This document shows, piece by piece, positions 1-62,231 of a stretch of DNA of 62,231 nt. Location: the NCBI GenBank assembly GCA_020832285.1, contig JAFIFB010000058.1:1-62231 (forward strand), given 5' to 3'. The notes under the pieces are model-generated. The model made no database searches, was not told the DNA's origin, and saw only the letters and a program-made list of their open reading frames with translations. The stretch comes from Balneolaceae bacterium (lineage in GTDB: Bacteria > Bacteroidota > Rhodothermia > Balneolales > Balneolaceae). Every line of letters begins with the position of its first letter. Position 1 is the stretch's first letter. A program made the translations under genes and the position numbers.

Positions 1-85
1 AGACTGGGACAGTGAGCCTCCGGTCGTACCCGATGAAAATGGTAATTATCCTGTACCCAAACCGGGTGTGACGCAGATTGTTTAA
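1..85 (+). CDS. 3' end of an unidentified protein (partial)
   Basis: The frame beginning at base 2 is open from the window edge and ends at TAA 83-85. It gives 27 residues rich in Pro, Asp and Val, ending PKPGVTQIV. Such a low-complexity acidic/proline tail would suit an exported protein, but nothing identifies the family. The next gene starts 8 nt downstream, so the two are probably co-transcribed. Confidence 0.5.
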   Translation, partial: DWDSEPPVVPDENGNYPVPKPGVTQIV

Positions 86-93
86 AATTCAGA

Positions 94-753
94 ATGGATA
101 TTTTTAAGCTTATTTTTGAACACGATCTGCGTTTGGATCAGCTCCGTGAGAGACATCTGGACCGTTCCACTCAGGAGGTATCGGCCAGTATCGAGGATTT
201 TATGAAACCCGATCCAACCTACTCGAAATTTTACATTACGGGTACGGTGCTGGATCAGGAGTTGTTCGGACTGAACCGGCTGAAAAAGTTCGGGGATGTA
301 ATCGCTGCAATTTCTGAAGCGCTTGCTGGATATAACCTTTTTTACGAAGGCAGGGTACTACCAATTGATCAAGCTCTGGAAAAAGCGAAGATCGGAGATG
401 CCTTGATCCTTTCAAAAAATAACCGCCATACATGGAATACGGACTCCCTGAAGATCGATTCAGGGAGTAACGTAGGCCATAAAAAGGAAGAGCTGGCAGA
501 AGTACTCGAAGCCGATGATCTTGTTCTATATAAAGAACATGCACATCAGGGTTTTGATCTGCACCTCTTTTCCAGGGAAAATATTTATCCCTCTCTTTTT
601 TATCCGCTTCAGGAACTGGTCAGCTATGATTTTCGCTTTTTTAGCATCAACGGCCGACGCCTGCGCTCCGAGCGGCAGTTTTATTTCGAAACCTGGTCTC
701 TCGACCGTCCGCCTCACGGTGCGGAAGAAGTATTTGCCGGTACGCGGATCTGA
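94..753 (+). CDS. Conserved-looking hypothetical protein, 219 aa
   Basis: This 219-residue protein has no signal peptide or membrane segment and is probably cytoplasmic. It is mixed alpha/beta with a charged N-terminal helix (LDQLRERHLDRST). A basic stretch, INGRRLRSERQ, lies near the C-terminus. I do not recognise the family. It begins 8 nt after the preceding gene, suggesting translational coupling, and converges on the leucine dehydrogenase gene 28 bp further on. Opposite-strand frames across it are shorter and less protein-like. Confidence 0.6.
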   Translation: MDIFKLIFEHDLRLDQLRERHLDRSTQEVSASIEDFMKPDPTYSKFYITGTVLDQELFGLNRLKKFGDVIAAISEALAGYNLFYEGRVLPIDQALEKAKIGDALILSKNNRHTWNTDSLKIDSGSNVGHKKEELAEVLEADDLVLYKEHAHQGFDLHLFSRENIYPSLFYPLQELVSYDFRFFSINGRRLRSERQFYFETWSLDRPPHGAEEVFAGTRI

Positions 754-781
754 TAAAGCTCAGTACTTCAAGATTCACATT

Positions 782-1954
782 TCAGGAACGATTGCGCATG
801 TACATCTCACCTTTCCGATACGAAAAGTGGCTTTTTGAAGAATAAATATTGCTCACTTTTCCGATAGCATTGATTCGCTCTTCAGCCAGCCGGTTTGAGG
901 CCTCAATCGTGGGTATATCGTGCTCATCGGCAAATTCGAAAATTCGTAAAGTTGTATCGTAAATACGTGAGGCCTTTTCCATTGCCAGTTTTTCGTTGTA
1001 CCCCTCCATCTCACTCGCAATGTTGATGATTCCACCAGCATTGATCACGTAATCAGGCGCAAAAAGAATTCCTCTGTTACGCAGCATGTTGCCATGTTTC
1101 TTCTCATCATCAAGGATGTTGTTTGCCCCGCCGGCAATAATATCACAGGAAAGATGACCGATTGTATCATCGTTCACCACACCGCCGAGAGCACAGGGGC
1201 TCAGGATATCGAGGTTGAGGGTATAAATCTCATCCGGGCCGACCACTTCCGCACCGGTTTCACGGGCAAGGGTTCTTGCTTTCTGATCAAAAATATCGGT
1301 GACGTACAGTTTTACATTCTCGTTACGTAGATGACGTGCGAGATAGGTGGCAACCGAACCCGCTCCCTGGATGCCAATTCGTTTCCCTTCCAGCGAGTCA
1401 CTCCCCCAGGCTTTCTGTGCGGCAGCTTTCATGCCCATGTAAACACCATAGGCCGTAACAGGTGAGGGATCTCCGCTGCCTCCCATCGCTTTCGGTATGC
1501 CGGTTACATATTTTGTTTCGGAATAGATCCATTCCATTTCACGCTCAGTCATTCCCACATCTTCAGCCGTCAGATATCGCCCGGCCAGCCCATCAATAAA
1601 CCGTCCGAATGCACGAAACATCGGCTCGGTTTTATCAGTGTGAGGGTCTCCGATGATTACAGCTTTCCCCCCACCCAGATTGAGTCCCGAAATCGCCGCT
1701 TTGTAGGTCATGCCGCGAGAGAGCCTCAGAACATCGGTAATCGCTTCTTTTTCTGATTTGTAATTCCACATGCGAACCCCGCCAAGGGCCGGGCCAAGTG
1801 TAGTGCTGTGGATGGCTATTATCGCTTTCAGGCCCACTTCCGGCCTTGAACAGAATACAATCTGTTCATGTTCGTGATGTACGAGCTCTCCGAATAACGG
1901 GAACTGCTTGTCTGGTCCGGTTTTCTTTTCCGGAATCACTATAAAATCGCTCAT
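782..1954 (-). CDS. Leucine dehydrogenase (Glu/Leu/Phe/Val dehydrogenase family)
   Basis: NAD-dependent oxidative deamination of leucine and other branched-chain amino acids to 2-oxo acids, a cytoplasmic catabolic or transamination-balancing step. The catalytic domain has the family signature MTYKAAISGLNLGGGKAVI (residues 82-100), with Lys85 and Lys97 in the positions of the substrate and catalytic lysines, followed by GDPHTDKTE. The Rossmann domain begins at KRIGIQGAGSVATYLA (about 191-206). The 390-residue length is slightly above the usual 360-375 because of N-terminal and C-terminal tails. The ATG lies in A/T-rich sequence. Leucine dehydrogenase rather than glutamate dehydrogenase is chosen from the short length and the motif context. 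Confidence 0.93.
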   Translation of the reverse strand: MSDFIVIPEKKTGPDKQFPLFGELVHHEHEQIVFCSRPEVGLKAIIAIHSTTLGPALGGVRMWNYKSEKEAITDVLRLSRGMTYKAAISGLNLGGGKAVIIGDPHTDKTEPMFRAFGRFIDGLAGRYLTAEDVGMTEREMEWIYSETKYVTGIPKAMGGSGDPSPVTAYGVYMGMKAAAQKAWGSDSLEGKRIGIQGAGSVATYLARHLRNENVKLYVTDIFDQKARTLARETGAEVVGPDEIYTLNLDILSPCALGGVVNDDTIGHLSCDIIAGGANNILDDEKKHGNMLRNRGILFAPDYVINAGGIINIASEMEGYNEKLAMEKASRIYDTTLRIFEFADEHDIPTIEASNRLAEERINAIGKVSNIYSSKSHFSYRKGEMYMRNRS

Positions 1955-2164
1955 ATTAACTTCTTCTTTTGATGGTTTGATACTATCATGGAACCGCTTC
2001 CAAAGATAAGCATTTTAGCCGGGAGTTTCAGCCCTGAAAAGAGTAAAAGATTGGCAAATATGTAAACAAAATGTCTGATGCTAACCCGAATTTCTCACCA
2101 AGTAATTTATACCAACAATTTACAGTTCATTAAACATATTTACAGTGAGATATCCGGGCTAACA

Positions 2165-2518
2165 CTATCTCCCAAGTTTTTCCCGATCTTTTTTGGTAAG
2201 CTTTGCTACAACCAGTTCATAGGAGTCGTGAATCCATTCTTCAATCTGTTTATCCGGCAGATTGTTTTCCATTACAATGCTGTTCCAGTGCTTTTTATTC
2301 ATGTGGTAACCGGGAATCACAATACCGGGATAAGTTTCACGAAGTTCACTTGCTTTAACGGGATCGCATTTAACATTGATGCTTTCAAATTCATCCACAT
2401 CGCAGGCAGTAAACATTTTGCCCATCACCTTAAAAACAAGTGTGTTTTCATCAAATGGGAATTCTTCGGTCACACCGGGAAATGAGAGGCAAAAATTACG
2501 GTACTGTTCGATATTCAT
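2165..2518 (-). CDS. MmcQ/YjbR family protein
   Basis: A 117-residue cytoplasmic protein of the MmcQ/YjbR family (double-wing fold, often annotated DNA-binding although the role is unproven). Family features seen are the N-terminal NIEQYRNFCLSFPGVTEEFPFDENTLVFKVMGKMF segment in two blocks, then PGYHMNKKHWNSI in the middle and a C-terminal helix with SYELVVAKLTKK. Length and order match the family. It lies about 35 bp downstream of the D-amino-acid oxidase gene on the same strand and is probably its operon partner. Confidence 0.85.
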   Translation of the reverse strand: MNIEQYRNFCLSFPGVTEEFPFDENTLVFKVMGKMFTACDVDEFESINVKCDPVKASELRETYPGIVIPGYHMNKKHWNSIVMENNLPDKQIEEWIHDSYELVVAKLTKKDREKLGR

Positions 2519-2553
2519 AGATCATTTTAAATTAAACTGCTCAGAGGTTGTTT

Positions 2554-3516
2554 TTAAAACTGAGATTGCACTTTTTTGAATGCTTTCGCCAGATTAACCA
2601 CATCCTCTGCACATCCCCACGAAAGTGTGAAACCGGCACCGCCGTGGCCGTAATTGTGAATGACGGGCAGGGGGCTGTTTTTATCCACTTCAAGTCGAAC
2701 TTCAAACCGGGCAGGGCGTAACCCAACGACAGTATCGATCACTTTTTCAATCTCCAGTGAAGGGTCCATAATTTTCACTTTTCGTAAAATCTCTTCGGTA
2801 GTGGCCGGGTCGGGATCGAATTGATAATGATGTTCCTGGGCTGTACCGCCGAGAATCACATCGTTCGTTCGCGGAAATATATAACAGAGAGCCAATTCAC
2901 TCTGCTGATCAAGAAAGCAGCCACCATTGTTTTTCGCTTTTACTCGAATTCCCTGTCCCCGCACCGGGTAAACTTCAGGGTCATTGGCTAAAAACCTGGC
3001 ACCCAGCCCGCTGCAATTCACAACCAGATCAGCACTGGTTTCCTCTAAAGAGAAAAGTTCTTTTTGGTGGATTGTACCTCCCAGCTGTTTAAACCGGCTG
3101 AGCAGCCACGGCATGTAAACGGATGTATCCACAAAAGGCACTTCGAACAAGTAGCCATCTTTGTAAATTGATGGAATTTCGGCCGGATTGACTCTGCGAA
3201 AGTCTCGCACTGCACTTTTCCACCAGGGATCTGACGATTTTTCAGGCAGGTATTCGGTGAACGTAACGGGGAAGACCCCTGTACCAGAATCTTCTGCAAG
3301 TTTGTAGTACACCTCCAGTGTGTGCTTCCCCCATTCAAGTGCTTTTTCTACGGGAAAACAGCGGTAGGGATACCAGATCGCTGCAGCGGCATTTGATGTG
3401 GTTTGCGGCGGAACGTCTCTGGCGATAATGGTTACATCATAACCTTCCTCCAGCAGCCTGATGGCTGAGCTCAGCCCGGAAACTCCGCATCCGATAACTG
3501 TGATTTTAGAAGTAAT
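2554..3516 (-). CDS. FAD-dependent D-amino-acid oxidase, probable ATT start
   Basis: Oxidises D-amino acids to 2-oxo acids with FAD. The N-terminus carries the dinucleotide-binding motif KITVIGCGVSGLSSAIRLLE. The C-terminal half has VVGLRPAR and the family signature HNYGHGGAGFTLSWG. No ATG, GTG or TTG lies upstream of the FAD motif: the frame is open only back to the stop at 3562-3564. The first GTG, at 3310-3312, would remove the whole FAD-binding motif. ATT at 3514-3516 is preceded by GAGG (3525-3528) at 8 nt spacing and gives MTSKITVIGCG, a 320-residue protein of normal family length. A base error in the start codon is the alternative explanation. Confidence 0.85.
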   Translation of the reverse strand: MTSKITVIGCGVSGLSSAIRLLEEGYDVTIIARDVPPQTTSNAAAAIWYPYRCFPVEKALEWGKHTLEVYYKLAEDSGTGVFPVTFTEYLPEKSSDPWWKSAVRDFRRVNPAEIPSIYKDGYLFEVPFVDTSVYMPWLLSRFKQLGGTIHQKELFSLEETSADLVVNCSGLGARFLANDPEVYPVRGQGIRVKAKNNGGCFLDQQSELALCYIFPRTNDVILGGTAQEHHYQFDPDPATTEEILRKVKIMDPSLEIEKVIDTVVGLRPARFEVRLEVDKNSPLPVIHNYGHGGAGFTLSWGCAEDVVNLAKAFKKVQSQF

Positions 3517-3614
3517 ATTTCGTTCCTCAGATAACTTTATTTTAATTGTTAAAATGAAAAATCAACTTATAAAAAAAAGAATTTTTCAAACAGTTGCCCT
3601 TTTTTCAAGCGCAA

Positions 3615-5837
3615 TCAAAATCTGTGTGTATAGTTTATTTTCACGGCACCTTGTGTTTCAATTGGTTCAAATCGGTCATCAATCTGTACCCAGTTGTGTG
3701 AATATACAAGGTACATGTCAGAGCCGGGTGTGATTGTCCATCGAAACCGGTTAAAAAAACCCAAAATATCACTGAGGTCATCAAACTGCACAATATTTGT
3801 AAATGCTGTGTTGGGCGATAGATCAATATCGCTGCGGAAGAGAATCAGGTCTGTTGTAAAATGATACTCGGGAAGAGTAACATCACTTCTGATCCAGTCG
3901 GCAGAAAGGTTTATTCCTGCATAAGGCCGTATTGTCCCAGAAATCCCATAAATGTTTCTGGTACCGGTCCAGAACCCTTCATGCGTTAACTCACTATTTG
4001 ATGAGATCACCCTGTAAGGTGCTGTGTTCAATTCAATTTTGAAACTCCAACTTTTATAATCACCGGGCGGGACAATCACACGTTCATTTCTCAGAATATC
4101 AAAGCCCGTGTAAAGCCGCTCAAAATTTCGACTGAAACTTGCCGTAACCTGATCTCCGCTTTCAAATTCTATTTTTATTGGGGTGAGCCTGAACAGAACA
4201 GTTTCAGGTTCAAAATCGAGGTTCATCAGATATTCGAAATAGGCTTCTGTCTCTAATGACCGAATGATATTGCTTCGATTTAAGAATTGCCGATAACCAA
4301 CTGTCGGCTGCCACCTTCTGAATGTATTTCGGGGAGTAAAACCAACAGCGGGATTAAAAGAGTTTCCGAATTCCCTGTACGACATCCAACCATAAAATGG
4401 ATAGTTTGGAAAATTAATTCGCATGCCACGACTGGTTTTGTCCCAAAAATTACTCTCCTCACTGGTAGTGTGAGTATTATGCCAGACAAAAAATGCTTGA
4501 AATTGAAGGTTTTTATCTCCAAGAAATGAAGAAGTACCCAATTCCATATCGGCCCCTAATGTGTGACGGTTATTGTAAAGATCGTCATCAAGAGTTGCAC
4601 GTCGTGTATAAATAAGACCAATATTGCTTTCTGAAAATAGGTTTTGCGAGATTCTCGCTGCCGTAAAATCTTCCTGATTTATTTCGCCTTCACTTCCGGT
4701 TCGAATTTGATATAACCCCAAATTCGTATTCCCTTCTCTTCCAAGAACGCGAAGCCCTCCGTTCACAGAAATGGGTTCACCTTCCATAAGTCCAATTCTG
4801 CGGCTGAAAAAGGGGGTAATTCCACTTGCAGGGGCAAAGCTGAATATACTGGCTCCTTCAAGAAAAAAGCTGCGCTGCTCAGGGAACTGGAGGGGGAATC
4901 GGGTCAGGTTAACCCGTCGCTGATCCACTTCAGTTTCAGCAAAATCCGTGTTGATGGTCAATGAGGCCCGGACACTTGGGGTGATACTGTAGGATGCATC
5001 GAAGCCGATATCCATTGTTCCGTTATCTTCTCTTTCATCCTGTTGCAACCAGGTACGGTTTCCACTTGTAGATAAATAGGGTTTGAATTCCAGACCGATT
5101 CCCTGAGAAATTCCGGTTAAACCACTGATTGTTCCTGCATTCTGGGGGCGAAAAAGGCCCTGATTGCGACGCCATCCCGACCAAACAATTTCTTCATTAT
5201 GACGGCGAACAGTCCGCTGAAAATTAATTCCCCATGAAGTATTTTCAGAATTAAAATCGAGAGATCTGAATGGAATTATTACTTTTGCGATCCAGCCTTC
5301 ATTCGTGATTGACGTTTGTACGTCCCAGATGCCATCCCAAGCCTTATTTAAATTATAACCTTGGCCAACAGTCAACAGTCCGTCACCCCTGAGGCCGGCA
5401 GGATTGGTTTCAAAAAAATAGGCGTTTCTCCCGTCGTTAAAGGTATCAAGAATCCACATAAATCTGTCGTCAGTTTCCAGGCTCTGGTTTCTTCTTTTTT
5501 GATAAGCCAGTATTCCAGCGAGTGAGGTGTCATAAAGTTTTGCTGCGATGTAAAGATTATCATCATCAAAGGCCACGTAGATTTCCGTTCGTTCAGAAGG
5601 AACAGCACCTTCATGAGGGTCTTGCTGTCGAAAATTGGTGATTGGCTGAACATTTTCCCAAAAGGGCTCATCCATATTGCCATCAAGTACAAATTCTTCC
5701 CCCGGAGCCAAACGATATGCTTCAATATGATAAAAATCACTTATAACCGGATCTTCATCCTGTGTTTGAGCATATATTTGTCCATCAATTATATACAGAG
5801 AAGACAAAAAAAATACAATCAACGTCCTGGTAAACAA
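3615..5837 (-). CDS. DUF5916 protein with N-terminal CBM9-like domain, outer-membrane
   Basis: A 740-residue exported protein. Residues 1-24 form a Sec signal peptide ending IYAQ. A CBM9-like beta-sandwich follows at about 45-230 (LDGNMDEPFWENVQPI, then VAFDDDNLYIAAKLYD), as in family-9 carbohydrate-binding modules. Residues about 265-740 form the DUF5916 domain: many alternating strands ending in an aromatic C-terminus, YTHRF, typical of an outer-membrane beta-barrel. In Bacteroidota such proteins are linked to uptake or processing of polymers, but no reaction is established. It lies about 100 bp upstream of the oxidase gene on the same strand. Confidence 0.88.
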   Translation of the reverse strand: MFTRTLIVFFLSSLYIIDGQIYAQTQDEDPVISDFYHIEAYRLAPGEEFVLDGNMDEPFWENVQPITNFRQQDPHEGAVPSERTEIYVAFDDDNLYIAAKLYDTSLAGILAYQKRRNQSLETDDRFMWILDTFNDGRNAYFFETNPAGLRGDGLLTVGQGYNLNKAWDGIWDVQTSITNEGWIAKVIIPFRSLDFNSENTSWGINFQRTVRRHNEEIVWSGWRRNQGLFRPQNAGTISGLTGISQGIGLEFKPYLSTSGNRTWLQQDEREDNGTMDIGFDASYSITPSVRASLTINTDFAETEVDQRRVNLTRFPLQFPEQRSFFLEGASIFSFAPASGITPFFSRRIGLMEGEPISVNGGLRVLGREGNTNLGLYQIRTGSEGEINQEDFTAARISQNLFSESNIGLIYTRRATLDDDLYNNRHTLGADMELGTSSFLGDKNLQFQAFFVWHNTHTTSEESNFWDKTSRGMRINFPNYPFYGWMSYREFGNSFNPAVGFTPRNTFRRWQPTVGYRQFLNRSNIIRSLETEAYFEYLMNLDFEPETVLFRLTPIKIEFESGDQVTASFSRNFERLYTGFDILRNERVIVPPGDYKSWSFKIELNTAPYRVISSNSELTHEGFWTGTRNIYGISGTIRPYAGINLSADWIRSDVTLPEYHFTTDLILFRSDIDLSPNTAFTNIVQFDDLSDILGFFNRFRWTITPGSDMYLVYSHNWVQIDDRFEPIETQGAVKINYTHRF

Positions 5838-5979
5838 AAGATCTGATTTTAAATGTGATTAATCCCTTTAACATAAATTACTAAAAATGATTAATATTAT
5901 ACATGATGATCAGAAAATTGGTTTAACACCAATTCCGGTTATTCAACATTTTCTCCGTTCACAACTATACATTTACAAT

Positions 5980-6498
5980 CTAACGCCGATCGAAATTTGC
6001 AACAAAATAATCGTTGATGAAATCGGTGATCAGCCCATCTGCGGCCTGATTGATGGTTTCGAGCCGGTCGAATGAAACAATACCCACCAGGCCGGTTTCC
6101 CATGTACTGGCTGAGGTTTGCAGGTCGCGATTCAACGGCAGTATTACAGGCTGATAGAGCCGGAGCTGAATTGAAAAAGGTACCAAGCCATTTTCGAGCT
6201 GCATGGTGTTGATGTGCATGTAGAGGAACGGGATGTCGGCCGAGGAGCGCACCTCTTCATCCGAAACATACCGCAGATCGGCCTGAACCAGCTGGTTGAC
6301 AGCCTGCTGGCGGATCACGGAAGGGGTGAGAGATTCACTGTCGGCAATATCACGGCTGCCTTCAATATTGGCAGTAAATCCAAACTCTTGTAATCCCTGG
6401 AGCGAGATCCGTTCGCGTTCAATTTCATTTTGGGCCAGGATCTGAACCGGGATCAGAAGTGGCAGAATTAAAAGAAGAGAGAGAATTTTTCGTTTCAT
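5980..6498 (-). CDS. Hypothetical exported protein, 172 aa
   Basis: The N-terminus MKRKILSLLLILPLLIPVQILAQ is a clear Sec signal peptide, so the mature protein of about 150 residues is periplasmic or surface exposed. The mature part is mixed alpha/beta, contains no cysteine and ends FANFDRR. The family is not recognised. It is transcribed toward the DUF5916 gene with a 142 bp gap in which I see no terminator, so the two could share a transcript. Confidence 0.7.
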   Translation of the reverse strand: MKRKILSLLLILPLLIPVQILAQNEIERERISLQGLQEFGFTANIEGSRDIADSESLTPSVIRQQAVNQLVQADLRYVSDEEVRSSADIPFLYMHINTMQLENGLVPFSIQLRLYQPVILPLNRDLQTSASTWETGLVGIVSFDRLETINQAADGLITDFINDYFVANFDRR

Positions 6499-6838
6499 GG
6501 CGGAACCGGTTTATGCGATTGTGTACAGGAAATACAGCGATATATAAAATAGATCTTGATCACTATATAAAAAATCGCTTACCTCTTTGCCTGTTTCAAA
6601 TTAGAACGATATGAACCGTGTAATAATTTTCTCAATTTTATTAACAATCATGCAGCTTCATAAGCACCAAGTAATTTAATTTAGCTTATTACACGATATT
6701 TGGTCATTATCGTGTAAAAGTGACAGCCAGATAAAGAATGTAAATCGCACCAATTTCACTTAGAAAGTTTGCATCTCATTTTTTTTTAATATTTTAGAAA
6801 TAAATAGTTATGGTTGCAAGAGTTCCAATAATGATCTG
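6499..6838. other. Intergenic region with an inverted repeat
   Basis: No credible gene. It separates divergent genes and should hold both promoters. CGTGTAATAA (6617-6626) is repeated inverted as TTATTACACG (6686-6695), and a third half-site TCGTGTAA follows at about 6709. The spaced copies could be operator half-sites, but nothing ties them to a regulator. Confidence 0.4.
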
Positions 6839-7252
6839 ATGAAAAAAATTACTGGCATACATTATATAACCATCTCCATTGCGATCCTCCTTGCTTTTGG
6901 ATGTGAGGAAATACAAACAACTGCGGCCGAAGAATCGCTGGAGGGAGAAGAGCCATATATTATCGGGGAAATTACCAATTCAAGGGTAAATCAATATGAA
7001 CATCTTGAGATTCTTGTTGAGGAAGAACCCGAAGTGGATGAACCATCTGATCCCGGCGGGCTGAAAATCTGGCTTGAACTGATCGATGATCAAAGTGAAA
7101 TATTTGTTAAAAAAGAAAGTGACAAAACCATCAGATCTACTTTTGACAACCTTGAATGCGGACAAAAAGTGAAAGCCTGGACAACGGACTGGGTTCGCCT
7201 ATCTCATCCAGCTCAAGGAACAGCCGGCCGAGTAATCATCATCGAAGAGTAA
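6839..7252 (+). CDS. Small lipoprotein, DUF3221-like
   Basis: A 137-residue protein with a lipoprotein signal: a hydrophobic stretch ISIAILLAFGCEE places the lipidated Cys at residue 22. The mature part begins with an acidic, Ala/Glu-rich linker. It continues with PYIIGEITNSR and ends KAWTTDWVRLSHPAQGTAGRVIIIEE, a pattern resembling small OB-like DUF3221 lipoproteins. The function is unknown and the location is presumably the membrane. Its own promoter should lie in the preceding 340 bp gap. Confidence 0.7.
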   Translation: MKKITGIHYITISIAILLAFGCEEIQTTAAEESLEGEEPYIIGEITNSRVNQYEHLEILVEEEPEVDEPSDPGGLKIWLELIDDQSEIFVKKESDKTIRSTFDNLECGQKVKAWTTDWVRLSHPAQGTAGRVIIIEE

Positions 7253-7279
7253 TTTTAAGTCAAATCATTTGTATCGGAG

Positions 7280-7343
7280 AGTCATCGGACGTGTCGATCC
7301 GGGATCAACCCAATCTTCTTAATGGACTCATTCTTTTAAAAAA
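7280..7343. repeat. Truncated copy of the 77-bp inverted-repeat element (family B)
   Basis: AGTCATCGGACGTGTCGATCCGGGATC and the following A/T-rich stretch match the left two thirds of the complete element at 14068-14144. The right inverted arm is missing, replaced by sequence leading into another repeat. It lies in a 351 bp intergenic gap with no gene. Confidence 0.6.
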
Positions 7344-7365
7344 TCTATCGTTGACAGATAGTTTT

Positions 7366-7438
7366 AGCCCTATCCATTTGGACCCATCCCCCGGCCCCTT
7401 CCCTTTGCCGCAAATGCACGGCATAAGGAAGGGGTGAC
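7366..7438. repeat. Dispersed G/C-rich repeat, family C copy 1
   Basis: Begins AGCCCTATCCATTTGGACCC and contains an imperfect hairpin (CCCCTTCC and GCCG pairing with CGGC and GGAAGGGG). Near-identical copies lie at 49056-49152 (inverted) and 61901-61992. It is non-coding and intergenic. Confidence 0.75.
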
Positions 7439-7603
7439 GTTTTGCAGGGTTTATGGATAGTTTTGCATTGACATACCAACAGGCAATCGGTTCAAATGCA
7501 GTTTGTCTTGATACAGAGCCACCCTTTCTCATTTTGACTGAATAATCTCTTTTACCTACTTTCCATCTACTTTCAACCCAAACCTTTGTTCATATTGTTA
7601 TTG

Positions 7604-9952
7604 ATGTACTGCCGAACTCTCCTTGTATCAACACTGCTTTTTTTTCTGAATCTCTCCGCTCTATTTTCCCAGGATGATCCCGACCGCCAGCGGGACTACC
7701 TTGAAGAGATCAAAAAACTTCAGGAAAAACCGGAACATTTTGATGATTACGTAAACTATCACGATGAAACCTGGCTTGACTGGGTGGAGCGTACCGGTGC
7801 CCTTCCTCCCGATTTTGAAAACGTGCCATCTCTCCCTTTTCTGCCCGATCCGCTTATCATTGATGAGGGAGGGGAAAATATCCCGGTTGAGACGGAAGAG
7901 CAATGGCAGGAGCAGCGGGAATGGATCAAAGAGCAGGTGATGCATATTTTTTCCGGCACTTTTCCCGAACCGCCCGGATCATTAACATCACAGGTGAAGG
8001 AAGAATGGGAAGAGAACGGGGTAAAGGTGCAAATGATCGAGCTGCGCTTCGGTAGTGATGAACGTGCAAGTATGACAATTGAACTTTTTACACCACCCGG
8101 TGAAGGCCCGTTTCCGGTATTTATGACCCAGTGGAATCACAGGGCCTGGGCACAAATTGCTGTTCGCCGCGGTTACATGGGACTGGTATATGCCGGGGCT
8201 GATTCCCGGGACGATACCTACGATTATATGCCGCTCTTCCCGGATCATGACTGGAGTACACTCATGAGAAGGGCCTGGGGCGCTCACAGGGCTGTAGATT
8301 ATCTTCAGACACTCGACAATGTAAATGAATCGCAAATTGCGATTACCGGGCATTCCAGAAATGCGAAGCAGGCACTCTTTGCAGCCGCATTTGACGACCG
8401 GATCACAGCCGTTATCTCAAGCAGCGGGGGTACCGGGGGTGAGCTGCCCTACCGGTACACAGACGACCGCCACTCCAGCGAATCGATCGATTTTTTGTTG
8501 GCGAGAAGAACCCACTGGTTTCATCCCAGGTTCCGATTTTACCTGGGTAGGGAACATAAACTGCCGATTGATCAGAATTCACTGATGGCTCTGATCGCCC
8601 CGAATGCCATTTTGCTGAGTTCCTCCATCCGGGAAAGCGGGGGAGATCCCTGGGCTGAGGAGATGATGTACAAGTCTCTTTCTGAGGTTTATGAATTTCT
8701 TGATGAGCCGGACAGGCTGGGAATCCGGCTTCGTGACGGGCAGCATGGCGTTGAATCGAGAGATATTGAGGATTATATGGACTGGCTGGATATTCAGTTT
8801 GACCGAAATCCCAATCTCGGCTCCTGGGACAATAAGCTTTATTACGACTACTCTTTCGAAAAATGGAAATTGATAAGCGATGAAGATATTGATCCTGAAC
8901 AATTTGTTCGAAGCCCAGAAAATGAACCGGTTTTACTTCATGAAAGTATCGAAGAGATTGAAACCGCTGAAGAGTGGGAGCAAATAAAGCCCGGAATCGA
9001 AGAACGGCTGAACTGGATTTTTGGAGAGGAGGCGCCTGGAATTGCCGCTTCACCGATACGGGGATTAAGTAATCGTCAGGATTATGTGAACCATTTTCTC
9101 CCGCGGCCTGAGGTCTCCAACGGTCAGGTCAGGTATATTGCTCCGTATAACAGCCTGGGCGATTATCTTCACGGTGCTTTCTACTATCCTGTTGATGAAG
9201 AAGGAGAGATGAAAACTGGCGATAATGAGAAACTTCCGGTTGTCATCTATCTGCACAGATATTCCAACACCGGATTTGATTCCCGTTTCGAAACCGGCCT
9301 TGAGGACTTTTTCGAAGATATTCTCTCAAAAGGAGCGGCTGTTCTTGCGATGGATATGATTGGATATGGCCAGCGGATTGAGGATGGCTCCCGTTTCTAT
9401 GAGAGGTATCCGAACTGGTCCAAGCTGGGAAGAATGGTAACCGATACCCGTGCGGCAATCGATGCGCTTGAATCCCTGGATTTCGTGGACAGCGAAAAGA
9501 TCTTTTTGACCGGTTATTCGCTCGGCGGTACGGTCAGCCTGCTGACTTCTGCCCTGGACGAGCGTGTTGCCGGAACAGCGGTATCCAGCGCATTTACACC
9601 GTGGCGAACCAATACGGAGCATATTGAAGGGATTGAAGCATATTCCCACCTCTTTGGTTTGCTGCCGCGGCTTGGCTTTTTCATCGGCCAAGAGGAAAAA
9701 ATACCCGTGGATTTCCCGGAAATTATTTCCATGATCGCACCGAGGCCTCTGTTTGTGATCTCCCCGGAGCTGGACCGGCATGCCGATTTTGAAAGTGTTA
9801 AACAAACGATGAACGGCGTTGGATCGGTCTTTTCGTTATATGATGCATCCGAACAACTAAAGTTTGAAACTCCCTATGATTTTAATCGGTTTTGGCCTGA
9901 TCAGCGTGAGGATATGGTGAGCTGGATTGAGGAACTGCTTGATATAGACTGA
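7604..9952 (+). CDS. Secreted protein with two alpha/beta-hydrolase domains (glucuronoyl-esterase-like plus dienelactone-hydrolase-like)
   Basis: About 782 residues. The ATG at 7604 gives a good signal peptide (MYCRTLLVSTLLFFLNLSALFSQ); an upstream TTG would only extend it. Domain 1 (about 80-410) has the nucleophile motif GHSRNAK (Ser about 251) and a late GQHG histidine. It resembles CE15 glucuronoyl esterases (GCSRxGK motif), which cleave lignin-glucuronoxylan esters. Domain 2 (about 480-780) has GYSLGG (Ser about 640) and a late DRHADF aspartate/histidine region like prolyl-oligopeptidase or dienelactone-hydrolase folds. Both nucleophile elbows look intact. The two-domain fusion suggests a plant or algal cell-wall esterase; the substrates are inferred. 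Confidence 0.8.
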   Translation: MYCRTLLVSTLLFFLNLSALFSQDDPDRQRDYLEEIKKLQEKPEHFDDYVNYHDETWLDWVERTGALPPDFENVPSLPFLPDPLIIDEGGENIPVETEEQWQEQREWIKEQVMHIFSGTFPEPPGSLTSQVKEEWEENGVKVQMIELRFGSDERASMTIELFTPPGEGPFPVFMTQWNHRAWAQIAVRRGYMGLVYAGADSRDDTYDYMPLFPDHDWSTLMRRAWGAHRAVDYLQTLDNVNESQIAITGHSRNAKQALFAAAFDDRITAVISSSGGTGGELPYRYTDDRHSSESIDFLLARRTHWFHPRFRFYLGREHKLPIDQNSLMALIAPNAILLSSSIRESGGDPWAEEMMYKSLSEVYEFLDEPDRLGIRLRDGQHGVESRDIEDYMDWLDIQFDRNPNLGSWDNKLYYDYSFEKWKLISDEDIDPEQFVRSPENEPVLLHESIEEIETAEEWEQIKPGIEERLNWIFGEEAPGIAASPIRGLSNRQDYVNHFLPRPEVSNGQVRYIAPYNSLGDYLHGAFYYPVDEEGEMKTGDNEKLPVVIYLHRYSNTGFDSRFETGLEDFFEDILSKGAAVLAMDMIGYGQRIEDGSRFYERYPNWSKLGRMVTDTRAAIDALESLDFVDSEKIFLTGYSLGGTVSLLTSALDERVAGTAVSSAFTPWRTNTEHIEGIEAYSHLFGLLPRLGFFIGQEEKIPVDFPEIISMIAPRPLFVISPELDRHADFESVKQTMNGVGSVFSLYDASEQLKFETPYDFNRFWPDQREDMVSWIEELLDID

Positions 9953-10235
9953 ATCTATAGTGCAATCAGCTTTCAGCGGTCAGACTTCAGCTATTTTGAT
10001 ACGGAATCAGTTCGTGATGCATTAAATTGAGAATCATAGTGTCGCTAAACTGACCGTGGACGGAGGACGGGTGGCCGGTGAAAAATCTGTGTGTAATATC
10101 TAAGATGTATGGGGTAAAAATTTTCGGGGAACCTGGCGACTTCTTCGCGATTTTTGTGGTAAACCTCTTCACGAAACCTTGTTCTGTAGTGAAAACAGTT
10201 GCTGCAAAGAGTCTGTCCGCTTGCGGATGATCCAG

Positions 10236-10616
10236 TCAATCGCTTACTTTCCAGATTCCGATCGCAAAGAATGTCCAGCCCAAAATAAAAGCGACGCCCC
10301 CGATCGGTGTAATCATTCCGAACCATCCGGTGTCGGTGAGCGTCAGAACATAGAGGCTACCTGAAAAGATGAGGATACCTGCAAAGAAAGAAACTCCACT
10401 CCACTTGAGCCACTTCGATTCCGGCATCCGAACAGAAACTGCCCCGAGAATCAGCAGTCCGATGGCGTGATAAAAATGGTATTCAACGGCGGTTTGGTAT
10501 ACATCGAACCGATCGGGAGTAAGCATTTCCTGGACTATGTGAGCACCGAAAGCTCCCATCGCCACCGCGATGGCCATCAAAACAGAACCGGTAATAAGAA
10601 GTGTTTTGGATTTCAT
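10236..10616 (-). CDS. DUF423 family membrane protein (YgdD-like)
   Basis: A 126-residue integral membrane protein with four hydrophobic helices. The first is preceded by MKSKTLLITGSVLMAIAVAM and followed by the hallmark GAFGAHIVQEML. The middle YQTAVEYHFYHAIGLL and the C-terminal TPIGGVAFILGWTFFAIG segments complete the DUF423 pattern. Length is typical. The biochemical role of the family is not established. The 280 bp between it and the upstream hydrolase gene contains no recognisable feature. Confidence 0.9.
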   Translation of the reverse strand: MKSKTLLITGSVLMAIAVAMGAFGAHIVQEMLTPDRFDVYQTAVEYHFYHAIGLLILGAVSVRMPESKWLKWSGVSFFAGILIFSGSLYVLTLTDTGWFGMITPIGGVAFILGWTFFAIGIWKVSD

Positions 10617-10798
10617 ATTCAGTGTCGTGTGAAGTCTGAAGTTTCGTAAGAAACCCGATGTTTTATTATTGACACGATACTCAGAACAGGCCGTTTATCC
10701 GGGTTATCCGGAAATGTTCAGAAGATCAGCAGTTACCATACTTATCTTTTGGTTGAAATATCGCATAGATGGAACGGGCAGGCTGCCCGTTGTATGTT

Positions 10799-11452
10799 TT
10801 ATCCCTTAAAGCCATTGTTCTTGTGAGTTCCGTCGCAAAACGGTTTTGTAGATGAACCACCGCAACGGCACAGTGCCACACCTTTGTCTGATGTATGCTG
10901 GCCAATCGAAGCCGATTCCATCGTATAGCTGCCTTTCAGGATTGCAGGCCCGTTTTTCATCAGTTTGATGAGAAGTTTGCCGTGTTCCTCTTCTTCAATT
11001 TGGGGCATTTTGGACTTGTCTGCTTTTACATCGGCCTTCCATTTGATTTCTTGATGTGAATTATCGCAGGCCGGTTTATTTGATGAAGCTCCGCATCGGC
11101 AAAATGCAAATCTGGTGTCTTCCAGGACGGTGTTGCCTTCGTGATCTTGCACTTCAATATCTCCGAAAAAATAGACAGGGCCGTTTGGTCTGAGTACAAT
11201 CCGGTTACGGGAAGAGGGTTGTTCGGAGCGGCCATTCTTTTTCATTTCATACTGTAATGCGCCGGTCGGGCACTTTTCGATTACATCTGCAACCGTATCA
11301 GAAGAAGCGTTATCGGGCTGTATCCATGGTTTCTTTTTTATATCAAAAGCTTCAGGGAGCCCCCGCACACATTCTCCGGCATGGATACACCGATTCAAAT
11401 CATACGTTACATTAATCTCTTCACCTTCGTAGGTATGAATTTTTTTCTTCAT
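10799..11452 (-). CDS. Iron-sulfur protein: (4Fe-4S) monocluster domain plus two CDGSH zinc-finger-type domains
   Basis: 217 residues. The N-terminal YjdI-like ferredoxin domain (1-70) carries RCIHAGECVRGLP and EKCPTGAL with cysteines for an Fe-S cluster. Two CDGSH-type iron-sulfur motifs follow: CRCGASSNKPACDNSH (about 120-135), where the Gly of CDGSH is Asn, and CRCGGSSTKPFCDGTH at the C-terminus. CDGSH proteins bind a 2Fe-2S cluster through three Cys and one His and act in redox or Fe-S transfer. No export signal, so cytoplasmic. The stop is followed by an intergenic stretch with no clear terminator. Confidence 0.9.
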   Translation of the reverse strand: MKKKIHTYEGEEINVTYDLNRCIHAGECVRGLPEAFDIKKKPWIQPDNASSDTVADVIEKCPTGALQYEMKKNGRSEQPSSRNRIVLRPNGPVYFFGDIEVQDHEGNTVLEDTRFAFCRCGASSNKPACDNSHQEIKWKADVKADKSKMPQIEEEEHGKLLIKLMKNGPAILKGSYTMESASIGQHTSDKGVALCRCGGSSTKPFCDGTHKNNGFKG

Positions 11453-11730
11453 CGACTCTATCTTTTCAAGTTATTTTTGATACTCAATAAAAGGCTTTCA
11501 TAGCAGAATTAAAAAACCTTAGCGGTTCTGTACAGCTTAACACAGAAATAACAGCTACTGTTCCGGGATAATCCGTTTTATAAATTCTTAAATTACAGTA
11601 AGATAAGAGAAATATTCATTAATCTTAAATTCGTTAATCATCGAAAGCAGATGCCTGGTGAAAGTGGGGTCAGGGGTATAAACGCCAACTTAAAGCTAAT
11701 TTATGATTTATTTGGAGTTTCTGAACATCT

Positions 11731-11823
11731 GAGGCTGTCCAAGAATATAAAATTATCTAAAACCTGCCTAAATTATTTAGGAATTACCAAGTCCCGATCT
11801 TTTCTGATTCACCCCCGCCCCCT
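11731..11823. repeat. Truncated copy of the 201-bp element (family A)
   Basis: Starts GAGGCTGTCCAAGAATATAA and continues through CTGCCTAAATTATTTAGGAA and CCCGATCTTTTCTGA, matching the first half of the complete copies at 35378-35578 and 59743-59943. The inner hairpin and the right terminal repeat are absent. The short ORF over it (LSKTCLNYLGITKSRSFL) is shared with the other copies and is an artefact of the repeat. The preceding 280 bp contain nothing recognisable. Confidence 0.75.
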
Positions 11824-11884
11824 GCACAATACCCAAATAATTTTTGTTATAGTATAAGCTTTGATTGAGTTTTGCCCGGCCTTG

Positions 11885-12025
11885 AATCAATTGGCGGGTA
11901 CAGGGTGGCTGATGGGTGACGGATAGAAAATTTTCATCAGCCGTGAATTAATGATATGAAGGGATTTAAACTAAATCGGCCTTGAAAATTTTCCGTCACC
12001 CGGCAGCACCCGCCGCAAATTGATT
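11885..12025. repeat. 141-bp near-palindromic element (family G)
   Basis: AATCAATTGGCGGGT at the left pairs with ACCCGCCGCAAATTGATT at the right. The inner GGGTGACGGA..GAAAATTTTCA pairs with TGAAAATTTTCCGTCACCC; the left arm carries four extra bases (TAGA). The result is a long non-coding stem-loop. It looks like a miniature inverted-repeat element or a structured RNA. It lies downstream of the DUF4159 gene in a 770 bp gap. Confidence 0.7.
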
Positions 12026-12225
12026 CACCGCCTTGATTTTTTGGTTCGTTTTGGATCAAGCCAAAATGAACATTGAATCTAACGAACGCTTTAAATCTTT
12101 GTGCAACAATACTTTTTGTATTATGTAATAATATTACATGGGTAATCTCAGCCTCAGCCCCTTCTTCATAAGAAGAGGATCCTACCAAATTCAACTATTT
12201 TATGCTAAAATTAGGGCTTATGGGG

Positions 12226-12897
12226 TCAAGGGTGTGTAAATGCGTATACCATCAGATTCACACCAAAACGAAGGGCGGCCCGGACGATCTCTTCGGGATT
12301 AGCGTGTTCGTCATAAGCCCAGCCATCGGCAGGATTGGATTCATAAGTATAGAGCAGCACCATCCGGCCGTTGCGATATACTGCAAATGCCTGTGGTGGT
12401 TTGCCGTCGTGTTCATGTACTTTGGGCGGACGTCCCTCCGGAAATTCATACACGATGTTATAAATGGGGTGATCTGCCGGAAGTTCAAAAAATTCTTCAT
12501 CGGGGAAGATGTTTTCAAGAATGGGACGGACGTATTGGTCAAAACCATAATCATCATCTACATAGAGAAAACCGCCGTTTTCGAGATAATTACGAAGATT
12601 TTCCATCTCGGCGTCGTTAACGGATATATTTCCGTGGCCGGTCATATACAAAAACGGGTAATTAAAAATATCGCGGCTGCCGAGCTGAACATCATCATAT
12701 CGCGAACTGACACGAACAGGAACCTCTTCTTTTAAGAAGTTGAGCATATTGGTGAGGGCTGTTGGAGAGCTGTACCAGTCGCCCCCGCCGCGATACTGAA
12801 TGCGGGCAATATTAAACTCTTCATTGTTTTGAGCCTCGAGCACCGGCACCAGTGCAAATGGAAGAAGAAAAATCAGTATAGCAAATAGATGTTTCAT
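12226..12897 (-). CDS. DUF4159 family exported protein
   Basis: I start at the ATG at 12895-12897, which gives the signal peptide MKHLFAILIFLLPFALVPVLEAQ; a longer frame adds 15 residues before it without an export signal. The 223-residue product has the DUF4159 pattern: FNIARIQYRGGGDWYSSPTALTNML, then FPFLYMTGHGN-like (NYPFLYMTGHGNI), GGFLYVDDDYGFD and a late region with GVNLMVYAFTHP. The domain has a glutamine-amidotransferase-like fold and is often found with MoxR/BatA-type systems. None of those partners is adjacent here. The role is unknown. Confidence 0.88.
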   Translation of the reverse strand: MKHLFAILIFLLPFALVPVLEAQNNEEFNIARIQYRGGGDWYSSPTALTNMLNFLKEEVPVRVSSRYDDVQLGSRDIFNYPFLYMTGHGNISVNDAEMENLRNYLENGGFLYVDDDYGFDQYVRPILENIFPDEEFFELPADHPIYNIVYEFPEGRPPKVHEHDGKPPQAFAVYRNGRMVLLYTYESNPADGWAYDEHANPEEIVRAALRFGVNLMVYAFTHP

Positions 12898-13029
12898 GAA
12901 ATCAATTCGGTGATCAAATATCGCAAGTGGCTGGAAACCCAATTTTCAAATATGCACAATGTACAAATGAATCATTTCCATTTATATTCGAATATTTAAA
13001 CGGGTAACTGGTGTCCCTGTTGCCTTAAA

Positions 13030-13965
13030 TTACACAAACTCATCCAGATCTTTCTTTTTATTTGCACCCTTTAGTATGTCATGAGCCTCTTCGTGGGCTT
13101 CATGCGGCTCAAGGTGCAGTGTGATAATCGCATCGGTTCTGAGGGCGTCTATCAGTTTTCGTTCGAGCAGAGTTGCTTCGTCGTGTGCATTTTTCAGGGA
13201 GATGTCATCATCAAAAACCAGGTGCAGTTCCACCCAGGTGGTTTTGCCCGATGTGCGATGTCTCAGGTGATGCCAGCCTTTGATTGTTTTGCCCTTCTCT
13301 TTATTTAGGACATTTTTCAGAGCCCGGTCGATATCGGGATTTCGGGTATCCATCAAACCGCGAATAGAGAATCGCAGCAGTTTGTAAGCTTCATAGGTGA
13401 TATAGCCGGCAATCATAAAACTTACGACAACATCTATAAACAGCCACCCGGTAAAATGGATCAGCAGCAATGCAACCACCACTCCGCCGCTTGTCCACAC
13501 ATCAGTAAGCGTGTGTTTTCCATTGCTGATGGCAATCATGTTATTGTGTTTTCTGCCAACGTGAATCACGTATCTTCCGAGAAAAAAGTTGATAAGTGCG
13601 GCAATAACAAGCATAACAATACCGGCATCCATATTGGTAATATCGATCCCGGTAATTGCACTCATCACCGCATGGTAAATAATGGTGATACCAGCCACAA
13701 TGATAATAGCCCCTTCAGCACCTACCGATAAAAATTCTACGCGTTCATGGCCGTAGTGATGATCGTCATCAGCCGGTTTTTGGCTTAGGTAATAGCCGTA
13801 TACCACGAACATAACAGCAAATAGGTGAACGACTGATTCGGCTGCATCCGAGAGGGCTGCTGTAGAGTTGGTCACGGCAAACGCACCGATCTTAATCGAG
13901 AGACTGACTGCAGAAACGATCAGGCTGATGATTAGTGCTTTTTTTATGGGATCTCTGCCACTCAT
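13030..13965 (-). CDS. Cation diffusion facilitator (CDF) family metal transporter
   Basis: A 311-residue inner-membrane exporter of divalent cations (Zn, Fe, Cd, Mn or Co) by proton exchange. Six membrane helices lie in about residues 8-200. The metal-site motifs are SDAAESVVH in the second helix and HTLTDVWTS in the fifth. A histidine-bearing loop, DDDHHYGHERVEFL, lies after helix 2. The C-terminal cytoplasmic domain (about 205-295) contains GWHHLRHRTSGKTTWVELHLVFD, typical of the dimerisation domain. The metal cannot be assigned with confidence from sequence. Confidence 0.93.
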   Translation of the reverse strand: MSGRDPIKKALIISLIVSAVSLSIKIGAFAVTNSTAALSDAAESVVHLFAVMFVVYGYYLSQKPADDDHHYGHERVEFLSVGAEGAIIIVAGITIIYHAVMSAITGIDITNMDAGIVMLVIAALINFFLGRYVIHVGRKHNNMIAISNGKHTLTDVWTSGGVVVALLLIHFTGWLFIDVVVSFMIAGYITYEAYKLLRFSIRGLMDTRNPDIDRALKNVLNKEKGKTIKGWHHLRHRTSGKTTWVELHLVFDDDISLKNAHDEATLLERKLIDALRTDAIITLHLEPHEAHEEAHDILKGANKKKDLDEFV

Positions 13966-14067
13966 TCTATTTACTGAAAATTATTAATATCAATATGAAT
14001 AATACTAAACTTTTGAAATTTTTATAGATGGAGAATTAGTATCGTTTCAATTGTAAAAGTGTGAGAG

Positions 14068-14144
14068 AGTCATCAGACGAGTCAATCCGGGATCATCCCA
14101 ATTATCTTCATTGGTTTATATTTTAAAAAACTCGTCTGATGACT
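14068..14144. repeat. 77-bp element with perfect 15-bp terminal inverted repeats (family B, complete)
   Basis: AGTCATCAGACGAGT (14068-14082) is repeated inverted as ACTCGTCTGATGACT (14130-14144). The centre is A/T-rich. A truncated copy lies at 7280-7343. It resembles a non-autonomous mobile miniature element; no transposase is visible in the window. Confidence 0.8.
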
Positions 14145-14179
14145 TACCCAACGTTTTATCTTTGACACAACAGTAGTGA

Positions 14180-14443
14180 TTAGTTATTAAATTTGTTTTG
14201 AAAAAGAGGAAAAACCCTTATCATTGAACCGTTTTGAAAAAAACGCTTAATTCTAAACATAATTCCAACAATAATGGACGAACCCGGTAGTAGTTGCATA
14301 TTGAACACTGCTGAATCTTTTGCTTTCGCAGAAGAGTAAGCCCGGTCTCCAATCTCCTTGTTGGCAGTGCACCGGCCGCTCTTCTTCGGTGCTTTTTTAA
14401 ATTCATATTTCAGATACGTCTTTCCTAAAGGAATGCTTACCAT
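14180..14443 (-). CDS. Doubtful small ORF, 87 aa
   Basis: The frame encodes a basic N-terminal half (LKYEFKKAPKKSGRC) and a hydrophobic/basic C-terminal half. It resembles no family I know. A good plus-strand terminator hairpin lies within it at 14369-14398, so the region may instead be a plus-strand non-coding RNA. I keep it only as a possibility. Confidence 0.2.
   Translation of the reverse strand: MVSIPLGKTYLKYEFKKAPKKSGRCTANKEIGDRAYSSAKAKDSAVFNMQLLPGSSIIVGIMFRIKRFFQNGSMIRVFPLFQNKFNN
14369..14398 (+). terminator. Rho-independent terminator with no upstream gene
   Basis: GCACCG (14369-14374), a 12-nt loop, CGGTGC (14387-14392) and six T. The only neighbouring upstream gene runs the other way, so if functional it would end an unannotated plus-strand RNA starting after about 14150. 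Confidence 0.45.
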
Positions 14444-14544
14444 ACCGATAGGATCAGAATGAAATGAAAATTATAGCGTTGCTGTTAGATTTGGCAAAGA
14501 TGACCATTTTGTGTGCTATACCTCTAAAATACAGGTGACTAAAG

Positions 14545-15249
14545 ATGCTAACGAAAAATTACAATCCTGCCAAACTGCTCAAAGCAGTAGTTATTCTCGT
14601 TATTTTTATTCTGGCCATTTTTCATCAGAATGCAGATGCACAACAGATGTTTGTGGATGATGCGGAAGTAACCACATGCCGATCTTTTCAAATAGAGAGC
14701 TGGTACGGTTCGCGTGAATCTTGGCTTTTAACTGCCATCAGCCCAGTTCGCGGATTGGAACTGGGTACAGGCCTTGGATTCGATTCAAGGGATGGATTTG
14801 ACCCCGCTAACTGGATTCTGGAAGCCAAATTTGTACCTGGTGATCTGGAAGCAAACGGCTGGGCTATTGGCGGTGTTGCCGGCCTGCTCTATGATCTGGA
14901 TGGTGATATTGAAGAGGTATTTGCCTACATCCCATACAGCCAGATGATCTTCAATGACAGTTCTGTTTTACACATAAATGCGGGTATTGAAGGTGTGCAA
15001 GAGGAAGAGTGGGAATATGAACTTATAACCGGAATTCGAGGAGACTTTGGTTTAACCGACCGGTTTGCCATTCTCACAGAAGTTGCAGCGGCAAATTTCA
15101 GCGACGCTTTCTATCAAGGCGGAATAAGAATCTCACTGGTTCCAGATCTTCTGGAGATGGACATCACTTACGGCGAAGGCTTCAGGCGACAAGAAACAGC
15201 GCCCGGTTTTAATATCGGTATCGCCTTCACACCAGACCGGCTCTGGTAA
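14545..15249 (+). CDS. Hypothetical exported protein, probable small outer-membrane barrel
   Basis: 234 residues. The N-terminus LLKAVVILVIFILAIFHQNADAQ is a signal peptide. The mature part starts with MFVDDAEVTTCRSFQIESWYGSRESWLL in two blocks, then alternates short amphipathic strands (LELGTGLGF, EAKFVPGDL, GGIRISLVPDLLEMDITYGEGF). It ends NIGIAFTPDRLW with a terminal aromatic residue, as in outer-membrane barrels. The family is unrecognised. It lies 27 nt upstream of the mgtE leader ORF, so part of mgtE transcription may come from its promoter. Confidence 0.7.
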   Translation: MLTKNYNPAKLLKAVVILVIFILAIFHQNADAQQMFVDDAEVTTCRSFQIESWYGSRESWLLTAISPVRGLELGTGLGFDSRDGFDPANWILEAKFVPGDLEANGWAIGGVAGLLYDLDGDIEEVFAYIPYSQMIFNDSSVLHINAGIEGVQEEEWEYELITGIRGDFGLTDRFAILTEVAAANFSDAFYQGGIRISLVPDLLEMDITYGEGFRRQETAPGFNIGIAFTPDRLW

Positions 15250-15275
15250 TCAATTAATAACTAAACTCTGCAACT

Positions 15276-15335
15276 ATGGAAGACCCTCCGGATTGTTGTA
15301 ACAAAATAAAAAATATAAACGAAACTCCGGCATGA
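15276..15335 (+). CDS. mgtE leader peptide, 19 aa, acidic/proline N-terminus
   Basis: A short ORF lies in the 154 bp leader of mgtE: ATG 15276-15278, stop TGA 15333-15335, product MEDPPDCCNKIKNINETPA. The run of acidic residues and prolines directly after the start recalls MgtL, the leader peptide of enterobacterial mgtA. There, nascent Glu/Asp-Pro sequences destabilise the translating ribosome when Mg2+ is low. The stop codon falls inside the 5' arm of a strong hairpin (15329-15384), the geometry expected of translation-coupled attenuation. No strong Shine-Dalgarno is seen, as is common in this lineage. That it is translated is an inference. Confidence 0.5.
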   Translation: MEDPPDCCNKIKNINETPA

Positions 15336-15400
15336 GATTGATCCGGCCCGTGATGTAATGCGGTGTCTTGATCTGTCTCATGCCCCAAAATTGAGACAGA
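15329..15400 (+). promoter_or_regulatory. Mutually exclusive hairpins upstream of mgtE (putative Mg2+-responsive attenuator)
   Basis: Hairpin 1: GGCATGAGATTGATC (15329-15343) pairs with GATCTGTCTCATGCC (15370-15384), 14 of 15 positions pairing including one G-T wobble and one T-T mismatch. Hairpin 2: TCTGTCTCA (15372-15380) pairs perfectly with TGAGACAGA (15392-15400), ending 3 nt before the mgtE ATG. They share 15372-15380 and cannot coexist. The leader-ORF stop codon lies in the 5' arm of hairpin 1. No T-run follows either, so control of translation initiation rather than termination is suggested. It does not resemble the M-box riboswitch. Confidence 0.55.
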
Positions 15401-15403
15401 ATC

Positions 15404-16795
15404 ATGACTAACATAGATTTCACACCCATCTTTCATGCCCTTGAAACCGGCGATAAAGAGGAGCTCACTTCTCTCGTTTCCGAATTGAATCCATCAACCA
15501 TATCCGACCTGATTTCACAGTTAAGCGATGAGCAGCAACTCCGTGTATTCCTGGTTCTTGATATGGAAGACAAAGTTGATGTAATGGCCTATCTGGAATT
15601 CGACATCCAGCTCTCCATTCTTCAGGCTTTGACAGTGGAGATGAGTAAATCGCTGATCGAAAAAATGCCCCACGATACGAGGGTAGACCTTTTAAACCGG
15701 TTGCCATCCGACAAACGAAACGGTATTATGCGACACCTGGCCAAAGTGGAACGTGATGATATCCTGAAACTGTCAGAATTTGAGGAAGGCACTACCGGGT
15801 CTATAATGACCTCCGACTATGCCATTCTGCATCCCAATCAAACAGCACAGCAAGCCATAGAGAAGCTCCGGGTTGAAGCTCCCGACCACGAGATGATTTA
15901 CTACGCTTATGTAGTTGACAAAGATAGAAAGCTGATCGGAACAGTATCAATGCGGGCGCTGATTGTGTCTGAGCCAGACGCCAAAGTGAGCGAACTCCTG
16001 ACATCCGATGTGGAAAAAGTGAATGTAAACGATCCGGAAGAACAGGCCTCAAGAAAACTGAAACGGCTCGACCTGCTCGCCCTTCCCGTAGTGGATGACG
16101 AAGAAAAACTCGTGGGAATGATTACATTCGACGACGCAATGCAGGCCATAGAGGAGGATGTGTCTGACACCATGTACCAAAAAGCGGGTGTAATGACAGG
16201 TACAAGCACCCGGGAAAAAGCACGTGATGTTCTTTTCAGCAGAAAGCTGACACAGGGGAATATCCTCTATCCTGTTAGACTTCGTATTACATTCCTGTTT
16301 ATAACTCTTATCGGTGGTTTTCTGGTCGGTGGTGTTATCGACAGGTTTGAAGAACTGCTATCTGCAATCATTGTGGCTGCAGTATTTATTCCTGTTATAA
16401 TGGATATGGGTGGAAATGTAGGTACTCAGTCAACTACCATATTTGCCCGCGGGCTGGCACTCGGTCACATTAAACTGGAAAAAATATGGAAACATATAGG
16501 CCGAGAAATGGCTATAGGTGCTCTCATCGGAATAATTCTTGGCCTGCTGGCCGGTACCGGCGCCTATTTCTGGCAGGGTGCACCAAATGATCTGCCACTG
16601 ATTGGTTTGGCTGTGGGTCTGTCGCTGATTATTGTATTGCCCCTGGCTTCGTTTCTGGGTTTTTTCATTCCATATCTTCTTTTAAAAATGGGATGGGATC
16701 ACGCTCCGGGTGCCGATCCTTTCATCACTACCATAAAGGATTTTGTAGGGCTGACTCTCTATTTTACCCTGGTGAGTGTGTTTATTGGTGTTTGA
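15404..16795 (+). CDS. mgtE: Magnesium transporter MgtE
   Basis: A 463-residue Mg2+-selective channel of the inner membrane. It has the superhelical N domain (about 1-130, with repeated LLNRLPSDKRNGIMRHL-type segments), a tandem CBS domain (about 135-255, TTGSIMTSDYAILHPNQTA and LLALPVVDDEEKLVGMI) and a C-terminal five-helix pore domain (about 285-463). The pore helices include the conserved PVIMDMGGNVGTQSTTI segment. In known MgtE the N and CBS domains close the pore when cytoplasmic Mg2+ is high. Order and length are typical. A putative leader-peptide attenuator precedes it and a strong terminator follows. Confidence 0.95.
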   Translation: MTNIDFTPIFHALETGDKEELTSLVSELNPSTISDLISQLSDEQQLRVFLVLDMEDKVDVMAYLEFDIQLSILQALTVEMSKSLIEKMPHDTRVDLLNRLPSDKRNGIMRHLAKVERDDILKLSEFEEGTTGSIMTSDYAILHPNQTAQQAIEKLRVEAPDHEMIYYAYVVDKDRKLIGTVSMRALIVSEPDAKVSELLTSDVEKVNVNDPEEQASRKLKRLDLLALPVVDDEEKLVGMITFDDAMQAIEEDVSDTMYQKAGVMTGTSTREKARDVLFSRKLTQGNILYPVRLRITFLFITLIGGFLVGGVIDRFEELLSAIIVAAVFIPVIMDMGGNVGTQSTTIFARGLALGHIKLEKIWKHIGREMAIGALIGIILGLLAGTGAYFWQGAPNDLPLIGLAVGLSLIIVLPLASFLGFFIPYLLLKMGWDHAPGADPFITTIKDFVGLTLYFTLVSVFIGV

Positions 16796-16802
16796 AGAAA
16801 TG

Positions 16803-16844
16803 ATCTGTCATCGTGAATCGTAAATACGATGGCAGATTTTTTTT
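16803..16844 (+). terminator. Rho-independent terminator of mgtE
   Basis: ATCTGTCATCGT (16803-16814) pairs with ACGATGGCAGAT (16826-16837), 12 pairs with one wobble, followed by eight T. It starts 7 nt after the mgtE stop. Confidence 0.9.
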
Positions 16845-17060
16845 ATTCTGAAAAAGGCATCATTTAGTCTGCCGATTAAGAAATCGACAGGAAATTGACC
16901 AGGAGTTATCACTTTTTTATTTACCTCTCAGCCGGTTTTAGATCAACGAGGCACCATTTTATAACGCTTTCAAAATTTGAGCCATGGTCCATTACGCGCA
17001 TTGTCTGAAATCAGACTGCCAGCCGGTGCAAAATGCTGCAAAGTAAATATGAATCGAAAC

Positions 17061-17840
17061 TCATGCAGGTTGATTTCTCTTCAGTCTAGTAAGACTGCTT
17101 TTTTGAATGTTATTTGCATTGATTGTAAACAACCACGGAAACTGCTCATAAACAGAAGTAACCAGTTTTATCCCCATTTTTGAATTTTGATTATAGAATG
17201 ACATTACTAAAGAAAGCAAAGCGTAATCAGAAGGATAATCTACGGTTAACCTGAGATTTTTTATTTTTTCATCGACATCGCAATAGAATCTCCCTTTTTT
17301 TAAGCCAAAAGATCTCTGTAAAAAAGGCGTAACATGTTCTTTGTCGTCATTATTCAGTTCTTTGGTTCTCAAATCAATCAGAGTTTTGCAAGAGATAACC
17401 TCGATGTTCATTCCCAATGGTAACCCTAATGTGTATGAGTAGTCAAAGCTATGCTTGATGTGATAATTGACCACCTCATCAAGAATATCTATATCCAGCA
17501 AAGGGTTATCACCGGTCAATCTTACGACATGATCTAAACCTTTCTTTTCTGCTATAGCAATATAACGGCTTAAAACATTGTCTTGATCACCACGGAAACA
17601 TTCGATCGAATTTCTTCGGCAATATTTGTAAAGTATGTCATCGGATTTTCTCTTTGTAGTCGCAACAATAGTTTGATGAGGCAATTTACTCATTTCAAGC
17701 TGATCAACAATCCATTGAATCATTGGTTTGCCATTATTCAAGGGAAGGGGAAACATAACCTTATTTGGCAATCTTGCAGACCCCATTCTCGCTTGTATTA
17801 TAAAGCCAATATTAGATTTCTCAAGATAATTTATTCCCAT
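17061..17840 (-). CDS. SpsF-like cytidylyltransferase family protein
   Basis: 259 residues with the nucleotide-sugar transferase signature IGFIIQARMGSARLPNKVM at the N-terminus, followed by ATTKRKSDDIL and VVRLTGDNPLLD (metal-binding Asp). This matches the SpsF/acylneuraminate cytidylyltransferase group, which activates acidic sugars for surface glycans or glycosylated flagella. It stands alone, with no sugar-biosynthesis genes beside it, and is more A/T-rich than its neighbours, which may indicate transfer. The second half (MNIEVISCKTLIDL, HVTPFLQRSFG) also fits the family. The substrate is unknown. Confidence 0.82.
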   Translation of the reverse strand: MGINYLEKSNIGFIIQARMGSARLPNKVMFPLPLNNGKPMIQWIVDQLEMSKLPHQTIVATTKRKSDDILYKYCRRNSIECFRGDQDNVLSRYIAIAEKKGLDHVVRLTGDNPLLDIDILDEVVNYHIKHSFDYSYTLGLPLGMNIEVISCKTLIDLRTKELNNDDKEHVTPFLQRSFGLKKGRFYCDVDEKIKNLRLTVDYPSDYALLSLVMSFYNQNSKMGIKLVTSVYEQFPWLFTINANNIQKSSLTRLKRNQPA

Positions 17841-17999
17841 GATTCACAACGTATATTTTATTGACTATGCCAGTCAAACTGCGATCATATTACTCTTCTA
17901 CAGTTAATTAACGGCAAAGTACTTTACTTTATTAGCCTAAAAGCTGAAGTAATCTTCTCTTATCTATAATAAAAAATTGAGATTAATATGAGATTAGAA

Positions 18000-19418
18000 T
18001 CAAACGAATTCGGTATTAATTATGCCATTATATCTTTCATCTGTTTTTTTGAAACTCAGAATTGCAACTGATCCCACACCTGGTTTCGACATAATTTCTA
18101 TATCTGCATCCATACTGCCAAGAATTCGTTTTACTAAAGAAAGGCCGATTCCATATCCATTTTGGCTTATAACTTCATTAGTCCTGTAAAAGGGGTCATA
18201 TATTTTGTCCAGTTCACTATGATGAATCCCTATTCCTCTGTCTTCTATTCTGATTTCAATTCTTTCATCAAGCGATGCAATGGCAACATCCACACTGGAA
18301 CTTTCGGGACTGAATTTTACAGCATTGTCTATTACATTTATAACTGCATTTAATAATAATGATCTGTTTGCCTGAACATAAAAGTTTTCTTCTTGACCAT
18401 TTTCAATCACATAGTTTACATTTATTTTTGAATTCTTATAGCTTTTTTCAACCTGCATGCTCGCCTCAATGACGAGCTCATCGATTCTTACCGGGACTAC
18501 AAACTGGCTCAGTTTTTCATTTTCTGCCCGGGCCATTTCCAGTAATCTTGAAGTTAACTCGTGAAGTGTTAGTGCGTCTCTATGTATAGAGTTCAATACC
18601 TCCTGGTACTCTGATGGTGTTCGTACTTTCGTTAGTGTAACTTCAATCTCCCCAATAATACTGGTAAGGGGAGTTCTCAATTCATGAGAGGCATTGGCAA
18701 CAAACCGTTGCTGCAATTTAAAATTTTCTTCAAGACGGTTAAGTAGTTTGTTGAATGTTGCAATCAGTTCACTGATTTCATCTTCTTCTTCTTGTTGACC
18801 GAGCCTTATGTGAAGATTTGAAGCAGAAATTTTATTTACCTGTTCAACGATTTCAGGGATAGGTTTCAGAGCCTGGATAGCAAAGATCCGGCCTGTAAAA
18901 AAAAGAACAACCAAAGACATTGAAAAACCTGTTGCCAGGATTAATGCAAGGTTATTCAGGTGAGACTGGCCAATTATGTCAATAGCAGAAACAATTACAA
19001 CAAAATCTCCCTGATTGTCTGGATAAAATAATCCAACAGATTGAACATCTCCTCTTCTGAATTCATAATACTCAGGGTACACATAATTATCCCGGATATA
19101 ATTTATCGTATCATTATCGTATGTAATGTTTTCTGATGGTGATATAAACGCCGGCTGATTTTGCATATCAAACATTTGCGCTATTTCTTCCGGAAGAGTA
19201 CGTGTGTACTGCTCTCTGAAAGTTTCATATAAATCGGATGGGAAGCCATCCTTTTCTAAATAAATGTACGCCGTTGTTACAGTACGATCATAAAGTTGAT
19301 TGTAAAAATCCGCCCGAAGGTGTTTCATTGACCAATAATAGATCGCAATACAGAACACCAGCAAAATTGAAGCTACAAGTATTGTGAATTGTATTGATAA
19401 TTTATCTCTGATCTTCAT
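18000..19418 (-). CDS. Two-component sensor histidine kinase
   Basis: 472 residues. Membrane helices at about 8-30 and 155-177 flank a periplasmic sensor domain of about 120 residues. HAMP follows at about 178-232, then HisKA with the phosphoacceptor His245 in NASHELRTPLTS, and HATPase_c with the N box VINVIDNAVKFSP, EDRGIGIHHSELDKIYDPFYR and YGIGLSLVKRI. All catalytic boxes are intact. Its start overlaps the 3' end of the response-regulator gene by 17 bp. The stimulus is unknown; the efflux genes that follow on the opposite strand are a possible target. Confidence 0.95.
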   Translation of the reverse strand: MKIRDKLSIQFTILVASILLVFCIAIYYWSMKHLRADFYNQLYDRTVTTAYIYLEKDGFPSDLYETFREQYTRTLPEEIAQMFDMQNQPAFISPSENITYDNDTINYIRDNYVYPEYYEFRRGDVQSVGLFYPDNQGDFVVIVSAIDIIGQSHLNNLALILATGFSMSLVVLFFTGRIFAIQALKPIPEIVEQVNKISASNLHIRLGQQEEEDEISELIATFNKLLNRLEENFKLQQRFVANASHELRTPLTSIIGEIEVTLTKVRTPSEYQEVLNSIHRDALTLHELTSRLLEMARAENEKLSQFVVPVRIDELVIEASMQVEKSYKNSKINVNYVIENGQEENFYVQANRSLLLNAVINVIDNAVKFSPESSSVDVAIASLDERIEIRIEDRGIGIHHSELDKIYDPFYRTNEVISQNGYGIGLSLVKRILGSMDADIEIMSKPGVGSVAILSFKKTDERYNGIINTEFV

Positions 19419-20094
19419 ATTGTTCCCTCAACACATAACCCATACCAATTACGGTATGAAGCAGTTTTTTTTCATATCCATGATCTAATTTTTTTCGAAG
19501 ATAATTCACATAGACATCAATAACATTCGACCCCGAGTCAAATGAATGCTCCCAAATTTCTTCTGCAATAAAGTTTCGTGAAAGTACTCTTCCTTTATTT
19601 TTTGCAAAAAGTGTTAAGAGCCGGAATTCTTTTGCGGTTAGATTTATTAATGCCTTTCCCCTTCTCACTTCTTTAGAGTCAAGGTCAATAAGCAGATTAT
19701 CTATCTTGATAATTTTATCTGTGGTTTCAACTGAATTAGCCCGACGGTAAAGAGCACGAATTCTTGCTAAAAGCTCTTGAAAATGAAATGGCTTAACAAG
19801 GTAATCATCTGCACCACTGTCCAGCCCGTTAACCCGGTCATTGAGTGTTCCCAATGCGGTAAGCATCAAAACCGGAACACTATTTTTATTATTTCGAATT
19901 TCTTTACAAACGTCAATACCACTTTTATAAGGCAGAACAATATCCAGTATAATTAAATCGTAGATTCTCGATTTAGCCATTTTCAAACCCTGGGTTCCAT
20001 CATAAGCAACATCAACAGAGAATCCGTGCTCTTCCAAACCTTTTTTTATAAATCTGCTTACATTTAATTCGTCTTCAACAAGTAAGATTTTCAT
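19402..20094 (-). CDS. OmpR/PhoB-family response regulator
   Basis: 230 residues. The receiver domain (1-120) has the acidic pocket VEDE, phosphoacceptor Asp51 in LIILDIVLPYKSG, Thr in MLTALG and Lys in VKPF. The winged-helix DNA-binding domain (about 130-228) contains NLTAKEFRLLTLFAKNKGRVLSR and SNVIDVYVNYLRKKLD. It is upstream of the kinase gene in one operon. Its sequence is closest in feel to CusR/MprA-type regulators, which would fit the metal-efflux operon nearby, but that link is an inference. Confidence 0.95.
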   Translation of the reverse strand: MKILLVEDELNVSRFIKKGLEEHGFSVDVAYDGTQGLKMAKSRIYDLIILDIVLPYKSGIDVCKEIRNNKNSVPVLMLTALGTLNDRVNGLDSGADDYLVKPFHFQELLARIRALYRRANSVETTDKIIKIDNLLIDLDSKEVRRGKALINLTAKEFRLLTLFAKNKGRVLSRNFIAEEIWEHSFDSGSNVIDVYVNYLRKKLDHGYEKKLLHTVIGMGYVLREQYEDQR

Positions 20095-20434
20095 AGCACA
20101 CGATATTTCAGATCGCAGTTGTTTTATGTATGTAAGAACTTGTTTAGCGGTTTAATTTTGTCAGATATCAAATACAGTGGGTTCCCAGAGTATGCATCGA
20201 AAACCCCTTCAGCAAACTCAGACGTACTATTGACAGCTAAACGCGTTAATCAATTAAAAACAAATGTATCCTCTTTTGATTAGAAAGCTCAAGGTTCACC
20301 CCTCTGCCATTTTAAAGAATCTGTGTATTGAACACACCTGATAGATTAAAAAAACATGTTGATTTTTGAAAATTATTTCAAATTAATAAAATCCCTCAGA
20401 TACGTTTAAGATTGTTTATATTTTGACGCCAGGT
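20095..20434. other. Divergent intergenic region
   Basis: A/T-rich gap between the response-regulator operon and the thioredoxin-fold lipoprotein gene. It must hold two promoters. I see no convincing repeat, riboswitch or terminator. Confidence 0.4.
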
Positions 20435-22135
20435 ATGAAATATTTAATGATGCACCGATTATATTTATATCTTATTATTTCTATTTGTTTTATAGGTTTC
20501 GTGAATTGCTCTGCAGACATTGAGCCAGATTCTGAACGGCAAACGGAACCTGAACAAGTTTTTCAATTTACTATTTCGATAAAAAACGCCCAGGCGAAAC
20601 CTATTTCTCCATCCGGTGTATATCTTTATGATCCAGAACAAGGACGAAGCGGCTCGCCACTGGTCACTTTTTCAGGAGATGATACTGGCATCATAACCGG
20701 ACAAGCAAAAAAGGGGACCCCATCTCTGTTTCGCGTTCATTCTGCATACCATCAGATAGTCTATTTTTTCCTGCCCTCCTATTATGAAGATACTCTTTCG
20801 GTGACGATCCATTCCGAACCTGTTGTATTAGCCGACGAAGTAACTCCCCGCATTCTCGGTAATTTCAATCATTACGATGATTTCAGTGCGATAGAAATGG
20901 TCATGGATGAGGACGGGACCTGGTCTGCTTTGATTGAGGCCGATACCGACTCTCTCACTTACATTATCGACGGGGCCTCACGGCTCGGGCGCGTCCACGG
21001 AACGGACGGACAGCTCCGGCACTCACAGGTACATACTGCTATTGACCCTGGCATTGAATCGGTTATTCGAAATGACGGCTCAAACCGCTTTGAAATTATA
21101 TTTGATCCAGCCCGGTTCTCAAACAGAGAACAAAGTCCTGAAATCCGTTTTGGGAAGAATACCCCCGTATTGGCTGCCGGTATCGCCAAAAGCTATGCTA
21201 GCATGATCCGTCAGGCCGACACTATTCAGGTATTGGAAAAGCAGGGTGAAACGGTTACAATTTCACATTTTGATACATTCCTCGAAGAGCTCCGGCAGGT
21301 TACTAAACATTACGATCATCCCACAGTAGAACAGGCAACCCGTTTGGCAAAAGCCAATTTTTCTGAATACCTCAACCCTGATGATGAGTGGATTGATAAA
21401 TTGATGGAGGATATCGTACCGAACTCCGAAATCTGGCTGATGCATTATCCCGTACTTTCGGACCTGTTTTATCATTCCACCCGAATGGAGGATGTGAGCC
21501 GGAGTTTGTGGGATATCTACAGGCAGCACGGTCATGAATCGGTTCGGGGTGAAGCACTTTATAATTTGCTGAAATTTCACTACGAACGAGGAGAAGATGA
21601 GGAGTGGTACCAGGCTCACTACGATTTGGTTAGGCTCTATCCAGATCATAAACGCATTAATTACTCCTATAATCGCGGATTTGCACCACAAGCTGTGGTC
21701 CATGTGGGTGAATATTTTCCTGCATTGGAATTCTCTCCGCTTTATGAGGATGAACCGAAATTGATACCTGCACAAAATAATGCTCCATTAACTATTCTCT
21801 ATTTCTGGAGTGTAAATAACACCATAAGCAGAGAAAAGGTTGATTTACTGGAAAACCTTTATGAAGAATTCGCAGAGTTGGGTTTGACCATCTACACCAT
21901 TGCACTGGATGGGAACCGGGAACGAGTACAACGTTTCCACGAACACAGAAATCTTCCCTGGCAAGGTGGATTTGAGCAGTTTTCCAGTTCTGCTATCCAG
22001 GTACTCGGCATCACAGAAGTGCCTCACACAATCATTCTCAACAACGAAAACCGGATTCTTGTGTTTGATGAAGAGTTTTTGGCAGATGAGGATGTCATTG
22101 AGTCAATTGACAGATATTTGAATGAAAATTTGTAA
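20435..22135 (+). CDS. Lipoprotein with C-terminal thioredoxin-like domain lacking CXXC
   Basis: About 566 residues from the ATG at 20435; a TTG 12 nt upstream or ATGs 12-15 nt downstream are alternatives. A lipoprotein signal ends IGFVNCSAD. A beta-sandwich-like N-terminal region and a helical middle region precede a thioredoxin/TlpA-type domain at about 430-566 (APLTILYFWSVNNTIS, TIYTIALDGN, EVPHTIILNNENRILV, with the cis-Pro in VPHT). The CXXC active site is replaced by SVNNT, so a dithiol-disulfide function is unlikely. Similar chains occur as envelope TlpA-like proteins of Bacteroidota. The role is unknown. Confidence 0.8.
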   Translation: MKYLMMHRLYLYLIISICFIGFVNCSADIEPDSERQTEPEQVFQFTISIKNAQAKPISPSGVYLYDPEQGRSGSPLVTFSGDDTGIITGQAKKGTPSLFRVHSAYHQIVYFFLPSYYEDTLSVTIHSEPVVLADEVTPRILGNFNHYDDFSAIEMVMDEDGTWSALIEADTDSLTYIIDGASRLGRVHGTDGQLRHSQVHTAIDPGIESVIRNDGSNRFEIIFDPARFSNREQSPEIRFGKNTPVLAAGIAKSYASMIRQADTIQVLEKQGETVTISHFDTFLEELRQVTKHYDHPTVEQATRLAKANFSEYLNPDDEWIDKLMEDIVPNSEIWLMHYPVLSDLFYHSTRMEDVSRSLWDIYRQHGHESVRGEALYNLLKFHYERGEDEEWYQAHYDLVRLYPDHKRINYSYNRGFAPQAVVHVGEYFPALEFSPLYEDEPKLIPAQNNAPLTILYFWSVNNTISREKVDLLENLYEEFAELGLTIYTIALDGNRERVQRFHEHRNLPWQGGFEQFSSSAIQVLGITEVPHTIILNNENRILVFDEEFLADEDVIESIDRYLNENL

Positions 22136-22250
22136 AATTTTTACTCTTCAGGTATTGCGCATATTCTAAAAAATAGCTTTTCCAAATCATGCACGCTATC
22201 TTGAAAAAAAGTATCATCTGTGTTTAAAAATCGGGTATAACCTGCGCACC

Positions 22251-23516
22251 ATGTATTCAAAAGTGAATCTATTACACATTTGCACCTCAGTTCGGGTGAA
22301 TATTCCGCTTTTTTGCTTTTTTTTATTGATCGCTCCGTCAATTTCTGCCCAGGTATTAGAAATAGAAATCAGCCAGATCGAAGAACTCTCCAAAGAGTAC
22401 AGCTTGCAATGGCAGCAAATTGAAAACCGTTTGGATTATTCTATTTCAGGAGAAGCAGCCGCTACGGCCCGCATCAATCCATCAATTGCCTATGACCTGG
22501 AGTTTCTTGATGACGGCCAGCAAAATGAATATGAGCACTACCTCTACCTGAGCAAGGAGTTTCGCACACCGGGGCACTACCGCAGCCTTCGAAGCCTAAG
22601 AGAAAGCAGAATCAGCCTGCACGAAGAACTGTATGCAAACGACCGGGCAGAATGGCTGGCTGCAACCCGCTTTGGTTTTATCCGCATCGTGTTGATTGAG
22701 CGTGAACTGGAACAGATCGAAAATCTTAAAAAACATCTTGAATACCTGACTGTGGCATCTGCCCGAAGATCGGATGAAGGAGAAGTTTCCGCCCTGGAAA
22801 ACCAGCTCATTGAAATGAGCAGCTACCAGCTTCGTGCAAGAATGGAGACACGCATACTTGAAAAAGAACGCCTGATTACACTATGGCGAACCCGAATGGG
22901 ATTTGATGATTCTAAAGAGATTCGTCTTGCAGGCCGATTCGAAACACCATCGGTACAAATTCCACATGCAGGCGATTTTCTCGCTCTTCTTGATGATTCT
23001 CCGCAGGCACGGGCAAACCGGATGGCACTCGAATCTGCCGGGTTAGAGGTAGCCCTTGAGCAAAAGAGGCGTATCCCAAATTTTGAAATTTCGGCCGGAT
23101 ACAAACAGCTTAATCCCAACTGGCGCGGTTTTCTGGTTGGAGTTGCCATTCCGCTTCCAATTCTGAGTTCCAATGCTGAGTCCATCGCACAGGCACGTGC
23201 TCTTGAACGATTTGAGCAAACCAGTTTAAACCTTGCAAAAAAAGAACGGAATCAAACAACTCTGCAACTGTTAAATGCATTGAAAAAAAATGAGGATAAC
23301 CTCAGCCGGTTCCCTGAATACCTGGAACAACCTGAGGCTTTTTTGCGCACTCTTTCGATATCTTACGAAGAGGGAGTCCAGTCATTAAACGACGTTCTCA
23401 ATACACTCAGCCTGATGGCGGAAAGTTATCAGATCAAATTCAGCCAGCTTGAAGATTACTATGAAATCATCATGGAACTGGAAGCCATCACCGGCCAAAC
23501 ATTCGTCCATCATTAA
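22251..23516 (+). CDS. TolC/CzcC-type outer-membrane efflux protein
   Basis: 421 residues with a signal peptide ending PSISAQ. The protein is almost entirely long amphipathic helices, with two repeated TolC-like halves. Typical elements are ARINPSIAYDLEF, LSKEFRTPGHYRSLRSLRESR, PNFEISAGYKQLNPNWRGFLVGVAIPLPILS in two blocks, and YEEGVQSLNDVLNTLSLMAESY. It is the outer-membrane duct of the tripartite exporter encoded by the next two genes, 9 bp and then 4 bp downstream. The conventional role is to carry metal or drugs across the outer membrane. Confidence 0.92.
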   Translation: MYSKVNLLHICTSVRVNIPLFCFFLLIAPSISAQVLEIEISQIEELSKEYSLQWQQIENRLDYSISGEAAATARINPSIAYDLEFLDDGQQNEYEHYLYLSKEFRTPGHYRSLRSLRESRISLHEELYANDRAEWLAATRFGFIRIVLIERELEQIENLKKHLEYLTVASARRSDEGEVSALENQLIEMSSYQLRARMETRILEKERLITLWRTRMGFDDSKEIRLAGRFETPSVQIPHAGDFLALLDDSPQARANRMALESAGLEVALEQKRRIPNFEISAGYKQLNPNWRGFLVGVAIPLPILSSNAESIAQARALERFEQTSLNLAKKERNQTTLQLLNALKKNEDNLSRFPEYLEQPEAFLRTLSISYEEGVQSLNDVLNTLSLMAESYQIKFSQLEDYYEIIMELEAITGQTFVHH

Positions 23517-23525
23517 TTTTTAAAT

Positions 23526-25016
23526 ATGAAAGCCATACGAATTTTCAAATTCCTTGCAATTGCCATGCTTGCCGGACTGTTTGCTTGCAGCAGCGAGGAA
23601 GAATCTCACTCAGGTCACTCCCACGACCATGGACACGAGTACCACAGGCTTACCTATTGGGATAACAGCTTTGAACTGTTTGCACGCTTTGAAATCCATC
23701 CAAATTCCGGACGGATTGAGGGTAAGCTTTTTGTTTCACATAACAATCAACCCGCAGAAAATGTAAGCGGAACCATCTTTTTTCTTGAGAATGGCACCGA
23801 AGTCACAAGCGATGAGCTTGCCGTGGATCGGCCCGGGGTTTTTCCTTTTGAGCTGTTTTTCCAGGATTCTGACGAGCCCACCCTGGCCGTGAATGTAATA
23901 GCTGATGGAACAGACATGGAGGCTCTGCTTGGGCAGGTAAACCGCTACAGCGAATATACAGAAGATGCAGACCTTGCCGATCTCGATAAAACTATGCAGT
24001 GGCAGATGGGAATAACCTCTGCCCTGGCAGCCTTCAGCGAAATTCCTGATGTAATACAGGCACCCGGCAGAGTTCTCTACGATCCGGCTCACTACCATGA
24101 AATTACTTCACCGGTTGACGGTCACATTGATGCAGGAAATATTTCGGTTCTGCCCGCATCGGGAACAGCTGTAGAGGCGGGCGACCTCCTTGCAGGTATC
24201 TCTCCGCCGCTGGCCTCCGAAAACTCCTGGACTGAGTTCAGATTCTCCTACTATCAGGCCAAAGAAGCTTTTGAGCGTGCGCAGCGCCTTATCGAGAATG
24301 ATGCGATTTCTTTGAGGGAATTTCAGGTTCGCGAACGGGAATACGAAGTTCGCAAAGCTGGCTATGAACACTTTTTAAACAACAGCAGCCATGGTGCACA
24401 TATTGAAGATGTAGATGGAATACTCTACTTGAAAGCTTTTCAAAACGGAGTGATTGCGGAATCTCATGTGGTGAGCGGCCGTACCGTTCAACAAGGCGAC
24501 CCTCTTTACACAATCTACAATCCTGACCATCTCTGGCTCGAGGTGCTGGGATATAGGGATGAAATCGGCATCCTGACGGAATTTACCGGAGCTGAAATCA
24601 TCGTCGGCAGAGAAAGCCGGATCAATTTTAATAGTGATCAAATAGGGTTGGTGAGTCGCGATACCCGAAGTGATGATTCCGGCATCCGTTCCAGAATCAT
24701 TTTCTCTGTGGACAACAGCGAATCCCAATTATCGCTGAATCAGCCGGTACGGGTTCGGCTGAAGGGAAATGAGAGCAACCGGGTTATTGCCGTCCCGGAT
24801 GGAGCTCTGTTTGATGATGACTCTCACAAGGTGCTTTTTGTGATGCATTTCGGCGATCAGTTTGAACGGCGAATTGTACAAACGGGCGGCAGCTACGGAG
24901 GTTACACGGCAATAACTGAAGGGCTGGAAGAGGGCGAACGAGTGGTAACGAATGGCACATATCCACTCCACCTGATGACAGGTAATGTGCAAATAGATGA
25001 CGGCCACGACCACTGA
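23526..25016 (+). CDS. RND efflux periplasmic adaptor, His-rich lipoprotein (CusB/CzcB type)
   Basis: 496 residues. Lipoprotein signal MKAIRIFKFLAIAMLAGLFACSS with lipidated Cys at 21. The mature N-terminus is rich in His and Asp (ESHSGHSHDHGHEYH), a likely metal-capturing segment. A domain of about 115 residues resembling heavy-metal adaptor N-terminal domains follows, then barrel-sandwich (SPVDGHIDAGNISVLP), alpha-hairpin and beta-barrel regions. The C-terminus DDGHDH is again His-rich. It bridges the TolC protein and the pump in the periplasm. The His segments argue for metal rather than drug export. Confidence 0.9.
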   Translation: MKAIRIFKFLAIAMLAGLFACSSEEESHSGHSHDHGHEYHRLTYWDNSFELFARFEIHPNSGRIEGKLFVSHNNQPAENVSGTIFFLENGTEVTSDELAVDRPGVFPFELFFQDSDEPTLAVNVIADGTDMEALLGQVNRYSEYTEDADLADLDKTMQWQMGITSALAAFSEIPDVIQAPGRVLYDPAHYHEITSPVDGHIDAGNISVLPASGTAVEAGDLLAGISPPLASENSWTEFRFSYYQAKEAFERAQRLIENDAISLREFQVREREYEVRKAGYEHFLNNSSHGAHIEDVDGILYLKAFQNGVIAESHVVSGRTVQQGDPLYTIYNPDHLWLEVLGYRDEIGILTEFTGAEIIVGRESRINFNSDQIGLVSRDTRSDDSGIRSRIIFSVDNSESQLSLNQPVRVRLKGNESNRVIAVPDGALFDDDSHKVLFVMHFGDQFERRIVQTGGSYGGYTAITEGLEEGERVVTNGTYPLHLMTGNVQIDDGHDH

Positions 25017-25020
25017 TCTT

Positions 25021-28000
25021 ATGCTTGATAAAGTAATCCAAAAAAGTATTCAGGAACGCCTCACCGTCATTGTTCTCACCGTTGTACTGGTGATTGGCGG
25101 CTATTTTCTTACACAGGATATGGCCGTAGATGTTCTGCCTGATGTCTCCGCACCGGTTGTTACCGTATTGACGGAAGCTCCCGGAATGCCGCCTGAAGAA
25201 GTTGAACAGCTCATTACCTACGTTATTGAGTCTAACCTGGTAGGTTCTGAGGGTGTCCGGCGCGTTTCATCCCGATCCATCCTGGGGTTTTCTTCCGTTC
25301 AGGTAGAGTTTGACTGGAATGTGGAGGTACCACACGCACGGCAGATCACTACAGAACGGCTGCAGGGTATCAGCGATCAGCTCCCGTCACAATCCGGCGC
25401 ACCCTTTCTTGCACCTGTAACTTCCATCATGGGTGAAATAATGCTGGTCGGCTTTACTGCCGAAGAGACCAGTCTAATGGATCTTCGTACAGAAATCGAT
25501 TTTGTGGTACGCCGGGAACTTCTGGCCATGCCCGGAATTGCCGCCATTTCAGTGTACGGAGGTGAAAGCCAGCAGTTTGTGATTGAACCCGACCCCGACC
25601 GTCTCGAGCAGCTTGGCATCTCTATCAACCAGGTTCTGGAAACCGCAAAAAATGCATCCGGCAGCATTTCCGGAGGATTCACAAACTATTCGGGCAAAGA
25701 GTATACTATTCGCGGGTTTGGCCGTGCCACCAGCGTCGAACAGATTGGCCAGGCATTTGTCCGGAGCGATGACAACGGATACCCCATTCTTCTTCGTGAT
25801 GTGGCCAATGTTTCTGCAAAAGCGGCTCCAAAAATCGGTTCGGCATCAGTGAATGCACAAGAAGGAATTATTCTGGTAATCAGTAAAGAGCCTGCTGCTA
25901 ATACGCTCGACCTTACTGAAAACATCGAGAACCGGCTCAGTGACATTCAGGCTACCTTGCCGGATGATATTACCATCTACACCGACCTTTTTCAGCAGGC
26001 TCACTTTATCGATATTGCTATCAACAATGTGTTAAATGCCCTGCTAATCAGCGGTATATTGGTAGTAATTATCCTATTTATTTTTCTCACCAACTGGCGC
26101 GCAACTCTAATTTCTCTGGTTGCAATTCCCGTTTCGGTCATCATTTCTGTACTGGTGCTGTGGCTCTCCGGTATGACATTTAACACGATGACTCTTGGCG
26201 GCATTGCGATTGCCATTGGTGTACTTGTGGATGATGCGATTGTTTTTGTGGAAAATGTATTCCGCCGTTTGCGGGAAAATGCGGAAAAACCGGAAGCCAA
26301 CAGAGAAAATTTCCTGGCGATTGTAAATATGGCATCGTCGCAAATCAAAGGGCCGATCGTACTGGCAAATTTTACGATTGTAGTGGTTTTTCTGCCGTTG
26401 CTGTTTCTCACCGGCCTCGAAGGCAGCCTGCTGATGCCGCTCGGTATTGCGTATGTCACCACAATAATCGCCTCGCTGCTGGTTGCACTTATTTTAACAC
26501 CTGCAATGAGTGCCTGGCTTCTGGAAGATTTCGGCAAACAACCGGAAAAAACGAGCTGGATTTCCCGAAAGCTTGAAGAATTGTATAAACCCATCCTTTC
26601 CTTCTGTTTCAGATACCGGAAATTGGTTCTGGTGGCAGTCGCTGTCATTTTTATCGGATCTTTACTGCTTATTCCGGGAATCGGTCGTTCGTTCCTCCCT
26701 GAATTTAATGAGGGAACCCTGAATATCGGTATGTCTACAGTACCCGGCACTTCTCTCGATGAGTCCGAAAAACTTGGAATGCAGCTCGAAAACATCCTGC
26801 TGGAACATCCCGCAATTGTCTCAACTGCGCGCCGTGCAGGACGGGCAGAAATGGACGAGCATACAATGGGTTCACACGGCCATGAACTCGAGGTGTTGCT
26901 CGAAAACGGCACCTACAATATTCATGAACTAATCGATGAGCTAAGAGAGGCGGTTTCTGTTATACCCGGAATCAATGTCTCATTTGACCAGCCGATTACC
27001 CACCGTATCGATCATATGCTTACCGGGGTACGGACAAATCTTGCGGTTAAAGTATTTGGTGCAGACCGCCAGCGCCTTCAATCTATAAGTCATGATGTAG
27101 AGCGATTGATGCGTGCCGAGGGAAATATTTTGGATATTCTCACCGATGAGCAGATTGATGTGCCTCAAATACAGATACTGCCAGACCGTGAACTCCTTGC
27201 AATGCATGGCTTATCGGCAGGGCGGTTTGGCGAACTTGTGGAGCTCGCATTCAGGGGAGTAGTGGTTGATCAAATTTATATCAACCCTGCTGTTTTTGAT
27301 CTCATTGTCCGGTTTTCAGATGAGTACCGGGCAAGTCCCAGTGCCATTGCACGCACTAATATCGAACTGGCCGATGGGAGGCACCTGAGAATTGGAGACC
27401 TGGCAGAGGTGCGGGTAAACTATGCACCCAACATTATCTCACGCGAAAATGCCAGCCGAATGATTGTAACCCAGGCCAACATTGCGGGCGGAAATTTAAG
27501 CGGTACTGTTGAGCGACTCCGGCAGGCAGCATCAGAAGAACTCGACCTTTCAGGTGGTTATGTAATTTCTTTTGAAGGACAGTTTGAGCAGGAGAGGCAA
27601 GCCACAAGAACGATTTTGATGGTCAGTATCCTTTCGTTAATATTAATTTTTCTGGCTCTCATTTCTGTTTTCAAATCAACCAGCCAAGCCATACTGATCT
27701 TGTTGAATTTACCGCTTGCCCTGGTTGGTGGATTACTCGTAGTTCGATTTGGCAGCGGCATTCTCAGCATTGCGGGGCTGATCGGATTCATCACGCTGTT
27801 TGGGATTGCAGTTCGTAACGGCATCATTCTTATAGATCAATACAACGAACTCATTCAAAAAGGAACATTATCTGTGCGTGAATCCGTCATGACCGGCTCA
27901 CTGAACCGGCTTCAGCCTATCATGATGACGGTGATCACAACGGCTCTCGCTCTCTTGCCACTTGTTCTCACCGGCAACCAGCCGGGCAACGAAATTCAGG

Positions 28001-28125
28001 GACCTATGGCCTCGGTAATTTTGGGTGGCCTTGTAACAGCCACCATGCTTAATATGATTGTGGTGCCTTTGTTATTTGATTGGTACTTCCATGAGAAAAA
28101 TCCAGCGGGGCGTAACCCTATTTGA
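25021..28125 (+). CDS. RND-family efflux pump (CzcA/CusA-like)
   Basis: I start at ATG 25021, 4 nt after the adaptor stop; an ATG at 24997 overlaps that gene and adds eight unrelated residues. The 1034-residue pump has twelve membrane helices in two halves and two large periplasmic loops. The N-terminus (DVLPDVSAPVVTVLTEAPG) and the central DQPITHRIDHMLTGVRTNLAVKVFG resemble heavy-metal RND pumps. Helix 4 reads AIGVLVDDAIVFVEN, closer to the drug-type motif than to the DFGxxVDGA of CzcA/CusA. The substrate is therefore uncertain despite the His-rich partner. Confidence 0.92.
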   Translation: MLDKVIQKSIQERLTVIVLTVVLVIGGYFLTQDMAVDVLPDVSAPVVTVLTEAPGMPPEEVEQLITYVIESNLVGSEGVRRVSSRSILGFSSVQVEFDWNVEVPHARQITTERLQGISDQLPSQSGAPFLAPVTSIMGEIMLVGFTAEETSLMDLRTEIDFVVRRELLAMPGIAAISVYGGESQQFVIEPDPDRLEQLGISINQVLETAKNASGSISGGFTNYSGKEYTIRGFGRATSVEQIGQAFVRSDDNGYPILLRDVANVSAKAAPKIGSASVNAQEGIILVISKEPAANTLDLTENIENRLSDIQATLPDDITIYTDLFQQAHFIDIAINNVLNALLISGILVVIILFIFLTNWRATLISLVAIPVSVIISVLVLWLSGMTFNTMTLGGIAIAIGVLVDDAIVFVENVFRRLRENAEKPEANRENFLAIVNMASSQIKGPIVLANFTIVVVFLPLLFLTGLEGSLLMPLGIAYVTTIIASLLVALILTPAMSAWLLEDFGKQPEKTSWISRKLEELYKPILSFCFRYRKLVLVAVAVIFIGSLLLIPGIGRSFLPEFNEGTLNIGMSTVPGTSLDESEKLGMQLENILLEHPAIVSTARRAGRAEMDEHTMGSHGHELEVLLENGTYNIHELIDELREAVSVIPGINVSFDQPITHRIDHMLTGVRTNLAVKVFGADRQRLQSISHDVERLMRAEGNILDILTDEQIDVPQIQILPDRELLAMHGLSAGRFGELVELAFRGVVVDQIYINPAVFDLIVRFSDEYRASPSAIARTNIELADGRHLRIGDLAEVRVNYAPNIISRENASRMIVTQANIAGGNLSGTVERLRQAASEELDLSGGYVISFEGQFEQERQATRTILMVSILSLILIFLALISVFKSTSQAILILLNLPLALVGGLLVVRFGSGILSIAGLIGFITLFGIAVRNGIILIDQYNELIQKGTLSVRESVMTGSLNRLQPIMMTVITTALALLPLVLTGNQPGNEIQGPMASVILGGLVTATMLNMIVVPLLFDWYFHEKNPAGRNPI

Positions 28126-28183
28126 AAATAATCTCTAACTTACAGCAGGTTAAAATAAACATAACCTGCAATACCGTATTCAC

Positions 28184-28573
28184 ATGACCGAACTACTGGC
28201 TGTTGCCACTGGAGGTGCATTAGGCGCTTTTGTTCGCTTTGCTTTAAGTACACTTTGTAACCGGCTGTTCCAAAATCCCAAAGTACTTACCGGAACACTC
28301 GTTTCAAACATAATTGGTTGTTTCCTCGGCGGAATAGCGCTTGGGTGGATCACAGCTGACGGATTTATTGAAACCAGAATTGCACTTTTCATTACAACCG
28401 GATTTCTGGGTTCGCTCACCACTTTTTCCACGTTTGCCCTCGAAACCTACGGGATGCTCAACCGTGATACACTGAAGCCGCTGGCTGCATATCTGTTTCT
28501 GCAAATCGTAGCTGCGTTTTTTGTTACCGTGTCAGGTTTTTGGCTTTACCAGATGCTGGGGGGATATGGCTGA
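28184..28573 (+). CDS. crcB: Fluoride channel subunit CrcB/FluC (first of a pair)
   Basis: 129 residues with four membrane helices. Family motifs are intact: GGALGAFVRFALST, LVSNIIGCFLGG (pore Asn) and GFLGSLTTFSTFALET with the conserved TTFSTF. CrcB/FluC dimers export fluoride. The gene follows the RND pump by 58 bp. In that gap a hairpin GCAGGTTA (28145-28152) pairs with TAACCTGC (28162-28169), without a T-run. I do not see a fluoride riboswitch. Its stop overlaps the next crcB start. Confidence 0.95.
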   Translation: MTELLAVATGGALGAFVRFALSTLCNRLFQNPKVLTGTLVSNIIGCFLGGIALGWITADGFIETRIALFITTGFLGSLTTFSTFALETYGMLNRDTLKPLAAYLFLQIVAAFFVTVSGFWLYQMLGGYG

Positions 28574-28979
28574 TCATTCCGGATATATAAAAAGCGGATG
28601 CCTGGTTGCTGCAGGAGGTGCCATTGGGGCTTCCCTGCGTCATCTCACCAATACAATAACAGTAAACCTGGCGGGCGACTATTCACTATTCCTTGCAACG
28701 GCCATTGAGAACATGACCGGCTCTTTTTTTATTGGCCTTATCTTTTCACTGCTGGTTACTAAATCGGAATATAACCAAAAACTAAATCTGTTTTTGCTCA
28801 CCGGCGTTATAGGCAGCTACACAACCTACTCGGGGTTTATGACGGATGCATTGGTGCTTATTCAGGAATCTGAGCTGCTTTTCCTTACTTACTTTTTCGG
28901 GCAAATTATAATGGGTTTGGTCGCAGTCTGGACAGGAATCGCACTGGCTTCAAAAATTAAAAAGTCTGCTTCATTTTAA
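28566..28979 (+). CDS. crcB: Divergent second CrcB/FluC subunit
   Basis: 137 residues from the ATG at 28566, which overlaps the first crcB by 8 bp (ATGGCTGA). A longer frame upstream would overlap far more and has no family match. Motifs are GGAIGASLRHLTN, AIENMTGSFFIG (pore Asn kept) and GVIGSYTTYSGFMTDA, where TTFSTF is altered to TTYSGF. Adjacent divergent pairs are thought to form heterodimers with opposed topology. The C-terminus ASKIKKSASF is basic. The gene ends by overlapping the convergent signalling gene by 9 bp. Confidence 0.92.
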   Translation: MADHSGYIKSGCLVAAGGAIGASLRHLTNTITVNLAGDYSLFLATAIENMTGSFFIGLIFSLLVTKSEYNQKLNLFLLTGVIGSYTTYSGFMTDALVLIQESELLFLTYFFGQIIMGLVAVWTGIALASKIKKSASF

Positions 28980-30140
28980 ACTGTGATTGGCACCACCGGT
29001 TTTATCAGTTTTTGTAAAATTTATGGATATAGTATTTTGCCCATTATTTGACTCATACTGATATTTCGCTTCTATCTGACCGGAAAAAGTGCGCAGCAGA
29101 CTAATCTCCGGAGTTTGCTCTTTATCCGGCAAAATATAGTTCATTACCGATTCACCATCATCGGTGATCTTAATTGTAATGGATTGGTCATTCTGGTTTT
29201 CCTTCAGCCTGAATTCGATATGGCCGGTCTGCCGATTCTCAAGTCCGTGTTTGATTGTATGAATCAAAAATTCACTAATCAGCAGCGAACAGGGGATCGC
29301 CTGATTGATATTGAGCATAACTTCATCACATTGAAATGTTGTAGAAATATCTGCCTCAGGCTCCAGTGTCTGAATGCCTTTTTGAACCACCATTCGGATG
29401 GTTTCGGTAAAGTTAAGAGTTGAAAAACTGCTTGAACTGTAAAAGTATTCATGAACTGTTGCCATCGTGGAGATGCGTACAACATTATCGAGTAGTTTTG
29501 ACCGAATTCCGGGATTTTCTTCGTTGAAAGACTGAATCTGCATTAAACCGGAAATCAATGCCATGTTATTTTTTACCCGGTGATGAATTTCACTGAGCAG
29601 ATTTTTACGCTCTTCGTTTAGTCTTGCATTATCAATCGCAATTGCGGCCTGATTGGCCAGTGCCTGGAAAAAAGGAATATCATCATTGCTAAAGCTCTTC
29701 TCATCAATCCTGTTTATTGCCTGTAAAACCCCGATAATCTGTGATGACTGATTGCTAAGCGGCACACAGATCATATTGCGGGTTTGAAATGCATGAGGCT
29801 CAAAATCTCCCCGAAACCGGTGATCTTCAGCTACATTGTTCACAATTTGTGCTTCACCATGTTTAGCCACCCACCCGGCAATGCCTTCTCCGGCTGGTAT
29901 TTTTTTCCCAGACAAGGACTCTTTAAGCGGGCCTGTGGGTAGAGTAAGTGTTAATTCTCCGTTGCCGCTTTCTATTAAATAAACAGAACATGCTTCACTG
30001 TTTGTAATGGTTTTGGCACCCTCAATAATATTGAGAAGTACACTGTCCAGATCAAGGTTGGAATTAATCTGACTGATGAGATCAAGAAGAATACTGAGTT
30101 TCTCGTCCGATTTTTGAATTTGGGAATTTACCAGTTCCAT
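28971..30140 (-). CDS. GAF-domain protein with histidine-kinase-like module, ATP site degenerate
   Basis: 389 residues, no membrane segment. A GAF sensor domain spans about 25-172. The HisKA_2-type dimerisation helix SEIHHRVKNNMALISGLMQIQ (about 184-204) keeps the phosphoacceptor His. In the following ATPase region the N box, usually NELVTNALKHA, reads SEFLIHTIKHG, losing both asparagines. The G1 box reads DDGESVMNY without the second Gly, and the G2 region (EISLLRTFSGQ) lacks its glycines. ATP binding therefore looks compromised. It lies 24 bp downstream of the cyclase-like gene and probably acts with it. Confidence 0.85.
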   Translation of the reverse strand: MELVNSQIQKSDEKLSILLDLISQINSNLDLDSVLLNIIEGAKTITNSEACSVYLIESGNGELTLTLPTGPLKESLSGKKIPAGEGIAGWVAKHGEAQIVNNVAEDHRFRGDFEPHAFQTRNMICVPLSNQSSQIIGVLQAINRIDEKSFSNDDIPFFQALANQAAIAIDNARLNEERKNLLSEIHHRVKNNMALISGLMQIQSFNEENPGIRSKLLDNVVRISTMATVHEYFYSSSSFSTLNFTETIRMVVQKGIQTLEPEADISTTFQCDEVMLNINQAIPCSLLISEFLIHTIKHGLENRQTGHIEFRLKENQNDQSITIKITDDGESVMNYILPDKEQTPEISLLRTFSGQIEAKYQYESNNGQNTISINFTKTDKTGGANHSLK

Positions 30141-30164
30141 ATATTTACAATGCCAATCGATTAT

Positions 30165-31346
30165 TTATTGATAACCCTTTTTCTGTGATTTTGTTTCTTT
30201 TTGTTTCTTTATTTTTTGAGCTGCAAATACATACCCGCCGTCTGCCCCATCCACAAAGTGTACATGTTCCCGATGATAATTTGTAATAAAACATGTAATC
30301 ATCAATCCGCTTGAACTGTGTAATCCATAATATAAATTCCCTTCTGCGTACTTCTTTTCCAGGAATTTCTCCAGTTTTTTTCGTTGCAATTTTGTGCTCG
30401 ATACAACAAATCGTAATCCCCCGTCAAATTTTCGAAAATCGGAATGTTTAACTAAATCTGATTTGTAGCGACCCCAGGTTGTTGCTTTGGTAGTTACATC
30501 ATTACTCATCAGATATTGACCTGTGATAATCTGGAAAATCAGTTTTCCGGCATATTGAAGTCGCCGTTTTAGTGTGGGCTTCCAGGTGCGAATTCTCCAC
30601 TCCACGTTCAATTTTTTCCAGTTTTTTGAAAATTTTAGCCTTTCCTCTGAAACAGGATTGCAATTATTCAGAGGACCATAAATCTCACCGATTCTTTTCA
30701 AACATTCAGAATAGACTTTTGATTTTTCATCACCTGCTTCACCTCTTGCAATGATAATACAGGACATGATTTCATCATGTTTGGCCGGGATTTCCTGCCA
30801 GCGACACTCAAGGCCTTCCATGCTTCCTTTTGGTTCAATCTTTTGATCGAACCCAACGTATTCGTTCTTCTTGATGAGAGATTCCGCATAGTCCAGCCCA
30901 AAGCCCCAAAAAAGCGTCTGTTCGGTTATATCTGAAAGTTTAAACTTTGCCACTGCAAGGTCAAAACCGGCAGTGCGTACGTCTTTTAAAGAGATGATAC
31001 CAGCTTTATACTCGAGGCCAAAATTTTGATTCGCAGCCTCACAGCAAAAAAGAATAGCTCTTTTTACCTCTTCAATTCGACTGTTGGGAATTAAAATTGA
31101 GGCGCCATCTCCACCAAAAGTAAAAGGTAGTTTGTAATTTTTACCATAAACATTAGAAATCGCTGCAATCAACGAAGCCCCTGCAGCATTTACTTCTTTA
31201 TACTTTCCCCGCTGAATTGCTCCGGTAGAGTTTCGTATATCACCGGTTACAATCCACCAGTCATCCGGAACCGGGCTATACAGTTTTTGATTTGGAACCT
31301 GCTCAAAGTCTGAGATTATTGTTACATCATCATAAAAAGTTAACAC
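30165..31346 (-). CDS. DUF3095 family protein, class III nucleotide-cyclase-like
   Basis: 393 residues, soluble. The N-terminal half has TGDIRNSTGAIQ and FTFGGDGASILI, which correspond to the two metal-binding aspartate motifs of class III adenylate/guanylate cyclases. The C-terminal half contains FDGGLRFVVSSTKLQRKKLE, then HSSSGLMITCFITN and HVHFVDGADGGYVFAAQ, characteristic of DUF3095. The end is Lys/Gln rich. Whether it makes a cyclic nucleotide is unknown. It is the promoter-proximal gene of a two-gene unit with the GAF/kinase-like protein, suggesting sensing coupled to a nucleotide signal. Confidence 0.85.
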   Translation of the reverse strand: MLTFYDDVTIISDFEQVPNQKLYSPVPDDWWIVTGDIRNSTGAIQRGKYKEVNAAGASLIAAISNVYGKNYKLPFTFGGDGASILIPNSRIEEVKRAILFCCEAANQNFGLEYKAGIISLKDVRTAGFDLAVAKFKLSDITEQTLFWGFGLDYAESLIKKNEYVGFDQKIEPKGSMEGLECRWQEIPAKHDEIMSCIIIARGEAGDEKSKVYSECLKRIGEIYGPLNNCNPVSEERLKFSKNWKKLNVEWRIRTWKPTLKRRLQYAGKLIFQIITGQYLMSNDVTTKATTWGRYKSDLVKHSDFRKFDGGLRFVVSSTKLQRKKLEKFLEKKYAEGNLYYGLHSSSGLMITCFITNYHREHVHFVDGADGGYVFAAQKIKKQKETKSQKKGYQ

Positions 31347-31494
31347 ATTCTGTCGGTTCGTTACTTTTAAACCTGAATAATTCAGATTAAAATTAAACGA
31401 AAGAAAATATCTGCAACATTCCCATTTTGAAATGTAAAATTTGCGTTTATTTTATGAAAAAAAGCAGACCAACCATTCACAAAATTATCTTAAT

Positions 31495-32820
31495 ATGACT
31501 TCCAGACGAGAATTTTTATCCACATCAGGAAAACTGATTGCCGGAGCAGGTGCTACTTCACTCCTTCCGGGTGCTTCATTTTCAATTCTCAGCAGCCGTT
31601 CTCCTAACGAACAAATTGGTGTAGGCTTAATTGGCTGCAGGGGCATGGGCTGGGCAAATCTCCGGAATCTCCTCCGGGCCGATGACAGCACGGAATGCCG
31701 CGCCCTTTGTGATGTAGACGAAAATGTATTGAACGACCGTGCTGCTGATTTTGAAGAGGAGTACGGGACCCGTCCAACCCTGTACAAAGACTACCGCGAT
31801 ATGCTCGATAATCCTGATATCGATGTAGTGATTATCGCCACACCTGACCACTGGCACTGTTTGCAGAGTGTACATGCCTGCCAGGCCGGAAAGGATGTAT
31901 TTCTTGAAAAACCGGTAGCCAAAGATATTGCCGAATGCGATGTAATGGTGGCAGCCGCACGCAACAATAATCGCGTGGTTCAGGTGGGTCAGTGGCAGCG
32001 AAGCGGTCAGCATTGGAACGATGCCATCAATTTCTTGCATACTGGTGCTCTTGGTAATATCCGGGTAACCAAATCATGGGCCTATCAAGGCTGGATGGGC
32101 TCCATTCCGGTTCAGCCTGATGATAATGCTCCCGATGGTGTGGATTACGACATGTGGCTGGGTCCGGCTCCGCAGCGTCGTTTCAATCCCAACCGTTTTC
32201 ACTTCAACTTTCGATGGTACTGGGATTATGCAGGCGGACTTATGACCGACTGGGGCGTGCATTTGATCGATATCATTCTCTATGCAATGGAAGTGGATGC
32301 GCCCAATACGGTGATGTCAACCGGAGGGAAATTCGGTTATCCAGATGATGCGATGGAAACACCCGACACCCAGCAGGCCATCTATGAATTCGATGACTTT
32401 TCGATGATCTGGGAGCATGCAGCCGGAATTGACGGAGGCCCGTATGGACGAAATCACGGAGTTGCGTTCATCGGGAATAACGGCACACTGGTGATCGACC
32501 GCAGAGGCTGGGAAGTAATCTCTGAAACTGAAGATGGTGAAGAAATCATCCGTGATGTGGAAACCACAAGCAGCGATGGTGATGACCTGCTCAATCACAT
32601 GAAAAACTTTGTGGAATGTATCCGCAACCGGGAACGTCCTACGGCTGACATTGAAATTACCGCAAATACGGCAATCGTGGCAAGCTTGGGCAATATCGCT
32701 TATCGAACCGGGGAGCGGATTGAGTGGAACCATGCGGCCCGAAGAATAACCAACGTGGAAAGAGCGAACGAACTTCTGAAAACCGAGTACCGCGCCCCTT
32801 ACAATTTCCCGGAGATTTAA
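31495..32820 (+). CDS. Gfo/Idh/MocA-family oxidoreductase, TAT-exported
   Basis: About 441 residues from the ATG at 31495, chosen because it places the twin-arginine signal (TSRREFLSTSGKLIAGAG) at the N-terminus; the frame extends 18 codons upstream without improving it. The Rossmann domain begins IGVGLIGCRGMGWANLRN, with VDVVIIATPDHWHCLQSVHACQAGKD in the NAD domain and the conserved EKPVAK. The C-terminal domain has WYWDYAGGLMTDWGVHLIDI. Such exported enzymes act on sugars or inositol-like compounds, or as glycosidases with bound NAD. The substrate is unknown. Confidence 0.92.
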   Translation: MTSRREFLSTSGKLIAGAGATSLLPGASFSILSSRSPNEQIGVGLIGCRGMGWANLRNLLRADDSTECRALCDVDENVLNDRAADFEEEYGTRPTLYKDYRDMLDNPDIDVVIIATPDHWHCLQSVHACQAGKDVFLEKPVAKDIAECDVMVAAARNNNRVVQVGQWQRSGQHWNDAINFLHTGALGNIRVTKSWAYQGWMGSIPVQPDDNAPDGVDYDMWLGPAPQRRFNPNRFHFNFRWYWDYAGGLMTDWGVHLIDIILYAMEVDAPNTVMSTGGKFGYPDDAMETPDTQQAIYEFDDFSMIWEHAAGIDGGPYGRNHGVAFIGNNGTLVIDRRGWEVISETEDGEEIIRDVETTSSDGDDLLNHMKNFVECIRNRERPTADIEITANTAIVASLGNIAYRTGERIEWNHAARRITNVERANELLKTEYRAPYNFPEI

Positions 32821-32849
32821 ATTTTTCGGGTAAAAGTATTATTCGAGCG

Positions 32850-33007
32850 ACCTGGCAGAGTTGCCTTGTGCTTTTCAAGGCATCCTGTCCCGTGGGATCG
32901 CTTTGCGGCAAGAGTCCAGGGCGCTACCCAAAATTGTCTTAAATGCAACCATTCCCTCAACCCACAACTCTTGCAGGAACTCCGCTCCGCTTCGTACTCT
33001 GCCAGGT
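32850..33007. repeat. Inverted-repeat element, family E copy 1
   Basis: A perfect 12-bp terminal inverted repeat, ACCTGGCAGAGT (32850-32861) and ACTCTGCCAGGT (32996-33007), bounds 158 bp of non-coding sequence. A second, shorter copy follows 14 bp later. Together they fill most of a 419 bp gap. Confidence 0.8.
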
Positions 33008-33021
33008 TGTTAAATTTAGCG

Positions 33022-33129
33022 ACTTGGCAGAGTTGCCTTGTGTTTTTCAAGGCATCCTGCCAGAGTAGCGGGCGCTACCCAAAATCGTTTTAAAAGCAAA
33101 CATTCACCCAACCCAAAACTCTGTCAGGT
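33022..33129. repeat. Inverted-repeat element, family E copy 2 (shorter)
   Basis: Same orientation as copy 1, sharing TGGCAGAGTTGCCTTGTG, TTTTCAAGGCATCCTG and GGGCGCTACCCAAAAT. It ends ACTCTGTCAGGT, an imperfect match to the left terminus. It lacks about 50 bp of the centre and right side. Tandem placement suggests local duplication followed by deletion. Confidence 0.75.
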
Positions 33130-33239
33130 TCTTGAATCCCGTAACATGACAGATTTCCACAAATTTATATTTTGATTAAATTTGACTTGCCAGACGAGTA
33201 CCATTCTTTTTACACCCATCAATCAAACTTTATTCAGCT

Positions 33240-35219
33240 ATGATGCGACGCTATCTCACTTTAGTTACTCTGTTCGTTTTCTTATCCCTGCAATTTCATG
33301 CCAATACATTTGCCCAGGGGTTATCTCCCGATGATGTGGCCAATATTAAAACTGTAAGTGCGGTGGCGATGAGTCCCGATGGTGAATCGGTTGCCTATAC
33401 GCTGAGTGTGCCGCGGAGTGATGACGAACCCGTCGGAAGAAATTACTCTGAACTTTACATCATCCCCGCTGCCGGAGGAGATCCAGTGCTGGTCATTGAA
33501 AAACCGGGTCCGGCGGCTTCTCCGCAATGGGGTGAAGACGGGCGGCTATACTTTATTTCTCAAATTCCGGATTATCACGACCAGGTACAGGTTTATTCTG
33601 TGAACCGTTCGGGTGAAGATCTGCAGAAACATACACAGGCGGAATATGGCCTCAGCAGCTTTTCCTGGAGTGCCGATGGCTCAATCCTTGCATACACTGC
33701 GATGGATCCTGTTTCGGATGAGCGCCGGGAGTTGGAAGAGCGCGGTTACGATATGATCGTGGCCGGGGAAAACCTGCGATATATGCGTCTCTGGATTCAG
33801 CCCCGCGATGGGAATGCTCAAATCATCACACCCGATGATCTCTACGTGTGGGAGTTTTCCTGGTCGCCCGATGGAAATCGCCTAGCCCTTCGTGTTAGTG
33901 ATGAACCGGGAGCGGACATCGATCAGATGTATACCCGGTACGCCGTTATCAACAGTGACGGATCGGGACTGCGAGACGTAATGAGTTCACCCAGAAAAAA
34001 AATGTCGGTGAGCTGGTCGCCCGATGGAGCACGTCTCGCAGTTTTGGCAGGAAAGGTCTACAGTGATCCGCTTCCGCAGCGTATCTGGGTGATTGATGTG
34101 GATGAAGAGGAGAAGAAAGATATCACCCCTGAAAACTGGGAAGGCACACCCGAATGGCTCACCTGGATGGATGAGATGACACTCATGTTCACCGCCGTGG
34201 AACGTTCAACAACCTCAATATTCACTCTGCGAACCGACCGGCAGACGCCAAGCCAAATTATAGGAGGAAGTGAAGAAATTTTCAGAAGTATCAGTCCTGA
34301 CGGATCAAAACGCACATTTGCGGCTTCGGTAAACACCAAATATCATCCCGGGGAAGTGTATGTGGCAGATATACGCCGGGCAGAATTTCAGCGGCTTACT
34401 TACCACAATGAATGGCTGAATGAGCGGGAACTGGGTGAACAATCTTCTATCACCTGGAAGGGCGCCGATGATAAAGAAATGGAAGGAATTCTCGTGAAAC
34501 CAGTTGGTTTCGAAGAGGGTGTGCGCTATCCGCTGGCGGTTCTGCCTCACGGCGGCCCGGAGGGAATCAGTATGAACGGCTGGAACACACGCGCTCTCTA
34601 TCCTGTGCAGGTTTTGGCCAATGAAGGGTATGTGGTTTTTAAGCCGAATTATCGGGGAAGCGGCGGACGCGGAACGGTTTTTGCTTCGGCCAACCATCGT
34701 GATCTGGGTGGTAAAGAGTTTGAAGATGTGCTGCTCGGCATTGACTATCTGGATGAAATTCGGCTGATTGACCCCGATAAGGTGGGTATCTCGGGTACAT
34801 CCTACGGCGGATACTTTGCCGCCTGGGCGGCCACGCGCCACAGCGACCGGTTTGCAGCAGGCATCACCTTTGCAGGCCTCTCCAACTGGATTTCGTTTCT
34901 GGGCACCACCGATATTCCCCACGAAATGAGTGTTGTTCACTGGGATCTCTACTGGTTCGACAATCCCGGCCAGAACTGGGAACGCTCACCTGTTGCCTGG
35001 CTCAATCAAGCTGATACACCTCTGCTGGTAGCTACCGGACTTGCTGATGAAAGGGTTCATCCCGAGCAATCGATCCAGCTTCACCAGTTTCTTCAAATGA
35101 AAGGCATTCCAACGGGATTGGTGCTCTATCCCCGCCAGCCGCATGGCCTTACTGAAAGGGCACATCAGCTCGATTTTATGAACCGTGTAGTGGATTGGTT
35201 TGAGGAGTATCTGAAGTGA
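33240..35219 (+). CDS. Exported S9-family (prolyl oligopeptidase-type) peptidase
   Basis: 659 residues. Signal peptide MRRYLTLVTLFVFLSLQFH ending NTFAQ. The N-terminal part (about 40-390) is a TolB/WD-like beta-propeller with repeated SPDG and WSPDGNRLAL segments. The C-terminal alpha/beta-hydrolase (about 400-659) carries the triad Ser521 in GTSYGGYFAAW, Asp603 in LADERVHP and His635 in RQPHG. It resembles dipeptidyl or acylaminoacyl peptidases acting on short peptides in the periplasm. It is preceded by two repeat elements and followed by a weak terminator hairpin. Confidence 0.93.
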   Translation: MMRRYLTLVTLFVFLSLQFHANTFAQGLSPDDVANIKTVSAVAMSPDGESVAYTLSVPRSDDEPVGRNYSELYIIPAAGGDPVLVIEKPGPAASPQWGEDGRLYFISQIPDYHDQVQVYSVNRSGEDLQKHTQAEYGLSSFSWSADGSILAYTAMDPVSDERRELEERGYDMIVAGENLRYMRLWIQPRDGNAQIITPDDLYVWEFSWSPDGNRLALRVSDEPGADIDQMYTRYAVINSDGSGLRDVMSSPRKKMSVSWSPDGARLAVLAGKVYSDPLPQRIWVIDVDEEEKKDITPENWEGTPEWLTWMDEMTLMFTAVERSTTSIFTLRTDRQTPSQIIGGSEEIFRSISPDGSKRTFAASVNTKYHPGEVYVADIRRAEFQRLTYHNEWLNERELGEQSSITWKGADDKEMEGILVKPVGFEEGVRYPLAVLPHGGPEGISMNGWNTRALYPVQVLANEGYVVFKPNYRGSGGRGTVFASANHRDLGGKEFEDVLLGIDYLDEIRLIDPDKVGISGTSYGGYFAAWAATRHSDRFAAGITFAGLSNWISFLGTTDIPHEMSVVHWDLYWFDNPGQNWERSPVAWLNQADTPLLVATGLADERVHPEQSIQLHQFLQMKGIPTGLVLYPRQPHGLTERAHQLDFMNRVVDWFEEYLK

Positions 35220-35252
35220 CTTTAGCTCAAATAAGAATTTGGGAAAAGTGAC

Positions 35253-35277
35253 TCCCCTCCTTGAAAAAAGGAGGGGA
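35253..35277 (+). terminator. Possible terminator hairpin after the S9 peptidase gene
   Basis: TCCCCTCCTT pairs perfectly with AAGGAGGGGA around a 5-nt A-rich loop, but only three T follow. It is a weak terminator or part of an inserted repeat. Confidence 0.4.
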
Positions 35278-35377
35278 TTTAAGGGTGGTTGTGCCACGGC
35301 CATCCCGTTGGGAAAAACAGGCAACCAGCCAACCATTTTGGTTTTTAGACCTATACAAAGTACTGTAACCACACCCC

Positions 35378-35578
35378 GAGGCTGTCTAAAAAGACAAAAC
35401 CACCTAAAACATGCCTAAATTATTTAGGAAGTAACAAGATCCGATCTTTTCTGACCCGCCCCCGTCCCCTCCCTCCGGCGAAAAACACGCCGCAAGGAGG
35501 GGCGCTCCTTTTCAATACCTTGACAAACTTAAAAATTTTAGGTTTTAAGATCTTGAAACCCACTTCTTGGACAGTCTC
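35378..35578. repeat. 201-bp miniature inverted-repeat element (family A, complete)
   Basis: Termini GAGGCTGTCTAA and TTGGACAGTCTC are inverted repeats with two mismatches. The centre holds a hairpin (CCCTCC and GGCG pairing with CGCC and GGAGGG). An inverted copy of exactly the same length lies at 59743-59943, and half of one at 11731-11823. No complete ORF, so it would depend on a transposase encoded elsewhere. Confidence 0.85.
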
Positions 35579-35664
35579 AGTATTTTTTTACACATTTAAA
35601 ATCGAACTCATGCTTGAGTGAACTGATACAGGTAATTCTTCAATCCAAAACACAGTACCATTAA

Positions 35665-36981
35665 ATGCATAAACCGAATCTCAGATCATCAGACTCCAAC
35701 CCGTTGAAACTTTTTGTCTCATTTCTCAAGCCGGTCATTCGATCAGGGCCGAAATGGGTGTTTTGCCTCCCGCTGTTCGTATTGGTTAGTGTGCTTGCTT
35801 CCTGCCAATCGCTTGAAGACCAACCCTACCCGCATGCGAATGAATCGATTGGCTCTGCTCATCAGATTTATGATGCAGCACTGTCACAGGATCTTGCCGT
35901 TAACACCTATCGCAATATCGACCGGGTTTTCCCATCCCGAAAGGTCCCCCACTCAGAAACTCCGTCAGAACTGCCTTCCTCCGACAGATTGCCTCCCGAA
36001 GTTCATTTTATATTTCAGGATTCAACCTATTCTATGGATGACTATATCGAAAAAAACCGCGTGGCAGCGATGCTGATTCTGAAAGACGGAAAAAAAATTC
36101 ATGAATTTTACCGGTTCGGCAATACCGAACAGACACGCTGGATGTCGATGTCAATTGCCAAATCGATCGTTTCAGCCCTGATCGGAGCAGCCCTTCAGGA
36201 CGGATATATTGAGAGCATAGAAGACCCTGTGACCCGCTACGTTCCATCTCTTGAAGGAACTGCCTACGACGGAGTCTCCATCAGAAATGTAATGATGATG
36301 ACATCCGGAGTTGCCTGGAATGAAGAGTACACAGATCCCGATTCTGACCGGCGGCACCTGCTCGATGCGCAAATCTCTGAAGAATCCGGTGCGGTGATGG
36401 GTGTGATGACAGGGCTGGAAAGGGAACATGATCCCGGAACCGTTTATCGATACAATACCGGAGAAACCCAGATTGCTTCTGAAGTGTTATATCGCGCAAC
36501 CGGAAGGACACTTTCCGAATATTTATCAGAACGGATCTGGCATCCGATGGGAGCTGAGGCCGATGCATGGTGGTGGCTCGATTCGGAAGATGGAGTGGAA
36601 ATCGGCGGGAGCGGGTTTGCCGCAACCCTTCGCGATTACGGGCGATTCGGGCAGTTTGTAATCAGCAATGGAGTGGTTAATGGTGAAGAAATTCTGCCCG
36701 AAAACTGGGTTCAGAAGGCAGGATCACCCAAAAAATTACCTGACGGCACAGAAATAGATTATGGGTATCTCTGGTGGACAGCCGAAACAGAGGCCGGGAG
36801 GCGTGATGGAGCCTTCAGCGCAGACGGCATTTTCGGACAAACGATCTATCTGAATCCCGCAGAAAACGTGGTTATTGTTGTCTGGAGCGCCTGGCCGCAT
36901 CCTACCCAAAGCGGGAAATTCGATTACGACTGGTCACTATATGAAGCAGTGGTGGATTCGATCAGACCGTTAAACCGTTGA
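35665..36981 (+). CDS. Beta-lactamase-fold (class C/CubicO-type) serine hydrolase, probable lipoprotein
   Basis: 438 residues. A long N-terminal leader ends in a lipobox-like LVSVLASCQS, placing a lipidated Cys near residue 48. The catalytic domain has Ser163-Ile-Ala-Lys166 (SxxK) and Tyr263-Asn264 (YxN). The third motif is likely in the DGIFGQTIYL region. Such enzymes act as esterases, D-amino peptidases or carboxypeptidases at the envelope rather than true beta-lactamases. It follows a 445 bp repeat-filled gap. The ATG has no strong ribosome-binding site. The substrate is unknown. Confidence 0.88.
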   Translation: MHKPNLRSSDSNPLKLFVSFLKPVIRSGPKWVFCLPLFVLVSVLASCQSLEDQPYPHANESIGSAHQIYDAALSQDLAVNTYRNIDRVFPSRKVPHSETPSELPSSDRLPPEVHFIFQDSTYSMDDYIEKNRVAAMLILKDGKKIHEFYRFGNTEQTRWMSMSIAKSIVSALIGAALQDGYIESIEDPVTRYVPSLEGTAYDGVSIRNVMMMTSGVAWNEEYTDPDSDRRHLLDAQISEESGAVMGVMTGLEREHDPGTVYRYNTGETQIASEVLYRATGRTLSEYLSERIWHPMGAEADAWWWLDSEDGVEIGGSGFAATLRDYGRFGQFVISNGVVNGEEILPENWVQKAGSPKKLPDGTEIDYGYLWWTAETEAGRRDGAFSADGIFGQTIYLNPAENVVIVVWSAWPHPTQSGKFDYDWSLYEAVVDSIRPLNR

Positions 36982-37121
36982 TAGATAATATTTTAAGGAC
37001 TTTGAAATATCCTTGAAATTGGAAGGAATTTTGTTAGACGATTTTTTGATCTGTCCTAAGAACAAGGAGATCTCTCCATGCACTCGCTCCACTCATCTGC
37101 TTTTGGTTAGAGGCTCATATT

Positions 37122-37165
37122 CTGTCACCTTTTAAAATAGTATTGCCCCGCTTATGGGCAAACTC
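37122..37165. repeat. Partial copy of dispersed repeat family D
   Basis: TTAGAGGCTCATATTCTGTCACC then TAGTATTGCCCCG and GGGCAAACTC match the left part of the family D copies at 59373-59475 and 60078-60196. The right arm is missing. Confidence 0.6.
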
Positions 37166-37178
37166 AACATGAGTAACC

Positions 37179-38660
37179 TCATTCATCCCCGGGAACAATC
37201 AGAACCACCCAGGGACCTGAACCCGGTGCTGAAATGCGAAGATCTCTAGCCGGCTCAACGGCAGTTTCATTGAGCCAGCGGCTGTGAATGATATCGAGCC
37301 ATTTTATTGAATATCCGTTTTTCTCCGGCAGTTCGATAATCACCTCACCCCCATTGGGGAAGTAAACGGCGTACTGTTTTCCTTCCACCGCAAATGCATA
37401 GGCTTCGTCATCTTCTCTGTCTGAAAGCAGGTGGTTTGCCGATTCGCCTTCAAAAAAACTGATTTCGTCACTCAGCATTCTCATGCTTTTCATCTGCGCC
37501 TGAGCATCAGACGAAAGGCCTGAACCATAAGCAAAAAGCGGGCCGCTCCGGTGGAAACGCGAAGTTGCAAATCCGCCAAAGATATTTCTCCAAAGCTTCC
37601 GGGTTCCCTCAATCAGCCCGCCGCCGTGTACTTCACCGCCATAAATTTTAATACTGTTCATTGGGCGCTGGCCATCATCAAGACGTACTGTTCTTACAGT
37701 TTGCGCATTTTCCCAGTGTGTTTCTCCCCGCTGATGATTGTTCTGTGAAATATCCACATAGCGGTACATTTCTGGCTTGTGAAACGTGGCATCGTGCTCA
37801 GGATCCGAGAGGTCCCAGGCATCCCACATTTCGGTCACAAATATCAGCCTGTCGGCCTCTTGTGCACGTGTAAAAAGATGGTACGCCCAGAAATCACTCC
37901 AGTAGGGCGATTCGTTGGTCTCATTGCTGATACAATAGAGCACATTCGGATAATCCAGCGAGATTGAGAGCATTTTATCCACAAACGCTTTTTGATACTG
38001 GCGGACCAGCGGGTTGTCTTCCTGTGAAGTGGTGCTTCGAAAGAACGGATTTTCAAGCTGACCGGGATGGGTTTCAATCACTTCGGGCAGTTTGCTCTCT
38101 TCAGCTGTATAGTTGATGTTGTTTTTTGGGTTGAAGGGATTCAGGTTCCAGGGTGCCCGGGCAAAATCGAACCGGTCCCAAACCTCAATTTGCACGATGA
38201 TATCGCGTTCATACGCCCACTCCATGAAATTTCTGAAACGATTCCAGTACTCATCATTCCAGGTTTCGAGATCATAAAGTCCGTTCTCTTGTTTTCCGAA
38301 GGGCCATTCGTTGCCCGCATCCCGGCTGCTCATGGTATTTCGCACATAATTGCCTCCGTAGCGCACCATCAGATCGAGGTGAGATTCCAGCCCAAACGGC
38401 CAAATATCGGGATGGTTAAAGAGGTTGTCCTGGTCAGTGGCGCCAATCAGCAGAACCGATTCACCTTTGTACTGCCAGTAACGCGGGTTCCCGGCATAAG
38501 GTTGAATTCTGTCGGCATGATGTTCTACCTGTCCGTAGTAATCAAGATGCAGAAACTGTTGATAAAAAGGTGTGGATATGTTTTCCTGAGCGGTTGTATA
38601 CTCTGCCGGAAATAAACTGATCAGAACTATAAAAACCGCTGAAATGGAGATAGATTTCAT
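37179..38660 (-). CDS. Exported glycosidase-like TIM-barrel protein
   Basis: 493 residues with signal peptide MKSISISAVFIVLISLFPA ending TTAQ. The body looks like a clan-A type (beta/alpha)8 barrel: GNPRYWQYKGESVLLIGATDQ, YVRNTMSSRDAG, IIVQIEVWDRFDF, LYCISNETNESP (Asn-Glu, likely acid/base) and LIFVTEMWDAW. A small C-terminal beta domain (EVIIELPEKNGYSIKWLDII, ISAPGSGPWVVLIV) follows, as in proteins annotated with a putative collagen-binding domain. The pattern is nearest to GH140-like or DUF4038-type hydrolases. The substrate is not determinable. It is transcribed toward the repeat-bearing gap. Confidence 0.75.
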   Translation of the reverse strand: MKSISISAVFIVLISLFPAEYTTAQENISTPFYQQFLHLDYYGQVEHHADRIQPYAGNPRYWQYKGESVLLIGATDQDNLFNHPDIWPFGLESHLDLMVRYGGNYVRNTMSSRDAGNEWPFGKQENGLYDLETWNDEYWNRFRNFMEWAYERDIIVQIEVWDRFDFARAPWNLNPFNPKNNINYTAEESKLPEVIETHPGQLENPFFRSTTSQEDNPLVRQYQKAFVDKMLSISLDYPNVLYCISNETNESPYWSDFWAYHLFTRAQEADRLIFVTEMWDAWDLSDPEHDATFHKPEMYRYVDISQNNHQRGETHWENAQTVRTVRLDDGQRPMNSIKIYGGEVHGGGLIEGTRKLWRNIFGGFATSRFHRSGPLFAYGSGLSSDAQAQMKSMRMLSDEISFFEGESANHLLSDREDDEAYAFAVEGKQYAVYFPNGGEVIIELPEKNGYSIKWLDIIHSRWLNETAVEPARDLRISAPGSGPWVVLIVPGDE

Positions 38661-38847
38661 TATATCTTTCTTGTTATGGTTAAGGTCATCGGTGAATGAA
38701 GTGGAAATAATTCTACAAGTATTATCTCGAACAAGGTGTGTAAAAGCGGCAATTTAAACAAGATTCCGATCTATTCTTTCGACACAGAACCCTCATTTTT
38801 ACTATAATGACCACTAAATCCCATGCATCACCATCAATTTCCACTTT

Positions 38848-39711
38848 ATGATTCTTAAACAAAACTTTCTGAATCTGATCTTTCTCATTTTTTTCGCCCT
38901 GGCTTCCCTTTTATTTACCAAGGCCGAACCTGCTTTTTCCCAATCCGACAATACGATCTATCTGAAAATGGATTATCTGAAAGTCCATGCAGATACCACA
39001 CCCAGACAATATCTTGAAATTGAACTTGGTGAATGGAGGCGAATTCACGAACAGCGTATCCGCCTGGGTGTGACGACTGCATGGTATCTCTACAAAGTAT
39101 TTCCGGGCACCGCAGCGCCAGATGGAGACCCTGATTACGACTTTATTACCATCTCAGTATATGAAAACCGGCAACTGGTTGATGATGAGCGTAATACAGA
39201 GGCTATATATCAGGCTTATCCCGGAATAGATCTTCAGGAGCTTTATGACAGAGCCGATGAAGTCAGGATATTTGCTGGATCTGACCTGTGGCTTCAGAAA
39301 GCGGTTAAATCTCCTTATACGGACGGGAAACCCGTGAGTGAGTTTATCACCGTCAACTATTTCGACACGAGGAACGGAAGCGGTAAGCACATAGAACTGG
39401 AAACAGAAATATGGACAGACATACATCACGAGCGAATACGCAGAGAAATTCTGAACAGCGGCTCGCTACTACTTCTGGAGAATCCCGAAAATATTAATCG
39501 CAGTTACGATTACGGCACGATTGATTATTACGACAGCCTCTTTCACCTTCAGGAACCTCTGAGTGCAGAGTTGATTCAATCTGCTCATCCTGATATGACG
39601 GAAGATGATGTAGAAAAGATGTTTGAACGAACCGGAGAGGCAAGAGTCTCACACAAATCACAGCTTTGGAGGCTCGTTGATTCTCTGCACCGTGACTCCC
39701 TGGATGATTGA
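38848..39711 (+). CDS. Hypothetical exported protein with internal duplication
   Basis: 287 residues with a signal peptide ending EPAFSQ. The mature part contains two related segments. In the first, YLKMDYLKVHAD, WRRIHEQRIRLG, DFITISVYE and LYDRADEVRIFAGSDLWLQ occur in order; in the second, FITVNYFDTRNG, WTDIHHERIRRE, DYGTIDYYDS and MFERTGEARVSHKSQLWRL. Each repeat is about 120 residues and resembles a ferredoxin-like alpha/beta unit. I do not recognise the family. It stands between divergent and convergent genes and is probably monocistronic. Confidence 0.7.
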   Translation: MILKQNFLNLIFLIFFALASLLFTKAEPAFSQSDNTIYLKMDYLKVHADTTPRQYLEIELGEWRRIHEQRIRLGVTTAWYLYKVFPGTAAPDGDPDYDFITISVYENRQLVDDERNTEAIYQAYPGIDLQELYDRADEVRIFAGSDLWLQKAVKSPYTDGKPVSEFITVNYFDTRNGSGKHIELETEIWTDIHHERIRREILNSGSLLLLENPENINRSYDYGTIDYYDSLFHLQEPLSAELIQSAHPDMTEDDVEKMFERTGEARVSHKSQLWRLVDSLHRDSLDD

Positions 39712-39863
39712 ACTCTTTATTTCCTGAGATTTTAAAAATCGTTAAATCGGATATCGCCTGAATCGTTCAATCAAAGAGTATGCGATTGGTCCGATTTCAA
39801 AACCAGAGATAGTCGATTTTCTCGAGATAATACCCTCAATTTCTGGCGTTATTCTGAGCTGCT

Positions 39864-40124
39864 TCAAACCGAAAGATTGGCCACAGCCAGGATCAGCCAG
39901 CCCACAGTGATGGTCCACATCATCTGAAGGGGTGTAAGCGGCTTTCCCATCCATCGATACACCAGCCAGGGGATGAAGGCTGCGCCTATTGCAAATAGGA
40001 AATGCCCGATCACGCTTCCCAGCAAACCCAACGGAGTAACTTGTACGGAAGTGAGTACCGAAACAACCACTGTCGCTGCGAGAAGAATCAGCCACCACCC
40101 GATGTAATCACGAATTATTTTCAT
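39864..40124 (-). CDS. Small membrane protein, 86 aa
   Basis: Started at the internal ATG at 40122-40124, giving MKIIRDYIGWWLILLAATVV; the longer frame adds 37 residues of poor composition. Three hydrophobic helices (about 9-28, 33-53 and 66-85) are joined by short loops with a basic RWMGK. Positive charges in the middle loop suggest it faces the cytoplasm. The function is unknown. It diverges from copB. Confidence 0.6.
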   Translation of the reverse strand: MKIIRDYIGWWLILLAATVVVSVLTSVQVTPLGLLGSVIGHFLFAIGAAFIPWLVYRWMGKPLTPLQMMWTITVGWLILAVANLSV

Positions 40125-40316
40125 GACCTTAAGATACACATTTTGGAATATCGAATGCTGAGCATGAAACGTAAGACAGAGCTGAAATCTCTGAATCGGA
40201 CAGTAAGGAGTGAATCCAAAAGTATTACACAACACTCTGATATTCCAATAACGTTTAAACCATTACATATCTTTAGTTTGAGGGGGATTTGAAAAGAAAA
40301 TAACGGAGGCCGAATC

Positions 40317-42398
40317 ATGAATCACCATGAACACCACAATCACGGCGAGCACGATCATCATCACGAAGATTCGTCAGACCGCGGGAATCGGTCAGGCGAG
40401 GAGCTGAGTCACAGCCACAATGGCCACGATCATGAAGGTCACTCCCACCACGATCATCACAAAATGATGGTGGAGGATTTTAAGTTCCGCTTCTGGTGGG
40501 TGCTGACGTTAACGATTCCTATTCTCGCACTTTCACCGATGATCCAGGATTTCCTGGGAGTGGACTGGCAGTTTACGGGTGATACATGGATTCTGGCTGC
40601 CCTCTCTTCTGTGGTCTATTTCTTTGGCGGCTGGCCGTTTCTTTCCGGGCTGATCGATGAGCTGAAGAAAAAGCAGCCGGGCATGATGACCCTGATCGCC
40701 CTGGCGATTACCGTAGCCTATGTGTACAGCACGGCTGTCGTTTTGGGCTTCGACGGACACCTCCTCTATTGGGAGCTCTCTACACTGGTAGCCATTATGC
40801 TGCTGGGTCACTGGGTGGAGATGCGGTCGGTGATGAGCGCTTCGGCAGCCCTGGAAAAACTGGCGGAACTGCTGCCGGGTAAGGCACACCGCGTGAAGGA
40901 AGATGGGTCTACTGAAGATGTACCGGTTGAGGAGCTTAAGAAAGGAGATGAAGTCCTCATCAAACCGGGCGAAAAAATTCCGGCGGATGGCATTGTTGTA
41001 AAAGGTGAATCGAGTGTGAATGAAGCGATGCTGACCGGAGAGTCGAAACCGGTGAGCAAGGCGAAAGAGGATGAGGTGATCGGCGGATCTGTGAATGGTG
41101 AAGGCTCACTTACGGTCGAGATCAACAAGACCGGCGATGAGTCGTTTCTGTCGCAGGTAGTGGAACTGGTTCGGCAGGCGCAGGAGAGTAAATCCAAAAC
41201 ACAGGATCTGGCAAACCGTGCGGCCTTCTGGCTAACCATTGTGGCCATTTCAGCCGGTGCTTTAACCTTTATGGCGTGGTCGCTCTTTACCGGACAGGAG
41301 CTCAGCTTTACGATGAACCGTACCGTTACGGTGATGATCATCGCCTGTCCGCACGCCCTGGGGCTGGCCATTCCGCTGGTGGTGGCGGTCTCCACAAGCC
41401 TGGCCGCAACCAACGGATTCCTGATTCGTAACCGTGTTGCCTTTGAACAGGCCCGAAACCTGCAGGCGGTCATTTTTGATAAAACCGGAACGCTCACCCA
41501 TGGCACGTTTACCGTCACCGATATTCTCAATTTCAATGATGAGTATTCCGATGAGGAGATCCTGACATTTGCCGCCTCTCTTGAAACCAACTCGGAGCAT
41601 CCGCTGGCCAAAGGAATTCTTGAGAAGGCCGGGGATGATGTTCCCGAACCGGAAGAGTTCAACTCAATCACCGGTAAAGGGATTGAGGGCGTGGTGAAAG
41701 GAAAGGACGTGAAGGTGGTGAGTCCGGGTTATGTCCATGAGCAGGAGATGGAGTACACCACAGACCAGGTTGAGGAGATTTCCTCTCAGGGCAAAACGGT
41801 GGTATTTGTGATTATTGAGGACAAGCTCTGTGGAGCCATTGCACTGGGTGATGAGATACGGGAGGAGTCGCGACAGGCGATCCGGCAGCTCCATGAAATG
41901 GGCCTCGAGTGTGTGATGCTTACGGGTGATAACCTCCAGACCGCTGAATATGTAGCAAAAGAGCTGGGAATCGACCAGGTGTTTGCCGAGGTTCTGCCGG
42001 ATGAGAAAGCAGACAAGGTGAAGGAGGTTCAGCAGCAGGGAAAGCTGGTGGCGATGACCGGCGACGGCGTAAACGATGCACCTGCCCTTGCACAGGCTGA
42101 TGTGGGAATCGCCATCGGGGCTGGATCGGACGTAGCCGTGGAAACCGGAGATATCGTACTGGTAAAAAACAACCCGAAAGATGTGGTAAACCTGATCAAA
42201 CTGTCAAAAGCCACCTACAGTAAGATGGTGCAAAACCTGATCTGGGCTACTGGTTACAACGTAGTTGCCATACCTCTTGCTGCCGGTGTGCTGTTTGCAT
42301 GGGGAATCATTTTAAGTCCCGCGGTGGGTGCAGTTCTGATGTCGGCCAGTACGGTGATTGTGGCGATTAATGCGCGGTTGTTGAAGATGGATGAGTGA
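40317..42398 (+). CDS. copB: P1B-type copper-transporting ATPase (CopB type, CPH motif)
   Basis: 693 residues. A His/Asp-rich cytoplasmic N-terminus (HEHHNHGEHDHHHEDSS) replaces the usual CXXC metal-binding domain. Eight membrane helices include the transmembrane metal motif Cys344-Pro-His346 in IIACPHALGLAIP, defining the CPH (P1B-3, CopB) group that exports Cu or Ag. The actuator has MLTGES, the phosphorylation site is Asp388 in DKTGTLTHG, and TGDGVNDAPAL closes the P domain. A strong ribosome-binding site, GGAGG (40305-40309), lies 7 nt before the ATG, unusual in this window and predicting high translation. Confidence 0.95.
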   Translation: MNHHEHHNHGEHDHHHEDSSDRGNRSGEELSHSHNGHDHEGHSHHDHHKMMVEDFKFRFWWVLTLTIPILALSPMIQDFLGVDWQFTGDTWILAALSSVVYFFGGWPFLSGLIDELKKKQPGMMTLIALAITVAYVYSTAVVLGFDGHLLYWELSTLVAIMLLGHWVEMRSVMSASAALEKLAELLPGKAHRVKEDGSTEDVPVEELKKGDEVLIKPGEKIPADGIVVKGESSVNEAMLTGESKPVSKAKEDEVIGGSVNGEGSLTVEINKTGDESFLSQVVELVRQAQESKSKTQDLANRAAFWLTIVAISAGALTFMAWSLFTGQELSFTMNRTVTVMIIACPHALGLAIPLVVAVSTSLAATNGFLIRNRVAFEQARNLQAVIFDKTGTLTHGTFTVTDILNFNDEYSDEEILTFAASLETNSEHPLAKGILEKAGDDVPEPEEFNSITGKGIEGVVKGKDVKVVSPGYVHEQEMEYTTDQVEEISSQGKTVVFVIIEDKLCGAIALGDEIREESRQAIRQLHEMGLECVMLTGDNLQTAEYVAKELGIDQVFAEVLPDEKADKVKEVQQQGKLVAMTGDGVNDAPALAQADVGIAIGAGSDVAVETGDIVLVKNNPKDVVNLIKLSKATYSKMVQNLIWATGYNVVAIPLAAGVLFAWGIILSPAVGAVLMSASTVIVAINARLLKMDE

Positions 42399-42561
42399 GT
42401 AGGGAGAAGTGAAAAGTGAAAGGTGAAAAGTGGAGTTTTAAATCTGAGCAGATGACGGGAGATTCCTGCCGATTTTTTTCCGAATATGGATCCTTTGGAA
42501 CTGATGGCCGGTTTTGTATGAGAATTAGCAAATACGTATGTTTAAATAAGCACGTATAGTT

Positions 42562-42780
42562 ATGAAAAAGAAACTCACCCTTACCGTTCAAGAGGATGTA
42601 ATCAAATATGCCAAACGCCAGGCTAAAAGGCGGGGTATATCCGTATCACAAATGTTTGAAGAAGTAATCGGAAAAGAAGAGATCAACGAAATTGAAACAG
42701 AACCCCAGCGAGCAGCCAAAAGATTATTAGAGAGACTGGAGAAGACCGAAAGCATCGAAACAAAAGATGATAAAAAACTG
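42562..42780 (+). pseudogene. Antitoxin of DUF6364 type, 3' end lost
   Basis: The first 73 residues (MKKKLTLTVQEDVIKYAKRQ, then KRRGISVSQMFEEVIGKEE and RLLERLEKTESIETKDDKKL) look like a DUF6364 antitoxin, which normally ends about ten residues later and precedes a PIN toxin. At an A-rich run near 42772-42780 the frame instead continues to 43032 through antisense sequence of a vapC remnant and vapB. The 156-residue ORF is therefore chimeric. It overlaps tail to tail with the vapC fragment. Confidence 0.7.
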
Positions 42781-42846
42781 AATCGCTTGTTTCTTTCCCC
42801 GAAGATATTCTATGATAACGTCTGTATCGAAGAGATAACGGGCCAT
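42772..42846 (-). pseudogene. vapC PIN-domain toxin, only the first 25 codons remain
   Basis: After the vapB stop, an ATG at 42844-42846 starts MARYLFDTDVIIEYLRGKKQ and AIQFF, the N-terminus of a PIN ribonuclease with the first active-site Asp (DTD). After about residue 25 the frame runs into the antisense strand of the DUF6364 antitoxin and stops at 42727. The toxin is clearly non-functional. Confidence 0.7.
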
Positions 42847-42857
42847 GCGGTTTTTAC

Positions 42858-43094
42858 TCAGTTAAACCGTTCGAATTCAATTCGCAATTTTGACAGATCA
42901 GGAAGATCTTTCTTCTCTTTCCACAAACCGGCACCCGCTTTCAATTTTTCCAATTTTTCACTTTCGGAGTGGCGGGAGATATATTCGGTTACAGCTTCAC
43001 GAATAATTTCACTTTTGCTTGTGCCGCGCTGACGGGAGAGGGTGTCCAACTCCTCTTTCATCTCGTCTGATATGTAAATCTGAATTCGTTTCAT
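42858..43094 (-). CDS. vapB: VapB-type ribbon-helix-helix antitoxin (toxin partner lost)
   Basis: 78 residues from the ATG at 43092-43094; an upstream in-frame start adds 18 unrelated residues. The N-terminal MKRIQIYISDEMKEELDTLS and RGTSKSEIIREAVTEYIS form the CopG/Arc ribbon-helix-helix DNA-binding domain. The C-terminal toxin-neutralising tail ends LSKLRIEFERFN. A truncated vapC start follows 11 nt downstream. An antitoxin kept without its toxin can still repress its promoter or neutralise related toxins. Confidence 0.8.
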   Translation of the reverse strand: MKRIQIYISDEMKEELDTLSRQRGTSKSEIIREAVTEYISRHSESEKLEKLKAGAGLWKEKKDLPDLSKLRIEFERFN

Positions 43095-43274
43095 TGTATT
43101 ATGATGTATGTATGAAATGTTTGTTATTGGGCAAACTAAATCAAACATTCGAATACTGATTAACCTGAGATCGACTTGCCCATCAATTAGGAAACGATAA
43201 GTCCACTATTAATACAAATTGAGTAAAGAACAATCTCAATCTGACGAAAATATCTCATTTAGCTTTGTTTGAAT

Positions 43275-45338
43275 TCACTTGTTTCCTCCAATTAACGGCG
43301 TCAGTTCTCCGGCGTATGTAAGCACAAGCCAGTGCATGGCGCGAGTACAGGCGATGTAGAGCATGCTGCGGTCCACATCGGTTTGGTAGTTTTCTGTGGT
43401 AACGTGCGGCACAATCACCCGGTCGAACTCCAGGCCTTTGGCCAGGTGGGAACTCGTAATTACAATACCTGAGAACAGGGCCGATTCTTCGGGCGATAGC
43501 AGATGCAGTTCATCGAGATGTTTTTTTAGATAGTTGTGCAGTTTTTTGGCCTGTTTTTGGGTTTTGCACAGAATACCAAGCGTCTGATCATCCGATGCCC
43601 GGAACTCCTCAGCCAACTTCAAAATAGTTTTCTTTTCGGTAATTCCGGATTCGAACCCAAGAACCTCCGGCTTTTCTCCGTGGCGTTCAATAGGGTCTGC
43701 AACCACATTTGAGGAAATCCGCTTGGTAAATTCTACAATCTCCCGCGTTGAACGGTACGTCGTGTTAAGCGTTACGGATTCCGACTCCGTAAAAATCTCA
43801 CCGATATCTTTCGCGGTTGTTGAGCTGTAGGGATTCACATTTTGGTTGGCATCCCCCAAAATCGTTTTGTTACAGGGAAACAGTTTGGAGAGCACCGCAT
43901 ACTGAACCGCCGTATAATCCTGCATCTCATCCACAATCAGGTGTTTTACATTTTGCATGGTATCCGCGCCGTCCATCTGCATCTTCAGGTATACCAGCGG
44001 AAACAGATCAGAAAATTCAAATATTGACCCTTTCGCGTATTGAAACATCTCCGGCCTCTCAATCCATTCATAAAACCCTTTATAGAGTACCCGCAGGTTG
44101 TCGCTCCCCATCATCTGTTTTACCTGCTTGCGGATTTCCTTCTTCTCTTCGGGTTTTAACATATATTTGAACTCCCGTTTCGCTTTTTTGATGATATCCG
44201 AGGCAATAGCGGTATGCCGGCGCATCAGCGGCAGCTGGTTGTTGGCATTGTAACGCTGACGAAGATACTGAACAGACACGGTTTTAAATCGCACCTTGAT
44301 CTCGTGCGGCTGAAATCGGTTGCGTTTCATCCAGCTCGAGTAGGTATTCAGCTTCGACAGAAATTCGGGGGTAGCTTTAAACTCAATTCGTTTGATGTAC
44401 TCCTCATCATGATCTTCAAGCAGCTTCTGAACCTGATTGAAAAATCCTTCAAATTTAAACTTATCGCCCAGCACCCTGTTCGCCAGCTCCTCCATCTCCA
44501 TTTCTGGTATGGTTTCTTCGCCCAGTTCGGGCAACACATTTGAGATATAATCGGAAAACACCTTGTTGGGTGAGATGATCATGATATCCCGCGAGGAGAG
44601 CGTGTCTTTGAATCGATAGAGCAGAAAGGCAATCCGGTGGAGCGCGATCGATGTTTTACCCGATCCGGCCACACCCTGTATGATCAGCACCGGAGATGTT
44701 TCATTACGTATGATTGCGTTCTGATCTCGCTGAATGGTGGCAACGATGTTTTTCATCTTGTCATCGGCCGAACGGCTAAGCTCTTTTTGAAGCACATCAT
44801 CGCGGATATAGAGTCCTGACTCCAGCATCATCTCCATCTCCCCATTCGTAATGCGAAACTGGCGCTTCCGCTCGATCTCGCCTTCGCGCGTTCCGTTTGG
44901 CGTTTCAAACGAGGCACTGCCCGGCTCAAAATCATAAAAAAGGCTCGAGACCGGGGCGCGCCAATCGTGAATCAGAGGTTTACTGTCGTCCTCATTTACA
45001 AAAGAGTGGATTCCCACATATACCGGCTCCCCTTCTTGCTCATTCTCTTCCCTGAAATCGATCCTGCCAAAATAGGGTCGGCTAATCAGCTTTTGGAGAC
45101 GTATTTTATACGCTGCTGCGGCCTCACCTGAGATCGCCTGCATATTCACCGATTGCTTTATGGAGGCTTTTTCTGCTGCATCCATGCCGGTTTTATTCTC
45201 ATAAAGGTAAGTTTTCTGCTCCTGAAGCTCCTTATGCTCCCGGTTCACTCGTTCATCTATGGCGATGTACGCGTCTTCGAGCTTATCAATAATTTCTTTG
45301 AGGTAGAGTCTCTCGTCTTTTTCTGTGGGGTTGAACAT
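43275..45338 (-). CDS. helD: HelD-like UvrD-family ATPase (RNA polymerase recycling type)
   Basis: 687 residues. N-terminal coiled-coil helices (RLYLKEIIDKLEDAYIAIDE) come before a beta region with PYFGRIDFREE and PVYVGIHSFVNED. The split motor follows: Walker A GVAGSGKTSIALHRIAFLLYR, Walker B-like HLIVDEMQDYT, motif III GDANQNVNPY, motif IV TYRSTREIVEFT and SSHLAKGLEFDRVIVPH. This order is that of HelD, which removes RNA polymerase from DNA, rather than UvrD or PcrA. Such genes are commoner in Gram-positive bacteria. It follows the toxin-antitoxin remnants. Confidence 0.88.
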   Translation of the reverse strand: MFNPTEKDERLYLKEIIDKLEDAYIAIDERVNREHKELQEQKTYLYENKTGMDAAEKASIKQSVNMQAISGEAAAAYKIRLQKLISRPYFGRIDFREENEQEGEPVYVGIHSFVNEDDSKPLIHDWRAPVSSLFYDFEPGSASFETPNGTREGEIERKRQFRITNGEMEMMLESGLYIRDDVLQKELSRSADDKMKNIVATIQRDQNAIIRNETSPVLIIQGVAGSGKTSIALHRIAFLLYRFKDTLSSRDIMIISPNKVFSDYISNVLPELGEETIPEMEMEELANRVLGDKFKFEGFFNQVQKLLEDHDEEYIKRIEFKATPEFLSKLNTYSSWMKRNRFQPHEIKVRFKTVSVQYLRQRYNANNQLPLMRRHTAIASDIIKKAKREFKYMLKPEEKKEIRKQVKQMMGSDNLRVLYKGFYEWIERPEMFQYAKGSIFEFSDLFPLVYLKMQMDGADTMQNVKHLIVDEMQDYTAVQYAVLSKLFPCNKTILGDANQNVNPYSSTTAKDIGEIFTESESVTLNTTYRSTREIVEFTKRISSNVVADPIERHGEKPEVLGFESGITEKKTILKLAEEFRASDDQTLGILCKTQKQAKKLHNYLKKHLDELHLLSPEESALFSGIVITSSHLAKGLEFDRVIVPHVTTENYQTDVDRSMLYIACTRAMHWLVLTYAGELTPLIGGNK

Positions 45339-45431
45339 CTGTTGAATAAACTGCAGAATTGAAAATTTAAAAATTTCAAAATACGAAGATTGATAATGAA
45401 TCTGTAATGAGTAGCTTAACTGCTTTCCAGG

Positions 45432-46688
45432 CTATATATCAGCAGCGTGCCCGATTAGAATATACACCATAGTTATATCATCATGCTGAGGCTCACTGCC
45501 GGTAAAGTAACCAACCTTCGATTGGATTGATGTCAAAGCTTCCTCAGCAGACTGAATGTCTGCTGTTTCAGAAAATGCTTCTATCAGGCGGGGATCACCA
45601 AATTGCTCACGATTTTGATTCATCGCTTCGTTGACGCCATCGGTGTAAATTAAGAGTCGATCACCCGGTTTCAGCGGAATGGTTTCACTGGTATAATTCA
45701 CCTTTCTTGTAATTCCGACAGGCAGACGCGGACCCTCCGCTTTCAGCTCGGTAATGGTTTCATCACGCAGGAGAAGCGGGGGCAACTGCCCGGCATTCGT
45801 AAAGGTAAATCGCATCTTCTTCATGTTCAGAATTCCGAAGAGCAGGGTTGTAAACATTCTGCGATCGGTTTTTTTGAAGAGCGGACCATTGATTCGGCTA
45901 AGCATTTCGCCCGTCTTTAGCTCCCGGGCTGCTTCGGCATGCAGCATTCCGCTGACCATGACCGCCGTCATTGCCGCACTCATCCCTTTTCCGCTGACAT
46001 CCGCTACAGTAATGCCGAGTTCGGAGTTACTCCCGTTTTTTTGAAAGTAGTCGAAATAATCACCGCCTACCTCAGTGGCCGGCAGGCAGATTCCTGCAAT
46101 ATCCACTCCTGGCAGATCCGGCGCTTGTGACGGCATGATTCCCATCTGCATCTTCCTGGCTGTATCCAGTTCTCCCTGCAACCGTACACGCTCAAGGTGG
46201 ATACGGTAACTCGCTTTGAGGTTTAGTCGCATCGTATAATATGAAACGGCGAAAATACCGATGATCCCAATGGCGACAAAGGTTCCCAGCCAGTAGATTA
46301 ATGAATCGGAAATACTGAAATTGATGCTTTGTTGGGGAAACATGAAGCTGTGGGCATAATCTGCAAACCACTGCATATTGAACAAGCCCAAAGCAAAACC
46401 AATAAATGCAAACACAAGGCCGGTTGATTCCTGTACGATCCGGCTGGCTGTTTTCAGGCGATTCCAAAACAGGGTACGGAAAATCGCTATCAGGATAAGT
46501 ATATGTAAGAAGACAAAATAGCTGTAGGCGAGATGAACGATCAGAAGTTTCAGACTGCTATATGGGTCTTCAGGATAAGGTTGATAGTTGATAAACCAGT
46601 TAACCAGCGCAAGGCTGCTGGCAATCAGCAGCCATATTAGCAGCTCTTTGGCAAGTGGAGTTTCTTTGTTTGGAAACGATTGGTTCAT
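45432..46688 (-). CDS. Membrane-bound SpoIIE/RsbU-type PP2C phosphatase
   Basis: 418 residues. Four hydrophobic helices occupy about 15-155, followed by a coiled-coil linker (RIHLERVRLQGELDTARKMQ). A SpoIIE-family phosphatase domain spans about 175-412: PATEVGGDYFDYF, ITVADVSGKGMSAAMTAVMVSG, TNAGQLPPLLL and DRLLIYTDGVNEA, ending HDDITMVYI, with the metal-binding Asp residues intact. Such proteins dephosphorylate anti-sigma-factor antagonists in partner-switching cascades. No anti-sigma or antagonist gene is adjacent, so the target is unknown. Confidence 0.92.
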   Translation of the reverse strand: MNQSFPNKETPLAKELLIWLLIASSLALVNWFINYQPYPEDPYSSLKLLIVHLAYSYFVFLHILILIAIFRTLFWNRLKTASRIVQESTGLVFAFIGFALGLFNMQWFADYAHSFMFPQQSINFSISDSLIYWLGTFVAIGIIGIFAVSYYTMRLNLKASYRIHLERVRLQGELDTARKMQMGIMPSQAPDLPGVDIAGICLPATEVGGDYFDYFQKNGSNSELGITVADVSGKGMSAAMTAVMVSGMLHAEAARELKTGEMLSRINGPLFKKTDRRMFTTLLFGILNMKKMRFTFTNAGQLPPLLLRDETITELKAEGPRLPVGITRKVNYTSETIPLKPGDRLLIYTDGVNEAMNQNREQFGDPRLIEAFSETADIQSAEEALTSIQSKVGYFTGSEPQHDDITMVYILIGHAADI

Positions 46689-46830
46689 GCGCTGTTTGTG
46701 GGTGATGAATCAAGACTGGAATGATTCATTAATCCACGAACTTACTAAAATCACCACAGATAACACAGACAATCGTTTGTGGCAATTCGAGCACTATTTG
46801 CTAATTGTGTTAAACATATAAGTTGAAAAA

Positions 46831-46850
46831 TGACTATATTCAAGTAGTCA
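46831..46850. promoter_or_regulatory. Palindromic operator candidate upstream of the Phd/PIN module
   Basis: TGACTA and TAGTCA, separated by eight A/T-rich bases, lie 16 bp before the antitoxin ATG. Phd/YefM antitoxins typically bind such palindromes to autorepress. Confidence 0.5.
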
Positions 46851-46866
46851 CTTCACCTTCAGCGCC

Positions 46867-47097
46867 ATGAAAAAAACAGTTTCTATAACAGAGTTTAAGT
46901 CGAAATGTCTCTCCTACATGCGGGATGTGGACGAAAAAGGAGTTCACCTTGTTATTACAAAGCATGGCAAATCTATAGCAGAGGTCCAGCCTGTGCTAAA
47001 TAAACGTTCCGGCCAGAATCCACTTAAAGATTCTGTATTAAAACAGGACGATATACTCTCTCCGATTGACACAGATTGGGAGGTACTTAAAGAGTGA
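46867..47097 (+). CDS. Phd/YefM-family antitoxin
   Basis: 76 residues. The N-terminal Phd fold reads KTVSITEFKSKCLSYMRDV and VHLVITKHGKSIAEVQPV. The C-terminal disordered toxin-binding tail is SPIDTDWEVLKE. It binds DNA as a dimer, represses the operon and neutralises the toxin encoded immediately downstream. The genes overlap by 4 bp (GTGA), so synthesis is coupled with antitoxin first. A palindrome at 46831-46850 is the probable operator. Confidence 0.9.
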   Translation: MKKTVSITEFKSKCLSYMRDVDEKGVHLVITKHGKSIAEVQPVLNKRSGQNPLKDSVLKQDDILSPIDTDWEVLKE

Positions 47098-47486
47098 TAC
47101 TGCTGGATACTCATGCCCTGATTTGGTACGCCAATGAAGATGCTGAAATGCCGGATTCGTTATGGAGGCGAATCAATCAGGAGGATCAGTTTCTGGTATC
47201 AGCAATATCAGTGTGGGAAATTGCGATGTTAGTTGATAAAAACAGGCTAATTCTAAATTTACCAGTGAACGAGTGGATTGAAACGGCAGCCAACCATTTC
47301 CCGATAGTCTGGATCGATTTGAATATTGATATCTGTTTGAAATCAACACAACTGCCGGGTGACTTTCACAAAGATCCAGCAGACCGTTTTATCGTTTCTA
47401 CCTGTATTCTGAATGGCGCCAAACTCATCACACGCGATAAGAAATTGCTCACTTACCCTTATCTCGAAACAGAGTGGTCGAGTTAG
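47094..47486 (+). CDS. PIN-domain (VapC-type) toxin
   Basis: 130 residues starting at GTG 47094 within the antitoxin stop. The PIN acidic residues are present: MILLDTHALIWY (Asp5), SVWEIAML, DPADRFIVST and ITRDKKL. It is a Mg2+-dependent ribonuclease, usually cutting tRNA or rRNA, held in check by the upstream antitoxin. Length and motifs are complete, so the module should be active. Confidence 0.92.
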   Translation: MILLDTHALIWYANEDAEMPDSLWRRINQEDQFLVSAISVWEIAMLVDKNRLILNLPVNEWIETAANHFPIVWIDLNIDICLKSTQLPGDFHKDPADRFIVSTCILNGAKLITRDKKLLTYPYLETEWSS

Positions 47487-47601
47487 TAAGCTCAAGTTTA
47501 GTTACTTGGAAATACTAAACAACTGTTTTCTGACAGATTTGGGGAATCGTGATACTCCAATTGATGTGAATTGAGTGATTATTGTTCACCTATATTGTAT
47601 T

Positions 47602-47628
47602 AATTAGGGGAATTGTACTCCCCTAATT
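47602..47628. promoter_or_regulatory. Perfect 10-bp inverted repeat before the ATPase pseudogene
   Basis: AATTAGGGGA (47602-47611) and TCCCCTAATT (47619-47628) with a 7-nt spacer, 58 bp before the ATG. A related half-site AATTGAGGGA follows. It could be an operator or a transcript hairpin of the former gene. Confidence 0.45.
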
Positions 47629-47686
47629 TATATAAATTGAGGGAATTGATTAGTATAATTATTCAACAGAAAATTAAATTTCCACT

Positions 47687-48827
47687 ATGACTCGCGTAAT
47701 ACCAAGAGAAGTAAATATTGCAAAGCATATTCAAAAAGGGAAGGTTCTGATCATCTAAGGTGCTCGTCAGGTAGGCAAAACGACTCTTTTGAAGCAGTTC
47801 CTGGAACAGACGAATCTGAACTATCAGTCCTATACAGGGGATGATTTTTCGTTTTCTGCAGATTTCGCGAAATGTGAATTGCGGTTGATAGAGCAAATGA
47901 TGTCAAATATTGATCTATTGGTTATTGATGAAGCTCAAAAGATTGAAAATATAGGAACAGCCCTGAAGCTTGTGGTTGATCACTTCCCCGATAAGTATGT
48001 GATTGTGACCGGCTCTTCATCCTTCGATCTTGCCAATTCAACGGATGAACCACTGACCGGCAGAAAAAATATAATCACTCTATATCCAATCTCATTAAAA
48101 GAACTCAAACAGACCACCACAGTCTACGAATTGGATAAACAGATTGAAGAACGATTAAATCTATGGCTCTTATCCGGAAGTAGTGACTTCAAAAGAAACC
48201 AAAATTAAAGAAGATCGAATTACAGAAATAAAAAATTCATATCTGATCAAAGATATACTCGAGTTTCAGAGGCTGAGACGTCCGAAGGTTATTCTTGACC
48301 TCTTAAAATTACTAGCCTTTCAAATTGGAAGCCAGGTATCTACCGTTGAGCTTGGAAAACAGCTTGGGCTTGACAAAAAAACCGTACAGAGATATCTCGA
48401 CCTGCTTGAGAAATCGTTTGTCTTGATTTCACTTGGCGGATTTTCCAGAAATCTCAGGAAGGAAGTGTCAAAAATGAATATGTATTATTTCATGGATCTG
48501 GGTATCCGTAATGCAGTTATTGCCAACTTCAACTCACCGGACATGCGGAATGATGTGGGGCAGCTCTGGGAAAACTTCCTTTTCATCGAGCGCATCAAAA
48601 GAAACGCGTTTGCCTGGCACACCGCCAATTACTACTACTGGCGCACCTACGATCAAAAAGAGATCGATCTGATTGAGGAAAGCGGTGGAAAACTCCGGGG
48701 ATTCGAGTTTAAATGGAATCCATCAAAAAAAACAAAGGCTCCAAAAGCATGGATTGAAACCTATGAAAATGCCTCTTATGAGGTGATTACCAGGGATAAC
48801 TACAGGGTGTTTGTGATAGCGGATTAG
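47687..48827 (+). pseudogene. AAA/DUF4143-family ATPase, disrupted by a stop codon and a frameshift
   Basis: From ATG 47687 the frame reads MTRVIPREVNIAKHIQKGKV and LII, then TAA (47756-47758), then GARQVGKTTLLKQFLEQ: the stop sits just before the Walker A motif. VIDEAQKIENIG (Walker B) and IVTGSSSFDLAN follow. At an AAA run (48157-48159) one extra base shifts the frame. The correct continuation, IYGSYPEVVTSKETKIKEDR, is in another frame through the DUF4143 C-terminal domain, with FEFKWNPSKK near the end. Intact homologues are about 380 residues. The function of the family is poorly known. Confidence 0.85.
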
Positions 48828-48859
48828 ATGGGATTTTGTTATTTGTTATTGGTGTATAC

Positions 48860-48920
48860 CTGTCATCGGTAGCCCCTCATCTTGCCCAAAACCGGGGCAA
48901 CACTATTTCAGAAGTGACAG
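48860..48920. repeat. Dispersed repeat family D, compact copy 1
   Basis: 61 bp. CTGTCATCGGTAGCCCCTCA at the left, CACTATTTCAGAAGTGACAG at the right. TTGCCC and GGGGCAA pair in the centre. It forms one near-palindrome. Confidence 0.7.
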
Positions 48921-48973
48921 AAATCCACTTTTATATAGAATCATAATTTCGATCATTGCGGACCCACCCCAAC

Positions 48974-49010
48974 CCCTCCCTCCGGCGAAAAGCACGCCGC
49001 AAGGAGGGGC
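48974..49010. repeat. Hairpin repeat shared with the core of family A
   Basis: CCCCTCCCTCCGGCG and CGCCGCAAGGAGGGG around an AAAAGCA loop; the same hairpin lies inside the 201-bp elements at 35378 and 59743. It is an isolated copy here. Confidence 0.65.
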
Positions 49011-49055
49011 TTTCACCTATTTCGAAGGCAACCACTCGACAAAAGAGTCACCCCT

Positions 49056-49152
49056 TCCCCCGAGGGGTCGGGATTAGAAAAACACTAACTTGTGCCGTGC
49101 AGTTGCGGCATAGGGAAGGGGCCGGGGGATGGGTCCGAATGGATAGGGCCAA
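49056..49152. repeat. Dispersed repeat family C, copy 2 (inverted)
   Basis: The reverse complement of this stretch matches 61901-61992 almost base for base over about 85 bp (CAGTTGGCCCTATCCA through TCTAATCCCGACCCCT). It directly abuts a family D copy. Confidence 0.8.
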
Positions 49153-49214
49153 CTGTCACCAGTAGCCCCTCATCTTGCCCAAAAAAGCAGGGCAACACTA
49201 TTTCAGATCTGACA
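49153..49214. repeat. Dispersed repeat family D, compact copy 2
   Basis: CTGTCACCAGTAGCCCCTCA then TTGCCC, GGGCAACACTATTTCAG and TGACA, nearly identical to 48860-48920 in the same orientation. The following 340 bp up to the next gene is A/T-rich without recognised features. Confidence 0.75.
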
Positions 49215-49552
49215 AAATATATCTCCCCTTGAGGGGAGTACGGCTTTAGCCGGGAGGGGTGTTTGATGCGTCAATTAGAAGTTTTTCCCAATCTTTCATA
49301 GCCAACACAATTTCTGCTATTTTCCTTTCCCGATAATCACTTAACGATTTTACCCATTATCACAACAAACATGTACGTTATGAGATTTTTCATGTATTTG
49401 ATTAACTCATAAACTGAATCGATTCAAACTTTTTTATAACTCCTGTTGTATTACTATCATTGATCTGTTCATTTTTAAAATCAACAGGATATTAGAGGCT
49501 ACACTATCTTTTCCTGTTCATCAAACATTCAGTACCGTTAATCATTTAAAAT

Positions 49553-50683
49553 ATGGATCCTCTTGCACATACACTTTTTGGTGCGACAATGGCAGAAGCC
49601 GGCCTGAAAAGAAAAACGGCTCTGGCAACAGCCACATTAATTATTGGTGCAAATATTCCTGATGTTGATGGCTTAGCCATGCTGATCAGTTCCGATTATG
49701 GACTATGGTTTCGCAGAGGGTGGACTCACGGAATTCTGGCACTGATGATCTGGCCCTTTCTGTTGACTGGCATGATGATTGGCGTTGACCGTTTGATTCA
49801 GAAGAGAATGCAGCGACGGAATCGCACGCGTCAGGGTCCGCCAATGCGGCCTTTAATGCTATTGGGTATCGCATTTCTCGGGGTTTGGAGCCATCCTCTG
49901 CTGGACTGGCTGAACACCTATGGTATCCGCCTTCTTATGCCGTTCAATGATACCTGGTTCTACGGCGATACACTCTTTATCGTTGATCCATGGTTCTGGC
50001 TGCTTGCCGGTGCAGGGGTGGTACTTGCGAGATCAAATTCATGGCTTAGTATAAGCGGATGGATCGTACTTGGCACGGCTGTCACAGCCCTGATTACCAC
50101 TGCAGATGTAGTTCCGCTGTTTTTGAAAGTAATTTGGCTGACAGGTTTCATTGCGATTATTATTGTTCGTTGGTCGGGACGGTATCACGGAGCCACGCAG
50201 CCTATAACATTCACACTTCTGGCACTCCTCTTGCTCTACATAGCGTTCATGATCACCGGGTCGAAACTAACCGCTTCACATGCCCGCGCCCAGTTTAGTG
50301 AAGAGGAGATAGAAATAAAACAGGTGATGGCAAACCCGCTCCCGGCTCGTCTTCTGCTGCGAACCGGCATTGCAGCTTCAGAGAATCACTATTACCGGTT
50401 CAGAATAAACTGGATGCGCCCCGGTAGTTTTGAAGCCATCGGTGAACCGATTCCGATCGTGGAACCGGATGATATTATAGAAGCGGCCCTGAACTCACCC
50501 GATGTACGCGGCTTGCGCAACTGGATCCGTTTTCCTTATTACGAGGTGCAGCAGTTAGATGATGGCTGGAAAGTGTTTATCCGGGATTTGCGATATGTCC
50601 ATCCAGAAGAGGAATTGGAGGCAGATATTGGGTTTGCCGTGGTAGAGCTGGATGATGATTTACAGGTGCGCAGTGTGCATTAG
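49553..50683 (+). CDS. Membrane-bound metal-dependent hydrolase (YdjM/YbcI-like)
   Basis: 376 residues. The N-terminus MDPLAHTLFGATMAEAGLKR and IIGANIPDVDGLAML carry the His and Asp residues typical of the YdjM/DUF457 family, with FRRGWTHGILAL and WSHPLLDWLNTYG adding further His/Asp. About six membrane helices extend to residue 235. The remaining 140 residues form a soluble domain with RIRWM-like strands (YYRFRINWMRPGSF). The reaction is unknown; E. coli YdjM is SOS-regulated. Confidence 0.88.
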   Translation: MDPLAHTLFGATMAEAGLKRKTALATATLIIGANIPDVDGLAMLISSDYGLWFRRGWTHGILALMIWPFLLTGMMIGVDRLIQKRMQRRNRTRQGPPMRPLMLLGIAFLGVWSHPLLDWLNTYGIRLLMPFNDTWFYGDTLFIVDPWFWLLAGAGVVLARSNSWLSISGWIVLGTAVTALITTADVVPLFLKVIWLTGFIAIIIVRWSGRYHGATQPITFTLLALLLLYIAFMITGSKLTASHARAQFSEEEIEIKQVMANPLPARLLLRTGIAASENHYYRFRINWMRPGSFEAIGEPIPIVEPDDIIEAALNSPDVRGLRNWIRFPYYEVQQLDDGWKVFIRDLRYVHPEEELEADIGFAVVELDDDLQVRSVH

Positions 50684-50776
50684 TGGTTAATCAAACCGAT
50701 GTACTGTATTTCATTTCTGTCTTTTAACTAATTATTCCTTTTTATTCATTAAAACCACCACCGAAAACTTCCTTTA

Positions 50777-51628
50777 ATGGCCCAAATTCAAGTAACAAAA
50801 GCATCGGGGAAGCAGGAACCGTTTGATGAATCCAAGCTAAGGCGGTCGCTAAAAAATGCGGGAGCATCGGATCTTATCATCGACTCGATTACCCATTCCA
50901 TAAAAGATCTGCTGGTTGAAGGAATCACTACACGGAAAATCTATCGTGAAGCATTCCGGCAACTCAGGGCTGAATCTCATCGTGTAGCCGGACGCTATAA
51001 ACTTAAAGAAGCTATTCTTGAGCTGGGCCCGACCGGATTTCCTTTTGAGCGTTTTGTTGCTGAAATATTGAATAGAGTGGGTTATAAAACCGAAGTGGGC
51101 GTTAAAGTTCAGGGCGATTGTGTTACCCACGAAATTGATGTGATTGCTGTAAAAGATGATCACTACTATATGGTGGAGTGCAAGTTTCACAACAAGAAGG
51201 AAAATAGTTGCAATGTGCAGGTTCCCTTGTATATACAATCACGGTTTTTAGATGTAAAAAATAACTGGACCCGTCAGCCGGGTCATGCCGGAAAAGAACA
51301 CTCTGGTTATGTGGTTACAAACACCAGGTTCACTCAGGATGCTCTCGATTACGGAGAATGCATCGGGTTAAATCTATTGAGCTGGGACTATCCAAAAGAT
51401 AACGGGTTGAAAGATGTGATCGGTCGCCTGAATCTACATCCGGTCACATGCCTCTCAACTCTTACCAAAGTTGATAAAGAACAGCTTACGGACAAAGGAA
51501 TTGTACTTACAGTGCAGCTTTATGAAAATAGGAGTGTACTGGAAGAGATCGGAATCGACAAGCGCAAGGCAAACCGGGTCATCAAAGAAGCTCGTGCAAT
51601 CTGTAATTCCCATTCCAGTAATTCATGA
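50777..51628 (+). CDS. ATP-cone domain fused to an Mrr-type restriction endonuclease domain
   Basis: 283 residues. Residues 3-85 are an ATP-cone (QIQVTKASGKQEPFDESKLR, then EGITTRKIYREAFRQLR), the ATP/dATP-sensing module of ribonucleotide reductases and NrdR. Residues 88-205 are a PD-(D/E)xK nuclease of Mrr type: FPFERFVAEILNRVGYKTEV, Asp121 in HEIDVI and Glu134-Cys-Lys136 in YMVECKF. The C-terminus has helices resembling a helix-hairpin-helix. Its stop overlaps the start of a beta-CASP nuclease gene by 4 bp, so the two probably act together. An ATP- or dATP-controlled nuclease is inferred. Confidence 0.88.
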   Translation: MAQIQVTKASGKQEPFDESKLRRSLKNAGASDLIIDSITHSIKDLLVEGITTRKIYREAFRQLRAESHRVAGRYKLKEAILELGPTGFPFERFVAEILNRVGYKTEVGVKVQGDCVTHEIDVIAVKDDHYYMVECKFHNKKENSCNVQVPLYIQSRFLDVKNNWTRQPGHAGKEHSGYVVTNTRFTQDALDYGECIGLNLLSWDYPKDNGLKDVIGRLNLHPVTCLSTLTKVDKEQLTDKGIVLTVQLYENRSVLEEIGIDKRKANRVIKEARAICNSHSSNS

Positions 51629-53001
51629 GAGTTTATGCTCATATCCATTTTCTAGGGGCTTCGGGAACAGTTACCGGCTCTAAATATCTGTTTGAACTGC
51701 CAAACAAAAAAATCCTGATTGACTGCGGTATGTTTCAGGGCATTAAAGAACTTCGAGAGCTAAACTGGCAGCAGCTTCCGGTGAAAGCTGCCGATATAGA
51801 TATGGTGCTGCTTACACACGGTCACGCTGATCACATCGGCTTTCTTCCACGCCTTGTGAACATGGGGTTCAGAGGGCCGGTTTGGGGTACTGCGCCAACG
51901 CTGAATATTGCTGAAATCATACTGCGCGACAGCGCCAAAATTCAGGAGGAGGATGCTGAACGGGCCAACAAAGATGGCTTTACAAAACACAAACCGGCCA
52001 AGCCGCTCTATAACCTTCTTGATGTGGAAAAGACACTTCCCCTGTTCCTGCCAAAACCGGAAGGTGAATGGATACCAATTGATGATCAGATCAGCATTCG
52101 ATTTCAATATAACGGTCACATACTTGGTGCCACATTTATCGAGCTGGAGATAGCAGGAAAGCGAATAGTTTTTTCGGGAGATGTAGGCAGATCTTCTGAT
52201 CCGCTGCTGTTTGATCCCAGGAAACCGAACAAAGCGGATATTCTTGTCATGGAAAGTACCTATGGTAACCGGCTTCATTCTGCAAACAGTGTTTCTGAAA
52301 AACTACTGACTATCATTGAGGAAACGGTTCAAAAAAACGGCACTCTCATAATTCCAAGCTTTGCTGTAGAGCGGGCCCAGTTGCTGATCTACCTGATATG
52401 GCAGCTTTATAAAGAGGGAAAGCTGCCTGGTTCACTTCCCGTTATTCTGGATAGTCCGATGGGGATTGATGCCTATTCCGTGTTCAGAAAATATCATGAC
52501 TGGCATAAACTGGATGAAGATAAATGCATGGAGATCTCCCGCAGAATTCATATGGTTCAATCCTACGACGAAACCTGGGAGATTATTGAAAACCCAGACC
52601 CAAAAATCATCATTGCAGGAAGCGGCATGGTAACCGGCGGACGTGTACTCAGCTATCTGAAAGTCTATCTCAAAAAACCGGAGACCACGGTGCTGCTTGC
52701 AGGTTTTCAGGCAGAGGGTACACGCGGAAGACAACTTCTGGATGGAGCGGAAGAGATTAAATTTTTCGGAAAGTTACACCCGGTCAAAGCGAGAATTGAA
52801 ATGCTGGAAGGGCTTTCGGGCCACGCCGATCAACAAGAATTATTGTCATGGGTTTCAGATCTCAAAACCTCGCCTCAGGCTGTCTACCTGGTACACGGCG
52901 AACCGGAAGCACGCAATGTGTTAAAAACCAAGCTTATTGACATGTTTGACTGGAATGTTAAAACACCTGCCCTTTTTGAAATTGAAGAAATAGAGCTGTA
53001 A
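51625..53001 (+). CDS. Beta-CASP metallo-beta-lactamase-fold ribonuclease/exonuclease
   Basis: 458 residues. The MBL core has TGSKYLFELPNKKILIDCG, motif 2 His65-Gly-His67-Ala-Asp69-His70, a later His in YNGHILGATFIELE and FSGDVGRSSDP. The beta-CASP insert contains VMESTYGNRLH, IPSFAVERAQLLIYL and GSGMVTGGRVLSYL. The C-terminal RNA-metabolising motif has LSGHADQQELLSWV and VHGEPEAR. The metal ligands look complete. Homologues process or degrade RNA (CPSF73/RNase J-like). Coupling to the ATP-cone nuclease by a 4-bp ATGA overlap is the notable context. Confidence 0.93.
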   Translation: MRVYAHIHFLGASGTVTGSKYLFELPNKKILIDCGMFQGIKELRELNWQQLPVKAADIDMVLLTHGHADHIGFLPRLVNMGFRGPVWGTAPTLNIAEIILRDSAKIQEEDAERANKDGFTKHKPAKPLYNLLDVEKTLPLFLPKPEGEWIPIDDQISIRFQYNGHILGATFIELEIAGKRIVFSGDVGRSSDPLLFDPRKPNKADILVMESTYGNRLHSANSVSEKLLTIIEETVQKNGTLIIPSFAVERAQLLIYLIWQLYKEGKLPGSLPVILDSPMGIDAYSVFRKYHDWHKLDEDKCMEISRRIHMVQSYDETWEIIENPDPKIIIAGSGMVTGGRVLSYLKVYLKKPETTVLLAGFQAEGTRGRQLLDGAEEIKFFGKLHPVKARIEMLEGLSGHADQQELLSWVSDLKTSPQAVYLVHGEPEARNVLKTKLIDMFDWNVKTPALFEIEEIEL

Positions 53002-53028
53002 GCCTGTATGAAAAATCTTGTATCTGTT

Positions 53029-53154
53029 TAGCGACCATACAGCGAAGCCAGTGTCACACCGAACTTTCTGTCAGCGTCAAAGGTAATTATTTTAGATCAC
53101 AACGCTGACAGATCCGGTGGGTGCACCCGAGGGATCAGAACGTCACGGTCGCTA
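53029..53154. repeat. 126-bp structured palindromic element between convergent genes
   Basis: TAGCGACC (53029-53036) and GGTCGCTA (53147-53154) bound the element. An inner perfect 11-bp stem is TCTGTCAGCGT (53067-53077) and ACGCTGACAGA (53102-53112). The intermediate arms (GTGTCACACCG and CGGTGGGTGCAC) pair partly. It could be a miniature mobile element or a two-way terminator for moaCB and the beta-CASP gene. No T-runs are seen. Confidence 0.65.
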
Positions 53155-53246
53155 TCAGGTTGTTTGATTCGTATAACTAAACACATACTTGCGGATTTTA
53201 CGTATAGACTAAACCAGAATAATTGCTTAGGATAAATTAATATTGA

Positions 53247-54149
53247 TTACTGCCTTCTGAGGGTCTTGAAAATATGAAGCAATCCCGGAAAGAGTGCGTC
53301 CATACTTTCACTTGCTCCTCTTTTGCTGCCGGGCAGAGCAACCATCAGCACACCGTTTCGGATGCCGGCAACCTGATCGGAGATCATCGCGAAGGGAGTT
53401 CTCTCCAGGCCGTACTGATGAATTGCGTGGGCGATGCCGGGGACTTCACGATCGGAGATCTCACGAATCACCTTCGGAACCACATCTTTGGGGGCCGGTC
53501 CAGTTGAGCCGCATAAAAATACCAGCTCTGCAATTTTATTATCAGTAAGGTTCAGCAAGTAATTTTTTACGGTTTCTTCCTCTTCTTCAAGCTGTTGTTC
53601 GGATATGATCTCCATTGGTTCATTTTCAAGAAATTTTCGTATTACATTACTTGAACGATCGGCACGACGTCCTTCTTTTTTTGCGGTATCGACGCTGACG
53701 AGAGCTGTTCGGATCGGCGGATCAAAAGAATCCCGCATATCCGATTTCCCTCCCCGCTTTTCCAGTAATTTGATCTCGCCCATGGTGATCTTGGCATCCA
53801 AAGGTTTCAGCATGTCGTAAGCGTTCAGCATGGCGGCCATTACGGCGGTGACGGCCTCCATTTCCACACCGGTTTTCCAAACCGCTTCCACCTCTGCGAT
53901 AAAGGTGATGGCGTCCTCTTGGATCTCGTAACTGATCTCGATCCAGTCAATCGGCATGGAGTGGCAGAAGACTATCCACTCCGAGGTTCGTTTGCCTGCC
54001 TGAATCCCAGCACTTCGGGCTATTTCCAGCAGATCTCCTTTTGGTATCTCTCTGTTTTTTACTTTTGTGATCACATCCGGTGTGGAGGTGAGTTTTCCCG
54101 ATGCTTTTGCATACCTGAGGGAATTTCGTTTATGTGAAATGTTGATCAT
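53247..54149 (-). CDS. moaCB: Bifunctional molybdopterin biosynthesis protein MoaC/MoaB
   Basis: 300 residues. The MoaC domain (about 1-150) forms cyclic pyranopterin phosphate with MoaA: VNISHKRNSLRYAKASG-like N-terminus, VFCHSMPIDWIEI, the catalytic-region KTGVEMEAVTAVMAAMLNAYDMLK in two blocks and SDMRDSF. The MoaB/MogA-like domain (about 150-300), which adenylylates molybdopterin, has ALVSVDTAKKEGRRADRSS, LVFLCGSTGPAPKDV and LMVALPGSKRGASES. This fusion is common in Bacteroidota. The gene diverges from moaD-moaA-moaE across a 156 bp gap where I see no Moco riboswitch. Confidence 0.92.
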   Translation of the reverse strand: MINISHKRNSLRYAKASGKLTSTPDVITKVKNREIPKGDLLEIARSAGIQAGKRTSEWIVFCHSMPIDWIEISYEIQEDAITFIAEVEAVWKTGVEMEAVTAVMAAMLNAYDMLKPLDAKITMGEIKLLEKRGGKSDMRDSFDPPIRTALVSVDTAKKEGRRADRSSNVIRKFLENEPMEIISEQQLEEEEETVKNYLLNLTDNKIAELVFLCGSTGPAPKDVVPKVIREISDREVPGIAHAIHQYGLERTPFAMISDQVAGIRNGVLMVALPGSKRGASESMDALFPGLLHIFKTLRRQ

Positions 54150-54305
54150 TGAGTTGGTTCATAAAAACTCAGCGGCTTTTGTACTCAGCGATTTCACCGC
54201 CAAGAACGAAAACATTCGCAGAGGATAGAATTGAAGTTTGAATGCACCCAAACTTTTATCATTTTTATGTTTAACGCAAATGATTTCTAATCAAAAAACA
54301 GAAAA

Positions 54306-54590
54306 ATGAGTTCTGTCACAGAATCAAGAACCGAGCCACGGCTTATTACTTTGGAGTTGAAATGGTTTAGCGTGCTGGCCGAGCAACGAGGCACGCGCAA
54401 GGAGTCCTTTCAAATTGAACCGGGTGTTACGTGTTCAGAGCTGATTGATCGGTTATCTGCTGACTTTTTGATGCTTAAGCAGTATCGTGATTATGTGCGC
54501 CTGGCCGTAAACCGGGAGTATGCGAACCCGGGACTGAAACTGCAGGACGGAGACGAAGTGGCTTTTATCACACCGGTATCCGGAGGGTGA
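54306..54590 (+). CDS. moaD: Molybdopterin synthase small subunit MoaD
   Basis: 94 residues, ubiquitin-like fold, ending VAFITPVSGG. The C-terminal Gly-Gly is thiocarboxylated and donates sulfur to cyclic pyranopterin phosphate within the MoaD-MoaE synthase. Core LELKWFSVLAEQRGTRKESF and LAVNREYANPG match the family. It has about ten extra N-terminal residues. It starts the moaD-moaA-moaE operon; moaA follows with its ribosome-binding site inside the moaD stop region. Confidence 0.93.
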   Translation: MSSVTESRTEPRLITLELKWFSVLAEQRGTRKESFQIEPGVTCSELIDRLSADFLMLKQYRDYVRLAVNREYANPGLKLQDGDEVAFITPVSGG

Positions 54591-54592
54591 AG

Positions 54593-55558
54593 ATGAAAAA
54601 ACCGCTTGTTGACAAGCATGGTCGCGTGCACGACTACCTGAGAGTATCACTCATCGAAAAGTGCAATCTGCGTTGCCGGTACTGTATGCCGGAAAATCCG
54701 GACTGGACCCCAAAAGAGGAACTCTGCACCACTCAGGAGCTTCTCCAGCTGATAGATCTGTTTATCAGCATGGGAGTGAGAAAGGTTCGGCTGACCGGTG
54801 GTGAGCCGCTGGTGCGGAAGGATTTTGATGTGATCCTCAAACATCTCGCGAAAAAAGATGTGGAGCTTTCGATGACTACCAACGGGCTTTTAATCGATCG
54901 CCACATTTCCCTTCTGAAAGGTAACGGTCTCCGCAAAATCAATGTGAGCCTCGATACGCTGATCCCCGGACGGTTTGAAATGATTACCCGGCGCACGGGC
55001 TTCGATACGGTGATGAGAAATATCCGGCTTCTGGTGGATGAAGGTTTTCGCGTGAAGGTGAACGTCGTGATTATGAGGGGTATGAATGACGATGAGCTGA
55101 CGGATTTTGTAGAGTGGACCCGGGACCTGCCACTTACGGTCCGGTTTATCGAATTTATGCCTTTCGATGGAAATCGGTGGGATGATGAAAAGATGGTTTC
55201 ACTGGCAGAGATGAAGGAACGGATTTCAGAACGGTTCGAAATATTGAAACTTGAAGATGGCCCCAACGACACCACCAAACATTACAGGGTACCTGGCTTT
55301 GCCGGGAAGTTTGGTATCATCAGTTCGATGACTGAACATTTTTGCGGCAGCTGCAACCGGGTTCGCCTTCTGGCAAACGGCTCCATCAAAAACTGCCTGT
55401 TTTCCACTGATGAAACCGATCTGCTGACTCTGCTCCGGCAAGGTGAGGATCCCGAACCGGTTATCCGTAGCGTGATTTGGGAAAAAAAACCTTCTCACGC
55501 AGGCCGGTTCAACATCGCAAAGCAGGAAAACCGGAGTATGGTTACAATTGGGGGATAA
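54593..55558 (+). CDS. moaA: GTP 3',8-cyclase MoaA (radical SAM)
   Basis: 321 residues from ATG 54593, chosen because GGAGG (54582-54586) lies 6 nt upstream; a GTG at 54587 sits on that site. It converts GTP to the 8-carbon pyranopterin precursor. The radical-SAM cluster is Cys24-X3-Cys28-X2-Cys31, followed by VRLTGGEPLVR. The second 4Fe-4S cluster ligands lie in FCGSCNRVRL and KNCLF near the C-terminus. It ends in Gly-Gly (VTIGG), as expected for this enzyme. Confidence 0.96.
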   Translation: MKKPLVDKHGRVHDYLRVSLIEKCNLRCRYCMPENPDWTPKEELCTTQELLQLIDLFISMGVRKVRLTGGEPLVRKDFDVILKHLAKKDVELSMTTNGLLIDRHISLLKGNGLRKINVSLDTLIPGRFEMITRRTGFDTVMRNIRLLVDEGFRVKVNVVIMRGMNDDELTDFVEWTRDLPLTVRFIEFMPFDGNRWDDEKMVSLAEMKERISERFEILKLEDGPNDTTKHYRVPGFAGKFGIISSMTEHFCGSCNRVRLLANGSIKNCLFSTDETDLLTLLRQGEDPEPVIRSVIWEKKPSHAGRFNIAKQENRSMVTIGG

Positions 55559-55610
55559 CCGCGCTGGAAGTGGTGAAATGGCTTTTTGAAGATAACTTAA
55601 ATCAAAATTC

Positions 55611-56051
55611 ATGCATCAGATAAAAACCGACAATATATGGGTTCAAATCGGAGGTGAGCTTCCTGCGCTGAAGGATGTGTCACTTTTTGTCCGTCGGGAC
55701 TACTGTGGTGCGGTGAATCTTTTTGAAGGGGTAACTCGGAATCATGACAGCGGCAAGCAGGTGACGATGCTTCTGTACGACAGTTATGATGAGATGGCAC
55801 TACACCAGTGCGAAAAGATATTGGATGAGGCGATGCAAGAGTTTCCCGCAGGCGCGGCAGCAATTCTTCACAAAACAGGTAGAGTGCCCGTGGGAGAGGT
55901 GTCTATGATTGTAGCGGTGAGCACCCCGCATCGAAAAGAATCAACCGAAGCGGTGCTTTCTATAATTAAAAAGATCAAAAAAGATGTGCCGATATGGAAG
56001 AAAGAGTTTTTCGGGGGAGAATCGGAAGGTGCAAAATGGAAAGGGAGTTGA
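55611..56051 (+). CDS. moaE: Molybdopterin synthase large subunit MoaE
   Basis: 146 residues. Conserved blocks are GAVNLFEGVTRNHDSGKQV, LLYDSYDEMALHQCEKIL and HKTGRVPVGEVSMIVAVSTPHRKE, with catalytic lysines in IKKIKKDVPIWKKEFFG. It carries out sulfur transfer from MoaD to precursor Z. It follows moaA by 52 bp. With moaCB and moaA the window encodes most of molybdopterin synthesis; no moeA, mobA or molybdate transporter is seen. Confidence 0.95.
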   Translation: MHQIKTDNIWVQIGGELPALKDVSLFVRRDYCGAVNLFEGVTRNHDSGKQVTMLLYDSYDEMALHQCEKILDEAMQEFPAGAAAILHKTGRVPVGEVSMIVAVSTPHRKESTEAVLSIIKKIKKDVPIWKKEFFGGESEGAKWKGS

Positions 56052-56179
56052 AATTTTAATAAGGTTGTACAGGCCGGGTAATCAATTATTCATTTCAGGT
56101 CTCATCAAAATTTCACATAAAACCGTTATCTTAACTTGGTTGAGATTATATAAAACTTTCCTGAAAATTTTTTACAGAT

Positions 56180-56665
56180 ATGAATAACAAAACCTTTTAT
56201 ATGATCATCGCTGTCGTGTTGGCAGCAAGTATTCTTTTCTGGGGTTTTATATTCCAGGACCGGCCTGTTTTTGAACCGGAAGTTTCTGAAGATAAAATCA
56301 CCATCACCATGTATCACGGAGAAGGCTGCATGTGCTGTGTGCGATGGGCAGAATATCTCGAAGAGAAAGGCTTTACCGTGGTGGATGAACTGGTGGATGA
56401 TCTGCACCAGGTAAAGCGTGAAAAAGGGATTCCGGGTCAGCTGAGTTCCTGTCATACTGCAATTGTGGATGGTTACGTAGTAGAGGGCCATGTTCCCGCA
56501 GAAGATATCCTTCGCATGCTGTCTGAACGGCCTGAAGCGATCGGGATCTCCGTACCGGGAATGCCGCCAAATGCTCCGGGGATGGATGCACCGATTACAA
56601 GAGAATATCAGACCATTCTGTTTGATGGTGATGGCAACATAAGTGTATTTGCCACTCATCAGTAA
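56180..56665 (+). CDS. DUF411 family periplasmic metal-binding protein
   Basis: 161 residues. An N-terminal membrane anchor or signal segment (FYMIIAVVLAASILFWGFIF) precedes the DUF411 domain: ITMYHGEGCMCCVRWAEYLEEKG in two blocks with the conserved CMCC, then GIPGQLSSCHTAIVDGYVVEGHVPAEDI. Members (CopG-like) are linked to copper resistance. The copB gene is 14 kb away. It follows the molybdenum operon by 128 bp without obvious link. Confidence 0.88.
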   Translation: MNNKTFYMIIAVVLAASILFWGFIFQDRPVFEPEVSEDKITITMYHGEGCMCCVRWAEYLEEKGFTVVDELVDDLHQVKREKGIPGQLSSCHTAIVDGYVVEGHVPAEDILRMLSERPEAIGISVPGMPPNAPGMDAPITREYQTILFDGDGNISVFATHQ

Positions 56666-56813
56666 AAAGGGTTTCCATTATTTGCAATACAATGCGGCGT
56701 TTTAATTGGCTGTAAATGAATGCAAAAATTGTGTAACATGAAGGATAAAGATGCTGTAAAAAGAGAGAAATAAATCAGCTGAAACTTTCAATACCAATCA
56801 AACAGAACCTGCC

Positions 56814-58835
56814 ATGATCTACACATCAACTAATAAATTAGCTTCCGAACAGCATGAATTTTTGAGATGGCATGGTTTGAAAAGATGGATTGTCCTGAGT
56901 GGATTAATGATGCTTATATCAGCCATGCCTGCCCTGGGAACCGGAATGTTTCAACCTTTGCCGGATACAACACTGGCCGATACACTCACCATTCAGGAAA
57001 ACGATACAACTGAATACGTAGAATATCATGATTTGGCTGACTTTATTGACGGGGTAGTGGAAACGCAGCGGCGCGGGAAAAAACTCTCTGGTGTTACGGT
57101 ATCCATTGTGCAGAACGACAGTCTTATTTTTGCCCGCGGTTATGGAATGGCAGATATAGAACGGATGCGTCCGGTTCTCCCCGATACAACTCTCTTTAGG
57201 ATCGGGTCGGTTTCCAAAACGTATACCTGGACTGCCGTCATGATGCTGGCTGAAGAGGGTTTGCTCGATCTCGATACCGACGTGAACCAATACCTGAATG
57301 AGGTAGAGATTGAAGAAGCCTTTGGAGAACCGGTTACCCTGCGTCATCTGATGTCGCATCGTGCGGGTTTTGAAGACAGTATGAGGCTTTTTACTATAGC
57401 CGATGATGATCCTCGAACCCTGTCCGAACTATTGAGTGAACATCAGCCCAAGCGGGTTTATCCACCCGGACAACGCACTTCCTATTCTAACTGGGGTTCT
57501 GCACTGGCAGCACAGATCGTTGAAGATGTGTCCGGCACTCCATATAAAACCTTTCTGCAGGAGCGTATACTTGATCCGCTGGATTTAAACCGCACTATTC
57601 TTGATCTGCCGGGTGAGATGTCTTCGGAAATACGCGAAAACCTGGCTGGCGGATATAAAACGGAACATGGTACACTTAATCACCAGGGAGCAATGCAAAT
57701 TGGTGCTTACTGGCCTGCTGGTGGTATGTCAGCCTCGGCCACTGATATGGCGCGATGGATGAAATTTCATCTGAATGGTGGTGAACTGGATGGAGTTCGA
57801 TTGCTTTCCGAAGAAACGCACCAGGATATGTGGACCCGCGCCTACAACGACCGACCTCACGGTGCCGATGTGGCTCATGGGTTTCAGGATCTGCAATATC
57901 GCGGATTGAGGTTGCTTGGGCATGCCGGAGGAACAGCCGCTTTTTTAACCAATATGATTCTGGTGCCGGAACTGAATCTCGGCATATTCATTTCTCAAAA
58001 CAGTGCTGAAGATTTCGTGCCAGCCGTACAGTTTCCGGGCCAGGTGATCGATTATATCCGCGGTGAATCGTATCAGCCGTTGTTGCTGGAAAAGTCCGAC
58101 ACGGATGAACTGGATGAATTGTCCGGAACCTACCTGAATAACCGGCGGGTGTTTTCCACTTTTTCAGCCGTATTAGGTCTCACTTCTTTTGCTACCCTAA
58201 CTCCTGTTTCAAACCGGTCTTTGACATTGAGTGCTATGGGTGAAGAAACATATTTTGTGCAGGTACCCGATCAGCCTGATCTGTTTGAAGATGCAGGAGG
58301 CCAGCGATTATCGGTGATCAGGAATGACAGGGACAGGGTGAAAGCTTTGGCCGACGGCACGGGTGTCCATACGTTTGAACGAGTTGGTTTCTTTAAAAAT
58401 CCGAATACATTTTTCATCGTATTTGGCCTCTCGGTACTGTTGTCGGTTACAACTCTTTTGGGCGGATGGAGGCGATTCGGCCGCGGAAACAATCCGGGCT
58501 TTTCTTCACGCATCGCCGGATTTATATCAATCCTGGCATCACTGTCGGTCTTCACTTTTGTAGCAGCCGTTGTTGCTATGGCCACCTCTTTTGCCGGTTT
58601 TGACATTAGCCAGATGGCAGATAACTACCCGTCAACATCCATGCTTTTTACTCATTATGCGGGCTGGGTTACAGCGATCATGTCGCTGGTTATGTTGGTG
58701 GGCTTGTGGCCTGCCTGGACTGACTCCGGCTGGTCGATGGTGCGGCGATTGCACTTTACGACGTATGCACTGGTCCTGATCTTTTTCGTAGCTCAGCTTT
58801 GGCAATGGCGGATTATCGGTGCGACTGTGGTTTAA
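56814..58835 (+). CDS. Membrane-anchored beta-lactamase-fold serine hydrolase
   Basis: 673 residues. The N-terminus contains a hydrophobic signal (WIVLSGLMMLISAMPALG) starting about residue 24. The class C-type catalytic domain (about 75-420) has Ser132-Val-Ser-Lys135 (SxxK), Tyr224-Ser-Asn226 (YxN) and GHAGGT as the third motif. About 110 further residues of beta structure come next. Four C-terminal membrane helices (about 525-670) anchor it. This layout is seen in CubicO-type proteins of Bacteroidota; the substrate is unknown. True beta-lactamase activity should not be assumed. Confidence 0.88.
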   Translation: MIYTSTNKLASEQHEFLRWHGLKRWIVLSGLMMLISAMPALGTGMFQPLPDTTLADTLTIQENDTTEYVEYHDLADFIDGVVETQRRGKKLSGVTVSIVQNDSLIFARGYGMADIERMRPVLPDTTLFRIGSVSKTYTWTAVMMLAEEGLLDLDTDVNQYLNEVEIEEAFGEPVTLRHLMSHRAGFEDSMRLFTIADDDPRTLSELLSEHQPKRVYPPGQRTSYSNWGSALAAQIVEDVSGTPYKTFLQERILDPLDLNRTILDLPGEMSSEIRENLAGGYKTEHGTLNHQGAMQIGAYWPAGGMSASATDMARWMKFHLNGGELDGVRLLSEETHQDMWTRAYNDRPHGADVAHGFQDLQYRGLRLLGHAGGTAAFLTNMILVPELNLGIFISQNSAEDFVPAVQFPGQVIDYIRGESYQPLLLEKSDTDELDELSGTYLNNRRVFSTFSAVLGLTSFATLTPVSNRSLTLSAMGEETYFVQVPDQPDLFEDAGGQRLSVIRNDRDRVKALADGTGVHTFERVGFFKNPNTFFIVFGLSVLLSVTTLLGGWRRFGRGNNPGFSSRIAGFISILASLSVFTFVAAVVAMATSFAGFDISQMADNYPSTSMLFTHYAGWVTAIMSLVMLVGLWPAWTDSGWSMVRRLHFTTYALVLIFFVAQLWQWRIIGATVV

Positions 58836-59372
58836 ACGGAAAGGCTCTGTTAGATAATGAATGGGGGGTAATCTCAATTTATTATTATTTCTCGCTGATT
58901 TTCGCTGAAGTAACGTATACAAAACACCCTATTGTCAGATCAACGAAAGGTCGGGACAGGCTCTTCATAAGGATGGGAGAACCTATATCTTGAAATATCA
59001 CCCGACAATTTACACTGGTGACAGTTTTACAAAATGTATGAATTTGGGCTTTAATCAACGATATTTGCGTTTACAAACACACCGTAAATCCCCTCTCGCC
59101 CCGTAGTGATCCCTTAGGGAAGAGGGGACAGATTTGAGTAAGATCGCGAAGCCAGCGCTTTTCTGGTCCCGATTATCGGGGCGAGCCTTTCGAAAAACAC
59201 AGGTGACGGCTTTTGCGGTACTCCGACCCTTCGGAGGGTGTGTTTGCGTGGGCAAGGAACCTGAAACGGCTACGGTTCACGATCAAAGCCCTGGAACACA
59301 CCCCTCGCTAAACTCACCCGGCTTCACCGTTTCGTTTACGCTTTTCCCCTCTCAAAGAGGGGATTATAGAGC
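58836..59372. other. Non-coding region rich in small hairpins
   Basis: No credible gene. Several short perfect hairpins occur: CCTCT..ATCCC/GGGA..AGAGG around 59090-59125, CTCCGACCCTTCGGAGG near 59221, and CCCCTCTCAAAGAGGGG near 59346. The frames that cross it are repeat artefacts. It appears to be accumulated debris of dispersed elements. Confidence 0.5.
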
Positions 59373-59475
59373 CTGTCACTTCTGAAATAGTATTGCCCCG
59401 CTCTACTACGTTACCCACTACGTTAAAACTCGAAGAGCAGGCTTTTTGGGCAAGATTAGGGGCTGCCAGTGACAG
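59373..59475. repeat. Dispersed repeat family D, long copy 3
   Basis: 103 bp. CTGTCACTTCTGAAATAGTA at the left pairs with the right-hand TAGGGGCTGCCAGTGACAG region. The central part adds CTACTACGTTACCCACTACG. It is inverted relative to the compact copies at 48860 and 49153. Confidence 0.75.
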
Positions 59476-59742
59476 AAGGCTTATAACATAAATCCCGTCA
59501 GGGATGACCGAATGTAGCCCCATGCTTTAGTGGGGTAAAAAAGGGAACGTTAAATTCCTGAGTCCCGGCAGGGACGGCACATGCCAGCGTTGTTCTGGTA
59601 TTTCACCCGTCATTCAATTCAGATCATTTTTAAACGGGTGCCAGAGCAGAATAATGGTGCAGAGTATTAGAGATTGGCTAATTTCTGAGTTCGGTGTGTC
59701 ATCCCGTAACGGGACTTGAATGGGTTGACGCACGACAAAAAA
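59476..59742. repeat. Region of short palindromes (family F)
   Basis: Contains ATCCCGTCAGGGAT, CCCC..GGGG in GTAGCCCCATGCTTTAGTGG, GTCCCGGCAGGGAC and CATCCCGTAACGGGAC. These 4-to-6-bp-stem hairpins recur at intervals and resemble widespread non-coding repeats of this phylum. No gene is seen. Confidence 0.5.
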
Positions 59743-59943
59743 GAGGCTGCCCAAGAAGTGAGTTTCAAGATCCTAAAACCTAAAAATTTTAAGTTTATCA
59801 AGGTGTTGAAAAGGAGCACCCCTCCTTGCGGCGTGTTTTTCGCCGGAGGGAGGGGAGGGGGGTGGGTCAGAAAAGATCGGGACTGGTTAATTCCTAAATA
59901 ATTTAGGCAGGCTTTAGATAATTTTGTCTTTTTGGACAACCTC
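59743..59943. repeat. 201-bp miniature inverted-repeat element (family A, complete, inverted)
   Basis: Termini GAGGCTGCCCAA and TTGGACAACCTC. It is the reverse complement of the element at 35378-35578 with scattered differences and the same length. It carries the same core hairpin. Confidence 0.85.
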
Positions 59944-60077
59944 GCTACTTCCGGTCGTCTCTACGAGACTGAGTATGGTGAAGTAAGGAAATCTCGATTA
60001 GCTTGCCATGGTGGATTGGTACCAGAAAGTCACCAGCACTGAATACATTCACATGCTTACCGTTAGAGGCTCATATC

Positions 60078-60196
60078 CTGTCACTTCTTAAATGGTGTTG
60101 ACCGCTCTACTGCGCTACACACTACGTTAAAACTTCGAGGGTCAGGAAAACTTCGATGAGCAGGCTTTTGAGCAAAATTAGTTGCTTGACTTGACA
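60078..60196. repeat. Dispersed repeat family D, copy 4 (diverged)
   Basis: CTGTCACTTCTTAAATGGTG, CTACTGCGCTACACACTACG and GAGCAGGCTTTTGAGCAAAA parallel copy 3 with many differences. The right end is degraded (TTGACAC). Confidence 0.65.
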
Positions 60197-60280
60197 CTAC
60201 GATTCTATTAAAAAGTATTGCATAAAATAATTTATGTCATCGTTAAATTGAATTTTTAATAGAAATCAGATGAAAATAAA

Positions 60281-60317
60281 AAAGCCCTGAAAATGGATTC
60301 ATCTCATTCAGGGCTTT
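60281..60317 (-). terminator. Rho-independent terminator for the beta-propeller lipoprotein gene
   Basis: An 11-bp perfect stem AAAGCCCTGAA / TTCAGGGCTTT. On the minus strand it is followed by TTTTTTATTTT. It lies about 125 bp after the lipoprotein stop codon. Confidence 0.85.
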
Positions 60318-60442
60318 ATATATTATTTCATCTGTACGGATCAAAACATCGTGAGCACATCATGAAAACTCCGGGCATAACAGACCCGATTATGTGTATG
60401 ATTTCAGATTATTTTTTCGATCCAAACTTTCGAAAAATAAAC

Positions 60443-61747
60443 CTACTTAAAAATAGAGCGCACACCAATCCCATGGAAATCACTACGGTCGCGTTCATCC
60501 GGGGCAGCAGGCTGAATCAGTGCAATTTTTTGGCGATTAGCTGTTTTGATCACTGAAAACCCGGGGGTTATGCCTGTGGCTACGTGTGCAGCCCCTGTGA
60601 GCGGGTTGGGTCCGCGAAGAGAAATAAACGCATACTTGCCGTCTGGTGAAAAATCGAGGATATCGGGGGCGCTTCCAACAAAATCAAGATCATGAACAAT
60701 GTTGTCAGTTCTGGTATTGATTACAATTCCGTTATCCGTACCTCGATTTACCTGCCACATCCATGGGCCGCGTGGTGTAACCCGTGCGCCATGTGCATCA
60801 ATTCCACGGGTCTCGCTGCTCGATTTCAGCAGAGTATGGCTGGCCGTATCAAATACATACCATTCACCGCTCTCTTCAGGCGGATTATCCGGGTCACCGG
60901 GATCTCCCCAGTTCGCATACATTTTTCTTCCGTCCTGGCTGCGGGCAACACCGCAATTGGCTTTTACTTCATCTCTTGGAAAAGCCTTTGCAATAATGGG
61001 GTCACCTGATGCAATATCTACCACGACAAGGCCGCCTGCTCCGGGGCCAAGGGTCAGGTAGGCAAAATTTCCATCAGCCGTATATTGGTGGCAAACAGGT
61101 GCTGGTACGTTCAGGCCCACAGCACCACCGCCGCCACCCAGAACATTTTCAAATTCTGCTTGCCAGGCCGTATCAGTTGTTAAATCAAGTTCCCGCCCAA
61201 TGGCAAATGATTCCGAATCAAGGTCAACGGTAATTTCTGTGAATGTAACCGTTCCGATATTTGCCACCCAGATCGATTGATCATCGGGAGTAAACGCTGC
61301 CATATGTGCACCGGCTCCTGTTTGGATGATATCGACCACCTGGCGGTCTGCAGTCCGTATGATGGTAACATTGCCGGAGGCCGGTGATGCAACCGCTGCA
61401 TATTCATGGGTTGAGTTAAATTCAATCATATGCGGCAGAATAACTTGCTTGCCGATCAAACCAGCAGAAAAGAGTTCCGGAAAATCAATCACATCTACTT
61501 CTTCCAGGCTGGAATCATAAATATGGATGCGGTTCAAGTTTTCTCCCTGGTCAAGTGCCCACACTTCCCAGTCTTTGGCTCTTGGCTGATTTGGCCTTAC
61601 CATTTGATCTCCGGAAAGATAGTCCTGGCTTTCTGATAGATTGCTCCCGGATCGATCATTATTGATCACAGAATCACACCCCTGAAATATCAGCAGAATT
61701 CCGAGCACCAGAAGTGCGAACCCGCTTTGACAGATTAATTTATACAT
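60443..61747 (-). CDS. Beta-propeller lipoprotein (YncE/YVTN-like)
   Basis: 434 residues. The lipoprotein signal FALLVLGILLIFQGCDS places Cys at 24. The mature protein is a series of beta-propeller blades: WEVWALDQGENLNRIHIYD, EYAAVASPASGNVTIIRTADR, IWVANIGTVTFTEITVD, YLTLGPGAGGLVVVDIASGD, WMWQVNRGTDNGIVINTRTD and PGFSVIKTANRQKIALIQ. Such propellers bind surface ligands or act in electron-transfer complexes. No catalytic residues can be named. A glycine-rich loop (LGGGGGAVGL) is notable. It ends at a good terminator. Confidence 0.82.
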   Translation of the reverse strand: MYKLICQSGFALLVLGILLIFQGCDSVINNDRSGSNLSESQDYLSGDQMVRPNQPRAKDWEVWALDQGENLNRIHIYDSSLEEVDVIDFPELFSAGLIGKQVILPHMIEFNSTHEYAAVASPASGNVTIIRTADRQVVDIIQTGAGAHMAAFTPDDQSIWVANIGTVTFTEITVDLDSESFAIGRELDLTTDTAWQAEFENVLGGGGGAVGLNVPAPVCHQYTADGNFAYLTLGPGAGGLVVVDIASGDPIIAKAFPRDEVKANCGVARSQDGRKMYANWGDPGDPDNPPEESGEWYVFDTASHTLLKSSSETRGIDAHGARVTPRGPWMWQVNRGTDNGIVINTRTDNIVHDLDFVGSAPDILDFSPDGKYAFISLRGPNPLTGAAHVATGITPGFSVIKTANRQKIALIQPAAPDERDRSDFHGIGVRSIFK

Positions 61748-61900
61748 GGTTTTAATTATTTGTGGTTATGGTAATAATTGAAATTTTATATAAAAAAATA
61801 ATCTTATAGAAGTCAAGTTTATTGAAGACTTTGCATTACTTTATAACAAAAACATTTCGATTTCATTCGTCCCTATCGTTCCTCATTGCGCTACCGTTGG

Positions 61901-61992
61901 CAGTTGGCCCTATCCACTCGGACCCATCCCCCGTCCCCTTCCCTATGCCGCAAATGCACGGCACAAGTTAGTGTTTTTCTAATCCCGACCCC
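61901..61992. repeat. Dispersed repeat family C, copy 3
   Basis: CAGTTGGCCCTATCCACTCG followed by CCCCTTCCCTATGCCG and GCACGGCACAAGTTAGTG. It matches the copy at 49056-49152 in inverse orientation. The gap around it (61748-62125) is otherwise A/T-rich, with a CCGCCTG/CAGGCGG inverted repeat at about 62048-62088. Confidence 0.8.
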
Positions 61993-62125
61993 TACTATTG
62001 TGCCATATGGCGTAATGTGTTTTATTATTAATTACACACTCATCACCCGCCTGCGACGTGTGGGCGACCCCCTACCGAGACAGGCGGTTGATCTCGCTTT
62101 CCATCTCTTAACCTATGGTGCAACT

Positions 62126-62231
62126 ATGATCAATAATACCTCTCACTCTCTGTGGGATCGACTCCAGCAGAAAACCCTTAACCAGCAGTTCACCAACCGT
62201 CTTATTGATGGGTCGAACTGTTCCCGGTTTG
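62126..62231 (+). CDS. 5' end of a possible DUF1670-type protein (partial)
   Basis: From ATG 62126 the frame is open to the window edge, giving MINNTSHSLWDRLQQKTLNQ and QFTNRLIDGSNCSRF. The helical pattern (LxxKTLxxQFxxRLxxG) resembles the start of DUF1670 proteins, which occur in many copies in some genomes and may be mobile. The match is weak from 35 residues. Confidence 0.35.
   Translation, partial: MINNTSHSLWDRLQQKTLNQQFTNRLIDGSNCSRF

Follow-up and report, generated by a model that had tools for sequence, protein, structure and literature searches.

Mg2+ sensing by ribosome destabilization, a subject of which Chadani 2017 is said to be the founding paper, has been described for enterobacterial genes in the literature covered here, in which the papers cited by accession number, here and below, are represented by excerpts. 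According to these excerpts, the destabilization of ribosomes by acidic residues is suppressed by high Mg2+, and aspartate and glutamate are avoided at the N-termini of the yeast proteome (PMC9718836). Translation of MgtL aborts on the motif EPDP at low Mg2+ (PMC11282234), mgtQ is translated less because of its acidic codons, which raise mgtB via alternative stems at the mgtB start (PMC8092293), and translation of the corL upstream ORF (uORF) is inverse to corA expression (PMC11552253). Literature searches whose coverage mostly excludes subscription journals and preprints found no paper joining mgtL and mgtE and none joining upstream open reading frames, the M-box and mgtE, and a search on intrinsic ribosome destabilization gave no title about mgtE leaders. 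The excerpted text of PMC12810186, which deals with mycobacterial mgtE-type elements, the Mbox and a conserved uORF, does not mention an acidic leader.

In the window, that is, the whole stretch of 62,231 nucleotides analyzed here from a Balneolaceae bacterium with a genome of 5.3 Mb, a short ORF with early acidic and proline residues lies, as in systems of the MgtL type, upstream of a Mg2+ transporter gene. We consider it quite probable that this leader is a translational attenuator upstream of mgtE in which the ribosome serves as the Mg2+ sensor. Its downstream gene encodes MgtE (PF01769) and not the P-type ATPase MgtA, and the locus is therefore not a case of MgtL proper. The features are listed in Table 1.

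Table 1. Features of the mgtE leader and of the adjacent genes in the window
Feature	Position	Strand	Basis or remark
Gene for a 234-aa predicted outer-membrane beta-barrel protein, directly upstream	14545..15249	+	Predicted structure; possibly co-transcribed with mgtE
Leader ORF, 19 codons, MEDPPDCCNKIKNINETPA	15276..15335	+	ATG at 15276, TGA stop at 15333-15335; start position and first residues kept in relatives
Codons 2-6, Glu-Asp-Pro-Pro-Asp, proposed ribosome-destabilizing stretch	15279..15293	+	Acidic/Pro identity kept in relatives with D/E exchanges; position matches EPDP of E. coli MgtL
Hairpin 1, 5' arm, holding the leader stop codon	15329..15343	+	Fold prediction
Small hairpin within the loop of hairpin 1	15345..15367	+	Predicted fold
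Hairpin 1, 3' arm (proposed ON form)	15370..15384	+	Fold prediction
Hairpin 2, 5' arm, overlapping the 3' arm of hairpin 1	15372..15380	+	Pairing
Hairpin 2, 3' arm (proposed OFF form)	15392..15400	+	Ends 3 bases 5' of the mgtE ATG at 15404
mgtE, Mg2+ transporter, 463 aa	15404..16795	+	PF01769, PF03448, CBS; TIGR00400 above cut-off

Near mgtE, the ORF at 13030-13965 on the minus strand presumably encodes a cation diffusion facilitator (efflux). The 234-aa protein gave no Pfam or NCBIfam match; it is conserved, and in about 20 genomes (counted by hand: Balneolota, one Bacteroidales and one Gemmatimonadetes) its gene lies in one locus of a few kb with mgtE. Its AlphaFold2 model (mean pLDDT 83) shows 13 strands behind a leading helix and most resembles small porins, among them KdgM and NanC (TM by query 0.5-0.6). 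The protein may give Mg2+ a path through the outer membrane in partnership with MgtE.

Hairpin 1 pairs in 14 of its 15 positions and hairpin 2 in all nine, and because the 3' arm of the one overlaps the 5' arm of the other, the two are mutually exclusive. An earlier note, made from the sequence alone, had proposed the 19-codon MEDPPD ORF ending inside the 5' arm of a near-perfect 15-position hairpin, and a perfect 9-bp hairpin with an overlapping arm beside the mgtE ATG; all of these are present as it placed them. In a search for such stem pairs, none of 60 dinucleotide shuffles equaled the score of the window's exclusive pair. The free RNA of positions 15320-15420 is predicted to adopt the fold of hairpin 1 (-32.8 kcal/mol, z = -4.1), and when the RNA is removed up to 12 nt past the leader stop, which mimics a ribosome at the stop codon, the remainder is predicted to fold as hairpin 2. 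By prediction and conservation, the end of the ORF could switch between exclusive forms of the RNA, as in the MgtL type, and an alternative stem is predicted at the start of the downstream gene, as in the MgtQ type. A covariance-model scan recognized no Rfam family, including the M-box (RF00380), at gathering score in the window, and an M-box or other Rfam element was rejected as the window's regulator on this ground. A scan limited to intrinsic terminators found none in the leader.

Eight leaders of one MgtE subfamily (the window, L039, L036, L032, L035, L033, L098 and L034) were aligned, the MgtE proteins of the seven relatives being 62-91% identical to that of the window. In all eight the leader ORF starts at -123 to -129 nt from mgtE, and in seven it is initiated by ATG, begins with M-[DE]-[DE]-P-[PH]-[SD] and reaches into hairpin 1. 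The peptide starts with MEDPPD in the window and L039, with MDEPPS in L036, L035, L033 and L098, and with MEEPHS in L032; L034 has [M]EEPPD, with ATA replacing ATG. The peptide tail changes freely, its stop varying from -42 to -68, and the peptides of the window and L039 are identical over nine residues before an insertion shifts the frame. In all seven leaders that have hairpin 1, the ORF ends past the beginning of this hairpin. Both hairpins exist in seven of the eight with diverged arm sequences, for example TCTGTCTCA/TGAGACAGA in the window versus GTTCTGTCA/TGACAGAAC in L033. Across seven relatives, two-sided changes affect eight of the nine core pairs of hairpin 1 and two of the 12 pairs of hairpin 2. 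Because MAFFT had misplaced the 3' arm of hairpin 2 in L033 and L098, the arms were placed in register by hand for this count, a procedure that favors the structure. Codons 2-6 are the conserved part, in which D/E exchanges and synonymous changes occur; the sequences of the stems vary freely.

The earlier note had proposed such an alignment as a check, and both things to be looked for were found: the short ORF with acidic and proline residues in codons 2-6 is kept in all eight leaders (once with ATA), and the exclusive pair is kept in seven, with changes on both sides of the pairs. Its proposed direction of control, in which finishing the leader turns mgtE off and aborting it turns mgtE on, agrees with where the ORF ends on hairpin 1 in those seven leaders. 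For the region from -90 to +20, the predicted best fold is hairpin 2, not hairpin 1, in L036, L032, L035 and L033. No Shine-Dalgarno sequence was found ahead of the leader ORF in the window's clade, and its initiation is therefore assumed. In L037 and L008, which belong to the same MgtE subfamily, an acidic leader ORF was not found. L034 (78% MgtE identity) keeps the peptide EEPPDC about 128 nt before mgtE, with the start ATA and both hairpins absent; it represents a decaying copy, the use of a rare start codon or an assembly error.

From the work on MgtL, and also on MgtQ, in enterobacteria, we infer that the leader would be translated and that its translation would be aborted at low Mg2+, with the following direction of control. 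The ORF would present the ribosome with two to three acidic residues and prolines in codons 2-6. With ample Mg2+, the ribosome would complete the leader, stop in (or beyond) the 5' arm of hairpin 1 and hold this arm unpaired, hairpin 2 would then form, and the mgtE start would be closed. With scarce Mg2+, the ribosome would fall apart in the first codons and leave the 5' arm free, hairpin 1 would form and prevent hairpin 2, and mgtE would be translated.

The MgtE subfamily of the window is rare, being found in 9 of 394 genomes in a phylum-wide search (window MgtE as query, E 1e-70). When 54 dereplicated mgtE upstreams of the same phylum were scanned for an ATG-initiated ORF with at least two acidic residues in codons 2-5, 13 had such an ORF (100 shuffles: mean 2.69, maximum 8). 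All 13 precede two MgtE subfamilies (13/25, subfamilies being assigned by best tblastn query), against 0/29 before the others (Fisher p = 5e-6), and the leader-less genes of the other subfamilies sit in the same or related genomes. Two further mgtE genes in the window's own genome (L309 and L312) have no acidic leader ORF. Related leaders outside the rule are recognized in L007 (ADPDPEP inside the ORF), L119 (MPDSKEPGAS) and L120 (MHSQDEPGAR). A stricter pattern, modeled on leaders already known, gave two matches in the 394 genomes, one of which is a known mgtE leader (L346); the other looks like chance. On a FastTree tree of 267 MgtE proteins, 54 of them with a leader, at least 39 changes of the leader label are required, compared with a mean of 49.9 and a minimum of 46 in 100 label shuffles, and the distribution is patchy but clustered.

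Similar leaders exist in other phyla. A first similarity set, for which the MgtE protein was the sole criterion, yielded MDPDPGSYRNNTALRRRL and MDADPDPYRQPTMLRRRR in Spirochaetaceae, MTDDPGPSRLS in a Phycisphaerales genome and MESDDFRRKK in Alkalithermobacter. In the Bacillota, 119 genomes were examined for PF01769 matches, and 89 of the 100 listed were taken, which gave 86 usable upstreams and 81 after dereplication. By a rule of a Shine-Dalgarno match of at least five bases plus at least two acidic residues in codons 2-5, a qualifying leader was found in 18 of these 81 (200 shuffles: mean 0.96, maximum 4); part of the loci had been inspected before the rule was set, and 11 of the 55 unseen until then qualify (200 shuffles: mean 0.63, maximum 4). 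Among the uORFs preceded by a Shine-Dalgarno sequence in the Bacillota set, 18/74 are acidic versus 15/234 gene starts, the latter taken from longer loci that represent several phyla. The same longer loci supplied 83 control upstreams of other genes, of which 4 qualified, and two of the four precede genes that read as MgtC-like. For the control match in L108, which was refetched as L353, the downstream gene is MgtC by Pfam (PF02308). The mgtE samples of Spirochaetota and Planctomycetota, which comprise the best-scoring 30 and 28 of larger lists, had leaders in 0/30 and 1/28, respectively. A mixed set had leaders in 24 of 76 cases, a figure unusable as a rate because some of its genomes were chosen for having leaders. 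A chance origin of the acidic leaders was rejected by the shuffles, the paralog controls and the control upstreams.

Two side observations concern these surveys. The leader MDSDPLPDLC is located ahead of the MgtC-family gene in Alkalispirochaeta alkalica (L108/L353). An M-box and an acidic leader ORF occur together in 7 of 20 leader-bearing Bacillota loci scanned (L150, L206, L291, L189, L283, L286 and L293), where they are possibly two tandem Mg2+ sensors in one mgtE leader.

A genome-wide search was made that ignored the neighboring gene, the pattern being a Shine-Dalgarno sequence followed by codons for M-[DE]-x-D-P, in 299 Bacillota genomes. It gave 25 matches versus 19 for a backward control pattern (counted by hand), so that the matches stand out by the genes behind them and not by their raw count. 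Eight of the 25 open ORFs of at least 100 codons, and 17 are short ORFs. Six of the 17 precede or overlap the starts of Mg2+ genes, an outcome (six or more) with a chance probability of about 8e-13 under the assumption that 0.2% of genes belong to such families. CorA (L326 and L331) and MgtE (L339, and L335 with overlap) are found here. L327 and L328, in which proteins with PRC-barrel, MgtE_N and CBS domains lack the MgtE membrane domain, carry leader and switch, and these proteins are probably tied to Mg2+. A seventh of the 17, in L338, precedes a gene for S-adenosylmethionine decarboxylase (see below). Behind the remaining 10 of the 17, neither a Mg2+ gene nor speD was seen: the followers are a weakly integrase-like protein (L325) and, by Pfam, thiamin pyrophosphokinase (L332) and bPH_5 (L345), those of L341, L333 and L344 have no Pfam match, L330 is a cysteine-rich ORF of 54 codons that looks like a small gene of its own, and L336, L337 and L340 were left out of the Pfam scan. 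A second search, around G442 in the same phylum, gave only matches already found. In 198 Spirochaetota genomes, the search gave 11 matches, six of them under 100 codons; of these short ORFs, one precedes MgtC (L353) and one overlaps a CorA start (L354), and L353 is not independent, because its genome was the center of that search. The earlier note had thus located the leader at mgtE correctly and understated its extent, since similar leaders precede other mgtE subfamilies, corA and mgtC in other phyla.

In L338 (1513-1641), a leader-like ORF, MEEDPLPL, lies ahead of a gene at 1738 for S-adenosylmethionine decarboxylase (polyamine synthesis). Polyamines can replace Mg2+ in Salmonella (excerpt of PMC12421838), and this gene may therefore be a further target of such leaders, or the match may be due to chance.

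Of 40 chosen leader loci, two that overlap the main gene were set aside and 38 were tested for exclusive stems. Stems matched by at most 2 of 60 shuffles exist in 15 of the 38, namely, in all six leaders of the genus (L002-L006 and L013, for which at most 1 of 60 shuffles does as well) and in 9 of the 32 outside it; outside the genus, the two-hairpin design is mostly not better than in shuffles. Seven pattern-found loci were tested in the same way, the leaders L335 and L354, which overlap the main gene, being left out. Four (L327, L328, L331 and L339) have exclusive stems matched by none of 100 shuffles, and no significant switch was found by this test in L326, L346 and L353. In L327, hairpin 1 has 16 pairs and, like that of the window, holds the leader stop in its 5' arm; the Shine-Dalgarno sequence is covered by hairpin 2. 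L326 has a hairpin over the corA Shine-Dalgarno sequence with hairpin 1 absent. In 17 of the 43 leaders outside the window's phylum, the ORF overlaps the mgtE start, and there the passing ribosome itself could block initiation, giving the same direction of control without a hairpin.

The shape of the peptide bears on the question of what the ribosome would respond to. In the 56 leaders found by rule, of which codons 2-5 belong to the rule and codons 6-9 do not, an acidic residue occurs at codon 4 in 66%, at codon 6 in 21%, and at codons 7-9 in 5%, 2% and 0%, respectively. Asp and Pro are encoded by several synonymous codons in the leaders, which speaks for selection on the peptide, and Asp at codons 2-4 favors GAC (47 versus 24). 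It has to be considered whether an EF-P-dependent pause at Pro-Pro, rather than drop-off at acidic residues, sets the RNA form, since Pro-Pro is present at codons 4-5 of the window and of six of its seven close relatives. We regard this as improbable: L032 has Pro-His, and other leaders have Pro-Gly, Ser-Ser or Asp-Pro-Gly while the acidic residues are retained; codon 2 is acidic in 75% (42/56) of the leaders as against at most 27% for Pro at any single codon of 2-6, a comparison that is partly circular because the leaders were chosen on acidic residues; and mgtQ, according to the excerpt of PMC8092293, needed its acidic codons and not its Pro codon. A riboswitch, in which the RNA itself would bind Mg2+ or another ion and the ORF would be incidental, has precedents in the M-box that precedes mgtE in the seven Bacillota loci above and in a candidate published for Thioalkalivibrio (excerpt of PMC11109978), but the lack of an Rfam match at gathering score in the window, and the conservation of codons 2-6, through D/E exchanges and synonymous changes, beside freely changing stems, make it very unlikely here.

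The leaders also show a striking codon preference. Of the 49 serines at codons 5-8, 38 are encoded by AGT, where 6.2 are expected from the serine usage of the same mgtE genes (maximum of 16 in 20,000 simulations), and at codon 6 AGT is used in 13 of 13; in ordinary genes, Ser at codons 5-8 is AGT in 8 of 89. The uORFs MDGNPCSRR, MESVPWRS and MDSGPSWQ, which have the AGT serine and one acidic residue, may be further members missed by the rule. An explanation of the bias by a hidden TAG in the -1 frame fails for many leaders, only 23 of the 38 AGT codons following a T; we can only guess that AGT is decoded slowly, through weak pairing, and so makes the unstable state last longer. The bias, together with Cys-Cys in the window, would suit an attenuator that senses charged tRNA (for Ser AGU, Cys or Pro) instead of Mg2+, yet 26 of the 56 leaders have no AGT in codons 5-9, the window's leader, which has no serine, among them, the Cys is lost in L033 and L098, and the identified genes behind the pattern-found short ORFs are mostly Mg2+ genes. 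In the window's clade, moreover, the downstream gene is a Mg2+ transporter gene and there is no conserved codon run besides the acidic/Pro start, and sensing of tRNA is accordingly given little credence. A small protein acting in trans on MgtE, after the manner of the regulatory proteins MgtR and MgtU of the Salmonella Mg2+ operon (excerpt of PMC8092293), is hardly credible and was rejected because only the first codons, corresponding to about six to nine residues, are kept, while the remainder varies in length, sequence and frame among close relatives.

Taken together with the attenuator that we favor for the window, the surveys incline us, with some reserve, to the view that acidic-start leader peptides sense Mg2+ in a wide range of bacteria, the ribosome itself being the sensing device. 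In the Bacteroidota/Balneolota, the Bacillota and the Spirochaetota, they would have been gained or lost many times before mgtE, corA, mgtC, genes with MgtE domains and perhaps speD; Planctomycetota (L051), Actinomycetota (L054) and Hydrogenedentota (L111) contribute one candidate locus each. At least two read-outs would exist: an anti-sequestering hairpin, or an out-of-frame overlap between the leader ORF and the start of the transporter gene. Directly behind the acidic stretch, an AGU serine codon would often act as a second element. If such sensing is general before unrelated Mg2+ transporters, the weak translation of acidic N-termini would be a physiological signal across bacteria. The leaders would then be natural variants that show which residues, codons and RNA forms set the threshold. 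In addition, mgtE genes that lack an M-box could be regulated in this way, and Mg2+ genes of uncultured lineages could be recognized computationally by this signature.

The situation in the window resembles and differs from that of each described system, as far as the excerpts of the cited papers go. It shares with MgtL (mgtA; E. coli and Salmonella; MgtL sequence from NC_000913) a short leader ORF with a Met-acidic-Pro start, two exclusive RNA forms (PMC11552253 for MgtL) and a control in which completed translation of the leader lowers, and abortion raises, the Mg2+ transporter (PMC11282234 for MgtL; deduced for the window). However, MgtL acts on Rho-dependent transcription termination, whereas the second hairpin of the window is placed where translation starts; the product of mgtA is a P-type ATPase and MgtE belongs to another family, and beyond the acidic/Pro start the leaders were not seen to be alike. 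With MgtQ (mgtB; Salmonella), the predicted arrangement in the window has in common translational control by an alternative stem that hides the start of a Mg2+ transporter gene, and a location between two genes; MgtQ needs its acidic codons (PMC8092293). However, the mgtQ peptide is eight residues long, and the mgtB start becomes free when a ribosome occupies stem 1 of mgtQ (PMC8092293), whereas in the window a ribosome on the first arm is predicted to close the start, so that the leader is not of the MgtQ type in this respect, and the transporter family and phylum also differ. CorL (corA; E. coli and Salmonella) likewise shows uORF translation inverse to corA and a response to Mg2+, but it is Rho-dependent and has few acidic or Pro residues (PMC11552253).

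Among the RNA elements, the M-box riboswitch (RF00380) gives Mg2+ control before mgtE in Bacillota, but it has no match in the window, and in the leader-bearing loci scanned it joins the acidic leader in 7 of 20. The uORF2 of the Mycobacterium tuberculosis Mbox is likewise short, conserved and part of a leader related to Mg2+, and one of its prolines is universally conserved; it sits behind the M-box, however, is itself the controlled ORF and is described as specific to mycobacteria, and an acidic-start mechanism is not mentioned for it in the excerpts (PMC12810186). The mgtE motif SRC-65-1 of Thioalkalivibrio, compared here by its description, is similarly a candidate structure before mgtE that includes the start codon, but was reported as a riboswitch candidate from one genus (PMC11109978). 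In short, the locus would represent the sensing logic of MgtL, combined with a different transporter, a different read-out and different phyla.
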